Part shown: positions 1 to 64,000 of the stretch, one piece after another
Layout of the letters: each line of letters opens with the position of its first letter
How positions within the stretch are numbered: position 1 is the first letter of the stretch
Assembly: GCF_000011005.1 (NCBI RefSeq)
Contig: NC_013665.1
Coordinates: 1,837,501 to 1,901,500 of the forward strand
DNA: 64,000 nt
Reading direction: 5' to 3'
From: Methanocella paludicola SANAE
GTDB lineage: Archaea > Halobacteriota > Methanocellia > Methanocellales > Methanocellaceae
Position numbers and translations under genes: made by a program
Notes under the pieces: generated by a model
Databases searched by the model: none
What the model saw: the letters and a program-made list of their open reading frames with translations, nothing else
Told to the model about the DNA's origin: nothing

Positions 1-1
1 A

Positions 2-304
2 CTGCTTCAGGACCTTAAGGATACGAAGATCGAGAAGCTTACTAAGCGTAAGATCATTAAGGACTCGATCACACATGGCGGGTCGAGTTTCGTCGGCTCT
101 CTGGTACCTATTTTGCCTTTTGTCGTTGTTTCTGGCAGTATGGCGGTGTATGTTTCCATTGTTCTGGCGCTTGCGGCGCTGATCGTCCTGGGGCTTTTCT
201 CCGGAAGGATATCGGGGCAGAGCTATTTGAAGTCGGTTTTGCGCATGGTTTTCCTGGGCGCCGTCGTGGTTATAGCCTGCAGCTTGCTAAGGCTGAGCCC
301 ATAA
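2..304 (+). CDS. VIT1/CCC1-type transporter, C-terminal fragment
   Basis: The reading frame is open from the window edge, so only about the last 100 residues are seen and the start lies upstream. The segment begins with a charged stretch (LLQDLKDTKIEKLTKRKI), then ITHGGSSFVGSLVPILPF and two further hydrophobic helices, ending SLLRLSP. The HGGSSFVGSLVPILPF pattern resembles the membrane core of the VIT1/CCC1 (DUF125) family, which moves Fe2+/Mn2+ across membranes. The fragment holds about three membrane segments. The family call rests on this motif alone and the metal substrate is inferred. It converges on a leftward gene at 2216, with a large repeat and an insertion sequence between them. Confidence 0.6.
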   Translation: MLQDLKDTKIEKLTKRKIIKDSITHGGSSFVGSLVPILPFVVVSGSMAVYVSIVLALAALIVLGLFSGRISGQSYLKSVLRMVFLGAVVVIACSLLRLSP

Positions 305-586
305 AATAAAATTACCGTATTTCCTTTAGGCCCTTATTAGTTCAGTCGGTATCACGAACCTCACCAAAGGAAATAAAGCACTAATTTTTTTTAGATTTTA
401 CTCACTAAATCCCTGAGCCTCGAACTCACCATCAATGCTCTAACGGCACTAATCCACAGGGCAGTGCTCGAAATCACTAACGCTCTAACCCGAAACGAAG
501 GCTCTAAAACTCGAATGCACGTCTGAAACGCTAAACGATGGAGCACGAACACTCGAAGGCACGGCTAAGACTCTAACTGCACTAAA

Positions 587-594
587 CGATTGCA
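587..594. repeat. Target-site duplication, left copy
   Basis: The octamer cgattgca directly abuts the left end of the insertion sequence and recurs at 1878-1885 next to its right end. An 8-bp duplication is what IS256-family elements usually make. Confidence 0.9.
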
Positions 595-1877
595 GGCGCT
601 GTCCCGAGTTGTCTGTAAAATTATATTTTTGGTGTTATATATTTAGCCCTGTATTCTCATAAGGTATTTTGGAGAGATACAATATGAGAAGTACAAGGCC
701 AATTAGTAGTACGGAGTCTGATGAGAAATATTTTGAGTTTGATAAAGATGCGGTGAGGAATGTTATCAGGGAGTTTTTGAATGGCGTGATGGAGGCCGAG
801 GCCTGTGAGCAGGCCGGGGCCCGGCCTTACGAGAGGACCGATGGGAGGATGGCTTATCGTAACGGGTCTAAGAATCGGGACCTGGTCACTCGGTATGGCA
901 GGGTAGAGTTGAAGAAGCCTCAGCTTCGTGGTGTGCCGTTTGAGACTAGCGTGTTCGCCAGGTACAGTAGGGCGGAGCAGGCGATCGTGAACACGATCTG
1001 CGAGTCCTACCTTCAGGGCATTAGCACTCGGAAGATGAAGAACGTGCTGTCACTGCTCGATGTGGACGTGAGCAGAAGTACCGTGTCAAGGATCACTAAG
1101 GAGCTTGACGAGGCGGTCCATGAGTTCCTCTCGAGGCCATTGGGGGTGATGCCTTACATCTACGTGGATGCCACTTACATTAAGGTGAGGGATCATGGCA
1201 TGTACCTGTCCAAGGCAGTGTATACGGCTATGGGCATCAACGAGGAGGGGTACAAGGAAATGATCGGTGTGAGGGTGATGCAACGAGAAGATGAGGACTC
1301 GTGGAAGGAGTTCTTCCAGGAACTATTGAAAAGAGGGCTGCAAGGAGTGAGATTGGTGGTCAGCGACGGTCACAGGGGCATAAAGCAGGCTGTTCGAAAA
1401 GAGTTCCTGGGGAGTGCATGGCAGTATTGTCACGTCCATTTCAGGAGGAACGTGTTGAAGACAGTGCCAATGAAGGAGAGGAGGGCGGTGAATGAGCTTC
1501 TTAAAGAGCACATGGAATCCCCTCACCTGCTGGCAAACTTTTCAGAAGAGTTGAAGGCTAAGGGGTATGAGAAGGCGGGGAGTATCATCGAAAAGAACCT
1601 GGAAGACCTGTTCAATTATCTTGCGTTCCCCGCTTACCAGTGGCCGAAGCTTAGAACAACAAACACCCTGGAAAACATCCACTCAGTGATCAAAAAAAGA
1701 ATCAAGCCCATAGGAGCCTTTCCAAACGACGATTCAGTACTGAGAGTCGTGGTTTCCATGCTTATCGACGTAAATGAAGAATTTGCCACGGATAAAAGAC
1801 ATATCAACGTATACCGAAACGAACAATGAGAACCACGGGGCTAAAACACCAATTTACAGAAAAAACGGGACAGTCCC
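595..1877 (+). mobile_element. IS256-family insertion sequence, complete (1283 bp)
   Basis: The two ends form terminal inverted repeats of about 30 bp. The left end reads GGCGCTGTCCCGAGTTGTCT and the right end, reverse-complemented, reads GGGACTGTCCCGTTTTTTCT; both continue GTAAA. The element is flanked by an 8-bp direct repeat cgattgca. It holds a single intact transposase gene. It sits in the central loop of an R1 palindrome, so the two palindrome arms now lie outside it. The intact gene and perfect target duplication suggest a recent and possibly active insertion. Confidence 0.93.
684..1829 (+). CDS. IS256 (Mutator-type) transposase
   Basis: A DDE transposase of 381 aa that would cut and rejoin the element ends. 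Numbered from the ATG at 684, the visible family signs are the first catalytic Asp in PYIYVDATYIKV (about residue 160), the second Asp in LVVSDGHRGIK (about 227), the Mutator signature YCHVHFRRNVLK (about 248-259) and the catalytic Glu in TNTLENIHSVIKKR (about 330). The N-terminal region resembles the usual DNA-binding part. The ATG at 684 follows a ggagag at 671-676, so I prefer it to the in-frame TTG at 669. The length is near the family norm (about 380-410 aa) and no frameshift or internal stop is seen. It is the only gene in the element. Confidence 0.93.
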   Translation: MRSTRPISSTESDEKYFEFDKDAVRNVIREFLNGVMEAEACEQAGARPYERTDGRMAYRNGSKNRDLVTRYGRVELKKPQLRGVPFETSVFARYSRAEQAIVNTICESYLQGISTRKMKNVLSLLDVDVSRSTVSRITKELDEAVHEFLSRPLGVMPYIYVDATYIKVRDHGMYLSKAVYTAMGINEEGYKEMIGVRVMQREDEDSWKEFFQELLKRGLQGVRLVVSDGHRGIKQAVRKEFLGSAWQYCHVHFRRNVLKTVPMKERRAVNELLKEHMESPHLLANFSEELKAKGYEKAGSIIEKNLEDLFNYLAFPAYQWPKLRTTNTLENIHSVIKKRIKPIGAFPNDDSVLRVVVSMLIDVNEEFATDKRHINVYRNEQ

Positions 1878-1885
1878 CGATTGCA
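1878..1885. repeat. Target-site duplication, right copy
   Basis: cgattgca, identical to 587-594, directly follows the right terminal inverted repeat. Confidence 0.9.
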
Positions 1886-2215
1886 CATAAAACTCGTGGT
1901 TCCAACCGTGTTCTTAGAGTGTTGGTGCAAGGCTGTTTCGAGTTTCAAGCGTGTTTTTGAGCTTTATAGCCTTCCTTTCGGGTTAGAGCGTCCGTGTCTT
2001 CGAGCACTGCCCCGCGTATTCGAGAGTTCGGGCGTTGACGGTGTTTTAGGGCATTCGGGGCTTCGTGAGTAAAATCTTAAAGAAAAATTCGTGTTTTAAT
2101 TCCTTTGGTGAGGTTCGTGATACCAACCGAACAAATCAACGCTACAGAAGCCTTAGAATTATCAAAATATAATTAAAAAAATCGGCCGGCACAGTAGCCG
2201 ACCTATATCCTGCGC

Positions 2216-2722
2216 TCAGGGCGGTGTACGGACTACTGGCCTCGTCGGAGCCGCCGCACGCCTGGCCACCCACGTGAACACCGCGCCAAGGATCGCGCCC
2301 CAGATGATGGACGCTATGAACGAGGTGACGATGCTCGCGAAGGTCACGCCCGCAGCCCGCGCCCCGGCGCCAAGTCCCAGGATGAGCGGGATCAGCAGGC
2401 CGAAGATGACCCAGATCGCCACCATGAAGACGACGCCTTTGCTGACGGCACTGCTCGTCGGTATACGCTCATACAGGGCCCCGAAGACGATGCCCAGTAT
2501 CAGGCCGACGATAGCCAGGAATATCAGTAAGACGATCGATGCCGATATCGTCAGCCCCGCTCCGCTCACCCCTGGAAGGAAGCCTCCCAGCACGTTATTG
2601 ATGTTAATATACTGCCCTATGGATGCCAGGCCGATAGCTCCCAGTATGATCGTCAGTAAGCCAATTATGAGCCCCGTAATGGCCCCCGCTATCGCCCCAT
2701 CCGTGATGTCTCTCGCTGCCAT
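2216..2722 (-). CDS. Small four-helix membrane protein, unknown function
   Basis: A 168-residue protein made almost entirely of hydrophobic glycine- and alanine-rich helices. Four segments can be seen: residues about 10-35 (AGAITGLIIGLLTIILGAIG), 55-85, 98-120 and 125-152. A short basic tail rich in Arg and Pro (VARRAAAPTRPVVRTPP) follows. The glycine-rich small-residue packing resembles archaeal DUF-type integral membrane proteins with no known function. A Shine-Dalgarno-like gtggagg precedes the ATG, reading leftward. It converges with the VIT-type fragment across the R1a repeat and is divergent from rfcS. I do not recognise the family. Confidence 0.65.
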   Translation of the reverse strand: MAARDITDGAIAGAITGLIIGLLTIILGAIGLASIGQYININNVLGGFLPGVSGAGLTISASIVLLIFLAIVGLILGIVFGALYERIPTSSAVSKGVVFMVAIWVIFGLLIPLILGLGAGARAAGVTFASIVTSFIASIIWGAILGAVFTWVARRAAAPTRPVVRTPP

Positions 2723-2845
2723 GATTTACCTCCACCTACTGGATGAGACTATCAATTCTCTTTTCATAATGTTTGGCCGAAATTATCACAGTGCCAAGAA
2801 AATTTAAAGCGTAGAATGACCATTATAGTGGTGGAAGTTATCGAG

Positions 2846-3814
2846 ATGGCATCGGACGATGTTTGGACAGAGAAGTACAGGCCGAAGACGCTCGACGAGG
2901 TCATCGGGCAGGAGCAGATAGTCCGGAGGCTTAAGTCGTACGTGAAGACGGGTAATTTGCCCCACCTGCTGTTCTCGGGGCCGCCCGGCGTCGGAAAGAC
3001 GGCCTGCGCCGTCGCGCTCGCCAAGGACATGTTCGGCGATACATGGCAGAATAATTTTACCGAGCTGAACGCCTCCGACGAGCGGGGGATCGATGTCGTC
3101 CGGAATAACATAAAGAATTTCGCCCGGACCGCGCCCCTGGGGGACGCCAGGTTCAAGATCATCTTTCTGGATGAGGCGGACGCCCTCACGTCGGACGCCC
3201 AGTCGGCCCTGCGCCGCACGATGGAGCGCTACACTGCGACGTGCCGCTTCATCATTTCCTGTAACTATTCATCCAAGATCATCGAGCCCATCCAGTCCCG
3301 CTGTGCCGTCTATCGTTTCGGCCCCCTTGGCCCTAAGGACATCGAGACCATGGCCCGGCGCATCGAGAAAGGCGAGGGCATTAAAATCACTAAAGACGGC
3401 CTGGACGCCATCATTTACGTGGCCCGCGGGGACATGCGGAGGGCTGTTAACGCGCTGCAGTCCGCTTCCACCGTGTCTAAGGACATCACCGCCGAGGCGG
3501 TCTACGAGACCACGAGCACGGCCCGGCCTAAGGAGATCGAGGAGATGCTGAAGCTGGCGCTTAACGGGCAGTTCATGGACTCCCGCAACAAGCTTGACGA
3601 TCTGCTTATCAAGTATGGGCTGTCGGGCAGCGATATCATCGACCAGATCTATGCTTCCATGTTTTCGCTGGGGCTTGACGAGGATGTACTCGTTGCGCTC
3701 GTGGACCGTATAGGAGAGGCTGACTTCCGGCTGACCGAGGGCGGTAACGAGCGTATCCAGGTCGAGGCGCTGCTGGCTCACTTTAAGATGCATGGCGAGG
3801 CCATGAAAAAATAA
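2846..3814 (+). CDS. rfcS: Replication factor C small subunit (clamp loader ATPase)
   Basis: The AAA+ subunit that, with RfcL, loads the PCNA sliding clamp on primed DNA. The protein of 322 aa starts MASDDVWTEKYRPKTLDEVIGQ. Walker A is GPPGVGKT (about residues 44-51), Walker B is IIFLDEADAL (about 107-116), the arginine-finger SRC motif is in IQSRCAVYRF (about 150), and sensor 2 follows in ARGDMRRAVNALQ. The C-terminal collar domain completes the usual RfcS length of about 320 aa. An in-frame ATG at 2816 exists, but the ATG at 2846 has a ggtgga 10 nt upstream and gives the family's normal N-terminus. It ends 2 bp before the convergent DUF2240 gene. RfcL is not in this window. Confidence 0.96.
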   Translation: MASDDVWTEKYRPKTLDEVIGQEQIVRRLKSYVKTGNLPHLLFSGPPGVGKTACAVALAKDMFGDTWQNNFTELNASDERGIDVVRNNIKNFARTAPLGDARFKIIFLDEADALTSDAQSALRRTMERYTATCRFIISCNYSSKIIEPIQSRCAVYRFGPLGPKDIETMARRIEKGEGIKITKDGLDAIIYVARGDMRRAVNALQSASTVSKDITAEAVYETTSTARPKEIEEMLKLALNGQFMDSRNKLDDLLIKYGLSGSDIIDQIYASMFSLGLDEDVLVALVDRIGEADFRLTEGGNERIQVEALLAHFKMHGEAMKK

Positions 3815-3816
3815 AC

Positions 3817-4281
3817 TCAATATTTCTTTTCAAGGACTTGCCGGTACGCTTCATCCACGTAAGGCTCGATATTGAGCTTTTTCTCTTTAGCTATAATAAG
3901 TGCGGCCACCTCGGGCGTCACAAGGCCGCCATACTCCTTCTGCTTCTTACCGATCATTTCGAGAGCAGTCGCCCGGTCAATGCCTGCAGAAGCCAGCAGA
4001 TCCAAAGTCCTGTCAAAAAGGCTCTTTTTTTCTAAAATAGCCATACCGGGCTTAAAATCGGCAGGCACCACGACTCCCTTCACGTTAAAAGTGGGCGCCA
4101 GCTTACCGCCTTCCTCCTTAAGCAGGCCCTGCTTCAAGGCCGCATCCAGCACATCCTTACTCTCCTCGGGCGTGAACCACTTGAGCTCGTATGCAAGGGC
4201 AAAGGTAAACTCCGTACGATTAAGCCTGGACTTGCCCCGAAGCTGAAAAGCCCGGGCAACGGCCAGCTCCAGGTCGCTCAC
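3817..4281 (-). CDS. DUF2240 family protein
   Basis: A 154-aa soluble protein, MSDLELAVARAFQLRGKSRL to the C-terminal YRQVLEKKY. The N-terminal half looks like a winged-helix-type fold (helix-rich, with FTPEESKDVLDAALKQGLLK followed by a short beta hairpin), and the rest is helical. I recognise the pattern as the archaeal DUF2240 family, which has no established function; a nucleic-acid role is only a guess from the winged-helix look. Its start overlaps the stop of the upstream transglutaminase gene by 4 bp (ATGA), so the two are probably translationally coupled. It converges with rfcS with 2 bp between the stops. Confidence 0.75.
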   Translation of the reverse strand: MSDLELAVARAFQLRGKSRLNRTEFTFALAYELKWFTPEESKDVLDAALKQGLLKEEGGKLAPTFNVKGVVVPADFKPGMAILEKKSLFDRTLDLLASAGIDRATALEMIGKKQKEYGGLVTPEVAALIIAKEKKLNIEPYVDEAYRQVLEKKY

Positions 4282-5894
4282 GGCGCTCGTCCCCTCCGCA
4301 GAAGCATGCCGCCGGCCAGCGCGGCAAGAGCGAGCAGGATGCCGGGCGCAGGGGAGGGCTTGGCCGTAGGCGTCGGGGTGGTAGAGTTCGAGAGGGACAC
4401 GAGCTTGACCTTGACGTCGATGTCCGCATTATTGGGCATGAGCACCTGCTTCTCGGTCATATAGCCTGGCGCGCTCACGCTCAGCACGTACGAGCCGTTG
4501 GTCACTGCGTAAAGGAAAGCGAACTTACCTGTCTGGCTGGCCGATATTTCGACCGTGTCCAGCACTACGGTGGCGCCCTGGATAGAAGCGCCCGTGGAGG
4601 CGTCGACGATCGTGCCGGAAACGTTGTGTTTTGCATTATCGCCCGGAATTATAGTCGGCTGTGTCGTGGGAACCAACGAAATAACTGGCGATGGCGTCGG
4701 CGTGACCGTCGTGTTATTCGGCTTAAGCGTAGGAGCCGGGGTAGGCGCGAGGGACGAGCGAAGCTCGCGGGCGATCATGAACACGCCCTTCGGCGACTGT
4801 TTCGTGTATTTATAGCGCAGCGAGATGGAATCCTGGAGGCTGGAGGAGGATACGTCGGAAGTAAAGGTCACCGACGGGCTCGCACCGTCAATGTAGAGCA
4901 TTCCCACGTCGCCCCGGGTAGAAGCGTCGTCCGGGTTGTCGTCTTTGCCAATAGATAATTTAACGTGCCGGCTATCGACGAACCCCTTGTCCATGAACGG
5001 GTCGTACGCCACCCAGGCGCCTTCGTCCGGGTAGTAGACCTCGACCCATACGTGCGGGCCGTTGCCCCAGGTGATCTTCGTCACGCCCTTTCCGCCGTCG
5101 ACAGTATACGATACGGTATATTCGTCGCCATAGACAAGCCCCTGGACACAGCGTGCCGGTATGCCCGCGCTCCTCAGCAGCGCCAGCGCAAGGTGGGCGC
5201 GGTTCACACAGTTGCCCTTCGAGCTGCTCAGTGAGGAAAGCGCATCCTTGGGAACGTCCGGGTCGTCGACGGGGATGCTCGTCTTGACGAAGTTCATGAT
5301 CCTGTCCACGGCCTCAGCCTGCGATGTCACGCCCGAGAGCAATACGTTTTTCTTGTTGATGATGGCCGGAGCGTCAGACTGCACCATGTCCGTCGGCGCT
5401 CTGTACTCGGGATATGCGGACGTGCCAATCGTGTCCTCATAGGAGAGAGGGCTAAGGTCGCCCTTGATGTCCGCATAAAAGCCGGTCGTGACGACGATAT
5501 CAAAAGACCGGCTCGAATTACTGTCGATGTCCCAGGCGAGCTGCTTGTACTTGTTCCCGTATTTGTCGGTCATGATACCGGAAATGGACGACGGTGCCGG
5601 ATCGGCGTTGATCTGTACGCCGGATGATGAAATGAAATAGCCGTTAACGTTGGATGAGGAAGGGTATGACGCGTTATAAAGGATCTTCGACCCGTTGGGG
5701 ATCGTCATCGGGTCAAGGCCTGACACGCTGATTATCGTCGTCTGCGTGATGCGGACCTGTGACCGGGCGGTGCAGTCGAAGATGTAGGTTTCCGCAGAGG
5801 CGGAGCCTGCCGTATAAGTGATGATCAGGCAAAAGATGGTAAGGATCGAGAGAATGGCGCGGGCCATCTGTTCTTTTTTCGGTGACGACGGCAC
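4278..5894 (-). CDS. Secreted transglutaminase-like protein with carboxypeptidase-regulatory domain and C-terminal anchor
   Basis: A 538-aa exported protein. Residues 1-34 form a signal peptide ending AGSASAET. The transglutaminase-like core carries the Cys of KGNCVNRAHLALALLRSAGI (about 230), the His of GPHVWVEVYYPD (about 282) and the Asp of WVAYDPFMDKG (about 298), the Cys-His-Asp triad. A Ser/Thr/Pro linker follows (about 385-420), then a carboxypeptidase-regulatory-like beta domain (VSGTIVDASTGASIQGATVV). The tail is TPTPTAKPSPAPG, a hydrophobic helix and RRGR, a PGF-CTERM-like membrane anchor for an archaeosortase. The GTG at 5894 has a ggaggag upstream. It lies 18 bp after the upstream gene (5913-6398) and overlaps DUF2240, forming a three-gene leftward unit. 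Substrate is unknown; such proteins often cleave cell-surface peptides. Confidence 0.82.
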   Translation of the reverse strand: MPSSPKKEQMARAILSILTIFCLIITYTAGSASAETYIFDCTARSQVRITQTTIISVSGLDPMTIPNGSKILYNASYPSSSNVNGYFISSSGVQINADPAPSSISGIMTDKYGNKYKQLAWDIDSNSSRSFDIVVTTGFYADIKGDLSPLSYEDTIGTSAYPEYRAPTDMVQSDAPAIINKKNVLLSGVTSQAEAVDRIMNFVKTSIPVDDPDVPKDALSSLSSSKGNCVNRAHLALALLRSAGIPARCVQGLVYGDEYTVSYTVDGGKGVTKITWGNGPHVWVEVYYPDEGAWVAYDPFMDKGFVDSRHVKLSIGKDDNPDDASTRGDVGMLYIDGASPSVTFTSDVSSSSLQDSISLRYKYTKQSPKGVFMIARELRSSLAPTPAPTLKPNNTTVTPTPSPVISLVPTTQPTIIPGDNAKHNVSGTIVDASTGASIQGATVVLDTVEISASQTGKFAFLYAVTNGSYVLSVSAPGYMTEKQVLMPNNADIDVKVKLVSLSNSTTPTPTAKPSPAPGILLALAALAGGMLLRRGRAP

Positions 5895-5912
5895 TACGCG
5901 GCTCCTCCGGTA

Positions 5913-6398
5913 TTATCCCTTGAAGTGTTCCATCACCGTCTCGATGGTATTCGCCACTTCTTCGGGTATGGTCCTGCCCTGGCCGTGGGTCTGGGCGATC
6001 TGCAGCGTCAGGTCGGCGTTCATGGTGGCCCTGACAAGGAATACGTCGTCGACGAGGGACATCTTGTCGTAGTTCCTGTCCATGTAGGTGTAGCCGACCG
6101 TGAACCGGAAGTCGACAGTACCGCTCGCCGGTATCGAGGGCAGCTCCTTTTGCAGCGTCACCTGGCTCAGCGGAACGAAGTCGAGCCGGTTCTGGACGAT
6201 GTCCACCTTGATGTCCCGGCGCGCCTTGATCGCATCGGGGTTCCGCTTCACGTTCGGCCCCACCGTGTCGATCTCCATGTGGCCGGACTTGCCGTACATG
6301 CTCGCCATGACCCGGGCGAGATATTTCAGGTCGCCGTTAAATCCATAGCGCTGCTCGAAGTCTATCTTCTGAGGAAAACGATAGTAGATCCGATCCAT
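5913..6398 (-). CDS. Conserved-looking hypothetical protein, 161 aa
   Basis: I do not recognise this protein. It starts MDRIYYRFPQKIDFEQRYGF, has no signal peptide or membrane helix, and looks mixed alpha/beta with several amphipathic strands (VDFRFTVGYTYMDRNYDKM). The frame stays open upstream to 6530, but the ATG at 6398 has an aggag 8-9 nt upstream, while the longer N-terminus has no convincing ribosome site and looks random. It is 18 bp upstream of the secreted transglutaminase gene and probably co-transcribed. Function unknown. Confidence 0.65.
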   Translation of the reverse strand: MDRIYYRFPQKIDFEQRYGFNGDLKYLARVMASMYGKSGHMEIDTVGPNVKRNPDAIKARRDIKVDIVQNRLDFVPLSQVTLQKELPSIPASGTVDFRFTVGYTYMDRNYDKMSLVDDVFLVRATMNADLTLQIAQTHGQGRTIPEEVANTIETVMEHFKG

Positions 6399-6580
6399 AA
6401 CCCATGCTCCTACAACATTACTATTAGAAAAAGAAAGGCTTGTTGTGTCATATACTTTACGTAATGGCATGGCGCTTGCCATGCAAGCGTTAAGAACATC
6501 GTTTTTTGGCCGAATTTCCGCTAAAAACATAAGTTGCTTTCTAATACTCCCGCGAGGATTTCCAGAATGAGGGTATCCAT

Positions 6581-6835
6581 ATGATAAATGTCGTAGAGCT
6601 AATAGTCGATAACGAGTTCATGGATGTCGGCCAGCTAAAGTCTATGTACCTGCATGGTATCCAGGAGTACCTGACCCCGTATGGCTTCGACGTTTCGCAT
6701 GTGGATAAGAGCGACTGGTACAGCTACGAGCAAAAATTGCTCGTGGATACTGACGCCCCGGAACTTTTCATCAGTAAGGCGGTGGACGAGCAGAATAAAA
6801 AGCTGAAGAACGCCTACGGTGTGCTCGTTGAGTGA
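6581..6835 (+). CDS. Small acidic protein, 84 aa, unknown
   Basis: A short soluble acidic protein (MINVVELIVDNEFMDVGQLK to NAYGVLVE) with no membrane helix and no cysteine. A gaggg 7-8 nt before the ATG supports the start. It is transcribed divergently from the 5913-6398 gene and convergently with the SPFH gene, which makes it a single-gene unit. I recognise no domain. Confidence 0.55.
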   Translation: MINVVELIVDNEFMDVGQLKSMYLHGIQEYLTPYGFDVSHVDKSDWYSYEQKLLVDTDAPELFISKAVDEQNKKLKNAYGVLVE

Positions 6836-6856
6836 CCGCATGACCTATAAAAAAAG

Positions 6857-6884
6857 GGAAAATGGCATATAACATGCCTTTTCC
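6857..6884. terminator. Hairpin between convergent genes
   Basis: ggaaaatggcat and atgccttttcc form an inverted repeat with one bulged base, between the stop codons of the genes ending at 6835 and 6887. A-rich sequence on the left and T-rich on the right would allow termination from either side. Confidence 0.5.
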
Positions 6885-6886
6885 AA

Positions 6887-8023
6887 TTACTTTTTATCCA
6901 TAAACTCCGAAGGCTTCTCGGCGCCTAGCTTCTTGAGGTCCTTCGTGGTCTTGGCGGTATCCTCAAGGTCCTTCTTGAGCTGGGACTCGATGCTTGCTAC
7001 CTCAGCCCTTAGCTCGTCGGGGTTGGGGATCTTGCCGAGCACGTCCTCGGGCTTGCCCACGAGACGCTCGACGTCCATCTCGGCACCAACCTCGGGGACC
7101 TTTTCTTCGGATGCGCCCAGGTACTTTGCGGACTGCTCGACGAGCTTCGAGATCTCGAACGGGAATATGATCTTCGTGGCCTGGCCGTTGGACATCTTCG
7201 AAAGCGTGTCCAGCGAAAGCACCGTGAGGGCCTTCTTATCCAGCGGCACTGCGCCCAGCGATATGAGCCGAAGCGACTGGGCCTGGCCCTGGGCCTGCAG
7301 GATGCTCGATACACGGGTACCTTCGGCTTCCAGGATCTTGGACTGCCTCGAGCCTTCTGCCTTTAAGATCATCGACTGCTTGGCACCTTCGGCCTCCAGG
7401 ATAGCGGAACGCTTGTTACCGTCGGCCAGAAGGATCGCGGCCCTCCTGCGCCTCTCGGCGGAGGTCTGCTCCTCCATGGCAGCCTTGACGGGCCCGACGG
7501 GGTCCACTTCACGGATCTCGACGGCCTCGACCCGCACGCCCCAGGCGTCCGTGGACTTGTCCAGGATGTCCCTCAGGCGGTTGTTGATGAGGTCACGGTT
7601 ATACAGCACTTCGTCGAGCTCCATGTCGCCGATGACGCTCCTTAAGGTCGTCTGAGCCAGCGCGATCGTCGCCATACGGTAATTGGTGACCTCGAAGTAT
7701 GCCTTTTCAGGGTCCACCACTTTAATGTATATAACGGCGTCCACGTTCGTGGGCGAGTTATCCTTGGTGATGACCTCCTGTTTCGGTATTTCCAGCACCT
7801 GCGTACGCAAGTCCAGCTTGATGACGTTGCTCACCAGGGGAATGACCCAGTTAAAGCCGGGGTTTAAACGGCCCCTGTACTGGCCCAGCAGGATCCACAG
7901 GCCCTGCTGGTAGGGCTGAATGATGCGGATGCCCGATACTAATATGAGGATGATGACGCCGATGAAGAACAGCACAACGACGCCAAATAGCACTTCTGCT
8001 CCGGTTAATGCTTGTAGTAACAT
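6887..8023 (-). CDS. SPFH/band-7 (stomatin-like) membrane protein
   Basis: A 378-aa SPFH protein that would form oligomeric rings or scaffolds in the membrane. An N-terminal transmembrane helix (about residues 8-32, EVLFGVVVLFFIGVIILILV) is followed by the band-7 domain with the hallmark QQGLWILLGQYRGRLNPGFN and LDLRTQVLEIPKQEVITKDN. A long Ala/Glu/Arg coiled coil follows (about 185-260) containing tandem ILEAEG repeats (ILEAEGAKQSMILKAEGSRQ). A charged Lys-rich tail ends the protein. The second in-frame ATG, at 8023, is used because aaggt lies 6 nt upstream; the ATG at 8029 has no spacing. The NfeD gene lies just upstream, and NfeD-stomatin pairs are a known conserved arrangement. It closes the Cas4-like/NfeD/SPFH cluster. 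Confidence 0.93.
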   Translation of the reverse strand: MLLQALTGAEVLFGVVVLFFIGVIILILVSGIRIIQPYQQGLWILLGQYRGRLNPGFNWVIPLVSNVIKLDLRTQVLEIPKQEVITKDNSPTNVDAVIYIKVVDPEKAYFEVTNYRMATIALAQTTLRSVIGDMELDEVLYNRDLINNRLRDILDKSTDAWGVRVEAVEIREVDPVGPVKAAMEEQTSAERRRRAAILLADGNKRSAILEAEGAKQSMILKAEGSRQSKILEAEGTRVSSILQAQGQAQSLRLISLGAVPLDKKALTVLSLDTLSKMSNGQATKIIFPFEISKLVEQSAKYLGASEEKVPEVGAEMDVERLVGKPEDVLGKIPNPDELRAEVASIESQLKKDLEDTAKTTKDLKKLGAEKPSEFMDKK

Positions 8024-8107
8024 GATCATACCTTCTTAACAATGCACTCCAATGCTTTACCTTCCTAACGATTATAGTTAAATCTAACGAATTGATATAT
8101 TTTTTTT

Positions 8108-8596
8108 CTATACCTTCTTAACGAACAAATGGACTCCAGATACTTTAACGACGCTTACCTTCTGGCAGGCATCGATGCACTCGTCAGACGTGGCGCTCCA
8201 GACCTGGGAATCGATCTTCACCTTGCCGTCGATGGAATCCGGCGAGACCTGCGTTATGACTTCCCCGACCCGGCCTACGAGCGAATCCATGCTGGTAGTG
8301 AATGGCTTCTGGACGGGAGCCAGACGCTTATAGAACGCTATCGTAAGAGCGCTGACGATAATTGTTAACACGACCAGCAGCGCGACACCGAGGGGAGACG
8401 TGACCAGCCCCGGGAACAGGATCATCAGCCCGCCCACGATCACCAGGATCGTCCCGGGCACGACCGCAAAATACCCTGGTAAAGCCAGCTCAACCAGCAG
8501 GAAGAGCACGCCTGCCACCAATAATATCCAGCCCAGTTCCATATTCATCAAGCTAATATTACGCTTTGTGGCCTCTTTATTGTTACGAGGGTTCAT
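8108..8596 (-). CDS. NfeD family membrane protein
   Basis: A 162-aa short-form NfeD protein. Transmembrane helices lie at about residues 18-38, 44-66 and 68-92 (LGWILLVAGVLFLLVELALP, VPGTILVIVGGLMILFPGLV, GVALLVVLTIIVSALTIAFY). An OB-fold C-terminal domain follows (LVGRVGEVITQVSPDSIDGKV to VSGVHLFVKKV). Short NfeD proteins partner stomatin/SPFH proteins and are thought to help assemble their oligomers; the serine protease half of long NfeD is absent. The start at 8596 overlaps the stop of the Cas4-like gene by 4 bp (ATGA). The SPFH gene follows 84 bp downstream. Confidence 0.9.
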   Translation of the reverse strand: MNPRNNKEATKRNISLMNMELGWILLVAGVLFLLVELALPGYFAVVPGTILVIVGGLMILFPGLVTSPLGVALLVVLTIIVSALTIAFYKRLAPVQKPFTTSMDSLVGRVGEVITQVSPDSIDGKVKIDSQVWSATSDECIDACQKVSVVKVSGVHLFVKKV

Positions 8597-9375
8597 TTGA
8601 ACAGGCTGCTCAGCAGCGACGGCTTTACGCTGCACGCGTCGGAGTGCCCGCATGCGCCGCACCATTTGCCCCGCTCCGCCTCGGGCATCCTGCCCCGGTC
8701 CATGTCCATTACCCTGTTTCGTGCATAGAGAGCCTTTCGTTTATCCTCGTATCTTATCTCTGCCCGCCTCAGACACCATCCGGGCACGTATTCGACGGCG
8801 CCTAAAGAGCAGAGAGCGTCGTACTTTTCTCCGAGGAGCATCGCATAAGCGGCGAGCCGTATCCGGTCCGATGCGTAAACCCCGTTTTTCGGGGGCTGTG
8901 ATGGGGAAATGATCACCGGAACGGGAGCACCCCCGGCCATAACTATCTTATCGACGGTGCCCGATATGCGGAGCTTTTCGGAATATAGCGTGGTGCCCGT
9001 TGTGCGAGGAAAGAGAATGCCCATGAGCGCTTCCTCTCCATGCTGGCCCTTTTCCTGTATTAGGCCTGTGACGATCTGCATCGCTATTTCCCGGGCCTCG
9101 GCCGCTGATCCCACAATAGTCTGCTCGTATGAGGGACCGTATATGAGGAGCGAGTCGTCACTTGCCCTCGTAATGGCATCGTCGAGGGCCAGTTCCGGCC
9201 TCGGGGATAACATGACTGAGCCCAGTGAGTGCGATAACGCTTTAAAAAAATCCGCTCTGACTGCAGCAACGGCCAGGGCATGTACCTGGCGCCGCTGAAA
9301 GTACACGAGCCTCGGGCACATATAATATGAAGAGATATCCGAGGCACGGACATACTTAATTTCGTTATGTTGCAT
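8593..9375 (-). CDS. Cas4/RecB-like PD-(D/E)XK superfamily protein with Fe-S cluster cysteines
   Basis: A 260-aa protein of the Cas4-like nuclease group. The N-terminal cysteine motif is YMCPRLVYFQRR (Cys about 19) and the C-terminal group is KWCGACGHSDAC, together the four cysteines expected for a 4Fe-4S cluster. The nuclease core shows the conserved Asp in ISGTVDKIVMAGG, but the following strand, where E-x-K is expected, reads PVIISPSQPPKNG, so the acidic and lysine residues are not evident. DRIRLAAYAMLL matches the motif after the active site. There is no CRISPR array or cas operon beside it. It is translationally coupled to NfeD. It could be a degenerate nuclease or a DNA/Fe-S binding protein. 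Confidence 0.75.
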   Translation of the reverse strand: MQHNEIKYVRASDISSYYMCPRLVYFQRRQVHALAVAAVRADFFKALSHSLGSVMLSPRPELALDDAITRASDDSLLIYGPSYEQTIVGSAAEAREIAMQIVTGLIQEKGQHGEEALMGILFPRTTGTTLYSEKLRISGTVDKIVMAGGAPVPVIISPSQPPKNGVYASDRIRLAAYAMLLGEKYDALCSLGAVEYVPGWCLRRAEIRYEDKRKALYARNRVMDMDRGRMPEAERGKWCGACGHSDACSVKPSLLSSLFK

Positions 9376-9432
9376 ATAAGCCCTTATCGCCTTAGCAGGG
9401 TAAAAATATTTCGAAAGGCCGGCTCACCGGGG

Positions 9433-9567
9433 CTATCTACACATGATCATACAATTCTCGCAGCCCTCGCGCTCCTGGCAAAAGAGGTTCTCGTCAAAAT
9501 AGCACCAGCAGCCATAGTTGCCTTCCTGCTCAGCACGGGTCAGGGCCATATAATTGGACCGGTACAT
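9433..9567 (-). CDS. Candidate 44-aa peptide with six cysteines
   Basis: A short frame encoding MYRSNYMALTRAEQEGNYGC followed by a cysteine-dense tail. Cysteines are at residues 20, 22, 30, 36, 39 and 43, giving the pattern C-x-C-x7-C-x5-C-x2-C-x3-C. The first 19 residues are polar and lack Cys, like a leader, and the last 25 could be a modified core or a metal site. It lies 57 bp upstream of, and in the same direction as, the Cas4-like gene, and 288 bp from the divergent nifX-like/radical SAM pair. A convincing ribosome site is not visible. AT-rich TATA-like sequence (tttataat reading leftward) lies upstream. The gene call is from sequence reading only. Confidence 0.45.
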   Translation of the reverse strand: MYRSNYMALTRAEQEGNYGCWCYFDENLFCQEREGCENCMIMCR

Positions 9568-9746
9568 GCGGGATAAGCTTTTATCGACTATCTGGTACTT
9601 CCTCATCAAATTATAAAGACATTGAAATAGTGTTTATAAGTAATCGCCGATATGCACACGAAACGTGACCGGTAGTAGTGGAAAAATCGACCACCAGGTC
9701 CCGTGTTTAAGGTGTAATCGTTTACCAGGTATGCCTCGTGCAAATG

Positions 9747-9800
9747 AGTTGGTCGGTATCATGTACATCACTAAGGGCATTTAACCGCAAATTTTTTTAT
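9747..9800. repeat. Solo end remnant of R1 palindrome
   Basis: gttggtcggtatcatgtaca followed by tcactaagggcatttaac and a T run matches the left tip of the R1 family (compare 19690-19745) with scattered changes. No other arm is present. The rest of 9568-9855 holds no gene I can support. Confidence 0.65.
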
Positions 9801-9855
9801 AGAGCAGGCCCGGGACGGTCAACGTTAAGCTGCCACGCGTAGTTAATGTTAATGT

Positions 9856-10206
9856 ATGACCAGGTTCGCCGTGCCCGTCGTATCACCCGAAGGCCTTGGA
9901 TCGAAGATTAGCGAGCACTTCGCACGGAGCGAATATTTCGCGATCCTGGATGCGAAAGAGGGCAAGTTGGTTTCTGTTAAGGTCGTTCATTGTGTGCCCG
10001 ACGACGACAAGAAAAAGGCCGGGCTTCTCTCGGACAGGGGCGTAGAGGTCGTGCTCGCCGGCCGCATCGGCTCCTGCATGGTACGCGTTTTTATGGATAA
10101 GGGGATCCCGATGTTCAGCGGTGCCGAGGGCACGGTAAAACAAGCGTTTGAGGATTATATGGCAGGAAAGCTGGCCGAAGTAAAGCCCAACCCGTACCAG
10201 CTATGA
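9856..10206 (+). CDS. NifX/NifB C-terminal-like (dinitrogenase FeMo-cofactor family) protein
   Basis: A 116-aa single-domain protein of the NifB/NifX/VnfX fold (Nitro_FeMo-Co family). The family pattern is the N-terminal strand RFAVPVVSPEGLGSKISEHF, followed by a ligand-contact SEYFAILDAKEGK segment, and a central VEVVLAGRIGSCMVRVFMDK helix with one Cys (about 75). In nitrogenase systems these domains carry FeMo-cofactor or its precursors; free-standing archaeal members have unknown metallocluster roles. No nif genes are in the window. It lies 69 bp upstream of a SPASM radical SAM gene in the same direction, so a shared function in cluster or peptide handling is possible. Confidence 0.85.
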   Translation: MTRFAVPVVSPEGLGSKISEHFARSEYFAILDAKEGKLVSVKVVHCVPDDDKKKAGLLSDRGVEVVLAGRIGSCMVRVFMDKGIPMFSGAEGTVKQAFEDYMAGKLAEVKPNPYQL

Positions 10207-10275
10207 CGGGATGCGAAAACTTATTCGTCTTTAGCGGCATACGGTAATCGTTAAAGACCAATAGGGGCGTACCAA

Positions 10276-11427
10276 ATGCCTTTCCATGTGATGCTGATCC
10301 CGACCCTGGGCTGCCCGTCTAAATGCAGCTATTGCTGGAGCTCCGATCCGGACTCCCCGAAGATGAGCGTCGACACCATCAAAGAGGTGGTCGAGTGGCT
10401 GAAAGAGTTCCGGCCGGGCGAGGCGGTCACGTTCACCTTCCACGGCGGCGAGCCGCTCCTCGCCGGGGCCGATTTTTATAATAAATCGCTTGCATTGCTT
10501 TCGAAGAGCTTGAAGGACCGGAAGATCGCGTTCGCCATGCAGACCAACCTCTGGCTCATGACGCCCGAGATAGCGAAGGTCCTGGCGAAGTATAATATCC
10601 CGATCGGCTCCAGCCTGGACGGGCCCAAAGCGCTGAACGACATGCAGCGGTCGGAGGGCTACTACGACCGGACCATGAAGGGCTACAGGATCGCAAAAGA
10701 GAACGGCCTCGACGTTAAGTTCATCTGCACGTTCACATCCTATTCAGTAAAACAAAAAGAAAAAATATTCAACTATTTCCTGAAGAACGACCTGACCCTG
10801 AAGCTTCACCCTGCCCTGCCGTCTTTACGGAGTAACAAGCCCGGGGAATGGGCCCTCGACCCGGAAGAGTACGGCGAATTACTCGTATACCTCCTGGACA
10901 AGTACCTCGAGAACATGGGAAAGATCGAGGTCATGAACATCGACCACTTATGCAAGTGCATCTTCACCGGCCATGGTACCGTCTGCACGTATGTGGACTG
11001 CATGGGCGACACGTTCGCCATCGGCCCCGACGGCAGCATATACCCATGCTACCGCTACGTCGGCATGCCCACCTACGTTATGGGCAACGTCCACGACCAC
11101 CCTACGATGGAGGATCTGATGGGCTCGAAGGCGGGGAAGCTGATGCTGAGGTACAAGAAATACGTGGATAAGCACTGCAAGGACTGCACGCATATTAATT
11201 ATTGCCGCGGAGGCTGCCCCTATAATGCGATGGCGCCTTATGATGGCAAGATCAAGGGCGTCGACCCACACTGCATAGCCTATAAGCGTATCTTCGACGA
11301 GATCATCGACCGCATGAATAGCGACATGTTCGGCGGCTCGTCGAGCCTGGAGTCGGCCTCGTTCGGGTTCCCGCCCCAGCAGTCCTCGAAGCAGGGCATC
11401 ATGGCCATTATGCTCAAAGAGATATAA
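10276..11427 (+). CDS. Radical SAM/SPASM enzyme, probable peptide maturase
   Basis: A 383-aa radical SAM enzyme. The SAM-binding cluster motif is CPSKCSYC (Cys 13, 17, 20), preceded by MLIPTLG, followed by the GGEP motif in FTFHGGEPLLAG (about 56-60). The C-terminal SPASM region has many cysteines: CTYVDC, PCYRYVG, HCKDCTHINYCRGGCPYNA and DPHC, enough for two auxiliary Fe-S clusters. SPASM enzymes commonly modify ribosomal peptides or act as sulfatase-type maturases. From memory, one methanogen subgroup is associated with small Cys-rich peptides; I cannot confirm membership here. The NifX-like gene is directly upstream and a 44-aa six-cysteine frame is divergent at 9433-9567, giving a plausible enzyme-substrate pair. 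There is no sulfatase gene nearby. Confidence 0.9.
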   Translation: MPFHVMLIPTLGCPSKCSYCWSSDPDSPKMSVDTIKEVVEWLKEFRPGEAVTFTFHGGEPLLAGADFYNKSLALLSKSLKDRKIAFAMQTNLWLMTPEIAKVLAKYNIPIGSSLDGPKALNDMQRSEGYYDRTMKGYRIAKENGLDVKFICTFTSYSVKQKEKIFNYFLKNDLTLKLHPALPSLRSNKPGEWALDPEEYGELLVYLLDKYLENMGKIEVMNIDHLCKCIFTGHGTVCTYVDCMGDTFAIGPDGSIYPCYRYVGMPTYVMGNVHDHPTMEDLMGSKAGKLMLRYKKYVDKHCKDCTHINYCRGGCPYNAMAPYDGKIKGVDPHCIAYKRIFDEIIDRMNSDMFGGSSSLESASFGFPPQQSSKQGIMAIMLKEI

Positions 11428-11465
11428 AATGCGTCCTGGGCATCATCCCCGGGAACCTGCGAGCC

Positions 11466-12605
11466 TTACTGGCTGTGTAAATATTTATCCAGCCGGTCCA
11501 TGCCTTCTTCGATATTTTCGAGGCTGTTGGAATAAGAGAACCTGAGGTAGCCTTCGGCGCCAAAGTCGAGGCCCGGCGTTACGGCGACTCCGGCTTTTTC
11601 GAGAATGTCCCTGCTGAAGCTGAGCGAGTCCATGCTGTACTGCCGGACATCAGTCAACACGTAGTAGGCGCCCGATGGCTCGCTTTTCACCGGCAGGCCG
11701 ATCTCGCCAAGCCGCCTCAACATGTACTTTCTACGACGGTCATACTCGGCGACCATGGATTTAATATGGCCCTGCGGCCCCCGGAGGGCAGCCACTCCGG
11801 CGTGCTGCACGAAATTGTTGGCGCAGATGAAAAAGTTCTGCTGGAGCTTTTGGAGCGGCCTGACGCAGTCTTTCGGGGCGATGAGGTACCCGAGCCTCCA
11901 GCCGGTCATGGCGTATAATTTGGAAAATCCGTTGAGGATGAAGGCGTTGTCCGTGAATTCGAGGATGGAGTGGTCTTTACCTTTGTAAACGAGGCCCTGG
12001 TAGATCTCGTCTGAAATAACGGGTATGGTCCCCGCCGCCTCGCAAATATCCCGATATTCTTTCGAGTCCATGACGTGCCCCGTAGGATTGGCCGGTGAGT
12101 TAATGAGGATTGCCTTAGTCCTCTGGCTTATTAGCCCTTTTACCACATCGGGCTCTAACCTGAACCCGGCCGTCTCTTTTGTGGGGGCGAACACGGTCTT
12201 GCCGCCCACACCGTCGACGAAGTTTGGATAGCAGGCATAATGCGGCCTCGCCATGATCACCTCATCGCCGGGCTCCAGCAGGCCCATGAACAAAAGAAGC
12301 ATAGCCGGGCTTGTGCCCGAATTTACGATGACCTGGTCGGGGCTGATGTCGACGCCGAACTTTTCTTTATAGGATCCGACGATGGCCTCACGAAGCTCAA
12401 GAAGCCCCATGCTATGAGTATATTTCGTATCGCCCCGGCCCAGCGCCTCGTTGGCCGCCTCCACGATATGGGCGGGCGTGGGAAAGTCCGGCTCGCCTAC
12501 TTCAAGGTGGATGATGCTCCGACCCGAGCGCTCAAGCTCCTGGGCTCTTTCTAAAACTTCCATAACATAGAAAGGGGGCAGCTTCGAAGCTTTAGGCGAC
12601 AGCAT
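11466..12605 (-). CDS. PLP-dependent aminotransferase, class I/II
   Basis: A 379-aa fold-type I aminotransferase. The substrate-binding N-terminal pattern is HLEVGEPDFPTPAHI (about 33-47), the cofactor-contact region is VNSGTSPAMLLLF, the Asn of NSPANPTGH (about 169-177) and the Asp/Tyr of ISDEIYQGLVY contact the ring, and the Schiff-base Lys is in NGFSKLYAMTGWRLGYL (about 229). The conserved carboxylate-binding Arg is in EGYLRFSYSNS. Members transaminate aspartate, alanine or aromatic amino acids; specificity cannot be read here. It converges with the radical SAM gene with only 38 bp between stops. Confidence 0.93.
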   Translation of the reverse strand: MLSPKASKLPPFYVMEVLERAQELERSGRSIIHLEVGEPDFPTPAHIVEAANEALGRGDTKYTHSMGLLELREAIVGSYKEKFGVDISPDQVIVNSGTSPAMLLLFMGLLEPGDEVIMARPHYACYPNFVDGVGGKTVFAPTKETAGFRLEPDVVKGLISQRTKAILINSPANPTGHVMDSKEYRDICEAAGTIPVISDEIYQGLVYKGKDHSILEFTDNAFILNGFSKLYAMTGWRLGYLIAPKDCVRPLQKLQQNFFICANNFVQHAGVAALRGPQGHIKSMVAEYDRRRKYMLRRLGEIGLPVKSEPSGAYYVLTDVRQYSMDSLSFSRDILEKAGVAVTPGLDFGAEGYLRFSYSNSLENIEEGMDRLDKYLHSQ

Positions 12606-12727
12606 GGTAATAAGCCATTAGGATTTACTATTGATAAGGTTTTCCGGCAGCCCCCAAGGTAACGCGTATAAAAATGATCTACCGTAAGCTTTTGCTGACG
12701 GTAATATCCAGCGTAGCGTGAGAGGCC

Positions 12728-12895
12728 TTATGCTACCCTTAGATGTGCTAACCCGATGTCAGCCAGTAGCGCGTCCGCCGACGAAATGAACTCCTGCTCT
12801 ACCTGCCTTATATACGAGATATAAAGATCCAGGTTCTCATCATGCAAGCTCAATGATACATCGGCAAATTCTTCTACTGCACATACTTCCATCAT
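12728..12895 (-). CDS. Small acidic protein, 55 aa, paralogue of 57226-57399
   Basis: An acidic helical protein starting MMEVCAVEEFADVSLSLHDE. Its second half, YISYIRQVEQEFISSADALL then GLAHLRVA, matches the protein at 57226-57399 (AYIRNVEREF, then LSHLRV), so the two are paralogues. An agggg 7 nt before the ATG at 12895 fixes the start; a longer frame to 12916 lacks a site. An inverted repeat (gaacac-5-gtgttc) and TATA-like aatatatttg lie just upstream, so it may be regulated on its own. Function unknown. Confidence 0.6.
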   Translation of the reverse strand: MMEVCAVEEFADVSLSLHDENLDLYISYIRQVEQEFISSADALLADIGLAHLRVA

Positions 12896-12910
12896 ATTTG
12901 TTCCCCTACT

Positions 12911-12927
12911 GAACACTATACGTGTTC
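12911..12927 (-). promoter_or_regulatory. Inverted repeat in promoter of the 55-aa gene
   Basis: gaacac tatac gtgttc is a perfect 6-5-6 inverted repeat between an AT-rich TATA-like tract (about 12927-12940, read leftward) and the start of the small gene. The position suits a repressor site. Confidence 0.4.
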
Positions 12928-13099
12928 AAATATATTTACAGGGTAATCCATTAAAAACCTTTCTATTATACTAGAATTTATTATAATGTTTTCGATTGCC
13001 AGATAAAAATGATCGCATGCGGAGTTATCCGGAAAGATGGAGTGCAAGCTTGAGCGGCGAAGAAAAATATTATAGCCTGTCAGCCCTGTAAATTACTGG

Positions 13100-13558
13100 A
13101 TGAACGGTCTAATATTCAGGAATATTACGGAATGCCCTGGTATACAGGAAACTGTTGCAGGGTGGCTATGGGGCTTCTGGGGCAATCCTCGCAACTTCGA
13201 GTTTTACCGGAGCCTGGTCGCCCACGGCAAGGATAACGACATTCCCCTGGTCTACGTGGCATTTCTCGATGGTGCGCCGGCAGGCGCCGTGGCATTACTA
13301 CGTGCCGACCTGTTCTCCCGGCAGGACCTATTCCCGTGGATGGCGGACCTTTTCGTACTCCCCGAGTATCGTTCCCGGGGTATTGGCTCCTCGCTTCAGG
13401 ACTTCATCATCGAGAAGGCAAAAGCGCTTGGATACCGGGAAATCTACTTGTACACGCCACTTAAGGGTTATTATGAGAAAAAGGGCTGGAAGTACATGGG
13501 CGACGAGATGGACAGGGACGGCGAGATGGTAAGGATATATCGAAAGGATATCATTTGA
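13100..13558 (+). CDS. GNAT family N-acetyltransferase
   Basis: A 152-aa GNAT acetyltransferase that would transfer acetyl from acetyl-CoA to an amine. The acetyl-CoA pyrophosphate-binding motif is clear in LFVLPEYRSRGIGSSLQDFI (about 84-103: R-x-x-G-I-G), followed by the helix IEKAKALGYREIYLYT and the end motif YYEKKGWKYMG. The central strand VAFLDGAPAGAVALLRADLF is the usual motif D/A region. The substrate is not evident. It is followed 18 bp later by the nitroreductase gene in the same direction, which suggests one transcript. Confidence 0.9.
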   Translation: MNGLIFRNITECPGIQETVAGWLWGFWGNPRNFEFYRSLVAHGKDNDIPLVYVAFLDGAPAGAVALLRADLFSRQDLFPWMADLFVLPEYRSRGIGSSLQDFIIEKAKALGYREIYLYTPLKGYYEKKGWKYMGDEMDRDGEMVRIYRKDII

Positions 13559-13576
13559 TCACTCGAGGGGCCGCAT

Positions 13577-14131
13577 ATGGATGTACTTGAAGCGATAAGT
13601 AAGCGCAAAAGCGTTCGAGCCTACGCCGATAAGGACATCGAGAAAGAGAAGCTGTTTAAGGTGCTGGAGGCCGGAAGGCTGGCGCCATCGGCGAAGAACC
13701 GGCAGGAATGGCGTTTCATCGTGGTCAAGGACCGGGAGACGCGACGTAAGCTTGTTCCGGCGTGCATGGGCCAGAGGTTCATCGAGCAGGCCCCCGTGAC
13801 GCTGGTAGGCTGCGCGGTCGGGACCGATTATTATATGCCCTGCGGGCAGCTCGCCTACACCGTGGACGTGTCGATCGCCTTCTCGTTCATGATGCTGGAG
13901 GCCGTGGAACTTGGGCTGGGCACATGCTGGCTGGGCGCCTTCCACGAGGACGAGGTGAAAGAGATCCTTAATATTCCTGATGCGATGAGAGTAGTCGTTG
14001 TCATGCCCCTCGGGTATCCGGCAGAGAGTCCCGGCGGCTCATTCATAAATAGCTCTATAAGGATGCTTGCGACTGGCTCGTACCGGAAGCCTCTCGAGGA
14101 TATCGTTTTTTGGGATAGCTACAAGGTTTAA
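13577..14131 (+). CDS. Nitroreductase-family flavoprotein
   Basis: A 184-aa FMN-dependent reductase. The N-terminal hallmark is [18 protein letters not shown] (about 7-24), then the FMN phosphate contact [17 protein letters not shown], and the C-terminal [20 protein letters not shown] (about 115-134) plus [15 protein letters not shown]. No ferredoxin domain is fused, so this is the short stand-alone form acting as a dimer with NAD(P)H or F420-type donors. Substrate unknown. It follows the GNAT gene by 18 bp and overlaps the convergent lipoprotein gene by 4 bp at the 3' end. Confidence 0.92.
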
Positions 14132-14394
14132 GCCCATGGCGGCATCGTCGGATATGGCGTCGGGATCGGGGAGGCCGTAGGCGTTGCCGTTGGCGTCACC
14201 GTAGCAGTCGGCGAGGGCGTAGTGGTCGGAACAAGCGTTACGACCGGCGTTGGGGTCGGCGTAGGCGTCGATATCCACTGCGAATACGGTGATTGCGACG
14301 GCACGTTCACCGGCACCGGCACGCAGCAACAGCAACAGCAGCCGCTTATCCCGGCGGCTACCGAAATTAGAAATATTAGTAACAAGTACTTCAT
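14128..14394 (-). CDS. Putative lipoprotein with poly-Cys run and Thr-Pro repeats
   Basis: An 88-aa secreted lipoprotein starting [20 protein letters not shown]. The signal peptide ends in an ISGC lipobox, but the lipid-modified Cys begins a run of six consecutive cysteines encoded by an imperfect cagcaa/cagcag tract (about 14324-14343). The mature part is almost entirely Pro/Thr/Val repeats ([15 protein letters not shown] and on) and ends PTMPPWA. TATA-like attatataaataa at 14412-14425 places transcription start near the ATG at 14394, suggesting a leaderless message; an ATG at 14409 is the alternative. It overlaps the nitroreductase stop tail-to-tail. Confidence 0.6.
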
Positions 14395-14557
14395 GCTGCT
14401 CACATTCATTTATTTATATAATTAGCTTATCTATTTAACTGTTAGTGTAAAAGCGTAATCGCGATGGCCATTATCTGGCCAGGTTCAATCGCTTTTTAGT
14501 AAAGCGGTAATTATTATATAGAATTGGCATGATAAGTATTTATCAGGTGTTTTACAA

Positions 14558-14749
14558 ATGGGGCGTAAATCTTTGATACTGTTAGTCATAATGATATTTG
14601 TCGTTTCGATCGCGATATCGGGCTGTTCCTTCAGCCTGAACCCGTTCGACTGGTCCAACGATGATGGTGGAAATAAAAACCCGGCGCCTTCGAAGGGAAG
14701 GCCGACGATCCAGCAATTTTCGCCTAAACCTACACAAAAGTTCGGCTAG
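14558..14749 (+). CDS. Small lipoprotein, 63 aa
   Basis: The protein starts MGRKSLILLVIMIFVVSIAI and has a lipobox ISGC (Cys 23), so it should be exported and lipid-anchored. The mature part is about 40 residues, hydrophilic (SFSLNPFDWSNDDGGNKNP), with no recognisable domain. It is a single gene that converges with the ABC-2 permease gene, with a terminator hairpin between them. Function unknown. Confidence 0.65.
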   Translation: MGRKSLILLVIMIFVVSIAISGCSFSLNPFDWSNDDGGNKNPAPSKGRPTIQQFSPKPTQKFG

Positions 14750-14792
14750 CTGCCTTTTTATTGATCATTTTATTCGGTAATTACATTAAATA

Positions 14793-14829
14793 AAAAAAAT
14801 GACGCGGTGTGAGTTATTTCCACCGCGTC
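14793..14829 (-). terminator. Intrinsic-type terminator of the ABC-2 operon
   Basis: gacgcggtg (14801-14809) and caccgcgtc (14821-14829) form a perfect 9-bp stem that straddles the permease stop codon. Read leftward it is followed by eight T residues, the usual termination signal. Confidence 0.75.
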
Positions 14830-15620
14830 AGGATCTCTTCCCGGTCAAAAATGAACTTACCCAGACGGACGCTGATGGCATCGACGATGAACACGATGAC
14901 GATCATCGCCAGCATGATCCTCACGTCGATCATGGCCAGGCCCGACATCTGCATGATGAACAGAGCCATGATCGGGATGATCAGCAGCGCGCTGATCTGC
15001 TGAGCGACACGCGGGTCGCTGACTCTCGACGAGACCATCACCGTCGACATGATGCCTAAAAAGGCGATCAGCGGCGCAAAGATCAGCATCCCAAGGCCCC
15101 ATATCACAAAATCGGGGAGTATGAGCCGGTGCAGGAAGGCGATCGATATGCCCGACGAGATCAACATGTAAATGACCGCCGATATCCAGGTCGCCACGAG
15201 CGACGGGATGAGCGATGAGAGCGCCTTGCCGATGATGATGTCGTAAACGGACACGGGCGCCGCCAGTAATGGCTCAAGCGTGCGGTTCTTCTTTTCTCCG
15301 ATGATGCTATACGACGATATGATGGCCGGCAGGAACGCGGGCATCATCATGAAGAACGGGAGCACGGCGCTCGAGAAATACTTGAACAGCGATCCCTGGA
15401 CATCATTCTTATCGGCCCCCGGGAGCATGTTGATATACGTCTGCGTCTCGTTATCCGACAGCCCCGCATCGCCCGTCATGAATACCGGCAGCAGCATCGC
15501 CAGGGGCATGATGATAGCCATGATCAGGGGCATGAGCAATAGCGACGAGAGGATCATCTTGTTCTTCATGATCTCGTCGAACTCTTTTTCCACGATAGCA
15601 CGTATCTTTATGAGGCTCAT
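14814..15620 (-). CDS. ABC-2 type exporter permease
   Basis: A 268-aa integral membrane protein of the ABC-2/NatB type. After a short cytoplasmic helix (KIRAIVEKEFDEIMKNKMIL) the first helix lies at about 25-50. An extracellular loop of about 35 residues follows, then five helices clustered from about 85 to 250, with EKKNRTLEPLLAAPVSVYDI between helices 2 and 3, a typical ABC-2 coupling segment. It pairs with the ATPase at 15617-16540, overlapping its stop by 4 bp. Substrate unknown; relatives export drugs, lipids or Na+. Confidence 0.88.
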   Translation of the reverse strand: MSLIKIRAIVEKEFDEIMKNKMILSSLLLMPLIMAIIMPLAMLLPVFMTGDAGLSDNETQTYINMLPGADKNDVQGSLFKYFSSAVLPFFMMMPAFLPAIISSYSIIGEKKNRTLEPLLAAPVSVYDIIIGKALSSLIPSLVATWISAVIYMLISSGISIAFLHRLILPDFVIWGLGMLIFAPLIAFLGIMSTVMVSSRVSDPRVAQQISALLIIPIMALFIMQMSGLAMIDVRIMLAMIVIVFIVDAISVRLGKFIFDREEILTRWK

Positions 15621-16540
15621 TTCGCCGCCCCCATGATCTTAAAGTACACTTCTTCGAGCGTATGCTTGTTCTCGTACACGAATTGCACATCGGCGCCCAT
15701 CGAGACCAGCGCTTTGACCAGCGCCGGGTTATCCTGCTCCGGCGAGGCGACGTTCATGGTGATGGTATGGTCTGCGATAGCCACGTTCTTCACGTAGCCG
15801 AGCGCCTCGAGCTTTTGCACGAGCCCCGGCTCTATGGTCTTCAGTTGTATGGAAATAGAGCGCCCATACAGGTCGTTCTTGAGCCTTGACGGGGCATCGA
15901 CGCCCAGCAGGCTCCCCTTGAAGATGCCGATGCGGTCGCAAATACGGTCGGCCTCATCCAGGTTATGGGTACACAGGAAAATCGTGCGGCCTTCGCCCTT
16001 CAGCTCCATGATGAAGTCCCTCACCATGCGGGACGCTTCGGGGTCGAGACCGGATGTAGGCTCGTCCAGGAAGAGCACTTTAGGCTCGTGGAGCAGGCAG
16101 CGGGCGATGGCCATCTTCTGCTTCATGCCCTTCGAGAAACCTCCGACGGGCTCGTCCCTCTTCTCCCAGAGGCCCAGCATCTTGAGATAATGCTCGATCT
16201 GCGCGTCCCTCTTAGCAACGGGCACATCATAGAGTTTCGCGTAGAATTCCAGGTTGCGATGCGCGCTCAGCGTGTCGTACAGGCCAGGCGATTCGGTCAG
16301 CAAGCCTATCTCCTGCCTTATTTTCATCGCGTCCTGCTCTTTGCTGATGTCCTTGCCGTCAAGGATAGCGGTCCCCTCGGTGGGGCGTATCAGGCAGGCC
16401 AGCATGCGTACTGTCGTAGTCTTCCCCGCGCCGTTCGGGCCAAGGAAGCCGAAGACTTCGCCTTCGTTTATAGTAAGGTTAAGGTTGTTCACGACCCGGT
16501 TGTTGCCGAAGGAACGTGATAGCCCTCGCATCTCTATCAT
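15617..16540 (-). CDS. ABC exporter ATP-binding protein (CcmA/NatA type)
   Basis: A 307-aa ATPase that energises the permease at 14814. Walker A is GPNGAGKT (about 35-42), the signature motif is GGFSKGMKQK (about 137), Walker B is VLFLDEPTSGLDPEA (about 157-171) and the switch His is in IFLCTHNLDEADR. A C-terminal regulatory extension of about 90 residues follows, as in ABC-2 exporters of the NatA/DrrA group. Its start, MIEMRGLSRSFGNN, overlaps nothing upstream; a TraB-like gene is divergent. It overlaps the permease start by 4 bp. Confidence 0.94.
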   Translation of the reverse strand: MIEMRGLSRSFGNNRVVNNLNLTINEGEVFGFLGPNGAGKTTTVRMLACLIRPTEGTAILDGKDISKEQDAMKIRQEIGLLTESPGLYDTLSAHRNLEFYAKLYDVPVAKRDAQIEHYLKMLGLWEKRDEPVGGFSKGMKQKMAIARCLLHEPKVLFLDEPTSGLDPEASRMVRDFIMELKGEGRTIFLCTHNLDEADRICDRIGIFKGSLLGVDAPSRLKNDLYGRSISIQLKTIEPGLVQKLEALGYVKNVAIADHTITMNVASPEQDNPALVKALVSMGADVQFVYENKHTLEEVYFKIMGAAK

Positions 16541-16610
16541 CGGTTCACCCGTTTTTTGATTATTATAAGTGTATTATGCTTTAATCAGTAGGGTGGTATT
16601 GTATTTATGG

Positions 16611-17420
16611 ATGTTGTTCGAGCGGCCGGTGCGGGTCAGAATAATCGAGGATATGGGCGTTGAGCTTATCGGCTCGGTTCATTCGTTGAGGGAGGCTGCC
16701 CGGGATGTGCTCATAGAGGTCGGGCGTTTCTCTCCTGACTATGTTTGTATTGAGCTCTTTGAGCCATTGCAGCCGACCAGGTCGATCGAGCTTGAATTGG
16801 TTCGGAAGCGCTACCCCGACCGTATCGTATGTATCGACCGGTCCATTGATGTGACCGTATCCAGGTATTATAGCGGCACGTCTCCTGCCGTGTTTTTAAG
16901 TGAGGCACTCGTCCGGTACTTTTTCCTTCCATTCAATGTCCTTTCTACATTCGCTTTCAACCTCCGTCCCGGCATTTTCAAAAAGATGACAGGAGGCAGG
17001 TTTTTTACCTTCGGGTGGTCGGAGAGGGACACCATAGCCTACATTTACGAGCGCGATGAGTACATGGCCGGGACGCTTGCTAAATTAATAAGGTCGGGGG
17101 AGCTTCGGGGAAAATGCGCCGTCCTTGTCGGCAGACGCCATGTACCGGGAATGACGTGCATCCTTAAAGCGTTCCATACTACCGGCGATATCGGCAGCTA
17201 TTATGCAGGGGGCCGCATGCACGACCTCTTTAGCCTTGAAGAACTCAACATGCCCTACACGCTTAGTTACGAGCAGAGCAAACGCAATTTTACGGTAAAC
17301 CGTATCACCGAGGCTATCCTCAAAACAGTCTTTTTACTCGCCTACGTGTTCATACTCTTCTTAATAATAGCAGCTATCCTGCTGATAGCGACAGCTATAC
17401 TGCTAACAGTATTAAAATAA
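16611..17420 (+). CDS. TraB/GumN-like membrane protein
   Basis: A protein of about 269 aa with the TraB family marks: GVELIGSVHSLREA near the start (Gly and His of the first metal-type motif), ELFEPLQPTR, ERDEYMAGTLAKLI in the middle and VLVGRRHVPGM (about 185-195, second G-x-x-H). Two hydrophobic segments follow, with a strong C-terminal helix pair at about 240-268. TraB-like folds are proposed metalloproteases (Tiki/PrgY), but archaeal function is unknown. The start is uncertain: ATG 16611 is chosen, but GTG 16569, TTG 16599 and ATG 16653 are in frame, and a gggtggt lies at 16590. Compared with full archaeal TraB proteins (near 400 aa) this one is short. Confidence 0.7.
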   Translation: MLFERPVRVRIIEDMGVELIGSVHSLREAARDVLIEVGRFSPDYVCIELFEPLQPTRSIELELVRKRYPDRIVCIDRSIDVTVSRYYSGTSPAVFLSEALVRYFFLPFNVLSTFAFNLRPGIFKKMTGGRFFTFGWSERDTIAYIYERDEYMAGTLAKLIRSGELRGKCAVLVGRRHVPGMTCILKAFHTTGDIGSYYAGGRMHDLFSLEELNMPYTLSYEQSKRNFTVNRITEAILKTVFLLAYVFILFLIIAAILLIATAILLTVLK

Positions 17421-17462
17421 ACAATATAAAGAAGGGGAGTGGCTTACGCCACAAACAAAGAT

Positions 17463-17843
17463 CTACTCGCTAATAAGGACCGCGTTAACTTCGCCATCCT
17501 GGCCCGGGCGGCTCGTGATCTTCGCCTTGCCGAGCTCAGTCATGACGACGGCGCCCTTCGTCAGGATGTTACGCCTGACGTAGTTCTTGTTCGCGGGGTT
17601 CTCGACCTCAGTGGTCATCTTGGCCTTCTGGGTCTTGCCCGACTTCGGGTCGGTGACGTTCACGACGTTTTCCTTGAGGACCTTGACCTTGGAGCCATTG
17701 CCCATTACATTTAGGACTTTTCTGCTGGTAGCACCGATGACCGGCTGCGTGATCTCGCTGCCCAGCTCGAACTTCCTCTTGCCGCGGTTCGGCCTGAGCC
17801 TGCCTCCGGTGGGCTTCCTTATAGATTTTCCCTGAGACTTCAT
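17463..17843 (-). CDS. rps8e: Ribosomal protein S8e
   Basis: A 126-aa component of the archaeal small ribosomal subunit. The sequence fits S8e throughout: MKSQGKSIRKPTGGRLRPNR, then KRKFELGSEITQP, a VRGN-like GNGSKVKVLKENVVNVTDPK segment, NPANKNYVRRNILTKGAVV and the tail GQDGEVNAVLIS. It is basic with many Lys/Arg for rRNA contact, and the length matches archaeal S8e. A gaggtaa lies upstream of the ATG. It stands alone between the TraB-like gene (convergent) and a divergent peroxiredoxin-like gene. Confidence 0.96.
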   Translation of the reverse strand: MKSQGKSIRKPTGGRLRPNRGKRKFELGSEITQPVIGATSRKVLNVMGNGSKVKVLKENVVNVTDPKSGKTQKAKMTTEVENPANKNYVRRNILTKGAVVMTELGKAKITSRPGQDGEVNAVLISE

Positions 17844-18037
17844 TACATTACCTCTATGAGATTTAATTCAGCTCTGATGGCTGGTACAGCCTTGATGGCT
17901 GAAGCATATCCGTTTAATGATGGAAGTAATATAAATAAATATTGGGCGCAATCGTGTTTTTCTAAGATTATCATTTTTATGTCATATGCCATTATGCTTA
18001 TGGTGAGGGGATGTACAGGATCGAGGAGGCTGCCGGC

Positions 18038-18484
18038 ATGGGCGACTTTGCGCCCGACTTCAGGCTGAAGGACTCGCGCGGCGAGGAAGTTATGCTGTCT
18101 AACTTCAGGGACAGGGTGAACGTGCTGCTCGTGTTCTACCGGGGCGAGGCCGACCCGTACAGCATGCGCTGGCTGTCGCAGCTTAACGACGACTACCTCT
18201 TTTTTCGCAGCCTCGACGCCGATATCCTGGCCATCAGCCCCGACGACGTCGATAAGGCCCGCGACACCGCGACCAGGTATAAGATACCGTTCAAGCTCCT
18301 TGCGGACCCCGGGAAGAGCGTGATAAAGGAGTACGGCGTATACGACGACCTGGAGAACGGGGACGACGCCTCGATATTCATCATCGACCGCTCGGGCCGG
18401 ATCCGCTACAGGTTCGTGAGCAAGTTCCCGGGCGAGATACCGCCGAACGATAAGCTGATGGAAACGCTTCGCCGCCTGACTTAA
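18038..18484 (+). CDS. Peroxiredoxin-fold protein lacking the peroxidatic cysteine (1)
   Basis: A 148-aa thioredoxin-fold protein of the AhpC/TSA (Bcp-like) group: MGDFAPDFRLKDSRGEEVML, then NVLLVFYRGEADPYSMRW. In active members that loop reads like F-Y-P-x-x-F-T-P-V-C; here the cysteine position is Ser (PYSM) and the whole protein has no Cys. The rest of the fold is kept: DILAISPDDVDKARDTA, IPFKLLADPGKSVIKEYGVY and SIFIIDRSGRIRYRFVSKFP. It is therefore unlikely to be a thiol peroxidase. The start at 18038 has gaggagg 8 nt upstream; an ATG at 18011 is in frame. A second such gene follows 44 bp downstream. Confidence 0.82.
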   Translation: MGDFAPDFRLKDSRGEEVMLSNFRDRVNVLLVFYRGEADPYSMRWLSQLNDDYLFFRSLDADILAISPDDVDKARDTATRYKIPFKLLADPGKSVIKEYGVYDDLENGDDASIFIIDRSGRIRYRFVSKFPGEIPPNDKLMETLRRLT

Positions 18485-18528
18485 AATCGGGCCATATTTT
18501 TAAACATACGGGTCAACGTATCCATGCT

Positions 18529-19062
18529 ATGGAGTATGGGCATAAGTATGAGCAGCTTTCCGTTGAGCCGGGCTATAAGGCCCCTGACTTTCGCCTGAAT
18601 GATGAGGATGGCAGGCCTGTTTCCCTGTATGGCTTTTTAGGGGACCGCAGCGTAGTGCTCGTTTTCATCCGTGCCGTGGACGATGCGGACACGGGCAGGC
18701 AGCTCGACTATTTGAAGGACAGCTACCAGCGTATCCTGTATCATTGCGGCGACGTACTCGTCGTTTCCTGGGGCAGCGTCGCATTTAATAAGTCCCTCGT
18801 AGAGAAGCATAAGCTGCCGTTCCACATCCTGAGCGACGAGGACTGCGCCGTACTTAAAAAGTATGAGATCTATAACCCTTACGATAAGCTGCTCGGCCCG
18901 AACGTTTTTATTATGAATTGTGCCGGCCTTATCATGTTCATGTACAATGGCAAGAATCCCGACGACATCGTGACCATGGCCGACATCGTCGCCGTCCTGC
19001 ACGATATTGCAGAGTCGGGCGGCACGGAGGTCTATGGCGGGGTCGCCAATAGGAATATTTAG
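18529..19062 (+). CDS. Peroxiredoxin-fold protein lacking the peroxidatic cysteine (2)
   Basis: A 177-aa paralogue of the preceding gene: EPGYKAPDFRLNDEDGRPVS, then VVLVFIRAVDDADTGRQLDY, where the peroxidatic Cys position is Thr. Three cysteines occur elsewhere (YHCGDVLVV, DEDCAVLKK, IMNCAGLIM), none in the active-site loop. The central LVVSWGSVAFNKSLVEKHKL and PFHILSDEDCAVLKKYEIYN match the fold. A C-terminal extension of about 20 residues ends GGVANRNI. With its neighbour it suggests a conserved non-enzymatic redox-fold pair, perhaps binding or sensing; that is inference. DUF531 follows 43 bp downstream. Confidence 0.8.
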   Translation: MEYGHKYEQLSVEPGYKAPDFRLNDEDGRPVSLYGFLGDRSVVLVFIRAVDDADTGRQLDYLKDSYQRILYHCGDVLVVSWGSVAFNKSLVEKHKLPFHILSDEDCAVLKKYEIYNPYDKLLGPNVFIMNCAGLIMFMYNGKNPDDIVTMADIVAVLHDIAESGGTEVYGGVANRNI

Positions 19063-19105
19063 CTGACCGATATGGTTTTATGGCGAGATGCCTTTATAGG
19101 GAACG

Positions 19106-19651
19106 ATGCTGACGCTGGGCCTTTATAATACATACGACAAGGTGAAGGTAGTTGAGGCACACTACCGTGGCATCGCCCGGGGAGCGCCAATCGCCTATGC
19201 CTACGGCTTCAACCTGGCGTTAGTGGGCTTCCCTTATGATTTCAGCCAGCAGGAGCTGGTCGCGTTCGTTAAGGATAATACGACCATCGGCGGCTCGGGC
19301 CTTTACCTGCAAAAATTGTACGATGAGAAACGTCTCTACGTCATGGATGTGCCCGAGAAGGGCTTTCCCGCCCAGTTCGGTGCTTTGGTGGCTACTACTT
19401 CTAAGCCTGAAAAGAAAAAGAAGGCTTCGGCGGAAGAGATCGCCGACATGATGGTAAAAAATAAGCCACTGTTCATTCTTATTGGCCTGGGCCGCAAGGG
19501 TCTGCCCAAGGAATACTTTGAAATGGCACACTACCACCTCGACATCACTGATGGTAAGGGTATCTCGCTAGAGACCTGCACCGCCATCGGGGCGATTGCT
19601 GCCAGGTTGTATACGCTGGCTGAGCAGAAGAAAAAGGTAGTAAAAAAATAA
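19106..19651 (+). CDS. DUF531 family protein
   Basis: A 181-aa archaeal protein starting MLTLGLYNTYDKVKVVEAHY. I recognise the DUF531 pattern found in methanogens: RGIARGAPIAYAYGFNLALV, the PYDFSQQELVAFVKDNTTIG segment, GGSGLYLQKLY and the C-terminal LFILIGLGRKGLPKEYFEMA with DITDGKGISLETCTAIGAIAAR. The fold seems SPOUT-methyltransferase-like, with a glycine-rich loop and a C-terminal helix, so an RNA methyltransferase role is possible but unproven. It ends just before the R1b palindrome and converges with proS. Confidence 0.82.
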   Translation: MLTLGLYNTYDKVKVVEAHYRGIARGAPIAYAYGFNLALVGFPYDFSQQELVAFVKDNTTIGGSGLYLQKLYDEKRLYVMDVPEKGFPAQFGALVATTSKPEKKKKASAEEIADMMVKNKPLFILIGLGRKGLPKEYFEMAHYHLDITDGKGISLETCTAIGAIAARLYTLAEQKKKVVKK

Positions 19652-19674
19652 TCTTCTAATAGTTTATTGGGAGC

Positions 19675-20216
19675 TGTGGGCGCTGGTTTGTTTGGTCGGT
19701 ATCACGAACATCTCCAAAGGAATTAAACCACTAATTCATTTTTTAAGATTTTTCTCACGAAGCCTCTAAATCTCTAGCTCACCGTCAATGCCCGAACTCT
19801 CTAATACACAGGGCAGTGCTCTAAGCCTCTAACGCGCTAACCCGAAACGAATGCTCTAAGTCTCTAAACCACGTTCGAAACGCCAAACGACATAGCACGA
19901 ACACTCTAAAAGCCCGGTCGTTCCCCCGTATTTTGGGTGTTCGGGCCGTTGGCAGTTTAGCCGAGCCTTAGAGAGTTTTGCTTCGCAATTCGAGCAGTGC
20001 TATGTCGTTTAGCGTTTCAAATGTGAATTCGAGCTTTTGGGAATTCATTTCGAGTTTGAGGCTTCGGGCATTCGGGCACTGCCCTGTGGATTAGCGCCGT
20101 TCGAGCATTGACGGTGTTCTGGAGACTTAGTGTTTTAGTGAGAAAAAATTCTAAAAATAAATTTGTGGTTTATTTCCTTTGGTGATGTTCGTGTTACCGA
20201 CCGAACTAATCAGCGA
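19675..20216. repeat. Long imperfect palindrome, family R1, copy b (about 540 bp, uninterrupted)
   Basis: The left tip is ttggtcggtatcacgaaca and the right tip tgttcgtgttaccgaccga; the arms are complementary with many changes over about 250 bp each. The arms are made of variable words (cacgaa, ctctaa, cccgaa on the left; ttagag, ttcgag, ttcggg on the right) between conserved spacers (cacagggcagtg, cgccaaacgacatagcac). The central loop near 19915-19970 is unpaired. It fills the 651-bp gap between the convergent DUF531 and proS genes. No gene is seen in it. Confidence 0.92.
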
Positions 20217-20302
20217 AAATCGATAACTCTGTTAAGGAACTAAATATAAATATTAAAAGGCTGTGCCAGTAAATTCAAAATATGGAAAAGAAAAAAGTTG
20301 CT

Positions 20303-21727
20303 TTAGTAGGACTTAGCAACAAGCACGACCTTATCCGAAGGCTTACCACAGACGGGGCAAGTACCGGACCCGGTCATACCCTTGGGCTCACCAAGCAGCT
20401 TACCGCCAGTGACATTCTCCATTTCCAGGCCGCAGGCCTTCTCGCCGCACCAGGACATACGGGCCCAGCCCGACTCGATCTGGGCTTTAGCCTCATCCAG
20501 CGTGGCGCAGTCTTTGATGCGCGACCACATGAAGTCGGAAGCCTTCTTTAATAATTCCGCCTGGAAGTCCATGAGCTTGTTCTGCACAGTCTGCGATAGC
20601 CCATCCATGGGTATGGACTGCTTGACACCATCACGGCGCACGAGCATAACGGCGTTGTTCTTGATATCCCTCGGGCCGATCTCGATGCGGAAGGGCACGC
20701 CCTTCATTTCCCATTTGTAGTACTTGGCGCCGGGGCGCTCGTTAGTATCATCTAAAACGGCGGTGATGCCCGAATCGTTCAAGATAGCCTTGACCTTCCG
20801 GCATACGTCCAGGACCTCTTCTCCGCCGGACTTAAAGACGATCGGGATGATGACCACTTGCGTAGGCGCTGCGTTCGGGGGCAGCACGAGGCCCTTATTA
20901 TCGCCGTGGATGCCGATGACCGCCGCGATGCACCGCTCGGAGATGCCGTAGCACGTCTGGTTCACGTACTGGCGCTCCCCTTTATCGTCCTCGTAGGTGA
21001 TATCGTAAGTCTTTGCGAACTTGGTGCCCAGGTGGTGGACGGTGCCGATCTGCAGCGACCTGCCGTTGGGCATTAACGTGTCGAAGGCCATCGTATAGTC
21101 GGCGCCCGGGAACTTGTCCCAGTCCGGCCTCTTGTTTATGACGAACGGCACGGAGAGCTTCGTGAAGAAGTCGCTGTACAGGTCCATCGCCTCGTGTACC
21201 TGCTTTTCTGCATCTTCCCACGTAGCGTGAGCGGTATGGGCCTCCTTGAACGAAGTGATCTCCCTCAAACGGATCAGCGGGCGGGTCTGCTTCGTCTCAT
21301 ACCGGAACGTGTTCACGATCTGGTATAATTTCAAGGGCAGGTCCGCATGAGACCGGATCCACAGCTTATACATCGGATAAATAGCGGTCTCACTGGTGGG
21401 GCGCAGGGCCAGCGGGATCTCCAGGGGAGACAGCCCACCGTGGGTGACCCAGTACACCTCATCCTCAAAGCCCTTAATATGCTCAGACTCTTTAAGCAGT
21501 TCCGGCTTGGGGATAAGCATCGGGAAGTAGCACTCCTGGTGGTCGACGTCCATGAGCGCACGCAGCATGTTATAGACCTTCTTACGGATGGAAAAGCCGA
21601 ACGGGTACCAGACGTAGATGCCCTTGATCGGGTAGCGCACGTCCATGACCTGCGCCATCATCAACAGCTCATTGTACCATTCGCTGAAATTATCCTTAGG
21701 AGGCAGTGACTTTGATTCTTCTTCCAC
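20303..21727 (-). CDS. proS: Prolyl-tRNA synthetase, archaeal/eukaryal type
   Basis: A 474-aa class II synthetase that charges tRNA-Pro. The N-terminus is [20 protein letters not shown], the proline-pocket region is [18 protein letters not shown], motif 2 is [20 protein letters not shown] and motif 3 lies in [20 protein letters not shown]. An anticodon-binding domain follows ([12 protein letters not shown]). The zinc-binding C-terminal domain has CGEKAC and CPVC (four Cys) and ends VVLVAKSY, the Tyr-ending tail of archaeal ProRS. It is the last gene of the M3 peptidase/M29 peptidase/proS unit, 59 bp after the aminopeptidase. It converges with DUF531 across the R1b palindrome. Confidence 0.97.
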
Positions 21728-21786
21728 GATAACATCCTCGCCTTATGAAAGTTCTAAGCTCCCTATTACTATTTATCATTTTAGGG

Positions 21787-22764
21787 TTAATAGCCCTGGA
21801 ACTCGCCGTCCTTCATGAGCACTTCGCCGGAGTCGGTGATGATGCTCGGGGCCTTGAACAGGAAGTCCCTGTGCGTCTGGCTGTTGTTCTGCCCTCCGGG
21901 CATGTCGGTGTTGTTGCCGAACGCGATGTGCAGGGTCCTGCCGGCCTTCTCATCCTCGAGCAGGTTTCCGGTGAGCCTGGCCTTCGGGTTCAGCCCGATG
22001 CCGAACTCGCCCGCCAGAGACGCCTCGCGGTCGACTTTTATTAATTCCTTGACGCGCTTCTCCAGCGCCTTATCCTTCGACTTTACATCGACGACGAAGC
22101 CGTCCTTGACGGTCATGATAAGGGGCTCCTTTACCTGCCCCAGGTCGCCGATGCTGCCGTCGACCACGATGGTGCCGTTCATGCTCTGCTCTACAGGAGC
22201 GCACCATATCTCGCCCGCGGGGAGGTTGCCCATGTGGCCGGGCCGGATGGTGATGTCATCGTTAAAGTCGCGGCCCTCGATCTCGAAGCTCAGGTCGGTC
22301 CCGGCAGGCGTGGTAAGCCTCACTGACCTCACGGTCTTGAACTTCTTCTTCAGCGCTTCCGCGCGTGCCTTCATCGTCTTGAAGTCGGCAGTCATGGGAT
22401 ACTCGAACATGCCCATCTCGACGCCGGGCGAGTGGCCCACTTTGGCGCCGAACTGCGACTCCTCGTGGTGTAGCGCGATACGGAACGGCGTCTCCTCCGC
22501 ATAACCCTTCAGCTGATTAAAGAACAGGTCCGGCTTGATCTTATCGATGATAGCTCTTAGGTCTTCCGGAGTATCCTTCAAGGGACGCTTATCCTCAGGT
22601 AGCTTATACGAATAAACCTTCACGCCCTCAAGTTCCAGCGCCTTCTTCGTGAGCAGGCTCACGTCCCGGGCATGCTCGTCGTGAACGATCAGGGCCTTCT
22701 GGCCAGGGTGAATGTCCATAAGCTCTTTAAGTGAATCGTGTATCTGGTGAACAATATCCGTCAT
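21787..22764 (-). CDS. M29-like (thermophilic-type) aminopeptidase
   Basis: A 325-aa protein resembling archaeal leucyl aminopeptidase/aminopeptidase T. Recognisable metal-ligand regions are NLPAGEIWCAPVEQSMNGTI (about 187-206; Glu ligands), ASLAGEFGIGLNPKARLTGN (about 252-271), HIAFGNNTDMPGGQNNSQTH (His about 289; His at end) and the final DFLFKAPSIITDSGEVLMKD. It would remove N-terminal residues from peptides in the cytoplasm using a two-metal site. The start lies 1 bp after the stop of the M3 peptidase gene, so the two are coupled; together they could finish peptide breakdown. It is followed by proS. Confidence 0.85.
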   Translation of the reverse strand: MTDIVHQIHDSLKELMDIHPGQKALIVHDEHARDVSLLTKKALELEGVKVYSYKLPEDKRPLKDTPEDLRAIIDKIKPDLFFNQLKGYAEETPFRIALHHEESQFGAKVGHSPGVEMGMFEYPMTADFKTMKARAEALKKKFKTVRSVRLTTPAGTDLSFEIEGRDFNDDITIRPGHMGNLPAGEIWCAPVEQSMNGTIVVDGSIGDLGQVKEPLIMTVKDGFVVDVKSKDKALEKRVKELIKVDREASLAGEFGIGLNPKARLTGNLLEDEKAGRTLHIAFGNNTDMPGGQNNSQTHRDFLFKAPSIITDSGEVLMKDGEFQGY

Positions 22765-22765
22765 A

Positions 22766-24256
22766 TCAATACCTCAGCTTTCTCTCCATTTCCTTTATCA
22801 GCGGGTACTCGTCAATTCCATAGTATCCGAGGCCCTTAGCGTGCTGGTCGGCCGTATACTTCTGGCCCGTACTCCACATCTCTTTAAGATATTTACCGCA
22901 CCCCTTCTCTTTCCACCATGTGCTCCCGAACTGGTCGGCAAGAACAGTTCTCAGCTGGACTTCGAACATCCAGGCGCGCAGGTAGTTGGCCGAGTAAAAG
23001 CCCGAGTCCACGTCGTACAGGTAGTGTATTTCCGGGTGCTTGAACTTGAGCGCGTCCTCCAGCGTCTTAGCGTACAGCTTCTCGGGGTCCTTTGCGCCCG
23101 AGTGCAGCTCCAGCTCGTAAAGGAGCTTGGCCGCATACCGCCGGACCATGTAGAGCGTCTGGAAGTTCAGGAATTGCGACACGTCCATGGCGTCGTTCTC
23201 GCTCATCCCCATGGTCTCCGAGAGCCAGGCCTTATCGGCCACCAGGTGCTCGAAGAGGAAGGCGAAGCCTTCCGTAACGGAATTATCGCCTAAATACTTG
23301 AACTCGAAGGGCATTTCCGCCCTCACGTTGCTAAAGTGCTGGGAGTGGCCCATCTCGTGGAACAGCGCCCGGTAGTCGTCCAGCCCGCCCTTAGGCAGGA
23401 TGCACAGCATGATCTGGTCGGGCACATGGACCGGGGAGCAGAAAGCCCGCGGGCTCTTCTTTTCCCGGACTTCCGTGTCCAGGCGGATGTTCGGGTTCTC
23501 GCCTAGGGACAGGCCGATGCCGTCCAGCGTCGTGTTCAGCGCCTTCATCATGCTCTCCTGGCTGAACAGGCTGTCGAAGCCCTTCGCCCGGAACAGGAAG
23601 CCGATGTCGTGCTTTCGTACATCGGACTGGTTGAGCTTCAGGATGTTGCTGCATGCCAGCTTGAAATATCGTGCATAGAGCCGGTCGGTGCGGCTCAGGA
23701 CGTTCTGCATCTGCTTTTTCAGGCCATAAAGATCGATGCCGCCGGCGTCCCTGCACATCTCCACGTAATTGCCGTACCCGAGCGCCTTTGCCAGTTCGTG
23801 GTCCTTGTTCATTACCTCGAGGCGAAGCGGGTTGACGGCTTCGAACACCGGGTCCCGGGCCCTGTCGATGATCTCCCTCTTATTATGGTCGGGCTCATTC
23901 GCCAGAGTAACGGCAGAATAGCGGAACGGTATCTTTTTCCCGTCCACCTCGACCTCCATATTGGTCTCCATGGTGCTGATCTTATCGGCCAGCTCCGTGG
24001 TGGTCCTCGCCAGGTAGCTCGACAGGATCAAAGAGTATAGGTAGTTCATTCGCATCCGGTCGGGGCCGCGCTGGTACACGCGCCGGTTCTTGACTTCCTC
24101 GACCAGCGTCTCGTCCGTAAAAATACCGTTATACTTGCCGTATATGGCCGAAGTGTTCAGATCCTCCTTCTGGCCCGAAAGATTATCGTAATGCTCTTTT
24201 TCGATCTCCTGCGTGAACTTTTCTAGCTCCGCCCTGATGGGCTCGATATCCCTCAT
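22766..24256 (-). CDS. M3-family zinc metallopeptidase (oligoendopeptidase-like)
   Basis: A 496-aa cytosolic peptidase. The zinc site is ALFHEMGHSQHF (HExxH, about 298-302), with the third ligand Glu in DNSVTEGFAFLFEHL about 28 residues later, the usual M3 spacing. The helical N-terminal lid (EPIRAELEKFTQEIEKEHYD) and C-terminal YDVDSGFYSANYLRAWMFEV match the clam-shaped M3 fold. At about 500 aa it is shorter than thimet oligopeptidase (about 680) and near carboxypeptidase Taq/oligoendopeptidase F lengths. It heads the unit with the M29 aminopeptidase and proS. No signal peptide is present. Confidence 0.85.
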   Translation of the reverse strand: MRDIEPIRAELEKFTQEIEKEHYDNLSGQKEDLNTSAIYGKYNGIFTDETLVEEVKNRRVYQRGPDRMRMNYLYSLILSSYLARTTTELADKISTMETNMEVEVDGKKIPFRYSAVTLANEPDHNKREIIDRARDPVFEAVNPLRLEVMNKDHELAKALGYGNYVEMCRDAGGIDLYGLKKQMQNVLSRTDRLYARYFKLACSNILKLNQSDVRKHDIGFLFRAKGFDSLFSQESMMKALNTTLDGIGLSLGENPNIRLDTEVREKKSPRAFCSPVHVPDQIMLCILPKGGLDDYRALFHEMGHSQHFSNVRAEMPFEFKYLGDNSVTEGFAFLFEHLVADKAWLSETMGMSENDAMDVSQFLNFQTLYMVRRYAAKLLYELELHSGAKDPEKLYAKTLEDALKFKHPEIHYLYDVDSGFYSANYLRAWMFEVQLRTVLADQFGSTWWKEKGCGKYLKEMWSTGQKYTADQHAKGLGYYGIDEYPLIKEMERKLRY

Positions 24257-24467
24257 AAAATGACCTGCCTTTTTAAAGAATTAAAGCGTCGAAAGTAACT
24301 TTGACTAGTTTATACCTTAGCGGCTATAAGTCTTTCGACGAATTCACCATCAGGGCCGGCAGAAATGAGTCACAGTAATCGCCCGTTCCTGTACGCCATA
24401 CGATGCCGGCCCTTATTGAATAAATTAATTATTCTGGACTTTTTCTTATGAAAATAGTCGTATAATA

Positions 24468-26867
24468 TTACTTTTCTAAGGCTGGCAGCAGGACCACGAA
24501 CCTGGCGCCCTTCGTGTGGTCACCCTGCACCCGGTCTTCGACCCACACCCGGCCACCGTAACTGTCGACGAGCGACTTGACCAGATATAGTCCGAGGCCC
24601 ATGCCCTTTGCCTTTGTGGTGCCCCGCAGCATCCGGTTAAAGATCTTACCCTTGAAATCATCGGGGATGCCCGGGCCGTTATCCTCCACCATAACTCTGC
24701 AATACTTTCTGCCGTTATCCTTTAAAATATCCATGTCGATCACGACGTCCGCACGATCCCCGGTGTGTTTGATCGCATTACCCACCAGGTTGGCGAATAC
24801 GTCATGTAACAATTCATTGGCATGGACCAGGCATTGATCGCACCCATTCATGTTTAGAGTAATGGCCTTGTTTGGAATTGTACCAAACTCCCGTCGCACA
24901 CCCATGAGCACCTCGCACACATCGACTTCCTGGGTCTGGAACACGCCCTCCTGGAGCTTCTGAAGCTTCCTCACGTTCAGAATGAGCTGAGTACTACGTT
25001 GTAACACTTCAACGGGCTTTTCCAGAAGTTTCGCTTGCTCTTCACCCGGCGGCATAGTACTGGCCAATTCAAGATATCCGAGTGCCACCTGGTGCATGTT
25101 GTTGATGTCGTGGCCCATCAAGTCCAGGTACAATTCCGATTGTTGTTTTGCGGTTTTCATCTCCTCTTCAGCTTGCTTACGCCCGCTAACGTCCTGGATA
25201 ATGCCGTACAGTCGCCTTATCCTTCCCGCATTATCCCGGACCGATTTATCCACGATCGTATTCAAGTATCCCACGGAACCGTTCCGCCTCTTTATACGAT
25301 AATCGACACTTCCCAGGCTTCCATCTCGAACCCGGGCCACCATGAAATTATCCAATATTGAAAGGTCCTCGGGCAGGACATGGGACCGCACCCATTCACG
25401 GCTTAGCTTAACCTCGCCAGGCTCATATCCGAATATCCGGTATACTTCATCCGAGCCCGTGATTTCCCGGGTCTGAAGATCAAACGCCCAATTGCCCACA
25501 TGGGCCGCTTCCTGGGACTTGGTGAGAATATGCTTCTCCCGGATCAACGCTTTCTCGGCCCGCTTCCGCTCCGTGATGTCTCTTCCGACCGCCTGATACC
25601 CTGTGGGCCGGCCATGCTCATCGAAAACGATACGGTTCTTCCAGTCCGTCCACGAGAGGCTGCCGTCGGGTCGCTTTACCCGCTGCTCGATGGAGGCTGC
25701 AGGATCTTTCTCGCTGAGCCCGGCGATACTGGCTTTTACGGCCTCCCGGTCCTCCTCCGAGACCAGGGTCAGGAGCGTATGTCCGACCAGCTCTTCCCGC
25801 TTCTTCCCAAAATACCTGCAGTAGGCGTCGTTCACGAAAGTGATCACCAGGTCGATATTCAGAAGAGCGATCAGTTCGGTCTGGTCCTCGACGATGTCCC
25901 GGTACCGCCTTTCGCTCTCCTGCAAAGCCTTCTCGGCCTGCAAGCGCCGCGTGATGTCCCGGGATATGCCCTGCACGCCCACGATCTTCCCGGCCTCATC
26001 GGTAATGGCCGTGGTGACCACCTCCAGGGGAGTACGGCCGCCGTCCTTATTCATGCTCCACGTTAAATAAGGAGCGATCTCCTCTCCACGCATACGCTTA
26101 AGCAACTTTTTTCTAATAAAATCGTGGCACTCCGGCGCTATAAAATCCCAGATGGGTTTACCCACCATCTCGTCCGGCCGGTACCCGTTCACCTTCTCCA
26201 CGTTGCCGCTGACGAACGTCCACCGTGCCTCCATGTCCATCTTCCAGATGACATCCTTCGAGTTCTCCACCAGGAAACGGTACTTCTCCTCGCTCTCCTT
26301 TAATGCCTCCTCTGCCCGCTTGCGCTCGGTGACATCATGATTAACTCCGCGATATCCCCGATACCGCCCGGACTCATCGAATAATGGAACGGCGGTCGTC
26401 TCTATGGTCGCTATGCTGCCATCCTTCTTGATCAAACGGTTCTCTATCCGTTGTATAGGGTCATGCCTCGCTATGGCGGGCCCGACGATCAATTTTATCC
26501 GTTCAAGCTCGTCTTCAGGCATAAAACTGAACGGGAGCCTTCCGATGACCTCGTCCGGTCCATAGCCCAGTATCTCCAGCCCCCTGGGGCTATCGTACGT
26601 TAAAACAAAGTCCTGGTTGGTTTCCCATACCCAGGCGCCGGCACTCTCGACAAGGCTACGGTACCTTTCCTCGCCGACACGTAGTGCCTCCTCGGCCCGC
26701 TTACGATCGATAAAGTCGATAGGAGCGGTCTTTTCCCGGCATGACCGAAGCTCGTTTTCCAGAATAGCAACGCGGTCTTCAAGTTCTTTGATGCGCCGAT
26801 CCTTATCCTCGGGAGCTACGCTACGGGTGCTGCTTGTCTTCTTCCGAGACCCCCGTTTCGCAGTCAT
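24468..26867 (-). CDS. Multi-PAS cytosolic histidine kinase (1)
   Basis: A 799-aa sensor kinase with no membrane helix. A Lys/Arg-rich start and coiled coil (about 20-60) precede four PAS/PAC domains at about 65-185, 190-310, 315-440 and 450-575, each ending in a D-I/V-T/S-x-R-K/R motif and joined by ERKRAEEALKESEEKYRFLV-type linkers. The phosphoacceptor region is LYLDLMGHDINNMHQVALGY (His about 594). The ATP-binding domain has NAIKHTGD (N box), VEDNGPGIPDD (G1) and KGMGLGLYLVKSLV (G2), ending VVLLPALEK. This HDINN-type dimerisation domain is common in methanogen kinases. No receiver gene is adjacent. A second, shorter paralogue is at 27505-29463, and decayed tails of others lie at 26987 and 36623. 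Confidence 0.94.
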   Translation of the reverse strand: MTAKRGSRKKTSSTRSVAPEDKDRRIKELEDRVAILENELRSCREKTAPIDFIDRKRAEEALRVGEERYRSLVESAGAWVWETNQDFVLTYDSPRGLEILGYGPDEVIGRLPFSFMPEDELERIKLIVGPAIARHDPIQRIENRLIKKDGSIATIETTAVPLFDESGRYRGYRGVNHDVTERKRAEEALKESEEKYRFLVENSKDVIWKMDMEARWTFVSGNVEKVNGYRPDEMVGKPIWDFIAPECHDFIRKKLLKRMRGEEIAPYLTWSMNKDGGRTPLEVVTTAITDEAGKIVGVQGISRDITRRLQAEKALQESERRYRDIVEDQTELIALLNIDLVITFVNDAYCRYFGKKREELVGHTLLTLVSEEDREAVKASIAGLSEKDPAASIEQRVKRPDGSLSWTDWKNRIVFDEHGRPTGYQAVGRDITERKRAEKALIREKHILTKSQEAAHVGNWAFDLQTREITGSDEVYRIFGYEPGEVKLSREWVRSHVLPEDLSILDNFMVARVRDGSLGSVDYRIKRRNGSVGYLNTIVDKSVRDNAGRIRRLYGIIQDVSGRKQAEEEMKTAKQQSELYLDLMGHDINNMHQVALGYLELASTMPPGEEQAKLLEKPVEVLQRSTQLILNVRKLQKLQEGVFQTQEVDVCEVLMGVRREFGTIPNKAITLNMNGCDQCLVHANELLHDVFANLVGNAIKHTGDRADVVIDMDILKDNGRKYCRVMVEDNGPGIPDDFKGKIFNRMLRGTTKAKGMGLGLYLVKSLVDSYGGRVWVEDRVQGDHTKGARFVVLLPALEK

Positions 26868-26986
26868 GCATCGACCTAAACCTAAGAATTAGTGATTAAA
26901 TAGTTAGCGTTTATATCTATAAAAAATTCCACGAGATAAAACCTCTACGGCTTAATATAAATATTTTATAATAATGTAAGAATAAC

Positions 26987-27099
26987 TTTTCCTGCGGGCA
27001 GAGTGACCACGAACCTGGCGCCCTGCGTATGGCGCTTCGTATGCGGTCTTCGGCCTATACCCCGCCATCGTCGCTATACACGAGCGACTTGACCACGTA
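26987..27099 (-). pseudogene. Decayed histidine-kinase C-terminus
   Basis: Read leftward, this stretch aligns to the last 40 codons of the kinase at 24468: a YVVKSLV-like G2 segment, a degraded AEDR segment and APGSWS in a shifted frame (nucleotide level: gaccacgaacctggcgccc is shared). It has frameshifts and no start. It abuts the cas1-like fragment at about 27100. Confidence 0.75.
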
Positions 27100-27100
27100 A

Positions 27101-27422
27101 ATTAACACGGCAGTGCCGTACAAGAAAAAACAATACACTTACCAGTATGTACTTAGAGACAATGTACAAACGCTCGCGAACTATGTACTTGACAAGCAGA
27201 AGGAACTGCACTTCAACGTGCCCGGAGTACCCATTAAGCGTAACGACGATACTGCGACCAGAGAGTATATCTTGAACATGACGCCTGAACAGCGAAAAGA
27301 ATTGGGCATTAATAAATCCACGCTCTGGTGTATCCAAATCCACGCTCTGGTGTATCCAGAAGAACCTACGCGAAGGTAAGAAAGTCAAGTTATACATTAA
27401 GGTCAAGGCTAAAATGGTATAA
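27101..27422 (+). pseudogene. C-terminal fragment resembling Cas1, broken by a 22-bp tandem duplication
   Basis: The frame reads MPYKKKQYTYQYVLRDNVQT (a GTG at 27113 is only formal) then LANYVLDKQKELHFNVPGVP, IKRNDDTATREYILNMTPEQ and RKELGINKSTLW. This resembles the C-terminal helical end of archaeal Cas1 (VQ-x-x-A-x-Y-L, then K-x-G-x-x-K-S/G-T-L). A perfect 22-bp tandem repeat (27315-27336 and 27337-27358) shifts the frame; removing one copy restores CIQKNLREGKKVKLYIKVKA to a stop at 27420. Only about 100 residues remain of a protein of about 300, and the fragment starts exactly at the kinase remnant. No CRISPR array or other cas gene is seen. The Cas1 assignment is from memory of the family's tail. 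Confidence 0.5.
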
Positions 27423-27504
27423 TATACTTGTTTTATTAGTGGTTGTTGAGGCCTGAAAATATATATAAATATTCGTATTTTCTATTTCTTTATAGCGGAA
27501 TTTT

Positions 27505-29463
27505 ATGAATCCTCGATTTTCTTCGGGCATTCAAGAAGATGATAAGGCCAGGGACCAGCTTTTATCCGAGATAAGAGAGCTTAGGGCCCGCAATGCGACC
27601 CTCGAAGGCTATAAGGCTCGGGTGGAGAAGCTTGAGTCCATCCTGAGGAGCGGCGAGGAGATGAGCCGGCAGTTTCTCGAGCAGACCTTGTATGGGGTAT
27701 GGGTCAACGTTGACAGTAGGACCGTCTTCATTAATAAAGAGGGGGCGAGAATTCTGGGGGCATTCCATCCCCGCGACATCATCGGTAAATCTATTTTCGA
27801 ATTCATCCATCCCGACTACCATGAAGTTGCTAAGGATCGCATCCGCATGATCCACGAAACGGGCGATCCTATGGCGATTGTCCAGGAAAAATGCATACGC
27901 CTTGACGGCCGGGCAGTTGACGTTGATATCTGGCTAATGAAGTTCAGGTACGAGGGGAAGCCCGCCATATTCGCGGCGTTCCGGGACATTACGGAGCGCA
28001 GGCAGGCTGAAAGAGCATTAAAAGAGAGCGAGGAGAAGTTCCGGGCCCTCGCCGAGTCGGCCAAGGCCGGGATCATACTCACGAGAGCGGATAAGTTCAT
28101 CTATGTCAATCCAGAGACGATCAAGGATCTAGGCTATACGAAGGATGAGCTGCTGGCCATGAAGTTTTGGGATGTGGTTCATCCGGACTCTCGGGAGCTG
28201 GTACGAAGCCAGGGGCTCAAGCTGCTTCAGGGCTTGCCAGCACCTTCCACTTACGAGATCAAGGTCCTGACGAAGGGTGGCAAAACGCTCTGGGAGGAAC
28301 TAACAGCCACTATTATCGATTATATAGGCGAGCCCACCATCCTTATCACGAGCTTCAACATCACGGAGCGCAAGCGGGCCGAGATAGCACTTCGGGAGAG
28401 CGAGTACGAACTGAACAAGGCCCAGAGGATCGCTCACCTGGGCAGCTGGGAGTGGGACCTGGCGAGTAATAAGGTGAGGGGCTCCGATGAACTGTACCGT
28501 ATGTTCGGCCTTACTCCCGGCCTTGAAACGCCCTTAGATCAATTCATCGAACAAGTTGCTCCGGAGGATCGACAGAGACTCATGAATGCGCTGGGTGAGA
28601 CGGTCAAGTATAACAAGCCCTTCGACATGGAATACCAGGTACTCCTCCCCGACGGTACCCGGCGGTTTATCGACGACAAGGCCGAGGTGTCCTACGAAGG
28701 CGGCAGGCCGGCGACAGTATTTGGCACTGTCCTCGACATCACTGAACGCAAGCGGGTTGAAAATGAGTTAAAAGCCGCCAAGATGCAGGCCGACCTCTAC
28801 GTCGACCTGATGAGCCACGACATCAGCAACATGAACCAGGTGGGAATGGGATTCCTTGAAATGGCCCTGGACATGCTGGATTTGGACGAGATGGGCCGGG
28901 AGATGTTGCTGAAGCCCAAATCGGCCTTCGAGAACAGCTCGAAGCTGATTGACAATGTAAAGAAGCTCCAGAAGGCGAGGTCGGGCAAATATTCGGAGAG
29001 GGAGATGGATATCGGACAGGTGCTCGGGAAAGTACGGGACAATTATTCAAAGCAGTATGGCCCGAACGTCACTATTAATTACCTCATGAGTTCTGGATAC
29101 ATGGTCAAGGCAAACGAATTATTATACGATCTGTTCTCGAACCTCGTGGAGAACGCCATAAAACACGCTAAAGCTCATCCCATGATCGACATTAACGTTG
29201 AACCGGCGAGGGAAAACGGCCGTGTCTACTACAGGGTTACGATCGACGATCAGGGCCCTGGCATACCGGATGAGCTTAAATCCGTGATATTCGAACGTAA
29301 ACTGACGGGCGACATTAAATCGAAGGGCAGCGGTATCGGCCTATACATGGTGAAAACACTCGCCGATATCTATAACGGCCGGGTATGGGTCGAGGACCGG
29401 GTGCCAGGTGACCGCACGAAGGGCGCAAGGTTCGTGGCCATGCTGCCGGCGGTAGAGAAGTAA
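27505..29463 (+). CDS. Multi-PAS cytosolic histidine kinase (2)
   Basis: A 652-aa paralogue of the kinase at 24468, facing away from it. A coiled coil (about 10-50, LLSEIRELRARNATLEGYKA) leads into three PAS/PAC units at about 52-170, 175-295 and 300-425; the last looks like a PAS-3 fold (AHLGSWEWDLASNKVRGSDE). The phosphoacceptor site is LYVDLMSHDISNMNQVGMGF (His about 437). The ATPase domain has NAIKHAKAH, IDDQGPGIPDEL and KGSGIGLYMVKTLADIYNGR, ending MLPAVEK. No membrane helix and no response regulator nearby; the signal is likely cytoplasmic. Its 3' flank (taattattattc then ataagaaaaagtc-like) resembles that of the other kinase and of the hairpin elements. Confidence 0.94.
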   Translation: MNPRFSSGIQEDDKARDQLLSEIRELRARNATLEGYKARVEKLESILRSGEEMSRQFLEQTLYGVWVNVDSRTVFINKEGARILGAFHPRDIIGKSIFEFIHPDYHEVAKDRIRMIHETGDPMAIVQEKCIRLDGRAVDVDIWLMKFRYEGKPAIFAAFRDITERRQAERALKESEEKFRALAESAKAGIILTRADKFIYVNPETIKDLGYTKDELLAMKFWDVVHPDSRELVRSQGLKLLQGLPAPSTYEIKVLTKGGKTLWEELTATIIDYIGEPTILITSFNITERKRAEIALRESEYELNKAQRIAHLGSWEWDLASNKVRGSDELYRMFGLTPGLETPLDQFIEQVAPEDRQRLMNALGETVKYNKPFDMEYQVLLPDGTRRFIDDKAEVSYEGGRPATVFGTVLDITERKRVENELKAAKMQADLYVDLMSHDISNMNQVGMGFLEMALDMLDLDEMGREMLLKPKSAFENSSKLIDNVKKLQKARSGKYSEREMDIGQVLGKVRDNYSKQYGPNVTINYLMSSGYMVKANELLYDLFSNLVENAIKHAKAHPMIDINVEPARENGRVYYRVTIDDQGPGIPDELKSVIFERKLTGDIKSKGSGIGLYMVKTLADIYNGRVWVEDRVPGDRTKGARFVAMLPAVEK

Positions 29464-29602
29464 TTATTATTCACTGATTTTTTTAAGAAAAAGTCAAGAT
29501 ACCATATCTTTCTTATAGAAATGAAGCGGATTTGTCTTTAGTGAAATTGGTAAATTGGGTTTTTATAGGGCTTATTAAGAAAAATAAAATGAAGGTTAAA
29601 AC

Positions 29603-30421
29603 ATGAATAAGCTGTACGGTACAATAATAGGTGGAGCAGTAGGCTTTATTATAGGCATAACTGGTTTACTACTCTTAAGGGTAGAGTATGGTTCGACACG
29701 TGCAGCTCATACGCCGGTAATGATCATATTAACTATAGTCCTACTCATTATCGGCGCTATTATCGGATACTTCATACCAGGAAAAAAGGAGACCATAAAA
29801 ACGCCCACGAACACAGTGCCGCCCAAAATGACAAAAAGTAGAATCATCGCTGTGATCGCGCTGGGAATTATCGTGGGGGCGGTGCTGGCATTCCTCACCG
29901 GAGGCACTCTCATTTACTATGTGGCCCACTCTATGGAAACGAATGTCAATGGCTGGAGCACCACCTTGAATTACGGTGAATGGGGCAACGACATTCTTTT
30001 ACGGGCAGCATTCGCCCAGGTCCTTTCCGCCGCTAATGTGCCTGAGGAGGCGGTGTACTGGTCGACGACCGTGGACAGCACGGGTAGCAAGCTGAACGGA
30101 ACACATGACTATATAATGCACTTCCCCGCCGGAGGGCTCCCTCCGAACAATGCCTTCTGGTCGTTGACAATGGAAGACTCAAACTATCTGATGGTGAACA
30201 ATTCGATAAATCGCTATAACCTCGGTTCATTGTCGAACCTTACGCCGAACGCTGACGGGTCCGTTGACATATACATACAAAACGCACCTCCATCCGGCAA
30301 CGAGTCCAACTGGCTGCCGGCGCCCTCCGGCAACTTCATGCTATGGCTGCGCGCCTACCTGCCCGGCCCGGCGATCCTGAACGGTTCGTACCAGGTGCCA
30401 CCCGTCATGGAGGTGAGCTGA
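29603..30421 (+). CDS. Membrane-anchored DUF1214 protein
   Basis: A 272-aa protein with three N-terminal hydrophobic segments (about 5-25, 37-59 and 80-105) and an extracytoplasmic C-terminal DUF1214 domain. Family features are YIMHFPAGGLPPNNAFWSLT (about 170-189), NRYNLGSLSNLTPNADGSVD, then YIQNAPPSGNESNWLPAPSG and FMLWLRAYLPGPAILNGSYQ near the end. In bacteria DUF1254 and DUF1214 are usually fused in one secreted protein of unknown function; here they are separate genes. The stop overlaps the next start by one base (TGATG). Function unknown. Confidence 0.85.
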   Translation: MNKLYGTIIGGAVGFIIGITGLLLLRVEYGSTRAAHTPVMIILTIVLLIIGAIIGYFIPGKKETIKTPTNTVPPKMTKSRIIAVIALGIIVGAVLAFLTGGTLIYYVAHSMETNVNGWSTTLNYGEWGNDILLRAAFAQVLSAANVPEEAVYWSTTVDSTGSKLNGTHDYIMHFPAGGLPPNNAFWSLTMEDSNYLMVNNSINRYNLGSLSNLTPNADGSVDIYIQNAPPSGNESNWLPAPSGNFMLWLRAYLPGPAILNGSYQVPPVMEVS

Positions 30422-30987
30422 TGCCGAATATCAAACACAAGCAGCTGCTCTTGTTCGCCTTAGTAATGCTCGTAGTGTGGGGAGTGGGCACCGTCGCCTA
30501 CATCTACTATTATCCACATCTAATTTACAACGCGTTGGATAATGCGGTAATCAATAACGGCGGGGGAGCAAATTCCTCCGTCCCCGTTAATACGCTCTAT
30601 ACGCTGACAACCCTCGCTTCTCCATCTACACATAACAATTTGGCAGGCGGAAACCACGACACGCTCTACACTCTAGGTGTGCTTGATCTGAGTAAAGGGC
30701 CGCAGGTTTTAAGCGTGCCGGACATGGGTGGACGATACTACAGCATAGAGTTCGTCGACCCCTGGGGTGACGCCTCCTATGTCGGCCAGCGCACCACCGG
30801 CACCCAAGCAGGCAGCTATCTCCTGAGTGGACCCGGCTGGAAGGGGAACCTGCCCGCTGGGATGAAGCAGATGGCCTTTTCGGACAATACCGTGCTCGTC
30901 ATGGGGAGAGTGCTCGTGTATAATGACAGCGACCTGACGACCGCCTATAACCTTTCGAAACAGATACAGCTCACGCCACTGACATAG
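30421..30987 (+). CDS. Membrane-anchored DUF1254 protein
   Basis: A 188-aa partner of the preceding gene. One N-terminal membrane helix (KQLLLFALVMLVVWGVGTVA) is followed by the DUF1254 domain: NTLYTLTTLASPSTHN, DTLYTLGVLDLSKGPQVLSV, then PDMGGRYYSIEFVDPWGDAS and QTTGTQAGSYLL-like repeats. The ATG overlaps the upstream stop by one base and has ggaggtgag 3-4 nt before it, so coupling is strong. The pair probably makes a two-chain version of the fused bacterial DUF1254-DUF1214 protein. It converges with the molybdate-type operon across a hairpin element. Confidence 0.85.
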   Translation: MPNIKHKQLLLFALVMLVVWGVGTVAYIYYYPHLIYNALDNAVINNGGGANSSVPVNTLYTLTTLASPSTHNNLAGGNHDTLYTLGVLDLSKGPQVLSVPDMGGRYYSIEFVDPWGDASYVGQRTTGTQAGSYLLSGPGWKGNLPAGMKQMAFSDNTVLVMGRVLVYNDSDLTTAYNLSKQIQLTPLT

Positions 30988-31067
30988 AGGCTACCGGGTG
31001 TTTATCCAGGGTTATTTTATTTTTTTATTGTATTCGTCAATACCATTTATAATACTGAAAAAACAGA

Positions 31068-31108
31068 CTTAGTTGCAGTGGCGCCAAATTATAGCAAAAT
31101 CAGGGGTG
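31068..31108. repeat. 41-bp repeat R2, inverted relative to 42934-42974
   Basis: cttagttgcagtggcgccaa then attatagcaaaatcaggggtg. The same sequence with a few changes occurs in reverse at 42934-42974, and a partial copy lies at 41738-41760. Confidence 0.7.
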
Positions 31109-31110
31109 CT

Positions 31111-31197
31111 ATATATATCCCCGAAATAGAAGTGGGGGGGTATATGGTATCTTTTAAATCTGGACTTTTTCTTATAAAAATAGCTGAATAATAATTA
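31111..31197. repeat. Hairpin element family H, copy 1
   Basis: The core hairpin atatatcccc-gaaatagaagt-gggggg is followed by a right arm tggactttttcttataaaaa-tag. The core motif (CCC-GAAAT-GAAGTGGGGGG) recurs at 36844, 39158 and 41630. It lies between the convergent DUF1254 and molybdate ABC genes. Confidence 0.75.
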
Positions 31198-31211
31198 CTC
31201 CTGGTTCAACC

Positions 31212-31901
31212 TTAAATCATATTATGTAAGGCTTGTTCTCGTATCATTCGGAAAGCTTCTTCGGGCGAACCAATGCTGGCTATTTTGCCGTTGTCCATGA
31301 TGGAATATGTGTTTCCGATCATCCCCGCTTCCCACGGGTCGTGCGTTATGTATATTACGGGTATGCTAAATTCTCCTAGCACATCTTTGAATGTGGGCAG
31401 GAGTTGCTCCTTTTTAGCCCGATCCACCTCGGTCATAGGTTCGTCCAGGAGCAGGACCCTTGGCCGTGACATGATCGCTCTGGCCAATGAAACCCGACAT
31501 TTGTATCCGCCGCTAAGCTCCCCGGGCCTCATCAAAAGATATTTTTCCAGGCCTAAGAGCGAAACGACGTTTGCGAATGCTTCTTTCGATCCTCGCCCGT
31601 TTTTCAGGCTATAGGAAATGTTATCCTCAATGGTCAGGTGGTTGAAAAGCGAAGGGTGTTGCGGCACATAACCCACGTTTCGGTCCTCAGGGGGTAGATT
31701 GGTCACATCCTTTTCGTCGATCTTGATGACGCCCATGTCAATCTTTATGACGCCTGTTATGGCCTTGAGAAGGGTTGATTTTCCGCTCCCGTTCAAGCCT
31801 ATGATGACTCTTGTTTCGCCGTCTTTGACGGCGATGCTGGCGCCGTTTAATACGGGCCGGTGGTCATAATACTTTACGAGGTCGTGGGCTTCGAGCATCA
31901 T
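31212..31901 (-). CDS. Molybdate/tungstate-type ABC transporter ATPase
   Basis: A protein of about 229 aa that would drive the permease at 31898. It starts MMLEAHDLVKYYDHRPVLNG. Walker A is GLNGSGKST (about 36-44), the signature is LSGGYKCRVSLARA with Tyr-Lys-Cys in place of the usual Gln-Gln, Walker B is VLLLDEPMTEVD (with Met-Thr-Glu for the usual T-S-A/G) and the switch His is ITHDPWEA. No C-terminal TOBE domain is present, as in short WtpC/TupC-like ATPases. The ATGATG pair at 31901/31898 follows ggaggg, and the first ATG overlaps the permease stop by 4 bp. Substrate oxyanion inferred from the binding protein. Confidence 0.88.
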   Translation of the reverse strand: MMLEAHDLVKYYDHRPVLNGASIAVKDGETRVIIGLNGSGKSTLLKAITGVIKIDMGVIKIDEKDVTNLPPEDRNVGYVPQHPSLFNHLTIEDNISYSLKNGRGSKEAFANVVSLLGLEKYLLMRPGELSGGYKCRVSLARAIMSRPRVLLLDEPMTEVDRAKKEQLLPTFKDVLGEFSIPVIYITHDPWEAGMIGNTYSIMDNGKIASIGSPEEAFRMIREQALHNMI

Positions 31902-32719
31902 TTCCCTCCCGGCAGAGGTATGGCCTTCATTTTCCGTATGCCTCTTCTCGTGGCCATATGCCTGTTCCACAATCGAAGGGCGAGCACAAGGGATAGCGAT
32001 AGTAGTACACAAATGGCGCTCGCCGTGACGGCCATTTCCACCTCACCCTCCTCCACCTTTGTGAACACGTAGGATGCCAGCACCTGAGTAGCGCCGGGCA
32101 CGTTGCCCCCGAACATGATGACCGCGGCGAACTCGCTCAGTGAACGCGAGAAAGCAAGGATGAGGGCAGAAATGAGCGCCTCGCCAATCAATGGTATAAC
32201 GACTCGGATATAGGCCTTTGTCGGAGTATCTCCGAGAGTCCTGGACACGTCGATCGTCTCCCGATCCACTTCGTCTATGGCCGAGGCGATCGCCCTCGAT
32301 GCCAGCGGATACGATACAAAGAACATGGCAAGGGAGACGGCAAACAGTGTGAAAGCCAGGCCGGTGCTGCCCGCAAAGCCGAATGCTTTCCTGCCGAACG
32401 CCAGAAGCAATGCGAGTCCAGCCACGGTGTGAGGGAGGGCTATCGGGAGGTCGTTCGTGAGGTTGGCTAGCCTATACATCAGAGTACTTTTATGGAAAAT
32501 ATAATAATATCCGAAACCCATGGCCAGTAAGACCCCCAACAGAGCGGCAAAGGTAGCGGCCAGTATAGTGTTTATAAAGCTATTCCAGAAAAAGGAATCG
32601 GAAAGGGTCTTATATATGCCGACCAGGGTGACGTTGCCCACGATAGCCGCGACGGGGTAGACGATTAGTAATAAAAAAAGGGGAATGAATAGTATTTCGA
32701 ATGGGCTGATCTTACGCAT
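31898..32719 (-). CDS. Molybdate/tungstate-type ABC transporter permease
   Basis: A 273-aa BPD-type permease with six helices, starting MRKISPFEILFIPLFLLLIV. The cytoplasmic coupling loop carries the EAA-like motif VDRETIDVSRTLGDTPTKAY (about 160-180), followed by IRVVIPLIGEALISALILAF. SLSEFAAVIMFGGNVPGATQ is typical of the ModB/CysT group. The ATG at 32719 has ggtggga 6 nt upstream and overlaps the binding-protein stop by 8 bp; the longer open frame to 32803 lies inside that gene. It is the middle gene of the leftward binding protein/permease/ATPase operon. Confidence 0.9.
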   Translation of the reverse strand: MRKISPFEILFIPLFLLLIVYPVAAIVGNVTLVGIYKTLSDSFFWNSFINTILAATFAALLGVLLAMGFGYYYIFHKSTLMYRLANLTNDLPIALPHTVAGLALLLAFGRKAFGFAGSTGLAFTLFAVSLAMFFVSYPLASRAIASAIDEVDRETIDVSRTLGDTPTKAYIRVVIPLIGEALISALILAFSRSLSEFAAVIMFGGNVPGATQVLASYVFTKVEEGEVEMAVTASAICVLLSLSLVLALRLWNRHMATRRGIRKMKAIPLPGGK

Positions 32720-33518
32720 ATCTTTCCCACCCGTACCGCTCGAACTCTCCGGCGTTTTGGATAAGGTAATCCATGAAATTCTTGGCCTGCGCCTCATTTC
32801 CACCTTTTATGGTTCCGAGGCCGAAGGTGATGTCTCCGCTCTGTGCTGGGGAGTATTTTTCCGCGTAGTGGAGGCCATATAGGTTGGCCGTGCTGGAAAA
32901 GACGAATGCTGCATCCACGTCGTCGTTCCTGACCATCAATGCAGCCTGGTTTACCGTCACCGGCTGGGCCTTGATATTGCCCTTTTTCTGTAACGTATCC
33001 CATATGCCGAGGCTCTTCAGCACGTTCTCCGTATACCTTCCCACTGGAGCGCGCTTATCGCAGACGGCGACCGTCATACCATCCTTCGTAAGGTCTGTCG
33101 CTGATTTTATGCCCTTTTTCTCTCCTGTTTTTGATACGATGAGCACGACGTGGTCCCTTAGAAATTTTTTTGAATCTACTATCTTTCCCTCGTTTTTAAG
33201 CTTATCGATATATAGCCAATCGGCTGGAAGGAACAGGTCACAGGGCTGGCCTTTCTCGATTTGTGCATAGAGGCCACCCGCCGATCCATAGTTGGGGATG
33301 ACAGTTACACCCTTTTCCTTATGGTACTTTTCTATCAGCGTGTCCATTGGCTTCTTAAGCCCCGCCCCCGAATCCAGCATCAGCGGTTTTTGATCCGTCG
33401 AGGACGCATATCCGGACATAAAAAAGGCTGATGTAACCAAGGCGGCCAAAACAAATACGCAAATTAACCTGGCCATAATATTTTTCGTTGCCAATCCCCC
33501 CCACAACGACAATGCCAT
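32712..33518 (-). CDS. Molybdate-type substrate-binding protein (ModA-like)
   Basis: A protein of 255-268 aa with a signal peptide (MARLICVFVLAALVTSAFFM, then SGYASS) and a type II binding-protein fold. ModA-like features are KPLMLDSGAGLKKPMDTLIE, VTVIPNYGSAGGLYAQIEKG, the CDLFLPADWLYIDKL segment and VCDKRAPVGRYTENVLKSLG; C-terminal VNQAALMVRNDDVDAAFVFS matches the hinge. The ligand is likely molybdate or tungstate; sulfate is less likely. There is no lipobox. The start is uncertain: ATG 33518 is the longest, while ATG 33476 just before the signal peptide or a TTG after a gggggg tract are alternatives. It is the first gene of the operon. Confidence 0.87.
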   Translation of the reverse strand: MALSLWGGLATKNIMARLICVFVLAALVTSAFFMSGYASSTDQKPLMLDSGAGLKKPMDTLIEKYHKEKGVTVIPNYGSAGGLYAQIEKGQPCDLFLPADWLYIDKLKNEGKIVDSKKFLRDHVVLIVSKTGEKKGIKSATDLTKDGMTVAVCDKRAPVGRYTENVLKSLGIWDTLQKKGNIKAQPVTVNQAALMVRNDDVDAAFVFSSTANLYGLHYAEKYSPAQSGDITFGLGTIKGGNEAQAKNFMDYLIQNAGEFERYGWERYA

Positions 33519-33654
33519 CGCGAATCTGAAGTAAATTATGCCGACGATAGCATATGCAATATAAGTAATTATATTAAATTTATAATATTAACCATTTGGC
33601 ACGGATGCGGGTTATTTTTTATCCGCCGCCCATAGTTTTATAGCTTTGACAAAA

Positions 33655-34047
33655 TTATTTTAGGGTAATCCTTTTTGCACCATTTGGCCCGTTTTTACAG
33701 GGATATGGGCACTTCCCCGAGCCATGATTATCCCGGCTCGCGGCCCATTTTAACAGAGGTACGATGGCACACCTTAGCGATTTCCCCTCATCTGTCAGGT
33801 AATATTCTACACGGGGTGGTATTTCGTTGAACGACTCTCTGCCAATCAATTGTTCATTCTGGAGGTCTTTGAGCGTATCGGCCAGAGTCTTGGGGCTGAT
33901 CCCTTCCAGGTCCCCCTCGATCTGCTTGAACCGCGCCCTGCCCCGGTTCCCGATGGAATTGATGATGAGTAGAGCCCACTTCTTAGAAATAATATTGATG
34001 ATTCCATCCAGGCGGCATATGCAGAGGTACTCGCTATCTTCGGGCAT
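33655..34047 (-). CDS. HxlR-family transcriptional regulator
   Basis: A 130-aa winged-helix DNA-binding protein starting MPEDSEYLCICRLDGIINII. The HxlR hallmark is CRLDGIINIISKKWALLIINSIGNRGRARF, then EIEGDLEGISPKTLADTLKD-type recognition helix and NEQLIGRESFNEIPPRVEYY for the wing. The Cys pair near the N-terminus and CPYPC near the C-terminus could sense redox or metals. The ATG at 34047 is used because the longer frame upstream reads through the divergent gene. It is divergent from the small Cys protein and ABC exporter at 34133-36020, a likely target. Confidence 0.9.
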   Translation of the reverse strand: MPEDSEYLCICRLDGIINIISKKWALLIINSIGNRGRARFKQIEGDLEGISPKTLADTLKDLQNEQLIGRESFNEIPPRVEYYLTDEGKSLRCAIVPLLKWAASRDNHGSGKCPYPCKNGPNGAKRITLK

Positions 34048-34132
34048 AGTAACTATATTACTATAAACTTGATAGCTTATACGCTTTACTTTTAATAGTA
34101 ACATTGAAGGCGATAACGTGTGTAACACCCAT

Positions 34133-34297
34133 ATGATACAAAACTGTGGCTGCCACGAAGAATGCTGCTGCGGCATGGAGGCCGAGGACGAGGTCCAGAT
34201 GCTTGAGCTGAAGAAAAAAATGCTGCAAGTGAGGGTCAAGGCCATCGACCGTAAGATAGTCCAGCTTAAAGAGAACGAAAAGGAAGCCGGGAGCTAG
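34133..34297 (+). CDS. 54-aa protein with Cys cluster and coiled coil
   Basis: A short gene encoding MIQNCGCHEECCCGMEAEDE followed by a helical coiled coil (VQMLELKKKMLQVRVKAIDR and KIVQLKENEKEAGS). Five cysteines within the first 13 residues (5, 7, 11, 12, 13) suggest a metal site. It lies between the divergent HxlR gene and the ABC exporter, 36 bp upstream of the ATPase start, in the same direction. A hairpin straddles its stop. No clear ribosome site is seen. The function may be metal or redox sensing; that is a guess. Confidence 0.6.
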   Translation: MIQNCGCHEECCCGMEAEDEVQMLELKKKMLQVRVKAIDRKIVQLKENEKEAGS

Positions 34298-34315
34298 ACA
34301 GTCCCGGCTATTTTT
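34286..34315 (+). terminator. Hairpin at the end of the 54-aa gene
   Basis: gccggga (34286-34292) and tcccggc (34302-34308) form a 7-bp stem followed by tattttt. It straddles the stop and could attenuate the message into the ABC genes downstream. Confidence 0.5.
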
Positions 34316-34333
34316 GAATCGCGAAGGCAGGAT

Positions 34334-35256
34334 ATGACCGAGGCCATAAAAGCTCAAGGGCTCACGAAATTGTTCGGGCGAACCGCAGCCGTCGACCACG
34401 TTTCCTTCGAGGTCAGAAAAGGCGAGGTCTTCGGCTTCCTTGGCCCGAACGGGGCAGGCAAGACCACCACGATGAGGATGCTCACCGGGATAATCAAGCC
34501 CGATGAAGGTGCGGCATCCGTCATGGGCCATGACGTAGTGAAGGAGACCATCCTGGCAAAGCAGGTCAGAGGAGTAGTCCCCGACACATCGAACGCATAC
34601 GTGGACATTTCCGCGTGGCAGAACCTAATGCTTACGGGTGACCTCTATGGCGTTCCTCGGAAGCTAACGGAGGAGAGGGCCGAAAGGCTGCTCCGGAGGT
34701 TCGGGCTTTATGAGAAAAGGAACCAGGTCGTAAAAGGCTACTCCCGGGGGATGAAGCAGAGGCTCATCCTCTGCATGGCTTTGGTTAGCGAGCCCCGGTA
34801 TTGTTCTTGGATGAGCCGACTTCGGGCCTGGACGTCGAAAGCTCCCGGTTGATCAAGGACATCGTCCGCGAGGTGAACAAGGACGGTGCCACCATCTTCC
34901 TAACGACCCACAATATGGAGGAGGCGAACCAACTCTGTGACCGGATTGCGATTATAAGGATGGGCAGGATCGTGGCCGTTGATAGTCCGGAGAAGCTTAA
35001 AGCCCAGAGTAAAGGGCTTCAATCGATCGAAATCAGTTTTGACCGACCGGTGGACCTTGACAGTGTGCCCTTGAGCGGTATCACCAAGGCTGTCAAAGTG
35101 GGGGATAAGTTCAGGCTCTACACAGGCGATCCCGACTCCGTAGTTAAGCAATTGGTTGATTACGCGGAGGAAAAACGACTGAAAATCATTTCCCTTAACC
35201 TGCTCTCGCCGTCCCTGGAGGACGTTTTCGTTGAATTGACCAGGAAGGAGGCCTGA
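34334..35256 (+). pseudogene. ABC exporter ATPase with a frameshift
   Basis: The first frame (34334-34852) starts MTEAIKAQGLTKLFGRTAAV with Walker A GPNGAGKT and the signature KGYSRGMKQRL. At about 34797 the frame breaks inside Walker B: after SEPR the normal VLFLDEPTSGLDVESS continues in the +1 frame, which runs to 35256 (LEDVFVELTRKEA). Adding one G in ccccggtattg at 34795-34805 would restore a full ATPase of about 308 aa. This is either a natural inactivating mutation or a sequencing error. The partner permease follows 2 bp downstream, and an HxlR regulator is divergent upstream. Confidence 0.85.
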
Positions 35257-35258
35257 GC

Positions 35259-36020
35259 ATGCTTTCCCTTAACATGTTCATGGAGCAATTAAAGCGGTCG
35301 GTCGCCATAGCCCGGAAGGACATGAAGATCTACTACATGAAGGGGCCGGTGATCACCTTCGGGCTGATTTTCCCGTTCTTCCTGATCGTGGCGTACACGC
35401 TGGGGAGAAACGTCCCCATTAAGGACCTTTACCCTGGCATCATGGGCATGACGGTGTTCTTCACGGCGACGTCAGTAGGCCCGGCCATCATTCCGTGGGA
35501 GGTGCGCTCCCAAACCTTCGAGCGGCTTATTTCCATGCCCGTCGCGTTGTGGGCGATGCTTTTCGGGGACGTGCAGGCATCATTCTGCTTCGGCCTGGTG
35601 ATCTCCCTGCTGACGGCATTGATCGCCCCCATCATCGGCGTCTCCATCCTGCACTTACTGGTCTTTAGCTTCGCCCTCCTGCTCGGAACATTATGCTTTG
35701 CCACGCTGAGCATCCTACTCTCTGCATACCCGCCCACGGACACGCCCGGCAACACCATGATGCTCGCCTCCATGATCAAGTTCCCTCTCGTGTTCATCAG
35801 CGGCGTGTTCCTGCCGATAGGGCAAATGCCGGAGTGGGGCAGGCTGGTCTCGTATTTCTCGCCACTAACATACTACACGGACCTGGTGAGATATTCCATC
35901 GATGGTGTAAGCTATTTCCCAATCCTAGTGGATTTCACGGCTATAGCTGTCTTTACCGTCGTCTTCATGTTCGCCGCCATTAAGATCCACGAAAAGGTGC
36001 TGACACGGAGATTAACCTGA
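35259..36020 (+). CDS. ABC-2 type exporter permease
   Basis: A 253-aa permease with six helices: about 28-50, 58-82, 105-130, 136-162, 168-190 and 225-246. After the cytoplasmic RSVAIARKDMKIYYMKGPVI it has the ABC-2 segment EVRSQTFERLISMPVALWAM and FISGVFLPIGQMPEWGRLVS, the latter typical of NodJ/DrrB-like exporters. An aaggagg 7 nt before the ATG is a strong ribosome site. It would work with the ATPase directly upstream, which is frameshifted, so the transporter may be dead in this strain. Substrate unknown. Confidence 0.9.
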   Translation: MLSLNMFMEQLKRSVAIARKDMKIYYMKGPVITFGLIFPFFLIVAYTLGRNVPIKDLYPGIMGMTVFFTATSVGPAIIPWEVRSQTFERLISMPVALWAMLFGDVQASFCFGLVISLLTALIAPIIGVSILHLLVFSFALLLGTLCFATLSILLSAYPPTDTPGNTMMLASMIKFPLVFISGVFLPIGQMPEWGRLVSYFSPLTYYTDLVRYSIDGVSYFPILVDFTAIAVFTVVFMFAAIKIHEKVLTRRLT

Positions 36021-36201
36021 TATTAATCGTTTCTTTATACAATACACCGGCTATGATTTATTCTCAGGACGTCAGTTGGAAATATTTTATCATTCCCCCC
36101 GGTCTTATCATTATCGGAATTTGTGCCTGCGTGTATGATACATTACCTTCGTAAAGTGACATTAGATATTTTAACGTTTATTTAAATACCGTATTATTAC
36201 T

Positions 36202-36507
36202 ATGAGCCTGATCGATTTAAGTGCCTTAATTGAATTTTCGAGAGTGGGCCGGGTGAAAAAGGATCTGATAAAAACGAAGGGATTTAATGCGATCCTCGTG
36301 TGCTTGGACGCCGGGCAGGAGATATCTCCCCACCCCGAGCCTTACGAGGTGCTGTTCGTTGTAATCGAGGGTGAGGGAACGATTACCTGTGGAGATGGCC
36401 GATACGGTGTCAAGCCCGGGAGCGCTGTCTATGTTAAAAATGGCGAGGACCGCGGGATTAGGTGTGATAAAAGGATGGCGGTCGTGGGGATACAGGAAGC
36501 CCATTAG
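36202..36507 (+). CDS. Small cupin-domain protein
   Basis: A 101-aa single beta-barrel cupin. The first cupin box is DAGQEISPHPEPYEVLFVVIEGEG (metal His/Glu pattern partly changed: H-P-E-P-Y-E), and the second is GVKPGSAVYVKNGEDRGIR. KGFNAILVCL and GIQEAH frame the barrel. It could bind a small ligand or metal; the function is unknown. A TATA-like tatttaaata lies upstream. A truncated ABC-ATPase start follows 15 bp downstream, so it may have headed a transport operon. Confidence 0.85.
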   Translation: MSLIDLSALIEFSRVGRVKKDLIKTKGFNAILVCLDAGQEISPHPEPYEVLFVVIEGEGTITCGDGRYGVKPGSAVYVKNGEDRGIRCDKRMAVVGIQEAH

Positions 36508-36521
36508 CGGTGGTGATGCGA

Positions 36522-36572
36522 ATGAGCTCCATTGAAACCCGTGGGCTGACTAAACTTGGTCTCATACATTAG
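36522..36572 (+). pseudogene. Truncated start of an ABC-transporter ATPase
   Basis: MSSIETRGLTKLGLIH then stop. SIETRGLTKL matches the first strand of ABC-2 ATPases (compare AIKAQGLTKLFG at 34334). A ggtgg 8 nt upstream fits a real start, but the frame ends after 16 codons and the rest of the gene is missing; a decayed kinase tail follows. Confidence 0.4.
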
Positions 36573-36622
36573 CTGTGAGAATCTTGTTTTTCCAGACAAC
36601 AGATGCTATCATTAAATCATTG

Positions 36623-36792
36623 ATGTTCGAGAGGTTTCGGAAAGAATACGAAGGCCATCGGCAATGGCTTGGGCCTTTACCTGGTCAAGTCGCTCGTAGA
36701 GTACTTCCGCGGTACAGTCCATGTCTAAGACCGTGTGCTAGGCGACCATAAAAGGGCATCAGGTTCGTGCTCACGCTGCTGGCTGTTGATAA
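36623..36792 (+). pseudogene. Decayed histidine-kinase C-terminus
   Basis: The kinase end can be read across frames: FERFRKEYEG, a GNGLGLYLVKSLVE box, EYFRGTVHV, a stop, DRVLGDHK and FVLTLLAVDK. It has at least one frameshift and an internal stop. The stop at 36790 is immediately followed by hairpin element copy 2, as in the 3' flank of the intact kinases. Confidence 0.75.
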
Positions 36793-36920
36793 ATAATTAT
36801 TATCCAGATATTTTTATAAGAAAAGTGTCCAGAAAGTCGATGCCTAACTATATCCCCGAAACATAAGTGGGGGGGATATAGTTAGCAGGCCAGAAACCGG
36901 ACTGTTTTCTTATAAAACAA
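36792..36920. repeat. Hairpin element family H, copy 2
   Basis: The left arm attattatccagatattttt-ataagaaaa is followed by a core hairpin with a perfect 14-bp stem, ctaactatatcccc and ggggatatagttag (36844-36885), then a right arm ggactgttttcttataaaac. It lies directly after the kinase remnant. 36921-37123 holds only AT-rich promoter-like sequence for the next gene. Confidence 0.8.
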
Positions 36921-37123
36921 GAAGTATAATAAATAGTAGCTATTCAAGGGCGTATTTTATAACGTTGTGTAATTAAACAATATTAAAGGTTATTTACAGA
37001 TTAATTTGTCATTCTTCCGTATATACCCAAGCAGTAGTGCTTTTACCGGTGTTTAGGCTTAAATATATAATATAAATTATATAATAATTATATTTTAAAT
37101 AATAAGCCTTAGAGGTGTTAACC

Positions 37124-37669
37124 ATGAGAACAACACGAATGATAATTGTGGCCATGCTGGTGATAGCACTACTTGCCGCGGCCATTACTCCAGTGTCCGC
37201 TGTTACAGATCCTTCTAATTTGAATAAGAACAATGGTAAAGACTTCAAGAGTTTAGAAAAAATTTTGAAAATTCTCGAGAAGATACATAAAAAGGTTACG
37301 AAATTCTTTGAGAAGCAGGGGTTTGTGGCAGGTGGCGTGCCCGAAGTGTTTAAGACTTTAACACTCAACCCCGATGGGACATGGCACATCGCCATATACC
37401 AGACGGTACCCACGGATTTTACGGGGTTCATCTATGATTATCCGGTTAACCTTGTGCCCATTCCAGGATCGTTCACTCCTATACAACCTAACGTAGTGAA
37501 TGAGGGGTATATAGAATATGATAACCTACCACCGGGCACCTATGTGCTACAATTCAACGCAACACAGCCCGTCTCGGGATACGTCGCCGACGAGGTATAC
37601 AGTAGTGGTATTAATATCCCTGTTGCATACTGGTCCAGTTATAATGTGACAGGATATAACGAATTTTAG
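37124..37669 (+). CDS. Secreted protein, 181 aa, unknown function
   Basis: The protein has a signal peptide, MRTTRMIIVAMLVIALLAAA to TPVSA, then a Lys/Glu-rich helical segment (KDFKSLEKILKILEKIHKKV, about 38-60) and a beta-rich C-terminal domain (LTLNPDGTWHIAIYQTVPTD, then YDNLPPGTYVLQFNATQPVS) that resembles a prealbumin- or Cna-B-like sandwich. The ATG at 37124 has gaggtg 6 nt upstream; a GTG at 37115 is unlikely. It stands alone, convergent with the TBP gene across the R3a repeat. AT-rich TATA-like sequence precedes it. No family recognised. Confidence 0.7.
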   Translation: MRTTRMIIVAMLVIALLAAAITPVSAVTDPSNLNKNNGKDFKSLEKILKILEKIHKKVTKFFEKQGFVAGGVPEVFKTLTLNPDGTWHIAIYQTVPTDFTGFIYDYPVNLVPIPGSFTPIQPNVVNEGYIEYDNLPPGTYVLQFNATQPVSGYVADEVYSSGINIPVAYWSSYNVTGYNEF

Positions 37670-37767
37670 ATATGACGAGTATGGAAATGAGGCAACACCG
37701 GCCTGCTGATGTGCCGGTATTTTATCATATTAACAAAGTAAGCTATTATTATCCAAATATTTTTGAT

Positions 37768-38152
37768 TCTTCCGCGGTTTTGGGATGAATATTTTTTTAT
37801 CCTTTTCTAGTTATGCCGTCGTTGAGTGGTCCAACCACAGGGGCACGGAGCGCACGGGAGTTACACAGAGTTTTCTTATAATTTGAGACTCAGAGAGCTC
37901 AGAGGCCGGTTTATTGGCTTTCCTGGGGCACAGAGTTTATTGAGGCCCGATTGACCAATAAACAATAATGCGGTTTATCCTCGCCAGTGCCTCTTTCAAC
38001 TCCGTGCCCCGGGAATGTTATAAACCCGTCCCCTGTGCCCTCTGAGCCTTCCTTTATAAGAAAACTCCGTGAAACTCAGCGCTCTCCGTGCCCCTGTGGT
38101 TGGACCACTCAACGACGGCATAACATAAAAACGAGCGAAGGCATCAGCCAAA
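37768..38152. repeat. Long inverted-repeat element, family R3, copy a (385 bp)
   Basis: The left arm from 37810 (gttatgccgtcgttgagtgg, then tccaaccacaggggcacggag) and the right arm ending 38124 are perfect inverted copies over 41 bp, and the arms continue with cacagag/ctccgtg words. A near-identical copy (outer part ttccgcggttttgggatgaa included) is at 56282-56669. It lies between convergent genes. The open frames of about 60-80 codons in both copies are repeat-derived and not genes. Confidence 0.93.
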
Positions 38153-38267
38153 ACGATGAACTATACTCCCCCAATTAAATCTGAAATTAGGACCAGGCGG
38201 TTCCGGGTGTAACAACAGAATATCCGATGTACGAAGTGTACAAAGAAAAATGGGCGAGAAGGCTGCC

Positions 38268-38834
38268 TTATATTAAGGCGAGGCCCTCGAGCTCCTTGAC
38301 GATATGGTCGACGGCCGCTTCGGCGTCCTCGGGCTTCTTGCCGCCGGTGACGACGAGCTTGCCGCTGCCGAATAACAAAACTACGACCTTTGGGCTGTCC
38401 AGCCTATAAACTAAGCCCGGGAACTGCTCGGGCTCGTACTCGATGTTCTCGAGGCCGAGGCCGATGGCGATGGCGTTCAGGTTAAGCACCGAGCCCAGGT
38501 CTACCGATGAGACGATGTTCTGCACGACGATCTCCGGATTTGGCATTACCTTGATGCCGACGCTGCTCATTTTTTTGAATACCTTATCCAGGCCTTTGCC
38601 CACATCCTCGACTTTCTTGGCGCCCGTGCAGACGATCTTGCCGCTTCTGAAGATGAGAGACGCCGTCCTGGGGTCTTTTGTCCTGTATACTGATCCCGGG
38701 AACTGTTCCGGGTCATAGTCCCCACCCATATCGAGAGACACACGTGTCAGATCATCTATCTCATGTCCGATAGCAGTGGATGCCACGACGTTCTCGATCC
38801 TTATCGTTTTTTTCGCTTCTTCAGCTTTACTCAT
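38268..38834 (-). CDS. tbp: TATA-binding protein
   Basis: An archaeal TBP of 188 aa that recognises the TATA box and recruits TFB and RNA polymerase. It shows the two imperfect repeats: IRIENVVASTAIGHEIDDLT to VCTGAKKVEDVGKGLDKV, and IVVQNIVSSVDLGSVLNLNA to LVVTGGKKPEDAEAAVDHIV. Each repeat has the EPEQFPG-(S/L)VYR core (YDPEQFPGSVYRTKDP and YEPEQFPGLVYRLDSP), and the short acidic tail ends KELEGLALI. The ATG at 38834 gives MSKAEEAKK; one at 38840 is also possible. The promoter has a perfect inverted repeat (38900-38920) just upstream of the TATA region. Confidence 0.96.
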   Translation of the reverse strand: MSKAEEAKKTIRIENVVASTAIGHEIDDLTRVSLDMGGDYDPEQFPGSVYRTKDPRTASLIFRSGKIVCTGAKKVEDVGKGLDKVFKKMSSVGIKVMPNPEIVVQNIVSSVDLGSVLNLNAIAIGLGLENIEYEPEQFPGLVYRLDSPKVVVLLFGSGKLVVTGGKKPEDAEAAVDHIVKELEGLALI

Positions 38835-38899
38835 AGGCATACATCTCTAACATTTTCCAAATACCCACCAATAACGAGTATTTATCAAATATTTGCATT

Positions 38900-38920
38900 A
38901 GGTACTATTTGCTAGTACCT
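38900..38920 (-). promoter_or_regulatory. Perfect inverted repeat upstream of the tbp promoter
   Basis: aggtacta tttgc tagtacct, an 8-5-8 palindrome. It lies upstream of an AT-rich TATA-like region (38878-38895, reading leftward) of the TBP gene, which places it around -45 to -65. It suits an activator or autoregulatory site. Confidence 0.5.
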
Positions 38921-39111
38921 ACGGTCACCCGCCATGGCGCCAGGAATCCATTACAATGAAAAGAACTGGAGAATAAAAATGGGCGCCAGTAAAATTGACA
39001 CCACATAGGCTAAAATAGGCGTGAAGGCTGTACATCTGTGTCAATATAATAACGAACTTCAAATCTAAATTCCAGAATATACCTAACAATTGCTGAACAA
39101 GTAGGTGTTTT
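38921..39111. other. Intergenic stretch between tbp and the hairpin element
   Basis: I see no gene, tRNA or clear regulatory signal here. Short AT-rich runs and a gcgcc-containing stretch (38943 and 38981) are the only features. Confidence 0.5.
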
Positions 39112-39237
39112 ACTATTTAACTATTTTTATAAGGAAATAGTCCAAAAACGAGGAACTGACTATATACCCTGAAATAGAAGTGGGGGGTATATGGTATCTT
39201 TTAAATCTGGACTTTTTTTATAAAAATAACTGAATAA
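39112..39237. repeat. Hairpin element family H, copy 3
   Basis: The left arm is ctatttttataaggaaatag-tccaaaaacg, the core gactatataccctgaaatag-aagtggggggtatat and the right arm ctggactttttttataaaaa-taac. It shares the core with copies 1, 2 and 4. 39238-39390 holds nothing else I recognise. Confidence 0.78.
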
Positions 39238-39394
39238 CATTTTTTATAGTCACATCATCTGGCGTCTCTTCAGCGACAACCTCACCTCCATTTTTCCCAC
39301 CATCGGGCGTCTGTCCATAATCCGATGCGTGTGTTGTTGCACTTCGGGCTGTCTGATTTCTTACTATTATGTTTGTCACCGGCCATGGGGCAAC

Positions 39395-39449
39395 TTATTT
39401 ATACATTGTGACACACAGTATACTGTGTGGCAGTATAAATTGTGCCACA
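39395..39449 (+). promoter_or_regulatory. padR promoter with overlapping palindromic operators
   Basis: A TATA box ttatttatac (39395-39404) is followed by a perfect 16-bp palindrome acacagta-tactgtgt (39413-39428) and a second inverted repeat tgtggca...tgccaca (39426-39449). They cover the expected transcription start of the PadR gene, as in autorepressed PadR systems. Confidence 0.7.
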
Positions 39450-39476
39450 TGTTATCTGGCGAGAAAAGTGATACAG

Positions 39477-39818
39477 ATGGACGCTATCTTGGAACGGTTC
39501 GAGACGGAGGTCAGGCGGGGTGTGATGCAGGTGACCATCATGTGTCTCCTCGATCAGGAATCCTACGGCTACGACATCATCCGGAACCTGAAGGAGGTCG
39601 GCATTGAGGTCGACGACGGCACGCTCTACCCGATCCTCCGCCGGCTCGAAGACGACCAGCTCCTCGTGAGCCGCTGGGAGATGAAGGGGCCGCGCCCCAG
39701 GAAGTACTACGTGATCACGGAATACGGAAGGGACGTAAGAGAGAAAATGCTGACTTCACTCGCGTCGATGAACACGGCGCTGGAGACGATGAAAAGCCGG
39801 ATACGGAGGAAGGACTGA
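39477..39818 (+). CDS. PadR-family transcriptional regulator
   Basis: A 113-aa winged-helix repressor starting MDAILERFETEVRRGVMQVT. The PadR pattern is clear: IMCLLDQESYGYDIIRNLKE, then GIEVDDGTLYPILRRLEDDQ (recognition helix) and LLVSRWEMKGPRPRKYYVIT (wing), with a C-terminal dimerisation helix. The downstream membrane protein starts directly after its stop (TGA ATG), so the two form an operon. Palindromic sites over its promoter suggest autoregulation. PadR proteins of this type often control the adjacent HAAS-domain membrane protein. Confidence 0.93.
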   Translation: MDAILERFETEVRRGVMQVTIMCLLDQESYGYDIIRNLKEVGIEVDDGTLYPILRRLEDDQLLVSRWEMKGPRPRKYYVITEYGRDVREKMLTSLASMNTALETMKSRIRRKD

Positions 39819-40760
39819 ATGTACGAGAGATTGATCGACGAATACGTTGGAAAGGTCACGAAAGACATGGGCGCAAAGCAGCGTGACGAGGTCGGCAATG
39901 AGCTTAAGGCGCACATATACGACAGCGCCGAAGCTATCACGGCAAAGCGGGGCGCCGGTGTTGACGAAGCGGCCGTCCAGGAAGTGCTGTCGAAGATGAT
40001 GGCGCCCGAAAAGCTCGCGGCCATGTACCCGTCTAAGGAAACGTTCCTGCGAAAGAGCGGGGTGTGGAAAGCCGTCCAGGCCCTCGCGGGCATAGCCGTC
40101 GCCTTCCTACTGCTGGCCGCGATCATATACGCCGTGGCCCCCGAGGCGGCCGGCATATCGGTCGGCGTGATCCTCTCGGTCGTGTCGGCGCTGGCGCTGG
40201 CGATCGTCGCACTGGTGGCCATATTCTTCCTCATCTACCTGTATGAGTCCAGGCTCAAGCTGACCTACGAAGCCCGGCTGTGCAGGCTTGTCAAAAGCCT
40301 CGAATACCCCGCTTCGCCCCTCGAGGTAGGCATCGTGATCGCCCTGTCGGTCTTCGGGTTGATCTTCATCTTGTTGCTCTGGCCCTACGTGCCCTTCCTC
40401 GCTGACTTCGGCACCGGCAGGCTGGTGCCGCTGTTTTCGCCGGCATTCGCCACGTTCGTACCCTACTACGTGCTGTGGCTGGTGGCAGAGATCGCTGTCC
40501 AGCTACTGTACCTGGCGCTACGGCAGAAGTGGGTGCCGTCTCTCGCGGAGACAGGGCTGAGCCTTGCCAGCGCCCTGCTGACCTTGTGGGTCCTCCAGGC
40601 CTTCCCGTTCAACCTAGAACTATCGGTGACGATCCAGGCAGGCATCAAGGTACTGCTGGCCCTGTGCATCCTGGGCACGCTGATCGACGCCGCCCAGAAG
40701 CTATGGCAGACTGCCAGGTTTTTCATCTATGGAGATTTCCGGAATACCCCGGTGGATTAG
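39819..40760 (+). CDS. HAAS-domain membrane protein, PadR-associated
   Basis: A 313-aa protein. The N-terminal 80 residues form a HAAS-type helical domain (DEYVGKVTKDMGAKQRDEVG, then VQEVLSKMMAPEKLAAMYP), followed by about seven membrane helices (from about residue 92: WKAVQALAGIAVAFLLLAAI, then a second pair near 125-150, and more to 300). The tail is FFIYGDFRNTPVD. HAAS domains commonly lie next to PadR regulators and are thought to sense membrane state. It starts immediately after the PadR stop. The function is unknown; a stress-sensing membrane protein is most likely. Confidence 0.82.
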   Translation: MYERLIDEYVGKVTKDMGAKQRDEVGNELKAHIYDSAEAITAKRGAGVDEAAVQEVLSKMMAPEKLAAMYPSKETFLRKSGVWKAVQALAGIAVAFLLLAAIIYAVAPEAAGISVGVILSVVSALALAIVALVAIFFLIYLYESRLKLTYEARLCRLVKSLEYPASPLEVGIVIALSVFGLIFILLLWPYVPFLADFGTGRLVPLFSPAFATFVPYYVLWLVAEIAVQLLYLALRQKWVPSLAETGLSLASALLTLWVLQAFPFNLELSVTIQAGIKVLLALCILGTLIDAAQKLWQTARFFIYGDFRNTPVD

Positions 40761-40919
40761 GCCGGCCTTCCACCTTCCATGAAAATACCCGGACCGGCCG
40801 TCGACAGCCGGCATAAGCCTTGGTCGAGGCCGGGATGAAGAAAGGAAAAATGTCTTGACATGATAGCTGTCGCTATCGCTATGAAACGTAACAAATAAAC
40901 TCATGCTGGAGGAAAAGAA

Positions 40920-41402
40920 ATGGCAAATCATTCTGTAAAAATACTGGAAGATGTAAAGATAGACGTGAAGCTGAAGATTGCGGCATTGTGGACGACGATG
41001 ATGCTGTTGTTCGCCTACGGGGATATTTTCAGCTATTTCCGCCCGGGGCTTATCGAGGATATCCTCAAGGGGACGGTCGCAGGTAACCAGATCGATCAGG
41101 TATTCCTGATGTTCACGACGGTATACGTTTTGATCCCTAGCCTGATGGTTTTCCTGTCCCTGGTGCTGAAGCCCGGGATTAACCGCCTGGCCAACATCGT
41201 GCTGGCAGTGGTTTATGCCGCCAGTATCATGTTATTCTGCGTAGGGGAGACGTGGGCATATTACATCTTCCTGAGCATCCTGGAATGCGCGGTTCTGGCA
41301 ATGGTTGTATGGTTTGCGTGGAAGTGGCCCGCGCAGGGATCACCCATAATAAAACCTAACGATAAGGCTTCGAATACGGCAGCCCCTAAAGCCATCCAGT
41401 AA
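40920..41402 (+). CDS. DUF6326-like four-helix membrane protein
   Basis: A 160-aa protein starting MANHSVKILEDVKIDVKLKI with four membrane helices at about 20-40, 63-83, 90-112 and 115-137. ALWTTMMLLFAYGDIFSYFR and PGINRLANIVLAVVYAASIM fit the small DUF6326 membrane family, of unknown function. The hydrophilic tail ends NTAAPKAIQ. An agg lies at 40911-40913 ahead of the ATG. It follows the PadR/HAAS operon by 159 bp and may be controlled with it. Confidence 0.75.
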   Translation: MANHSVKILEDVKIDVKLKIAALWTTMMLLFAYGDIFSYFRPGLIEDILKGTVAGNQIDQVFLMFTTVYVLIPSLMVFLSLVLKPGINRLANIVLAVVYAASIMLFCVGETWAYYIFLSILECAVLAMVVWFAWKWPAQGSPIIKPNDKASNTAAPKAIQ

Positions 41403-41579
41403 CCAGGTACTATATACCGGCTGCCGATAACCTGGTAAGGACAAGTGGCCGGGTTTCATCTTTTTAATTATAGTTCCCCATACTTGATATGCCCACGACA
41501 CACGGGGCTTGAGTCATAAGACATAAACATCTCCGCGGGGCAAATGATCGCAGAGCGTTCGCGCAATAAAAGCCAAAGA
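41403..41579. other. Intergenic stretch after the DUF6326 gene
   Basis: No gene is seen. A weak inverted repeat ccaggta...aacctgg (41402-41440) could be a terminator. Hairpin element copy 4 and a partial R2 repeat follow before the TIR gene. Confidence 0.4.
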
Positions 41580-41672
41580 AATTATTATTCTATTATTTTT
41601 ATAATAAAAGGTCCAAAAACGCCATTCTGACTATATATCCCGAAATCGAAGTGGGGGGTATATTATACACCT
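41580..41672. repeat. Hairpin element family H, copy 4
   Basis: The left arm is attattattctattattttt-ataataaaaggtcc, then the core gactatatatcccgaaatcg-aagtggggggtatat. The right arm is degraded. Confidence 0.75.
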
Positions 41673-41737
41673 TTTATTTTGCCTTTTATCATGTGCGCCA
41701 TATAATTAAATGAGCGTATGCCACGCGCTGAAGACAA

Positions 41738-41760
41738 GCGCCCCCTGCAACTAAGTATAA
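41738..41760. repeat. R2 half-copy, left flank of the TIR gene
   Basis: gcgccccctgcaactaagta-taa. The same end occurs in the same orientation at 42956-42979 (gcgccagtgcaactaagtat), so the TIR gene lies between short direct repeats. Confidence 0.55.
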
Positions 41761-41883
41761 TATATGGCACCATTTTTCTGTCCTTATATACATTGATTTG
41801 AAAATATGTATCTATAATAAGTATTATTTATCTCGGGCATCATACTATAATCGAATCTATAGGTGAGTTATAGGGGTAGATAT

Positions 41884-42906
41884 ATGGCGCATGATGTTTT
41901 CATCAGCTATTCATCCCGTGACAAGGCGATAGCTGATGCCATATGTAATAGTTTGGAAAATCGTAAGATACGTTGCTGGATTGCACCCCGAGATGTCTTG
42001 CCTGGAATACCGTATCCAAAGGCTATTATAGATGCTATCAATAGCTGTAAGGTTTTAGTCCTCGTATACTCGGCCAGTGCCCTCGAATCTAAAGATATTG
42101 AGAGCGAGGTGGGAAGGGCATATAAAAAAGGCATACCAATACTGCCCTTTAAGATCGAGGATGTGCCGCTGAACGATATCATGGATTATTATATCGGGAA
42201 TGTCCATTGGCTAGATGCCATGACGCCGCCGCTGGAAAAGCATCTTCAGCAGCTCGTCGATAAGATCCAAGTGCATATATCCGACCCGAATACAATCCAT
42301 GAAAAAATTACTTCAGAAAAAATAGAACCCTCCGTATCTGCACTACAGAATAACGTAGAACGGACACAACATTTTGTGAAGTATCTTAAAAAAACAGCCT
42401 TGATAAGCATATTTTTCGGCATTGTTATCACCGTGAAATCGCTAGTATTTGGGTTTTGGTTGTACGATAAGGTCGTCAACCACATCCAAACTGGTGACTT
42501 TCTATGGGATATGCTAGTCGAGGCTGCGATAATTGTTATTGCGGGTATAACCATTATCATTGTTAGTGATCGCGTATTAAAAAAATTGATAGATGCCGTA
42601 GTCATTGCCTTTTTTAGCGGATTAATAATGGGTCTGACAATCGCAGTTATGAACCTGATCTTTTTCTTAGCGACAAATAGCTGGGATAAACCTTTAAATA
42701 TTGTAGTGAATGCGGGGGGAATAATCACAATAATAGCTTCGGAATTTGGACCTCAATTTGAGTTTGAAGGTGTATTATTCAGTGGACTAATGATTATTCT
42801 ATTTAGTACGATTGCTTTAGGTATATTTGGTGTCATTTATTGGGGATATAGGTGGTTCCTCAAAGCATTCAGCTCATTAGAAAAAGGGCAAACTCGCGGA
42901 GAATAA
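41884..42906 (+). CDS. TIR-domain protein with C-terminal membrane region
   Basis: A 340-aa protein. Residues 3-115 form a TIR domain: DVFISYSSRDKAIADAICNS, then RKIRCWIAPRDVLPGIPYPK and VLVLVYSASALESKDIESEV. The Glu of E-V-G-R-A (about 75) sits where TIR NADases have their catalytic Glu. The C-terminal half has four or more hydrophobic helices (about 152-178, 200-226, 232-262 and 293-325). TIR proteins act in anti-phage defence and signalling by cleaving NAD+; the membrane tail could make it an effector that disrupts the membrane or a sensor. An aggggtag lies before the ATG. The coding sequence is clearly more AT-rich than its neighbours, and it is flanked by short direct repeats; both suggest transfer. 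Confidence 0.85.
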   Translation: MAHDVFISYSSRDKAIADAICNSLENRKIRCWIAPRDVLPGIPYPKAIIDAINSCKVLVLVYSASALESKDIESEVGRAYKKGIPILPFKIEDVPLNDIMDYYIGNVHWLDAMTPPLEKHLQQLVDKIQVHISDPNTIHEKITSEKIEPSVSALQNNVERTQHFVKYLKKTALISIFFGIVITVKSLVFGFWLYDKVVNHIQTGDFLWDMLVEAAIIVIAGITIIIVSDRVLKKLIDAVVIAFFSGLIMGLTIAVMNLIFFLATNSWDKPLNIVVNAGGIITIIASEFGPQFEFEGVLFSGLMIILFSTIALGIFGVIYWGYRWFLKAFSSLEKGQTRGE

Positions 42907-42933
42907 GCATAAATTCGGACAATGAGGTAATTA

Positions 42934-42974
42934 CACCCCAGATTTTGCTATAATTTTGCGCCAGTGCAACTAAG
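42934..42974. repeat. R2 repeat, right flank of the TIR gene
   Basis: caccccagattttgctataa-ttttgcgccagtgcaactaag, the reverse complement of 31068-31108 with a few changes. 42975-43172 is AT-rich promoter-like sequence of the next gene. Confidence 0.7.
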
Positions 42975-43172
42975 TATATTAAGCAATTATTTAATATTTA
43001 TATGGTTATTACATGGGCCTTTTTGTTATTACCGTTAATTAATTAATAAAATTATATAAATACTAAAATATTATAGTTATATAGCTTGATAGCCAGCCCT
43101 ATCTGAGAGCATCGCTGTTCCTAGAAACAACGAACATGGGTCGGCTCTAAAAAAATAAGGGAGTGATATGTG

Positions 43173-44465
43173 ATGAATAGGAAACTAATCGCGTGGCTTC
43201 TCGCCACGATCATGGTATTCGCATTCTTCGCCGCTGCTATCGGGCCATCGACCGCGGCGAGGGAGAAAACAACGGTGGTCGAACCTGCTATTGTATGGCA
43301 AGACACTTACGGCGATGACGACCTGTTCGCCCATGATGTCATCCAGACGAGCGACGGGAACTTTGCGGCGACCGGAGAATTCATATTCTTTAGCCCCAGC
43401 GGGCTGGAGGGCGGAGCCATATTCCTGCTGAAAGCCGCCGGAGCCGATGGAGAGAAGCTATGCCAGACCTTTGAGAGCCACGGGTTAGCACGCTTCTATG
43501 ACGGGGAGTTCATACAGCAGACCGAAGACGGATATGTCGTGGCAGGCTCGGGGACTGAATTGTTACCGCCCACATCCTTCTTCTACCTTGTGAAATACGA
43601 CGAGAACGGTAACGTCCTGTGGAGCAATAGCTATCGCCCGGTAGGCGGGAACAGCCAGTGCACAGGAGCCACCGCGACGCCGGACGGCGGCTATCTACTG
43701 GTAGGATACACGATTGAGCCATCCAGTGCATCATATGCCTATGTGGTCAAGACAGACGCGCTCGGAAATAAGCAGTGGGATACCGTAATAACCGATCCGG
43801 CTGGCCTGGGCGTATCATCATCGATCCCGCGCTCGGTCACCAACGCTCCGGGAGGATATGCCATTACCGGTGAAGTCCTCAATGAAGAAACAGGATTGAA
43901 TGAAGCGTTCCTGTTGAGATTAAACACCCATGGAAAAGTGATCACGACCGAGCACTATGTTTTCGCTCTGCCTGACACGTTAAGAACCGAATTAGACGGT
44001 GCATCCATACAATATACGAAAGACGGTTTCATCATAGCAGGTCGTGCCTATGGCTATGGTTTGATCGGCATTAACGCGAAGGCAGCATTCCTGCTCAAGG
44101 TCTCTGTAAATGGAAACATCCGGTGGTACAACACCTATGGGCGGGATACGTTTAGCGGCGCCTCATCGGTAGCCCAGACAGTAGACGGCGGGTACATCCT
44201 TACGGGAACAACCAACTTTATCACCGCCGGCTCACCGATCTATGCATACATCGCGAGGACGGACTCGGACGGAAACCTTCTGTGGAGTAAAACCATCAGC
44301 GGTAAAACCATCGGACCCATAGTGGTTCCATATGCTACGGCATCCGGTAGTAAGGTAAAAGTGACCTCGGACGGAGGATACATAGTGGCTGGAATGGCCG
44401 TACCAGGCGGCTCTTCCGATACCCTTCTCGTGAGGCTTGCGCCGGATATCGTTCCCCTGAGCTGA
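43173..44465 (+). CDS. Secreted beta-propeller-like repeat protein (1)
   Basis: A 430-aa exported protein. The signal peptide is MNRKLIAWLLATIMVFAFFA ending ...STAA. The mature part has about seven blades of roughly 45-55 residues, each with a T-x-D-G-G/N-Y/F-x-x-x-G motif (TSDGNFAATGE, QTEDGYVVAGSG, TPDGGYLLVGYT, YTKDGFIIAGRA, TVDGGYILTGTT, TSDGGYIVAGMA) and a W-x-x-x-Y/T turn. This pattern fits secreted propellers of methanogens with unknown ligands. It lacks the anchor and Ig-like domain seen in its relative at 52716. It stands alone, ended by a strong terminator hairpin. Confidence 0.82.
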   Translation: MNRKLIAWLLATIMVFAFFAAAIGPSTAAREKTTVVEPAIVWQDTYGDDDLFAHDVIQTSDGNFAATGEFIFFSPSGLEGGAIFLLKAAGADGEKLCQTFESHGLARFYDGEFIQQTEDGYVVAGSGTELLPPTSFFYLVKYDENGNVLWSNSYRPVGGNSQCTGATATPDGGYLLVGYTIEPSSASYAYVVKTDALGNKQWDTVITDPAGLGVSSSIPRSVTNAPGGYAITGEVLNEETGLNEAFLLRLNTHGKVITTEHYVFALPDTLRTELDGASIQYTKDGFIIAGRAYGYGLIGINAKAAFLLKVSVNGNIRWYNTYGRDTFSGASSVAQTVDGGYILTGTTNFITAGSPIYAYIARTDSDGNLLWSKTISGKTIGPIVVPYATASGSKVKVTSDGGYIVAGMAVPGGSSDTLLVRLAPDIVPLS

Positions 44466-44481
44466 AGGCGTTTCGACCTAA

Positions 44482-44513
44482 AAAACGGTGGCATTTGCCA
44501 CCGTTTTATTCTT
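44482..44513 (+). terminator. Intrinsic-type terminator
   Basis: aaaacggtggca and tgccaccgtttt form a perfect 12-bp stem with a 2-nt loop, followed by tattctttaatttt. It lies 17 bp after the stop of the secreted repeat protein. Confidence 0.8.
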
Positions 44514-44705
44514 TAATTTTAGCAATTAGAAGGCCATAATAGCATATTATTATAAAATCAATTTTTATATTAGTGCATTTAAAAACATGCCGCCCATTAC
44601 CCCGAAAATGAAGCGGGACACTCATAATTTGAATAGAACACCAATCAACAAAAGAGTAAGATATAATTATAATAATATCTTTATAAATGCAATAAATAAT
44701 ATTAG

Positions 44706-45371
44706 CTATTTCCCATAAGTGAGCCGCTCGGCCATCAGGTCCGGCAGCCCTTCGGCGAGGATCTTATCCTGGACCTGCTTCAGGTCATACTTGACCCGGC
44801 GAAGCTCGAACGTCCGTTTCTCCGTATCCCAGATGGCATAGCTCGCTTCGCTGTTGCCGTCCCTGGGCTGCCCCACGCTTCCCGGGTTCAGGATGATCTT
44901 ATCTCCGCACTCCTTGATAAGGGGGACATGCGTGTGCCCGTACGTGAAGACCTTGTGGCCGACCGAGTTGAAGACGCTACACATCTTCTCGGGCTCGTAC
45001 TCGATGATAAGGTCCTTCATGTTCCCCGGGTTGCCGTGATAGACGGTCATGCCGTCCAGCTCGATGTGGTCAGGCAGGGATTTAATAAAATTAAAGTTGT
45101 CCACTGTAAGGTGCTTGATGGTCCACCGTAGAGTATCTGCAGTGACCCCGTTAAACCACTCCGTGTCGCCGGTGATGATGGCCTTATCGTGCTCCCCCAT
45201 GACGCACTTTACATCATATCGTCTTAAAAGCTCGATCGTCTCGTTGGGGTACGGGTTGTACCCGACGATGTCGCCCGCACAGATAATGGCGTCCACGTCG
45301 CCCATGTTCTTTAATACGGCCTCCAGCGCGACCGCGTTAGAATGGATGTCGGCTATAAGCCCGATCTTCAT
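44706..45371 (-). CDS. Metallophosphoesterase (YfcE/MJ0936-like) (1)
   Basis: A 221-aa calcineurin-like phosphodiesterase. The metal motifs are GLIADIHSNAVALEAVL (D-x-H), CAGDIVGYNPYP (GD), then VMGEHDKAIITGD where the usual GNHD is GEHD, VYHGNPGNMKD, and YGHTHVPLIKE (GHxH) with LNPGSVGQPRDGN. The Asn to Glu change in the GNHD motif is unusual and could alter metal binding. The related gene at 45469 keeps GNH. A TATA-like catataaag lies 50 bp upstream (reading leftward), so it may have its own promoter. Substrate unknown. Confidence 0.9.
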   Translation of the reverse strand: MKIGLIADIHSNAVALEAVLKNMGDVDAIICAGDIVGYNPYPNETIELLRRYDVKCVMGEHDKAIITGDTEWFNGVTADTLRWTIKHLTVDNFNFIKSLPDHIELDGMTVYHGNPGNMKDLIIEYEPEKMCSVFNSVGHKVFTYGHTHVPLIKECGDKIILNPGSVGQPRDGNSEASYAIWDTEKRTFELRRVKYDLKQVQDKILAEGLPDLMAERLTYGK

Positions 45372-45468
45372 TTCCCTCTCGTCCTTCTTGTATTCTCAGT
45401 GTCCTTTTTTAATAAATACTTTATATGCTTAGCCTAAGAAAAGAGCAGGCCAAATGGATTATTTCCGC

Positions 45469-46164
45469 TTAGTAGCCCCGCCTCAAGATGCGTTCCAGTT
45501 CTGACGCATGGGGCATTACCTTTCGGATCTTGTCGCAAACGCTATCGATGTCGTACTGCACCCGGATTATTCGGGCATCTCCCGTGGCCGTATCCAGGCT
45601 AAGGCACGACGCCCGGCTGTCGCCGTCCCGGGGCTGCCCCACGCTTCCCGGGTTCAGGATCGTCTTATCCGGTAAAGATACGATCATCGGCTTATGCGTA
45701 TGCCCCACGGCCAGATAGTCGCAGCTTATGGCGCCTGTCAGCTCGGCGAGGCGCTCTGCCGGCGTATCCGGGTACATATAATCGAAGAACGACCCCGGGC
45801 TTCCGTGGGCCAGAACGAGCTTAACCCCGTCCACCTCCTTTTCAAGGAGCAAAGGTAGCCCCTTTAGAAACGATATATCGTTATCGTCGATAGAGGCCCA
45901 CGTGTACTCCCGGGTAGCCTCCGATAGATGCTTATATACATAGCCGCACCCGCAGTCGACCCTATATGCCACCGCATTATCGTGGTTTCCTCGTATGGTC
46001 GCCACGTTATTTTTCCGTAACCAGTCGATGCATTCCGCGGGCTCCGGGCCATAATCCACAATATCGCCCAGACAAAATACGATGTCATAGGGGACCTCGT
46101 CATTCACCGCTTTCAGCGCCTCAAAATTGCCGTGGATGTCCGAAATAAAAAGGACCTGTGTCAT
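45469..46164 (-). CDS. Metallophosphoesterase (YfcE/MJ0936-like) (2)
   Basis: A 231-aa paralogue starting MTQVLFISDIHGNFEALKAV. The full metal set is present: D-x-H (ISDIHGN), GD (CLGDIVDYGPEP), GNHD (TIRGNHDNA), a His in LAHGSPGSF and GHTHKP (VGHTHKPMIVSL). The C-terminal tail is SELERILRRGY. The ATG is 4 bp after the phoU stop, so it is the last gene of the pst-phoU operon, which suggests a role in phosphate release. An in-frame start at 46185 would lie in phoU. Confidence 0.92.
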   Translation of the reverse strand: MTQVLFISDIHGNFEALKAVNDEVPYDIVFCLGDIVDYGPEPAECIDWLRKNNVATIRGNHDNAVAYRVDCGCGYVYKHLSEATREYTWASIDDNDISFLKGLPLLLEKEVDGVKLVLAHGSPGSFFDYMYPDTPAERLAELTGAISCDYLAVGHTHKPMIVSLPDKTILNPGSVGQPRDGDSRASCLSLDTATGDARIIRVQYDIDSVCDKIRKVMPHASELERILRRGY

Positions 46165-46168
46165 ACGA

Positions 46169-46831
46169 TCACTTGATCCTGACACGCTTGCCGGTGGCCC
46201 GGTAGATGGTCCACGATGCGATGACGCAGGCGTGGTCCGCCGTCCGCTCCAGGTACATGGCCACGAATGAGAGGTGCGAGGCCATGTCGATGGACGACGG
46301 GTGCTTCACCATCTCGTCTATCAGGGCTCGGCGGATCTGGTCGTACTCAGCGTCGACGGCGTCGTCCCGGGCGCCCATGCCCCGGGCAAGCTCGACATCT
46401 CCCGACACGAACGACTTGAGGCTGTCCTTGACCATGCCATTCACGAGTTTATAGAGCTCCATGAGGTCGTCGATCTGGGGCAGTAGAGGCTCTGTATCGA
46501 TGCGCAGGGTGATCTTGCTGATGTCCCAGGCGTACCGGGAAAGCCGCTCGAAGTCGGTCAGGATCCGCAGCGTCGTGACTAAAAATCTCAGGTCGGAAGC
46601 CATGGGCTGCTGCAATGCCAGGAGCTCGATACACTTGTTCTCCAGCTCCATTGCCCTCATATCCACATTCTTGCTGCCATCCATGACCGTATTGGCCAGC
46701 GCCTTATCCTTATTGATGAGCGACTTCAGGGACAGCGAAAGCAGCCTCATGCACTCGTCGCCCTCCGCTATCAGGCCGTCCTCCAGCTCCTTTATCTGTC
46801 TAACGTAATATTCTCTGGACATATCATTCAC
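46169..46831 (-). CDS. phoU: PhoU family phosphate-signalling protein
   Basis: A 220-aa (217 from the ATG) all-helical protein made of two three-helix PhoU repeats ([20 protein letters not shown] to [12 protein letters not shown], then [20 protein letters not shown] to [20 protein letters not shown]). The E-R-T-A-D-H motif is the PhoU metal-binding hallmark. It would control Pst activity. A GTG at 46831 overlaps the pstB stop by 4 bp; ATG 46822 is an alternative. It lies in operon order pstS-C-A-B-phoU, followed by a metallophosphoesterase. Confidence 0.94.
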
Positions 46832-47592
46832 CCGAACCTGCCCGTGATGTAATCCTCTGTTCTCTTATCCTTCGGCGCCTCGAATATCTTTTTCGTATCG
46901 CAGTACTCGATCAGCTCGCCCATGAGGAAGAATGCCGTCTTCTCCGATACCCGGGCGGCCTGCTGCATGTTGTGCGTGACGATGATGATGGTGTACCTAT
47001 CCTTGAGCTTCTGCATGAGGTCCTCTATTTTGGAGGTCGCGATGGGGTCCAGCGCCGAGCAGGGCTCGTCCATCAGGATGACTTCCGGCTCGACCGCCAG
47101 GCACCTCGCGATGCAAAGCCGCTGCTGCTGGCCGCCCGACAGGCTCATGGCGGAGTCGTGTAGCCTATCCTTCAACTCATCCCACAGGGCGGCCTGCCTC
47201 AGGCTTGTCTCTACGGTGATGTCCAGCTTCGCCCTGTCTTTTATCCCGTGGATACGGGGCCCGTAGGCTACGTTATCGTAGACAGACATTGGGAAGGGGT
47301 TAGGCTTCTGGAAGACCATGCCTATGTTCTTCCTCAGCTCGACCACGTCCACGTCCTTGTCGTAGATGTTCTTACCCTTAAAATTCACAGTGCCTTCTAC
47401 GCGCGTGCCCGGTATCAGGTCGTTCATCCGGTCCAGGCACTTGAGGAACGTGGATTTGCCGCACCCTGACGGGCCGATGATGGCCGTAATGCTCCGCTCC
47501 GGTATGTCGATATTTATATTTTTCAGCGCATGGGTCTTACCGTAATAAAGGTCAAGGCCTTCGACTTTGAAGGCCGGCTTATCCGTTGTCAT
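46828..47592 (-). CDS. pstB: Phosphate ABC transporter ATPase
   Basis: A 254-aa ATPase of the high-affinity phosphate importer. It starts [20 protein letters not shown]. Walker A is [12 protein letters not shown] (about 38-49), and [19 protein letters not shown] is typical of PstB. The signature is [14 protein letters not shown], Walker B is [16 protein letters not shown] and the switch His [12 protein letters not shown]. The end [12 protein letters not shown]-like tail ([12 protein letters not shown]) is the PstB C-terminus. The start overlaps the pstA stop by one base (TAATG). Confidence 0.97.
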
Positions 47593-48443
47593 TATGTCTT
47601 ACCGCCCAGCTTTGCTATGTATCTTCGAGTGATGATGCTGCTCGTTATGGTGATGGCCAGGATCATGATCACCAGCACGGCCGAGGTGCCGAAGGCATTC
47701 TCGATCGAGATGTTCTCCATGGCCAGGATGAACGTGTGGTATGTCATCGTCCTGATGGGGTCGAACAGTGAATCGGGTACCTTGGCCACCGTGCCCGCCG
47801 TAAGATAGACGGCCGCCGTTTCTCCCACGGCCCGGCCCATGCCCAGGATGATGCCGGTGAGGATGCCCGGGAGGGCCGTGGGAAGCACGACTTTGCGGAT
47901 GGTCTGCCACTTGCTGCCGCCCAGGGCCATGCTGCCCAGGCGGTAGGACTCGGGCACGACCTTGATGGCCTCTTCCGCTACTCTCATGATGATAGGGAGT
48001 GCCATGAGCGCCAGCGTAAGCCCGCCTGCAAGCAGGGAATATCCCATTTTCAGATAGTACACGAAAAAGATGTACCCGAACATGCCGAACATGATGGAGG
48101 GTATCCCCGACAGGCTGTCGGCCCCGAAGCGCACCAGCCGGGTCAGGATGTTATTGCCCGCGTACTCCGACATATAGATGGCCGCCCCGACGCTCAGCGG
48201 CGTGGCGACCAGGATAGCGATGGCCGTGATCGCGACGCTTCCGACGATGACCGGGAATATGCCGCCGGTCCGCCCCATGTTCTTGGGCATCCCGGACAGG
48301 AAATCCCAGCTGATCACGCCGATGCCGTTCACGAGCACGTACCCGATGATGACGAGTAGTATGGCCAGCGTAAGGGCCCCGGATAACCATAATAAGCCTA
48401 TGCCCATGTCGTTGAATAAGTATCGGCGGCTTCGGCCCATCAT
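47592..48443 (-). CDS. pstA: Phosphate ABC transporter permease PstA
   Basis: A 283-aa six-helix permease. Family features are [40 protein letters not shown], the [20 protein letters not shown] stretch and the EAA-type loop [20 protein letters not shown] (about 180-200), then [20 protein letters not shown]. It forms the phosphate channel with PstC. The ATG at 48443 overlaps the pstC stop by 4 bp (ATGA). The longer open frame to 48569 runs into pstC. Confidence 0.95.
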
Positions 48444-49303
48444 ATCCTCTCCACGATACGTCCCCGGTTTGTCATGTATACGGCCAGGTTCAGCAGCATG
48501 ATGATCGCCAGCAGCACGATGCCGATGGCGAACAGCGCCGTCCGGTGGTCGCCGGAGGCGTAGTTCCATTCAAGGGCGATCTGGGAAGACATGGGAGCGA
48601 CGGAGCTGAGCAGTGACGTGGGGATCAGTCTCGTGTTGCCGCTGACCATCCACACCGCCATGGTCTCGCCGATAGCGCGGCCCATGCCCAGGATGGCGGA
48701 TGCCAGTATGCCTGAGCGGGCGGCGGGCACGACGATGCCGGCGATCATCTGCCATTTCGTGGCCCCTATGGCGAGCGACCCCTCCCGGTATTCCTTCGGC
48801 ACCGAGCGTAGCGCGTCTTCCGAGATACTGATGATAGTCGGGAGTATCATGATGGCGAGCACGATGCCGCACGCAAGGACGCTAAGTCCGCCACCTCCCA
48901 GGTTGTTCATGATGAACGGCACGATCAGGATGAGCCCAAAAAAGCCGTATACGACGGAAGGTATGCCGGCGAGCGTTTCGATGGCCGGCTTCAGTATATC
49001 CCTCGACCACCGGGGCGCCACTTCCGATAAGAGGATGGCACACCCGAGCCCGAGGGGGAGGCCCAGTATCAGGGATAGTGCAGTGATCGCCAGCGTGCCG
49101 ACGATCATCGGGAATATGCCATAGGTGCCTCCCTCGGCGGCGGGGTCCCAAACGCTGCCCGTGATAAACTCGACGATGCCGACTTGTTTTAAAGTGGGGA
49201 GGCCTTCGTTCACGATAAAGAACAGGATAAGCAGGATGATCAGGATAGTCGATAATGCGGTAATTAAAAGGCTACCTTCGACGATCTTTTCCATATACTT
49301 CAT
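48440..49303 (-). CDS. pstC: Phosphate ABC transporter permease PstC
   Basis: A 287-aa six-helix partner of PstA, starting MKYMEKIVEGSLLITALSTI. It has EFITGSVWDPAAEGGTYGIF (the PstC loop), LGLPLGLGCAILLSEVAPRW, TLAGIPSVVYGFFGLILIVP, the coupling loop YREGSLAIGATKWQMIAGIV and ILGMGRAIGETMAVWMVSG. The ATG at 49303 has ggtgg 4 nt upstream; an in-frame ATG at 49336 is less likely. It is the second gene of the operon, 47 bp after pstS. Confidence 0.95.
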   Translation of the reverse strand: MKYMEKIVEGSLLITALSTILIILLILFFIVNEGLPTLKQVGIVEFITGSVWDPAAEGGTYGIFPMIVGTLAITALSLILGLPLGLGCAILLSEVAPRWSRDILKPAIETLAGIPSVVYGFFGLILIVPFIMNNLGGGGLSVLACGIVLAIMILPTIISISEDALRSVPKEYREGSLAIGATKWQMIAGIVVPAARSGILASAILGMGRAIGETMAVWMVSGNTRLIPTSLLSSVAPMSSQIALEWNYASGDHRTALFAIGIVLLAIIMLLNLAVYMTNRGRIVERI

Positions 49304-49350
49304 TGTGCCACCAGAAATATAAGGGCGGGAGGTCATCCCGCCGATCGGAT

Positions 49351-50214
49351 CTATTTTGTTATGAGGTTGTGCTTAGCCAGGATGGCCTGCCCATCGGAGC
49401 CTAAGGTGTAGTCGATGAACGCCTTCGCCAGTCCCCCGGGCTCGCCCTTCGTCACGAATAAGAAAGGCCTCTGGATCTTGTAGGATCTGTCCTTGATGGA
49501 CTGGGTCGTAGGGGCTACTCCATCAACCTGGACTGCCTTCACGGTGTCCTTGAGCGAACCGTAGGATACGTACCCTATCGCGTTCTTGTTCGTTTCCAGA
49601 TAGGCCGTGACGCTGCCCGTGCTGCCCTGTGTGATGGCGCCCGTCGTTATGTTCGCCTTCTTCTGCATGACCAGCTCCTCGAAGGCGCCCCTGGTGCCGG
49701 AGCCCGGCTCCCGGGTCACGACAAAGATCTGTGCGTCGTTGCCGCCGACCTGCTTCCAGTTGGTGATATTGCCGGCATAGATCTCACGGACCTGAGTCGT
49801 CGACAGGTTCGAGACCGGATTGTCCTTATTAATGATGACTGCTATGCCATCGATGGCGATCTCATAGGTCTTTAAGCCCTTCGCGGTCTCGGCCGCGGTC
49901 AGCTCTCGCGAGGACATGCCCACGGCGGCCGTGCCGTCGAGGACGGCATTGATGCCCGCCGTGGATCCTACCTGCGACACATCCACGCTGGTCTTACCAC
50001 CGTTCTTCTCGTCGAACGCCACGGCGAGCTCTTCCGCGTACGGCCCTACGGACGTCGAACCGATGACCTGTAGTGAGCCGGAAAGCGGTGCAGGGGTCGC
50101 CGAGCCGGCGGCCGGGGTAGGAGTAGGGGTCGTGCCCGTACATCCGAGGATTAAGGCGCTTGCGCCTATGATCGCAATTGTAAGTATTGTGATCGCTAAC
50201 TTCTTATTGTCCAT
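49351..50214 (-). CDS. pstS: Phosphate-binding lipoprotein PstS
   Basis: A 287-aa secreted lipoprotein that binds phosphate for PstCAB. The signal peptide ends in a lipobox LILGC, followed by a Pro/Thr linker (TPTPTPAAGSATPAPLSGS). PstS signatures are QVIGSTSVGPYAEELAVAFD, VSQVGSTAGINAVLDGTAAV, and the loop VTREPGSGTRGAFEELVMQK, which contacts phosphate. The ATG at 50214 has aaggtga 9 nt upstream; a GTG at 50226 is in frame. It is the first gene of the pst operon; the promoter (TATA near 50293-50304) carries ACTATATA-like half-sites. Confidence 0.95.
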   Translation of the reverse strand: MDNKKLAITILTIAIIGASALILGCTGTTPTPTPAAGSATPAPLSGSLQVIGSTSVGPYAEELAVAFDEKNGGKTSVDVSQVGSTAGINAVLDGTAAVGMSSRELTAAETAKGLKTYEIAIDGIAVIINKDNPVSNLSTTQVREIYAGNITNWKQVGGNDAQIFVVTREPGSGTRGAFEELVMQKKANITTGAITQGSTGSVTAYLETNKNAIGYVSYGSLKDTVKAVQVDGVAPTTQSIKDRSYKIQRPFLFVTKGEPGGLAKAFIDYTLGSDGQAILAKHNLITK

Positions 50215-50275
50215 TTGTCTGTTCACCTTATGCGGTTAGAGTCGGCATGGGGTAATAAAAATAATCTCCATACCG

Positions 50276-50304
50276 TATATATCACTATATAGAATATTTA
50301 TAAA
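50276..50304 (-). promoter_or_regulatory. pst promoter: TATA box and operator-like repeat
   Basis: Reading leftward, the TATA box is tttataaatatt (50293-50304), and tatatatcactatata (50276-50291) overlaps the expected start region. The ACTATATA half-site recurs in the palindrome at 50589-50604 and, degenerate, at 51671-51687. Confidence 0.5.
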
Positions 50305-50413
50305 GAGGCGTATGCCGATTGATAGCGAATATCAATTCTGTTTATTGTGATATGAGAAAAACGTCCAGAAAAATGTGGCAAAGGGCGATGCCCTTTTTAG
50401 CTTTTATATAGTT

Positions 50414-50542
50414 TTACTTCTGCTTTACCTGGCAGTCTACCTGTCCCTGGCGGCACTGATACCAGAAGATACAGTCGCTACATGTGCCGTTGTTGATGGC
50501 CTTTATGCCCGTGTTATTTTGGTTTTTCATCTCTTTCACCAT
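50414..50542 (-). CDS. Candidate small Cys protein, 38-42 aa
   Basis: A short frame encoding MVKEMKNQNNTGIKAINNGT then CSDCIFWYQCRQGQVDCQVK. Four cysteines form C-x2-C-x5-C-x6-C, a pattern that could bind zinc or a cluster. A ggtga 5 nt before the second ATG (50530) supports a 38-aa form; TATA-like tatatattataa 18-29 nt before the first ATG would fit a leaderless 42-aa form. It lies between pstS and the AbrB-PhoU regulator, in the same direction, with a perfect palindrome upstream. The function could be tied to phosphate regulation. Confidence 0.45.
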   Translation of the reverse strand: MVKEMKNQNNTGIKAINNGTCSDCIFWYQCRQGQVDCQVKQK

Positions 50543-50588
50543 TACGAAGATAGAAAATGGTTATAATATATATGTTTTTAACATAAAA

Positions 50589-50604
50589 TATATAGTACTA
50601 TATA
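50589..50604 (-). promoter_or_regulatory. Perfect 16-bp palindrome tatatagtactatata
   Basis: It lies 47-62 bp upstream of the small Cys gene and just after the AbrB-PhoU regulator gene. Its half ACTATATA is shared with the pst promoter region. Confidence 0.5.
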
Positions 50605-50616
50605 AAAAGGTGAGTG

Positions 50617-51618
50617 TCAGGGGTTAGACCCGGACACGGCTGAATTAATGGCGATCTCGGCGATATTACAGCCGTAGTCGCTGGTCCTCTCGATACTATC
50701 GAGGATGATCCCGACAGGCACGGAGAGGTCCGACTTTAGCCCCAGGACCGATTCCTCGCTTACCCTGATCCGCTTATTAAGGTCGTCACGCCTTGCGAAC
50801 GTCGTATTCGCCAGCTCGATATTTTTCTTGAACAGGGCGTCGGTCGCGTCGTCAACGATCTTCAGGGATAACATGTTCATATCGTCAATAGCCCGGACGA
50901 TGTCCGCCGGGACTTCCTTATCCCCGATCTGGACGACCGAGTTACAGATCTTCGTGGCGTGGTCGCCGATCCTTTCGAGGGACGTGGAGGCCAGGCGCAT
51001 GTCCAGGTGCTCTTCCATGCTCATGTCGAACTTGTCGGCGATGGATATGTCGCGCATGACCATCCGGAATTGTTTGGAAACCAGCAGATAGAGCTTGTCG
51101 ACCTCGCTGTCCCGGTCCATGACGTCCTTGGCAAGGTCGAAGTCCTTTTCCTTTAGCGCACGGATGGCGTTCTCCTGCATGGCCCGGGTGATCATGTGCA
51201 TGCGGCGTATGCTCTTTTTCACGGAAAGCTCGGCCGGGTTGAGGATATCCTGGAGCACGATCTTGTCGAGCGTCTCCTCGATGATCTCGGGGCCTATGAG
51301 CATGTTGACGGTCTTCCGCACTACATCGCGCTGCTTTGAGAGGATCTTGTTGGCTTTTAGCTCGATAGACGTATAGCCGGCGATATAGGCGGCGATGACC
51401 TCCCGGACAAGATTATCGCCGTCCTTGCCCTCGATGTATATTAGCTTGGTATTGTGTATCTCGGGAGCCGTCCTCGTCCGGAGGGATAGTGACCCGTCGG
51501 ACTGGGGCTTGAGCGTTACTTCGTCGCCCGCGCTGAGATTGACCTTGTTGACCCAGGATTTTGGGAGGGAGACGATGAGTGTCGTGCCCCCGGTAAGCTG
51601 AACTTTGCGAGTTTCCAT
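50617..51618 (-). CDS. AbrB-PhoU phosphate uptake regulator
   Basis: A 333-aa fusion. Residues 1-50 form an AbrB/SpoVT-like DNA-binding swapped-hairpin (METRKVQLTGGTTLIVSLPK, then WVNKVNLSAGDEVTLKPQSD). The rest carries PhoU-type helical repeats (about 95-205 and 215-325), with hallmark LASTSLERIGDHATKICNSV and LDSIERTSDYGCNIAEIAIN, the E-R-x-x-D-x metal motifs. Archaeal proteins of this design are proposed phosphate-responsive transcription factors. The gene has its own promoter with an inverted repeat (51671-51687), upstream of the pst operon in the same direction, which supports a role as the local Pho regulator. Confidence 0.88.
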   Translation of the reverse strand: METRKVQLTGGTTLIVSLPKSWVNKVNLSAGDEVTLKPQSDGSLSLRTRTAPEIHNTKLIYIEGKDGDNLVREVIAAYIAGYTSIELKANKILSKQRDVVRKTVNMLIGPEIIEETLDKIVLQDILNPAELSVKKSIRRMHMITRAMQENAIRALKEKDFDLAKDVMDRDSEVDKLYLLVSKQFRMVMRDISIADKFDMSMEEHLDMRLASTSLERIGDHATKICNSVVQIGDKEVPADIVRAIDDMNMLSLKIVDDATDALFKKNIELANTTFARRDDLNKRIRVSEESVLGLKSDLSVPVGIILDSIERTSDYGCNIAEIAINSAVSGSNP

Positions 51619-51670
51619 GGCCTGACTTCCTCGTGACTTAATGAAATCTATATATTTTTACGTTATAAAT

Positions 51671-51687
51671 AACTATCATATATAGTT
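51671..51687 (-). promoter_or_regulatory. Inverted repeat in the AbrB-PhoU promoter
   Basis: aactat catat atagtt, a 6-5-6 palindrome within the AT-rich promoter 53-69 bp upstream of the start. It resembles the TATATAGT/ACTATATA sites in the pst and small Cys promoters. Confidence 0.4.
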
Positions 51688-51775
51688 TATTTAGTTCTAT
51701 TGTGGATAAGCGCATGCAGGCCGGGTGTTCTAGAAAGGTAAATAATGTATGATGCACGTTCCTTGTGTAGGGATC

Positions 51776-52540
51776 ATGCCGACGAAGAAAAGGGATTTTT
51801 ACTATAACAAGGCCAAGCAGATGGGATACCGCTCCCGCGCCGCCTTTAAGCTTAAGTTCATCAATGAGAAGTTCGGGCTCATCAAGAAGGGCGACGCGGT
51901 CGTAGATCTGGGCGCCGCCCCCGGCGGCTGGCTGCAGGTGGCGAAGGAGATTTCGGAAGGCACCGTCATCGGCGTCGACCTCCAGCGTATAGAGCCCGTC
52001 GAGGGGGCCGTCACCATCAAGGGCGACATGACCTCTCCGGAAACGCAGGCTAAAATATTTGAGAAAGTGGAGAAGGTGAACGCCGTGATCTGCGATGCGG
52101 CGCCTAATTTGTCCGGTAACTGGGCGCTCGACCACGCCCGTTCCATCGACCTATCGAAGACGGCGCTCGACGTCGCTGCTAAGATCTTAGCGCCCGGCGG
52201 GAACTTTTTAGTCAAGGTCTTCCAGGGCGACCTGTACCAGGGTTTCGTAGACGAGGTCGGCAGGCGCTTTTCCCGTGTCTACACGTACAAGTCCCCGGCC
52301 TCCAGGCAGCAGAGCGCCGAGATATACGTCATCGGCAAGGGCTTCCTGACTACGGGCATCCGCAAAGGCGACGTCCTGGACCTGGCGATCGACGGCGTCG
52401 GAAAGAACGGCGACGGCATAGCCCACGTCGACGGCTTCGTCATTTTCGTCAAAGGGGCGAAGCAGGGGAGCAGGGTAAAAGTAAAAATCACCGATGTGAA
52501 GCCCGAGTTCGGGTTCGGTAAAATAGAAAAAGGTCATTAA
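51776..52540 (+). CDS. rlmE: rRNA 2'-O-methyltransferase, FtsJ/RlmE family with TRAM domain
   Basis: A 254-aa SAM-dependent methyltransferase that would methylate 23S rRNA uridine 2'-OH. It starts MPTKKRDFYYNKAKQMGYRS. The catalytic K-D-K-E residues are seen in YRSRAAFKL, VICDAAPNLSGNW, NFLVKVFQG and SAEIYVIGKGF; the SAM loop is VDLGAAPGGWLQV (about 43-55). A C-terminal TRAM domain (about 195-254, VLDLAIDGVGKNGDGIAHVD) adds RNA binding, as in archaeal RlmE. ATG 51776 gives the family's normal start and has aggg upstream; ATG 51749/51752 are alternatives. It is divergent from the AbrB-PhoU gene. Confidence 0.95.
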   Translation: MPTKKRDFYYNKAKQMGYRSRAAFKLKFINEKFGLIKKGDAVVDLGAAPGGWLQVAKEISEGTVIGVDLQRIEPVEGAVTIKGDMTSPETQAKIFEKVEKVNAVICDAAPNLSGNWALDHARSIDLSKTALDVAAKILAPGGNFLVKVFQGDLYQGFVDEVGRRFSRVYTYKSPASRQQSAEIYVIGKGFLTTGIRKGDVLDLAIDGVGKNGDGIAHVDGFVIFVKGAKQGSRVKVKITDVKPEFGFGKIEKGH

Positions 52541-52715
52541 TAACAAAAATTTTTTAAATATTTACCGGATAAGCATTAAATTAGCCATGGCTTACTAAGC
52601 AATCTATATCAATAGGTACTCCCAGATAATGAGTTTAATTCCCATCGAATGTTTCCCCGGAAGCAGCAGGGGAACATATATGACGGGTAATACAACGAAT
52701 CTAGGTGGTTAGGGC

Positions 52716-54458
52716 ATGAATCAAAGTATCAGACGGCTAGTTAAGCCTATCTCGTTTTGTATGATATGCCTGGCAGTGTTTTTATCGCTTGCCAGTGCCA
52801 TGTCGGCGGCGGCAACGGCCCCGGCAACAGTATGGGAAAAGAGCTACGGGAACGACGGCTTCGTGGACACGGGCGCCTCGGTCTGGCAGACGAGTGACGA
52901 TGGCTTCATCATCACGGGCCTCACGTATTCGAAAGGTACGGCCTCGGGGATCACCAGGGTCATGCTGGTTAAGACCGACTGGCAGGGCAACCAGGTGTGG
53001 GTCAAGTACAACGACGAGGGCAAAGAGGGTAAGTTCGTCCGGCAGACCAGCGACGGCGGCTACATCGTGACGGGCTCGGCGGGCGGTAGTCTTTTCGTCC
53101 TCAAGACGGACGCTAACGGCGATAAGGTGTGGAGTAAGATCTACCCGCGGCCGAACGGCAAGACCGTCGACGGCGCGTGCATCCAGCCGACGGCCGACGG
53201 CGGCTACATCGTTGCCGGAAGCATTAACATGGGCGGCAAAGACGGCTCGGACATGTACGCCACGAAGATCGATGGCAGCGGTAACCAGCAGTGGGAAAAG
53301 ATGTACGGCGGAGATGATGGCGAGGTCGGGAATGGGGCCGATTTCTGCTATTCCGTCTGGCCGACCAGCGACGGCGGCTATATCCTGGGAGGCAACGACT
53401 GGTCTTCGACCTACTGGCCTAAGGCGGCCCTGGTAAAGATCGATGCGAACGGGAACCAGCAGTGGTATAAGGTCTTCAGCGAGTCCGACGCCCGCATGGA
53501 CGGCTCGTACATCCAGGTCCAGCAGACCCGGGACGGCGGCTACATATGGGCAGGCATCCGGAGCGGAAAGATGTGCTTGCTCAAGGCCGACTCAAAAGGT
53601 AATGAGCAGTGGAATAAGTCATATGATAACGGCCAATGCTACTCCGTCCAGCAGACCTGGGACGACGGCTACATCATCACCGGCGGAGCCGGGACCGGCG
53701 CGGACAATGTTACTGTGATCCGCACTGATCCCACGGGCAGCGTACTCTGGCAGAAGCAGCTGAAAGGCCTGGGCCTGGGTAAAGGCACGTCCGTACAGCA
53801 GATTGGGAATGGCAGCTACGTCGTGGCCGGGTTCACGAAGAAGGACAAGAATACCCAGGATGACTTTTACCTGGCTGAGCTGGAGAAGGATATGACCCCG
53901 GTGCCGAACGCTAAGGTCACAAAGGAGAACATCCCGGCGCAGTTCGAGGCGAACCAGTCGTTCACTGTCTCGGTGACCTTCGAGAACAACGGTACGAAGC
54001 CCTGGACATTCCAGGACGAGACCATGTTCAGCCCGGTAGGCGGAGCGAGCGGGGATGCGGCACAGTTCGGGGTAACGAAAACCCAGACGATACCCATCGG
54101 TACGGTGATCCGGCCGGGCCAGAGCATGACGTTCGAGTTTGTCATGACCGCCCCCGCGATGAACGGCACCTACTATCCTGAAGTGCGCATGCTCTGGGAA
54201 GGCCACGACTACTTCGGCCAGCCCGCGGTCAAGGCTGTAAAAGTAGTTAACGGCACTCCCGATACGAGAAAGCCGACCGCTACGGCCACGGCAATAGCGA
54301 CCGGAACGGCTAACCCGACGACTGCGCAGGCTTCGTCCACGCCGACGGGAACCCCGACGACAGAGAGTAAGTCCGGCTTACCCTGCTTATCGGTCGTCTT
54401 ACCCCTGCTCATCGTAGGGACGGTCTCTGTCGGGCTGTACAGGCGCAGAAATAAGTAA
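52716..54458 (+). CDS. Secreted beta-propeller-like repeat protein (2) with Ig-like domain and membrane anchor
   Basis: A 580-aa surface protein related to 43173-44465. A signal peptide (about 1-34, ending SAAATAP) precedes eight or so repeats with T-x-D-G-G-Y-I-x-x-G motifs (QTSDGGYIVTGSA, PTADGGYIVAGS, PTSDGGYILGGND, QTRDGGYIWAGIR, QTWDDGYIITGG) and N-Q-Q-W-x-K turns. An NBR1-type Ig-like domain follows (about 395-520, IPAQFEANQSFTVSVTFENN, then RPGQSMTFEFVMTAPAMNGT). A Thr/Ala/Pro stalk and a C-terminal membrane helix with RRRNK end the protein. The signal and anchor place it on the outer cell face. Ligand unknown. A terminator hairpin follows. Confidence 0.85.
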   Translation: MNQSIRRLVKPISFCMICLAVFLSLASAMSAAATAPATVWEKSYGNDGFVDTGASVWQTSDDGFIITGLTYSKGTASGITRVMLVKTDWQGNQVWVKYNDEGKEGKFVRQTSDGGYIVTGSAGGSLFVLKTDANGDKVWSKIYPRPNGKTVDGACIQPTADGGYIVAGSINMGGKDGSDMYATKIDGSGNQQWEKMYGGDDGEVGNGADFCYSVWPTSDGGYILGGNDWSSTYWPKAALVKIDANGNQQWYKVFSESDARMDGSYIQVQQTRDGGYIWAGIRSGKMCLLKADSKGNEQWNKSYDNGQCYSVQQTWDDGYIITGGAGTGADNVTVIRTDPTGSVLWQKQLKGLGLGKGTSVQQIGNGSYVVAGFTKKDKNTQDDFYLAELEKDMTPVPNAKVTKENIPAQFEANQSFTVSVTFENNGTKPWTFQDETMFSPVGGASGDAAQFGVTKTQTIPIGTVIRPGQSMTFEFVMTAPAMNGTYYPEVRMLWEGHDYFGQPAVKAVKVVNGTPDTRKPTATATAIATGTANPTTAQASSTPTGTPTTESKSGLPCLSVVLPLLIVGTVSVGLYRRRNK

Positions 54459-54472
54459 GAATAATGGCATTT

Positions 54473-54517
54473 TCTGCCGGCACCACAATATGCCTGCCGG
54501 CAGAGCCCTTTTTTATT
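54473..54517 (+). terminator. Intrinsic-type terminator
   Basis: tctgccggca (54473-54482) and tgccggcaga (54495-54504) form a perfect 10-bp stem followed by gcccttttttatt. Confidence 0.8.
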
Positions 54518-54528
54518 AAAAAAATATA

Positions 54529-55167
54529 CTATTTGTTGGACTTCAACATCGACTGTACAGAATTTTTTATGATAAAGGCATGATAGGTCACATAGACGGC
54601 GACGACGATGATGCCGAGCACGGTGAGGATATCCAGGTATATCCAGTACTCCTCGAGCAGGCTCCAGTTGTCCCCAAGGATCACTCCCGCGTAGGCCAGC
54701 GCAAAGCACCATGGCACCGAGCCGACGAACGAATAGAAGGAAAATTTCTTGAAGTCCATGCCGATAATGCCCGCCGGCAGCGAGATGAACGTCCGGACGA
54801 TCGGCAGCAGTCTCGCGACGAAGACCACCTTGACGCCGTACTTGCCGAACCAGCTCTCGGCCATCTCAAGATCATGCTTCTTGATGAGCACGACCTCGCC
54901 GTAATTATCCAGCATGGGTCGGACAATGCGCTGCCCTATCACGAAGGACAGGATTGAGCCGGCAAGGCACCCGAGGCTGCCCACAAGGCCGACCATGATG
55001 AAGTCCAGGCTCCCGCGCTGGGCGGCAAAGCCGCTGAAGGGCATCACGATCTCGCTGGGCACGGGCATGCACGCGCTTTCCAGCGTCATCAGAATGAAGA
55101 TCCCCAGATAGCCGATACTGCTTATAAAATCAGTAATATAAGTGCTCAGGAACTCGAATAATACCAA
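54529..55167 (-). CDS. DedA family membrane protein
   Basis: A 212-aa SNARE-associated/DedA protein with about five helices (13-33, 52-78, 137-160 and 170-200). Family motifs are ESACMPVPSEIVMPFSGFAA (about 30-50), GSLGCLAGSILSFVIGQRIV, and the conserved VVFVARLLPIVRTFISLPAG with MDFKKFSFYSFVGSVPWCFA. DedA proteins are membrane flippases or transport proteins for polyprenyl-phosphates and lipids. It converges with the secreted propeller gene and has no partner in this direction. Confidence 0.92.
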   Translation of the reverse strand: MVLFEFLSTYITDFISSIGYLGIFILMTLESACMPVPSEIVMPFSGFAAQRGSLDFIMVGLVGSLGCLAGSILSFVIGQRIVRPMLDNYGEVVLIKKHDLEMAESWFGKYGVKVVFVARLLPIVRTFISLPAGIIGMDFKKFSFYSFVGSVPWCFALAYAGVILGDNWSLLEEYWIYLDILTVLGIIVVAVYVTYHAFIIKNSVQSMLKSNK

Positions 55168-55315
55168 ATTACTTCACCAGGTCCGACAGAAGCTCTTCAA
55201 TTGTTAAGCACCGCACATCATATATCTTTTCCGCTGTACCGGCGACAATACCTTTAAGAGGGATGCGGCTTAAGCACTTGCATACCGGATAGCGCTCGAT
55301 TATGGTGGGGTCCCA

Positions 55316-56260
55316 ATGATATCGGTCAACGAAAACGTTACGAAATTTATCGACAAACTGCTCGACCGGGAGGAAGAGCTGGGCATCAAGTCTTATTATC
55401 TGGAGAACAAGGCAACGGTCATCGACTGCGGCGTCAATACCGTCGGCAGCATCGGCGCGGGGATACTGTTCGCCGACATCAGCCTGGCCGGGCTGGGGAA
55501 GGTTTCGGTCGTACCCGGCATCATCGACAGCTATTATATCAATTTCGCCCAGGTCTACGTCGATCGCCCCGCCATCGCATGCCTTGGCTCCCAGAAGCCC
55601 GCGTGGAAGCTCAAGTCCGAGGGCTTCGTCGGCACAGGGTTCGGCCCCGCAAGGGCGATCTCCCAGAAGCCGAAGAACATCTACGCCGCCATCAACTATA
55701 CGGACGACGCCGAGACGGCCGTCATCAACATCGAGACGCAGGTATTACCTGCAGCAAAGGAGCTGGACTATGTTGCGAAGCAGTGCTCGACGGACCCCGA
55801 ATGTGTGGTCGCCCTGGCCGCGAGGCCCAATTCTATCGCCGGCTCGGTCGTGAACGGCACAAGGGTCGTCGAATGGGCCATGAACCGCCTTTTCCAGCTG
55901 GGCTATGACGTCAAGGACATCCAGTCCGCTTCCGGCGCCTGCCCTATCGCGCCGCTCAGAAAGGAGGAGCCCATGTTCATGGGCGCCTCGTTCGACAGCA
56001 TCGCCTACTATGGCATGGCCTACCTGTACGCGGGGACCAGGAACGATACGTTCAAAGAAGCCGTTTCAGCCTCCTCGAAGTCATACGGTAAGAGCTTTAA
56101 CGCGCTGCTCAAGGAGTCACAGGACGATTTCTCGAAGGTGGACCCGGCGATGTTCGCTCCCGCCAGGCTCATGATCAACGGCATACAGGACGGGTCCCTG
56201 GAAACTTATGGTAAGCTCGATCCCGCCATGCTGCTTGAGTCGTACGGGCTTAAGCGCTGA
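55316..56260 (+). CDS. mch: Methenyl-tetrahydromethanopterin cyclohydrolase
   Basis: A 314-aa enzyme that converts methenyl-H4MPT and water to formyl-H4MPT, a reversible step in methanogenesis. Recognised features are MISVNENVTKFIDKLLDREE, VIDCGVNTVGSIGAGILFAD, the conserved DRPAIACLGSQKPAWKLKSE, GPARAISQKPKNIYA and the C-terminal GACPIAPLRKEEPMFMGASF, all in the order of methanogen Mch, with the usual length of about 320 aa. A ggtgggg 5 nt before the ATG supports the start. It is a single gene, divergent from DedA, and ends 21 bp before R3b. Confidence 0.96.
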   Translation: MISVNENVTKFIDKLLDREEELGIKSYYLENKATVIDCGVNTVGSIGAGILFADISLAGLGKVSVVPGIIDSYYINFAQVYVDRPAIACLGSQKPAWKLKSEGFVGTGFGPARAISQKPKNIYAAINYTDDAETAVINIETQVLPAAKELDYVAKQCSTDPECVVALAARPNSIAGSVVNGTRVVEWAMNRLFQLGYDVKDIQSASGACPIAPLRKEEPMFMGASFDSIAYYGMAYLYAGTRNDTFKEAVSASSKSYGKSFNALLKESQDDFSKVDPAMFAPARLMINGIQDGSLETYGKLDPAMLLESYGLKR

Positions 56261-56281
56261 CCGTCAGGAAAAAATTATGAC

Positions 56282-56669
56282 TCTTCCGCGGTTTTGGGAT
56301 GAATGTTTTTTTATCCTTTTCTAGTTATGCCGTCGTTGAGTGGTCCAACCACAGGGGCACGGAGCGCACGGGAGTTACACAGAGTTATTTTTTAATAATT
56401 TGAGACTCAGAGAGCTCAGAGGCCGGTTTATTAGTTTGCCTGGGGCACAGAGTTTATTGAGGCCCGGTTGACCAATAAACAATAATGCGGTTTATCCTCG
56501 CCAGTGCCTCGTTATACTCCGTGCCCCGGGAAAGTTATAAACCCGTACTCCGTGGCCTCCGAGCCTCCATTTATAAGAAAACTCCGTGAAACTCAGCGCT
56601 CTCCGTGCCCCTGTGGTTGGACCACTCAACGACGGCATAACATAAAAACGAGCGAAGGCATCAGCCAAA
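56282..56669. repeat. Long inverted-repeat element, family R3, copy b (388 bp)
   Basis: Near-identical to 37768-38152 along its length, with the same outer tcttccgcggttttgggatg and the same 41-bp inverted ends gttatgccgtcgttgagtgg (56325-) to (-56641) cgacggcataac. A few substitutions and small indels occur in the middle. It fills the gap after mch, which is convergent with the small genes at 56758-57399. Confidence 0.93.
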
Positions 56670-56757
56670 GCAATATATCATCCCAAAAACGCACAAGAAC
56701 AAAAATTATTAAAAAGGTTTTTACTTTTATCGAACTCAGGAGGGAATAAAGCCGGTA

Positions 56758-56892
56758 TCAGGCCCGGATCCCGTATTTAGATATCGCGATGTTGATGTTT
56801 CGCTTGTTTTCTTCAACTCTTTTCTCGATCTCTTTAAATCTACTCTCGAACTCTTCAAGCTTAATTTTATTATTGAGCACTTCTCTGTTCAC
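56758..56892 (-). CDS. Small coiled-coil protein, 44 aa (GTG start)
   Basis: The frame encodes MNREVLNNKIKLEEFESRFK (GTG start), then EIEKRVEENKRNINIAISKY and GIRA, a short charged coiled coil. A ggggg about 10 nt before the GTG supports the start. It is 26 bp downstream of the 92-aa gene in the same direction. I recognise no family. Confidence 0.4.
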   Translation of the reverse strand: MNREVLNNKIKLEEFESRFKEIEKRVEENKRNINIAISKYGIRA

Positions 56893-56918
56893 CAGTATGT
56901 ATCCCCCGTGGAATTAAG

Positions 56919-57197
56919 TTATGTATAGACAGTGCCATTCTCGAAGGACATTTTTTTTACGTTGTAGACCGGCTTGCTGTTAATGTGCCAGTTGCCGTCA
57001 TAGAACAGCTCGACTTTGCTGCCAACCGGATACTCCTTTTCTACAAATCGCCTTTGCCGGACGTCGATCGGGATCGTAACGGTCTTATCCTTGACCATAA
57101 CGATAACGTCGGCTTCTCTCTTAAACGGGTTCAGATTTTGAGAATATTTTAAAAGTACACCGGTTACTCTCGATGCTGTCAATTCCTTATTCATCAT
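56919..57197 (-). CDS. Small basic protein, 92 aa, unknown
   Basis: The protein starts MMNKELTASRVTGVLLKYSQ, has no Cys and looks beta-rich, with strands EADVIVMVKDKTVTIPIDVR and VGSKVELFYDGNWHINSKPV; the pattern could be an OB-type or SH3-like small barrel. ggggcaaa lies just before the ATG. It is the middle gene of a three-gene leftward unit between a 57-aa acidic protein and a 44-aa coiled-coil protein. No family recognised. Confidence 0.6.
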   Translation of the reverse strand: MMNKELTASRVTGVLLKYSQNLNPFKREADVIVMVKDKTVTIPIDVRQRRFVEKEYPVGSKVELFYDGNWHINSKPVYNVKKMSFENGTVYT

Positions 57198-57225
57198 TTT
57201 GCCCCCTGAATTAATATTTCTAGCT

Positions 57226-57399
57226 TTATTCGACCAGTATTCGGTCTTTGACCCGAAGATGAGACAGGTTAAGCATTTCCAGGACCTCGTCCACGCTTTC
57301 CGAAAATTCCCGCTCTACGTTCCTGATATACGCGAGGTCTTCTTCCAGCGTAGAATTTAAAGCTTCCATGCACACTTCGGTATCATTTTCCATTGTCAT
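57226..57399 (-). CDS. Small acidic protein, 57 aa, paralogue of 12728-12895
   Basis: The frame encodes MTMENDTEVCMEALNSTLEE, then DLAYIRNVEREFSESVDEVL and EMLNLSHLRVKDRILVE. AYIRNVEREF and LSHLRV match YISYIRQVEQEF and LAHLRV of the protein at 12728. ggggg 6 nt before the ATG fixes the start. It heads the unit with the 92- and 44-aa genes; spacing is 28 bp. Function unknown. Confidence 0.6.
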   Translation of the reverse strand: MTMENDTEVCMEALNSTLEEDLAYIRNVEREFSESVDEVLEMLNLSHLRVKDRILVE

Positions 57400-57626
57400 T
57401 CATTGCCCCCTATCCAGTAACCGTTTATTGCACAATATATAATAGTCAGTACCTATAAAAAACTTTTCGATTGTTACACAAATAATCGAAATTCTTTCGA
57501 GTATTGAATATTATGTTCTAACCAAGGGGATAAAATCGCATTATTTTTCCATGCAAATAAAGAAACAATCAACAAAAATGCTCAAATAAAAAATTTTTTA
57601 TCGATATAAGCCTATCATCGGGCGAT

Positions 57627-59201
57627 TCAAACGCCGATAACTCGCCCGATACCCTTACTCTTACCCTCGCGGAAAATGAACTTCTGGCCGGGTTCCACCG
57701 CGTACGGCCTGAACTTAAACCGGATACGTGCCTTACCCCGCTCTCCGGCCATCATGTACTTCCGGTCCAGGCCGACGATCTTCACGGCCTCGCAGATGGT
57801 CTCCAGGTGGATGACGGGCTCGTAGCCGATGCCTATACGGGTGGGATGGTTCAGGATGGCGATCTCCGCCTCGAACTCCTGCACTACTGCAGGCTCTTTT
57901 TTCGACAGGACCATGCCCCGTGCGATGTCCGATGCCTTCAGCCCTTTGACTGCGATGCCGACGATGTCTCCGGATATGGCCTTATTGACCCGGTAGTGGT
58001 GCATCTCGATGGACTGGACCCGGACTTTCTTGAACGAGCCGTCCTCCATCGGGCCCAGGTAGACGGGGTCGTTCTGGTGTACGATGCCCTGCTTGATGGT
58101 GCCGCTCACCACGACGCCCACGCTGTCTACCGTATATATCCGGTCGATATACATCTCGAACGGCTCTTCGCTCGTCATGTTGCGCTTGGGCAGGCGGAAG
58201 ATAAGATGCTCGAGAATGCCGTAGCCTTCTCGGGTGACCGAGGATGTGTGCAGGATGGGCACGATGACGCCTTCGGGCACTTTGCCGATGATCGTCTCTA
58301 CGTCTTCGGGCGTTTTGACTCGATAGGGTACTTTGCCTACCAGTCGCAGCGTCGTGTGGATGCTCGCCTCGGTCTTCTTGAGCTGCTCCGGCGTCGCCAG
58401 GTCGATCTTGGTCATGGCGATAATGACAGGGAGGTCCATGGCCAGTAAAATGCCCAGGTGCTCCCTCGTGATGTGCGTAATGCCGTCGTCCGCGGCCACT
58501 ACGAGCAGCCCGTAGTCGAGCTTCTGGCCTACGATGCCGCGGATAGTCGTCCTGAGCCAGGGCTCGTGGCCGACGGTGTCCACGAATGAGATGATCTTGT
58601 CGGACTGCGCCACGACGCTGGCGCTTTCCCGCTTATTCAGGGGATTCTTGAGATGGATGATATCCGAGCCCTTGATGCCGTAGACGGCATACGACAGGTC
58701 GGCAGACAGGCCCCTGGCGATCTCGTGTGGCAAGACGTCGAGATAGATCCGGGTCCTGCCGGCGCCGTCGTCGGTCGTGCCGGTCACCAGCGCCCCGACG
58801 AGAGTGCTCTTGCCGTGGTCGACGTGCCCCGCCGTGCCGATAAGCAGGTGCTCGCTGGATTTGACGTTGTTCTCCACGGAGACAAGCCCGACTAGCCCGC
58901 CGTCGACCTTATACTCCTCTACGCTCGCAACGTCCGCATCGATTTTCATGGCTATGTTCTTTAATACCAGAACAGTCTCGTCGAACTCTTCCCTCGTCAG
59001 CCCCTTCATGCTCCCCGCGTCCGTCACGCCGATGATGTAGAGCGCTTTGCCGTTGCCCGCGAGCACCCGGTGCTTCATCTGGCAGGACAGGTTCTCCGTC
59101 CTCCGGGAGTTGAGGTGGGTCTCCTCGTTGAGGAACTCCTTGAACTCGATATTTGAGGTCTCTCCGGCCGATACAAGGGTCTCGAGCTCGAGTTTGTTCA
59201 T
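57627..59201 (-). CDS. GTPBP1-like translational GTPase
   Basis: A 524-aa GTPase. An N-terminal domain of about 115 residues (TSNIEFKEFLNEETHLNSRR, then GKALYIIGVTDAGSMKGLTR) precedes the elongation-factor core: G1 GTAGHVDHGKSTL (about 125), G3 DTVGHEPWLRTT, G4 MTKIDLATPEQL, and later EF-Tu-like domains 2 and 3 (FEMYIDRIYTVDSVGVVVSG, RIGIGYEPVIHLETICEAVK, IRFKFRPYAVEPGQKFIFRE). The architecture matches eukaryotic GTPBP1/2 and archaeal homologues, which belong to the EF1A/SelB group and may act in ribosome rescue or mRNA decay. It is not SelB (no C-terminal winged helices) and not EF-1A. Single gene. Confidence 0.88.
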   Translation of the reverse strand: MNKLELETLVSAGETSNIEFKEFLNEETHLNSRRTENLSCQMKHRVLAGNGKALYIIGVTDAGSMKGLTREEFDETVLVLKNIAMKIDADVASVEEYKVDGGLVGLVSVENNVKSSEHLLIGTAGHVDHGKSTLVGALVTGTTDDGAGRTRIYLDVLPHEIARGLSADLSYAVYGIKGSDIIHLKNPLNKRESASVVAQSDKIISFVDTVGHEPWLRTTIRGIVGQKLDYGLLVVAADDGITHITREHLGILLAMDLPVIIAMTKIDLATPEQLKKTEASIHTTLRLVGKVPYRVKTPEDVETIIGKVPEGVIVPILHTSSVTREGYGILEHLIFRLPKRNMTSEEPFEMYIDRIYTVDSVGVVVSGTIKQGIVHQNDPVYLGPMEDGSFKKVRVQSIEMHHYRVNKAISGDIVGIAVKGLKASDIARGMVLSKKEPAVVQEFEAEIAILNHPTRIGIGYEPVIHLETICEAVKIVGLDRKYMMAGERGKARIRFKFRPYAVEPGQKFIFREGKSKGIGRVIGV

Positions 59202-59248
59202 TAGTCTTTATCTTTTATTTATATGGTGTTATAATCTTTGTGTTGAAC

Positions 59249-59800
59249 TTAACGCCTTTTCCTGGATATACATAGAGAAGTGGCTATTGCCAGTAGCGCC
59301 AGTATTGCTGATGGTCCCGGCGATGCTTTTGGGCTCTCGCTGCCGGCCGGCACTGGCGTGCCGGATTGGATCGGCGTCGGACTCGGGGTCTGGATGACGG
59401 TGGGAAGCGGCGTCGCCGTCGCATTTAAAAGTGTAAAGGGAGGGATATGGACGTTCGCGGTCTTCGTGCCCACGTTCTCCTCCATGTAAAAGATGGTATA
59501 CCACCTGTTGCCCTGGTTGTCAGCCTCGAGGTAATACCACTGCCCCGACGGCACCTGCGGGAACGTGTACATGCCAGGCGCGGCCAGCGCAGGGTCCATG
59601 TTCACGTGCTGCGGGTTGTCGGGCATGGGCACGATGTCGCCCTTCGTTGCGTTCGCATTGTCATAATGATACAGCGTGACAGTCGTGTTGTACATCTGGC
59701 CGAGGTCGGGAGTGCCCTGCATCGTCGCCGGCAGGCTGGCAAATATTAAGGTAAAAATCGTAAAGACCAATAAGGCGAATATCCATGGCTTATTCGGCAT
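59249..59800 (-). CDS. Secreted protein with C-terminal sorting anchor
   Basis: A 183-aa protein with a signal peptide (MPNKPWIFALLVFTIFTLIF, then ASLPATMQG) and a beta-rich domain (VTLYHYDNANATKGDIVPMP, then YTFPQVPSGQWYYLEADNQG). A Thr/Pro stalk, SPGPSAILALLAIATSL and a Lys/Arg-rich end (ISRKRR) form an archaeosortase-type anchor, as in the transglutaminase at 4278. It should sit on the cell surface. It is separated from the GTPase by 47 bp and faces the same way. Upstream is the R4 repeat, and I see no clear promoter. Confidence 0.72.
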   Translation of the reverse strand: MPNKPWIFALLVFTIFTLIFASLPATMQGTPDLGQMYNTTVTLYHYDNANATKGDIVPMPDNPQHVNMDPALAAPGMYTFPQVPSGQWYYLEADNQGNRWYTIFYMEENVGTKTANVHIPPFTLLNATATPLPTVIQTPSPTPIQSGTPVPAGSESPKASPGPSAILALLAIATSLCISRKRR

Positions 59801-59907
59801 TTAACCTACCAGAATAGAATGGGACCCCTTATGGTCTTAAACATTTTCCTGCACCTGCTGTGTTGAATTAGCCTTATTTATCGGAGCATCCCCGGGTTTA
59901 AGCACAC

Positions 59908-60441
59908 GAAGCTGGTTAAGTCCGCGAAGACTGTTTCGAGCCCGAAGACCGCAAAGCTTACGCGAAGACCGCGAAGATACATTAATAGATAATTTAAAAT
60001 GGTTCGCGTAACTTTTAGGATGATAAATTGCATTAGCTGATACAGATTCTCGCCTTTCCACGTTGTGCTGTCCTGGCGTGTCATCAACCACAGAGGGACC
60101 GAGAAACGGGATGCGCAGAGATTTTTTAATAATGGAGGCTCCGAATGCACGGAGGACGGGGTTATACTTTCCTGAGGCACGGAGTCGTAAGAGGCACTGG
60201 CGAGGATAAACCGTTTAAATTCTTTATTGGCCAACCGTGCCTCAACAATCTCTATGCCTGGCGAAACCCAATAGACCAAGGACAAAAAAAATCATATAAA
60301 ACTGCGTGAGAGTCTTTAAAACATAGATGAATAGGGTAAAAAATCTAATATTAATATTTAAGATAGTCTTCGCGGTCTTCGCGTAAGCTTCGCGGTCTTA
60401 GGGCTCGAAACAGTTTTCGCGGACTTAACCAGCTTCGCGGG
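59908..60441. repeat. Nested palindrome R4 of cttcgcg/cgcgaag words
   Basis: The left arm (59908-59978, gaagctggttaagtccgcga on) and the right arm (60362-60441) are about 95% identical inverted copies over roughly 70 bp. The arms are made of degenerate cgcgaagac words. Between them is a diverged half of R3 (60085-60262) and AT-rich sequence. No gene is seen in 59801-60516; short frames there are repeat-derived. Confidence 0.88.
60085..60262. repeat. Diverged half-copy of R3 nested inside R4
   Basis: caaccacagagggaccgaga and gaggcactggcgaggataaa match, in reverse orientation, the right half of R3 (56500-56620). Only one arm is present. Confidence 0.75.
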
Positions 60442-60516
60442 CTTTGAAAGCATTAGCGAGATGATAGTAATTCAACCAGTACCTGCACCCAGTTGTACAC
60501 ATAAGTATAAGTTAAC

Positions 60517-60885
60517 TCATATAATGGCTTTCTGGCCACCCTCTTTCGATTTAAAATATTCTGAGACGTCGCCGGCCCTCATGTATTCGAACTCGAGAGT
60601 GGCATCGTCGATCCTCGTTATGCGGGCATACTCACGATACCCGCTCTTACCGCTATCGTCACCTTCCTCGATGATATCCCCGGCCTTCAGGCCGTCCACC
60701 GAGTACCCGCCGGCTTTACCCCTGGTATCGTAAAGCGAACGCCTGAGAAAGTCACGGCTTAGCCCGAACTTCTCGTCCAGCCCGGTGATCTTCGCCATCC
60801 AGTGCTTTTTCTTCGTGTCGACGGGGCATACCTGTCCCGAGCTTATCGCCCTGCCCCGGGGTGACTTGATGATCTCGATCCTCAT
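60517..60885 (-). CDS. Hypothetical soluble protein, 122 aa
   Basis: A basic protein starting MRIEIIKSPRGRAISSGQVC. One Cys (20), no membrane helix. LDEKFGLSRDFLRRSLYDTR suggests a helical segment and YSVDGLKAGDIIEEGDDSGK a turn-rich region before strands (REYARITRIDDATLEFEYMR). I recognise no family. The start is supported only by its position; no strong ribosome site is seen. It lies alone next to the R4 repeat. Confidence 0.6.
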   Translation of the reverse strand: MRIEIIKSPRGRAISSGQVCPVDTKKKHWMAKITGLDEKFGLSRDFLRRSLYDTRGKAGGYSVDGLKAGDIIEEGDDSGKSGYREYARITRIDDATLEFEYMRAGDVSEYFKSKEGGQKAII

Positions 60886-61060
60886 TTTTTGACCATCTTT
60901 AATTATGGGATTATTATATATGTACTTTCACCCCGAGGAAATATATTAAAATAGGTTTGCAGTATGGCGAAATCATACCCGAAAAAAATAATGCATATAA
61001 TTATTTTCCATCAGGACAAAGTTTTTAACTATGCCTGCTTTTCAATTCATTGGGGTTTAT

Positions 61061-61258
61061 ATGGCTGCTAGAAGAAGGCTTATTGACCAGGGGCCCAGAT
61101 CTAAAATAACTACCGCCCAGAGTATCATGGTGCAGATACTCGAATCGGCGCAGGTGGCGATCGTCGGCATAGCCAGCCTCTACATGATGGCGACCAATAA
61201 GTCTGTCAGGGGATATCTAGACAGCCTGGGAAGCCACAATGACAGTAAGAAAACATGA
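61061..61258 (+). CDS. Small single-pass membrane protein, 65 aa
   Basis: MAARRRLIDQGPRSKITTAQ leads into one hydrophobic helix (about 26-46, IMVQILESAQVAIVGIASLY) and ends SHNDSKKT. A ggggttt precedes the ATG; an ATG at 61031 is also in frame. A lipoprotein gene follows 18 bp later. No family recognised. Confidence 0.5.
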   Translation: MAARRRLIDQGPRSKITTAQSIMVQILESAQVAIVGIASLYMMATNKSVRGYLDSLGSHNDSKKT

Positions 61259-61276
61259 TAATACAGGAGGACGCCC

Positions 61277-61888
61277 TTGAATAATATTTTCATGCTCGGC
61301 ATCGTGATGGTCGTGCTTCTAACGGCCGGCTGTGCCGGGCCTCAGGATAATAGCGCTCAGCCGGGCGCCGGCCATTCTGGCGTCATCACTCCGGCATCTG
61401 GCGGCATGGGCTTTTCTCAGGCAGCCCCGGCACATATCGGCGAGACCATCGCCTTAACCGAGCGAGTGAACGATAGCGGCCAGGGATATGCTGATTACTC
61501 TGCACGATTAACCCTTCTCGAAGTCCTGAGGGGAGATGCGGCCTATGAAAAAATAAGGCAAAGTTATCCATATAATCTGATCAATATCCAGCAGGACAGG
61601 GAATTCATGGTCGTCCGCTTTAAGTACGAGCTTACGGATACGAGCGTTGCCGGTGTTTCACGCCTGGTGAACCGGGACTCTTTCGCCATATGCCGGGATG
61701 GAAAATTCGATTCTGAAGACAACAGGTATATCATAGGCGCTATGCCGGACTTTTATGGAAGGGTCACAAAGGGCGGGTCCGTGGACGGCTGGATCGCCTT
61801 TACTGTGCCGAAGGACGCCTCATGGCCCCGGATAGCCTATGGAAGCGCTAACTTGGGGAGCGGCGGTATCTGGTTTGAAACTCATTAA
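61277..61888 (+). CDS. Secreted lipoprotein with DUF4352-like domain (TTG start)
   Basis: A 203-aa protein from a TTG with an aggagg 6 nt upstream, the strongest ribosome site in the window. The signal peptide ends in the lipobox LTAGC (Cys 19). After a Gly/Ser linker a DUF4352-like Ig-fold domain follows: GETIALTERVNDSGQGYADY, then REFMVVRFKYELTDTSVAGV and GGSVDGWIAFTVPKDASWPR. Such domains are common in archaeal and Gram-positive lipoproteins and their ligands are unknown. It is 18 bp after the small membrane protein and just upstream of the tRNA gene on the other strand. Confidence 0.78.
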   Translation: MNNIFMLGIVMVVLLTAGCAGPQDNSAQPGAGHSGVITPASGGMGFSQAAPAHIGETIALTERVNDSGQGYADYSARLTLLEVLRGDAAYEKIRQSYPYNLINIQQDREFMVVRFKYELTDTSVAGVSRLVNRDSFAICRDGKFDSEDNRYIIGAMPDFYGRVTKGGSVDGWIAFTVPKDASWPRIAYGSANLGSGGIWFETH

Positions 61889-61908
61889 GCCGTAAAATAA
61901 AACGTAAG

Positions 61909-61994
61909 CGCTGAGGGAGAGATTTGAACTCCCGCGAGGCGTGAGCCTCAACAGCTCTCAAGGCTGCCGCCGTGGTCCGCTTGGCTACCTCAGC
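61909..61994 (-). tRNA. tRNA-Ser (UGA anticodon)
   Basis: The 86-nt gene folds as a class II tRNA: acceptor stem GCTGAGG/CCTCAGC, D-arm region GCCAAGCGG, anticodon loop CTTGAGA (anticodon TGA), a long variable arm (TGAGGCTCACGCCTC) and T arm GGGAG-TTCAAAT-CTCTC. The discriminator is G and CCA is not encoded, as in many archaea. No intron is seen. It would read UCA and, by wobble, other UCN serine codons. Confidence 0.93.
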
Positions 61995-62147
61995 ACGTAT
62001 GCTAAAAGCAAAATACAGTTACGTTCCATCGATATAAAGCTTGTTACGGCCGGGGAGACCGGCAAACTTTTATCGTCAGCATGGATAGTAATCGGGTGCA
62101 ATCATATACCGGCACGGTCAATGACCGGCATTATGAGGTGATATCTG

Positions 62148-62435
62148 ATGAAGTTGATTAGCGTTTTAATGTTCGTATTACTGGTCGTGTCCGCCATGAC
62201 GCTGGGCTGTATCGGCTCTCCGGCGCCTACGCCTACGCCGACGCCCACGCCGACGGCAACTTCGACGCCCACGCCTACGCCTGCTCCGACGGTGACTGTA
62301 GCGCCGGTCACTTCCGACATCTACATGCCCCAGGAGACCACGAACGGCCGTACGTATCCGAGTGCGACTGTACCCCCGTCGAATAGAACCCCGGGGAGTG
62401 GCGGGCTGATTACCGGGGAGTTAGGCCCCCAGTAA
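62148..62435 (+). CDS. Small Thr/Pro-rich lipoprotein, 95 aa
   Basis: MKLISVLMFVLLVVSAMTLG ends in lipobox TLGC (Cys 21). The mature part is a (TP)n stalk ([20 protein letters not shown]) followed by VTSDIYMPQETTNGRTYPSA and GLITGELGPQ, with no domain. Similar small Thr-Pro lipoproteins occur at 14128 and in the stalks of PstS. The ATG follows a gaggtga 7 nt upstream. Function unknown. Confidence 0.6.
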   Translation: MKLISVLMFVLLVVSAMTLGCIGSPAPTPTPTPTPTATSTPTPTPAPTVTVAPVTSDIYMPQETTNGRTYPSATVPPSNRTPGSGGLITGELGPQ

Positions 62436-62503
62436 TATTTATTTATTTTTAATTTAGTGCGATGAAAGATTTTTTATGATAAGGCCGCATCATAGCTCTT
62501 ATC

Positions 62504-62923
62504 ATGGCGACCCATTACATCGTAGGCTGCGGGGCCGTCGCCCGTGACGCCGAAGGCCGGTTCCTGATGGTCAGGCAGATGGGAGGCTACTGGAAGGGCC
62601 TGTGGATCTTCCCCGGCGGCAAGCTCGAGATCGGCGAGACGCTTGAGCAATGCGCCCGCCGCGAGTTCGCCGAGGAGACGTGCAGCGACATCAACATCAA
62701 AAAGCTCATCGGCGCCTACGTGTCCTACGACCCGGACACCGAGTTCGAGAAGCAGGTGGTGCTCGTCTATTTCCTTGGTAATAGTCTGTCCTCAGAGCCC
62801 AGGGTGGGCGAGGGTGTCACAGGCATAGGGTGGTTTACCCTAAGTGATATCGAGGCTATGGAGAAAAATCGGCAGACACCTGGGATCATCTCAACGGTCG
62901 CAAAAGACTCGATAAAATTATAA
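62504..62923 (+). CDS. Nudix hydrolase
   Basis: A 139-aa single-domain Nudix protein that hydrolyses nucleoside diphosphate-X compounds. The Nudix box is intact: FPGGKLEIGETLEQCARREF then AEETCSDI (G-x5-E-x7-REU-x-EE). It starts MATHYIVGCGAVARDAEGRF and ends STVAKDSIKL. Substrate cannot be read; MutT-like cleaning or NDP-sugar cleavage are candidates. It is a single gene, followed by the R1c palindrome. Confidence 0.92.
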   Translation: MATHYIVGCGAVARDAEGRFLMVRQMGGYWKGLWIFPGGKLEIGETLEQCARREFAEETCSDINIKKLIGAYVSYDPDTEFEKQVVLVYFLGNSLSSEPRVGEGVTGIGWFTLSDIEAMEKNRQTPGIISTVAKDSIKL

Positions 62924-62954
62924 ATATTATTCATCACGAAGTTTTTTAATTTCC

Positions 62955-63500
62955 TGTGGGCGTTGGATTGTTTGGTCAGTAACACGAACTTCTCCAAAGG
63001 AAATAAACCACTAATTTTTCTTTAAGATTTTACTCACTAAACCCCAAAGCCCCGAACTCACCGTCAATGCACGAACTCTCAAACACTCTGGGCATTGCAC
63101 GAACGCCCGAAGCCTCAAACCCAAAAAGAAGGCTCTAAAGCTCGAATACACGTTTGAAACGCTAAACGACATAGCACTAACCCTCCAATGCTCGGTTAAA
63201 CCGCCAACGACACTAAAACCCAAAAATTCTGGGGAATGACCGGGCTCTTAGAGTGTTTTGCTTCGCAATTCGAGCAGTGCTCCACCGTTTAGCGTTTCAA
63301 ACGTGTTTTAGAGTCTTAGAGACTTCTTTTCGGGTTAGCGCGTTAGAGACTTAGAGCACTGCCCAGAGTGTTTGAGAGTTCGTGCGTTGACGGTGAGTTC
63401 GAGGCTTAGAGGCTTCGTGAGAAAAATCTTTAAAAAGAATTCGTGCGTTAATTCCTTTGGAGAGGTTCGTGATACCGACCGAACAAATCAACTCCACGGG
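62955..63500. repeat. Long imperfect palindrome, family R1, copy c (about 545 bp, uninterrupted)
   Basis: Left tip ttggtcagtaacacgaactt, right tip gaggttcgtgataccgaccg, with arms imperfectly complementary for about 250 bp and word substitutions relative to copies a and b (for example cacgaa where copy b has cccgaa, at 63066). It fills most of the 721-bp gap between the convergent Nudix and MC1 genes; I see no gene in the gap. Confidence 0.92.
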
Positions 63501-63521
63501 AATACTCATAGGATACGGTAA

Positions 63522-63546
63522 GTGTTACCGATCAAACAAATCTACG
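63522..63546. repeat. Extra end remnant of R1
   Basis: gtgttaccgatcaaacaaat-ctacg resembles the right tip of R1 (gtgttaccgaccgaactaat) and lies just beyond copy c, so a second truncated end is present. Confidence 0.55.
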
Positions 63547-63644
63547 ATTAATAGGTGATTTATAAAAACCAAGAAACACTAAAATAAAAAAGCAGGCGGC
63601 AGGGCCTTAATTATGTCCCCATTCCAACCCGCATAAATATGAAC

Positions 63645-64000
63645 TTACTTCTTGGCCTTCTTCTTGCCGTCCTTCTTCGGGATCTTGAACAGCGACTTGT
63701 CGTTCCTGTCAAGCTTCACGTACTTGAGCTGGGCGGTGCCGATCTTCTCGACGTTGGCCTTGTAGATCTTGCCCTTGTTCTCCTTGGCCGCTGCCTGGAT
63801 CCAGGCCGGGGCGTTCTTCGGGACGGCGACGAGCTCTCTCTTGCCGACGAAGTAGTGGAGCTTCTTGGTGCCCTTCTCCCTCAGGACAATGCTGGCCATG
63901 CCGCGGTTCGCGACCTTAAGGGCTGCATCCCTGGGCTGAGCGCCGGTAAAGGTGCCGACCTCTTCGCCTTTCTCGTTTACCAATCCAAAGTTTCTCTTTT
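63645..64000 (-). CDS. Chromosomal protein MC1, partial (N-terminus outside window)
   Basis: The frame is open to the window edge (KRNFGLVNEKGEEVGTFTG), so the start lies past 64000. It is a DNA-bending chromatin protein of methanogens. The family pattern is RNFGLVNEKGEEVGTFTGAQ, then PRDAALKVANRGMASIVLRE, GTKKLHYFVGKRELVAVPKN (with the Trp of PAWIQAAAK) and a Lys-rich tail (KIPKKDGKKKAKK). MC1 binds DNA nonspecifically and bends it. The visible part, about 118 residues, is longer than typical MC1 (about 93) because of a C-terminal extension of about 30 residues. It converges with the Nudix gene across R1c. Confidence 0.9.
   Translation of the reverse strand, partial: KRNFGLVNEKGEEVGTFTGAQPRDAALKVANRGMASIVLREKGTKKLHYFVGKRELVAVPKNAPAWIQAAAKENKGKIYKANVEKIGTAQLKYVKLDRNDKSLFKIPKKDGKKKAKK

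Follow-up and report, generated by a model that had tools for sequence, protein, structure and literature searches.

An archaeal SPASM radical SAM enzyme whose recurrent genomic context points to a probable role in MCR maturation

The locus described here lies in a window of 64,000 nucleotides (the whole stretch of DNA that was analyzed), which is part of a single-contig archaeal genome of 2,957,635 bases. A gene for a SPASM radical SAM enzyme is preceded, 69 bp upstream and on the same strand, by a gene for a NifX-like protein. Across a divergent gap of about 250-290 bp, a short frame on the opposite strand encodes a 44-aa product with six cysteines, and this frame is located 57 bp upstream of a Cas4-like gene on its own strand (Table 1). 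An earlier, sequence-only reading had proposed that these parts form a new peptide-modification locus. Its inventory was accurate, in that the divergent 44-aa frame does carry six cysteines after a Cys-free segment and the NifX-like protein is indeed encoded next to a SPASM enzyme.

Table 1. Features of the locus, in window coordinates
Feature	Coordinates	Strand	Basis or details
Cas4-like gene	8593..9375	minus	PF01930 above cut-off; TIGR00372 below cut-off
Six-Cys frame, ATG at 9567	9433..9567 (stop 9433-9435)	minus	44 aa, coding 9436-9567
Divergent intergenic region, six-Cys frame to NifX-like gene	9568..9855		sequence
NifX-like protein	9856..10206	plus	PF02579, 62.2 bits vs gathering cut-off 26.3, E 5.9e-17
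SPASM radical SAM enzyme	10276..11427	plus	TIGR04083, PF04055, PF13186

The radical SAM enzyme is a full-length member of TIGR04083 (rSAM_pep_methan), scoring 715 bits (cut-off 300), with residues 4-381 aligned to profile positions 1-376. Specifically, it carries the radical SAM motif CxxxCxxC at residues 13-20 (C13, C17 and C20) and eight additional cysteines (237, 242, 258, 301, 304, 310, 314 and 333) that are predicted to be auxiliary-cluster ligands according to the assignment taken from PMC5682303. All 11 cluster cysteines are invariant in 109 relatives. As the sequence-only reading had noted from the motifs, this is a SPASM-type enzyme with two predicted auxiliary 4Fe-4S clusters.

The closest solved structure by sequence is anSMEcpe (4k36/4k37, E 8e-35), and an AlphaFold model of the enzyme (mean pLDDT 82.6) aligns with anSME along its full length (TM ~0.76). 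The eight auxiliary-cluster cysteine positions are shared with anSMEcpe (PDB 4k36-4k39), but the two proteins are 25% identical and the enzyme has YPCYR where anSME has YPCD. The residue at issue is Tyr259, which follows the third auxiliary-I cysteine and is invariant in 109 of 109 relatives, whereas anSME places there Asp277, its catalytic base. Because of this substitution, the enzyme is not a sulfatase maturase, and the chemistry of anSME is not transferable to TIGR04083. Its score against the anaerobic sulfatase maturase profile TIGR03942 is likewise below the cut-off (186 bits versus 349). Domain searches revealed no B12 domain in the enzyme, and B12-type methylation was rejected for this reason; with a SPASM region and two auxiliary clusters present instead, methylation is unlikely. 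A natural guess for its reaction would be the two-electron oxidation of a protein residue.

On the minus strand, the open frame of the putative peptide extends over 9433-9609, and translation from the ATG yields MYRSNYMALTRAEQEGNYGCWCYFDENLFCQEREGCENCMIMCR. A TTTATAAT box is located about 40 nt upstream of this ATG, within the divergent gap, which exhibits no unusual RNA fold (z -0.5). Cysteine richness alone is weak evidence for such a frame, since 5 of the 384 window frames of 30-70 aa have at least six cysteines. The frame represents more than chance, however, because it has homologues: a paralogue elsewhere in its own genome (G000:C1:915848-915958, E 4e-11), a homologue in a second genus (G001:C1:826931-827020, E 2.7e-6), and a diverged homologue in a third genus that was found with a three-member profile (G003:C9:38933-39001, E 3.8e-4). 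This small family thus comprises four copies in three Methanocellales genomes among the 393 of the phylum, plus one marginal match to a four-member profile, and searches of Pfam, NCBIfam, PDB, viral contigs and plasmids found no further homologues. The codon differences among the copies are in excess at third positions, which fits a coding sequence. Four cysteines, not six, are conserved across the family, in the pattern C-x7-C-x5-C-x2-C within GxWC...FCQxREGCxxC.I, with the G003 copy being one residue shorter.

SPASM enzymes frequently act on Cys-rich peptides, and NCBIfam calls TIGR04083 'peptide-modifying'. These facts, together with the six cysteines that follow a Cys-free start and a frame that has homologues and looks coding, would suit a two-gene RiPP system in which the enzyme modifies the adjacent peptide and the NifX-like protein delivers a metal cluster. 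We consider this arrangement highly improbable on the basis of the relatives of both genes. When 80 loci were oriented on the enzyme and all ORFs of at least 25 aa (5,912 in number) were compared all-against-all, only lineage-specific neighbors and shadow frames emerged as candidates for a conserved small ORF. No Cys-rich frame like the one in the window, or other conserved small frame, accompanies the homologous radical SAM genes in these 80 loci, an outcome that the sequence-only reading had itself named as refuting its proposal. The family name presumes a peptide substrate for which 80 members have no conserved gene, whereas mcrA and component A2 recur beside them.

Conversely, none of the other three copies of the small family has a SPASM gene beside it. 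These copies are unlinked to TIGR04083, and their neighbors are a TetR-type regulator with an IS256-like transposase close by, or a PadR-type regulator. The family is restricted to Methanocellales, but the enzyme also spans Methanosarcinales and Methanomicrobiales, and the pattern of four conserved cysteines is typical of a metal site. The frame is also outside the radical SAM transcription unit, since it is read from the opposite strand and from a divergent promoter, and it is more likely to be co-transcribed with the Cas4-like gene than with the radical SAM gene. The enzyme, for its part, lacks about 90 residues that the 450-aa RiPP maturases have at their N terminus. Matches to their profiles begin at profile positions 81-107, and the AlphaFold model begins directly with the radical SAM barrel. 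It scores 77 bits against the SCIFF maturase profile (cut-off 425), and differs from SCIFF-like and ranthipeptide-like RiPP systems both in having no N-terminal peptide-recognition extension and in having no adjacent conserved Cys-rich precursor. Judging from its conserved residues, the 44-aa product is probably an independent small metal-binding protein unrelated to the radical SAM gene, and it may hold a zinc site.

Other members of the minus-strand row that includes the six-Cys frame were also noted. The Cas4-like protein is a stand-alone protein with four Cas4-type cysteines and has no relative among the related loci searched. Downstream of its gene, at 6887-8665, reading of the translations identified a prohibitin/SPFH-type protein and an NfeD-like membrane protein.

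The NifX-like protein is one of eight PF02579 proteins in its genome and is probably a metallocluster carrier; its PF02579 relatives in PDB include 1o13 and 1eo1. The C-terminal part of MrpORP resembles this protein. What distinguishes it from NifX, MTH1175 and the C-terminal region of MrpORP is that the PF02579 domain stands alone here and is encoded beside a SPASM gene. This pairing recurs, since a NifX-like gene is located directly upstream of the enzyme and on the same strand in a second Methanocella-family genome and in a genome from a different family (G304), and on the other side of the enzyme in G003. At the G304 locus, three consecutive PF02579 genes precede TIGR04083 directly (L063, 1-1400).

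Almost all methane of biological origin is produced by MCR, several of whose unusual modified residues have, to our knowledge, no assigned enzyme. TIGR04083 loci were gathered from 134 of the 393 genomes of the phylum, plus named genomes. McrA was searched in the same 393 genomes, and the distance between the two genes was measured in the 104 genomes in which both could be placed. mcrA is found within 5 kb of TIGR04083 in at least 14 of these 104 genomes, and in at least 13 of them it lies upstream on the same strand (mcrBDCGA-rSAM), compared with a chance expectation for linkage of about 0.5% per genome. A Methanolobus-type genome (G060), with mcrA 0.5 kb upstream of TIGR04083, is an extra case beyond these 14. 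The linked genomes, which belong to Methanomicrobiales and Methanosarcinales, represent at least five genera. Ten 20-kb regions exhibit mcrB-C-G-A followed by TIGR04083 and often then by mtrE, and the mcr-TIGR04083 order is also present in the named genomes of Methanolobus vulcani and a member of Methanoregulaceae. The identities of the neighbors were confirmed by NCBIfam models for McrA (TIGR03256), component A2 (TIGR03269) and MtrE (TIGR01113).

A maximum-likelihood tree of 67 enzymes indicates that the linkage label changes 8 times, with at least 6 of these changes forced by well-supported branches. Thus, mcr linkage is not a single inherited operon that has been observed repeatedly. Given that the recurring neighbor of the enzyme is the mcr operon, the locus is better read as one for MCR maturation than for a new peptide natural product.

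The distribution of the enzyme also follows that of McrA. McrA is present in 127 of the 133 genomes that carry TIGR04083 (Fisher p 1e-35, a value that ignores phylogeny), and the remaining 6 are mostly fragmented assemblies from families that normally have McrA. Both features that would be expected of an MCR-modifying enzyme, clustering of its gene with mcr genes and co-occurrence with McrA, are therefore observed for TIGR04083. Clustering has been used in this manner before, as an argument for YcaO and MgmA, whose genes are likewise grouped with the mcr operon in certain lineages. TIGR04083 differs from the known MCR-modifying enzymes MgmA, Mmp10 (a B12-type radical SAM enzyme), YcaO/TfuA and McmA, and has no B12-binding domain.

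There is no mcrA linkage in most genomes, among the matches listed, and in the genome studied here the enzyme is encoded 1.34 Mb from mcrA. Since related SPASM families are peptide maturases, the enzyme might instead act on a small peptide or protein whose gene lies elsewhere, such that its place behind mcrA would reflect only a highly expressed, methanogen-specific operon. This seems unlikely to us, because the linkage is seen in distinct regions of the tree and independently includes component A2, and because the presence of the enzyme tracks that of McrA.

Component A2 provides this second, independent link to MCR. In G003, the enzyme is followed directly by genes for DUF134, NifX-like, Mrp and component A2 proteins, with mcrA on another contig, whereas in the genome studied here the DUF134-NifX-Mrp-A2 module is located behind mcrBDCGA (G000:C1:504344-513896). 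Elsewhere, component A2 is encoded 0.6 kb upstream of the enzyme at one locus, Mrp and component A2 about 1 kb upstream at another, and a component-A2-like protein, scoring below the curated cut-off, upstream of the enzyme at three loci of ANME-2 type. Component A2 belongs to the complex that activates MCR in an ATP-driven manner; this complex contains nitrogenase-type 8Fe-9S-C clusters and probably needs NifB (PMC12176620). Because of the links to the A2 module and the clusters of the activation complex, the NifX-like neighbor is plausibly involved in cluster supply around MCR. It would probably help to provide iron-sulfur clusters or metalloclusters within an MCR-activation module composed of DUF134, NifX-like, Mrp and component A2 proteins.

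Within the genome studied here, the wider region (G000:C1:504344-519900; L217, 4345-19209) has, in order after mcrBDCGA, a cupin-like gene, a gene for a pyruvoyl-dependent arginine decarboxylase, and the DUF134, NifX-like, Mrp and component A2 genes. Three more PF02579 genes are present within 10 kb.

The same neighbors could indicate that the enzyme serves MCR through the activation machinery while leaving McrA untouched, either by modifying McrC, component A2, Mmp7 or Mmp17, or by maturing 8Fe-9S-C clusters together with the NifX-like and Mrp proteins. The probable need of the activation complex for NifB (PMC12176620) would be in keeping with such a role. We nevertheless regard it as a poor candidate, because the gene most often found directly beside it is mcrA, which closes the mcr operon, and because the fold is that of a protein-modifying SPASM enzyme. 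Furthermore, TIGR04083 is missing from 89 of 216 genomes with McrA, including one from the same family (G002), and activation should be universal. These absences imply that the enzyme is dispensable, as expected of a variable modification and not of activation itself.

We therefore favor, as the likely explanation, a role in MCR maturation for the anSME-like SPASM enzyme that the radical SAM gene encodes; its substrate is probably a residue of nascent McrA and not a small Cys-rich peptide. The SAM cluster of the enzyme would generate a 5′-deoxyadenosyl radical, which would abstract a hydrogen from either a backbone carbon or the beta carbon of the target residue. A candidate product is the didehydroaspartate next to thioglycine, which would correspond to Asp457 in the GYDLQDQC motif of McrA from the same genome. 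This is the most specific candidate because it is the only known McrA modification of such a type that has no known enzyme. Two variable McrA modifications lack an enzyme, didehydroaspartate and hydroxytryptophan (PMC7581889). An enzyme for didehydroaspartate was not known in 2020 (PMC7581889) or in 2021, and none is named in the 2025 literature consulted (PMC12413448). The MCR of M. acetivorans has didehydroaspartate and lacks hydroxytryptophan (PMC9081873, Table 1), and 6-hydroxytryptophan is disfavored as the product because this organism lacks that residue despite carrying the enzyme.

Didehydroaspartate has been reported in M. barkeri and M. marburgensis (PMC9081873) and in the MCRs of ANME-2c and ANME-2d (PMC12413448), whereas M. 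wolfeii and M. shengliensis are without it. We find TIGR04083 in M. acetivorans and in Methanosarcina, Methanoperedens and ANME-2 genomes. In this small comparison, the occurrence of the enzyme is consistent with that of the modification for M. acetivorans itself and, at the genus or group level only, for Methanosarcina, Methanoperedens and ANME-2. Should TIGR04083 be absent from M. marburgensis, a second didehydroaspartate enzyme would be needed. The genomes of group f8 were considered as stand-ins for Methermicoccus and rejected, since their McrA is closest in PDB to 7nkg yet they clearly represent a different organism.

An alignment of McrA from 40 enzyme-positive and 17 enzyme-negative genomes shows practically identical GYDLQDQC motifs in the two sets, and no McrA residue distinguishes one set from the other independently of phylogeny. 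A residue that predicts the enzyme, as one does for MgmA, was sought in this alignment and rejected, because the best positions (e.g. W/H at 445) track phylogeny. We tentatively suggest that TIGR04083 could be the missing enzyme that converts an aspartate in the active-site loop of McrA to didehydroaspartate. If this conjecture were correct, it would be a SPASM-type dehydrogenase with a housekeeping enzyme as its substrate, and in many lineages its gene would be the one that ends an extended mcr operon.

The TIGR04083 family is already known and named, but its likely client, MCR, would be new for a SPASM protein maturase. We found no report of an association between TIGR04083 and MCR in the literature within our scope, which excluded most subscription journals and preprints. 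A role in MCR maturation, if true, would correct a family name that points to peptide natural products. This role is directly testable, because an enzyme with a protein-dehydrogenase fold that follows mcrA in several lineages is also present in the genetically tractable Methanosarcina acetivorans.

One mcr-linked locus includes an additional feature. In the Methanolobus-type genome G060, a second, frameshifted copy of the 3′ end of mcrA lies directly 3′ of TIGR04083. This partial copy starts some 75 bp beyond the radical SAM gene (positions 1151-1635, oriented on that gene and counted from its start) and covers residues ~393-557, including GFDLQDQC. The location of TIGR04083 between an intact and a partial mcrA is likely a trace of gene insertion behind mcrA.
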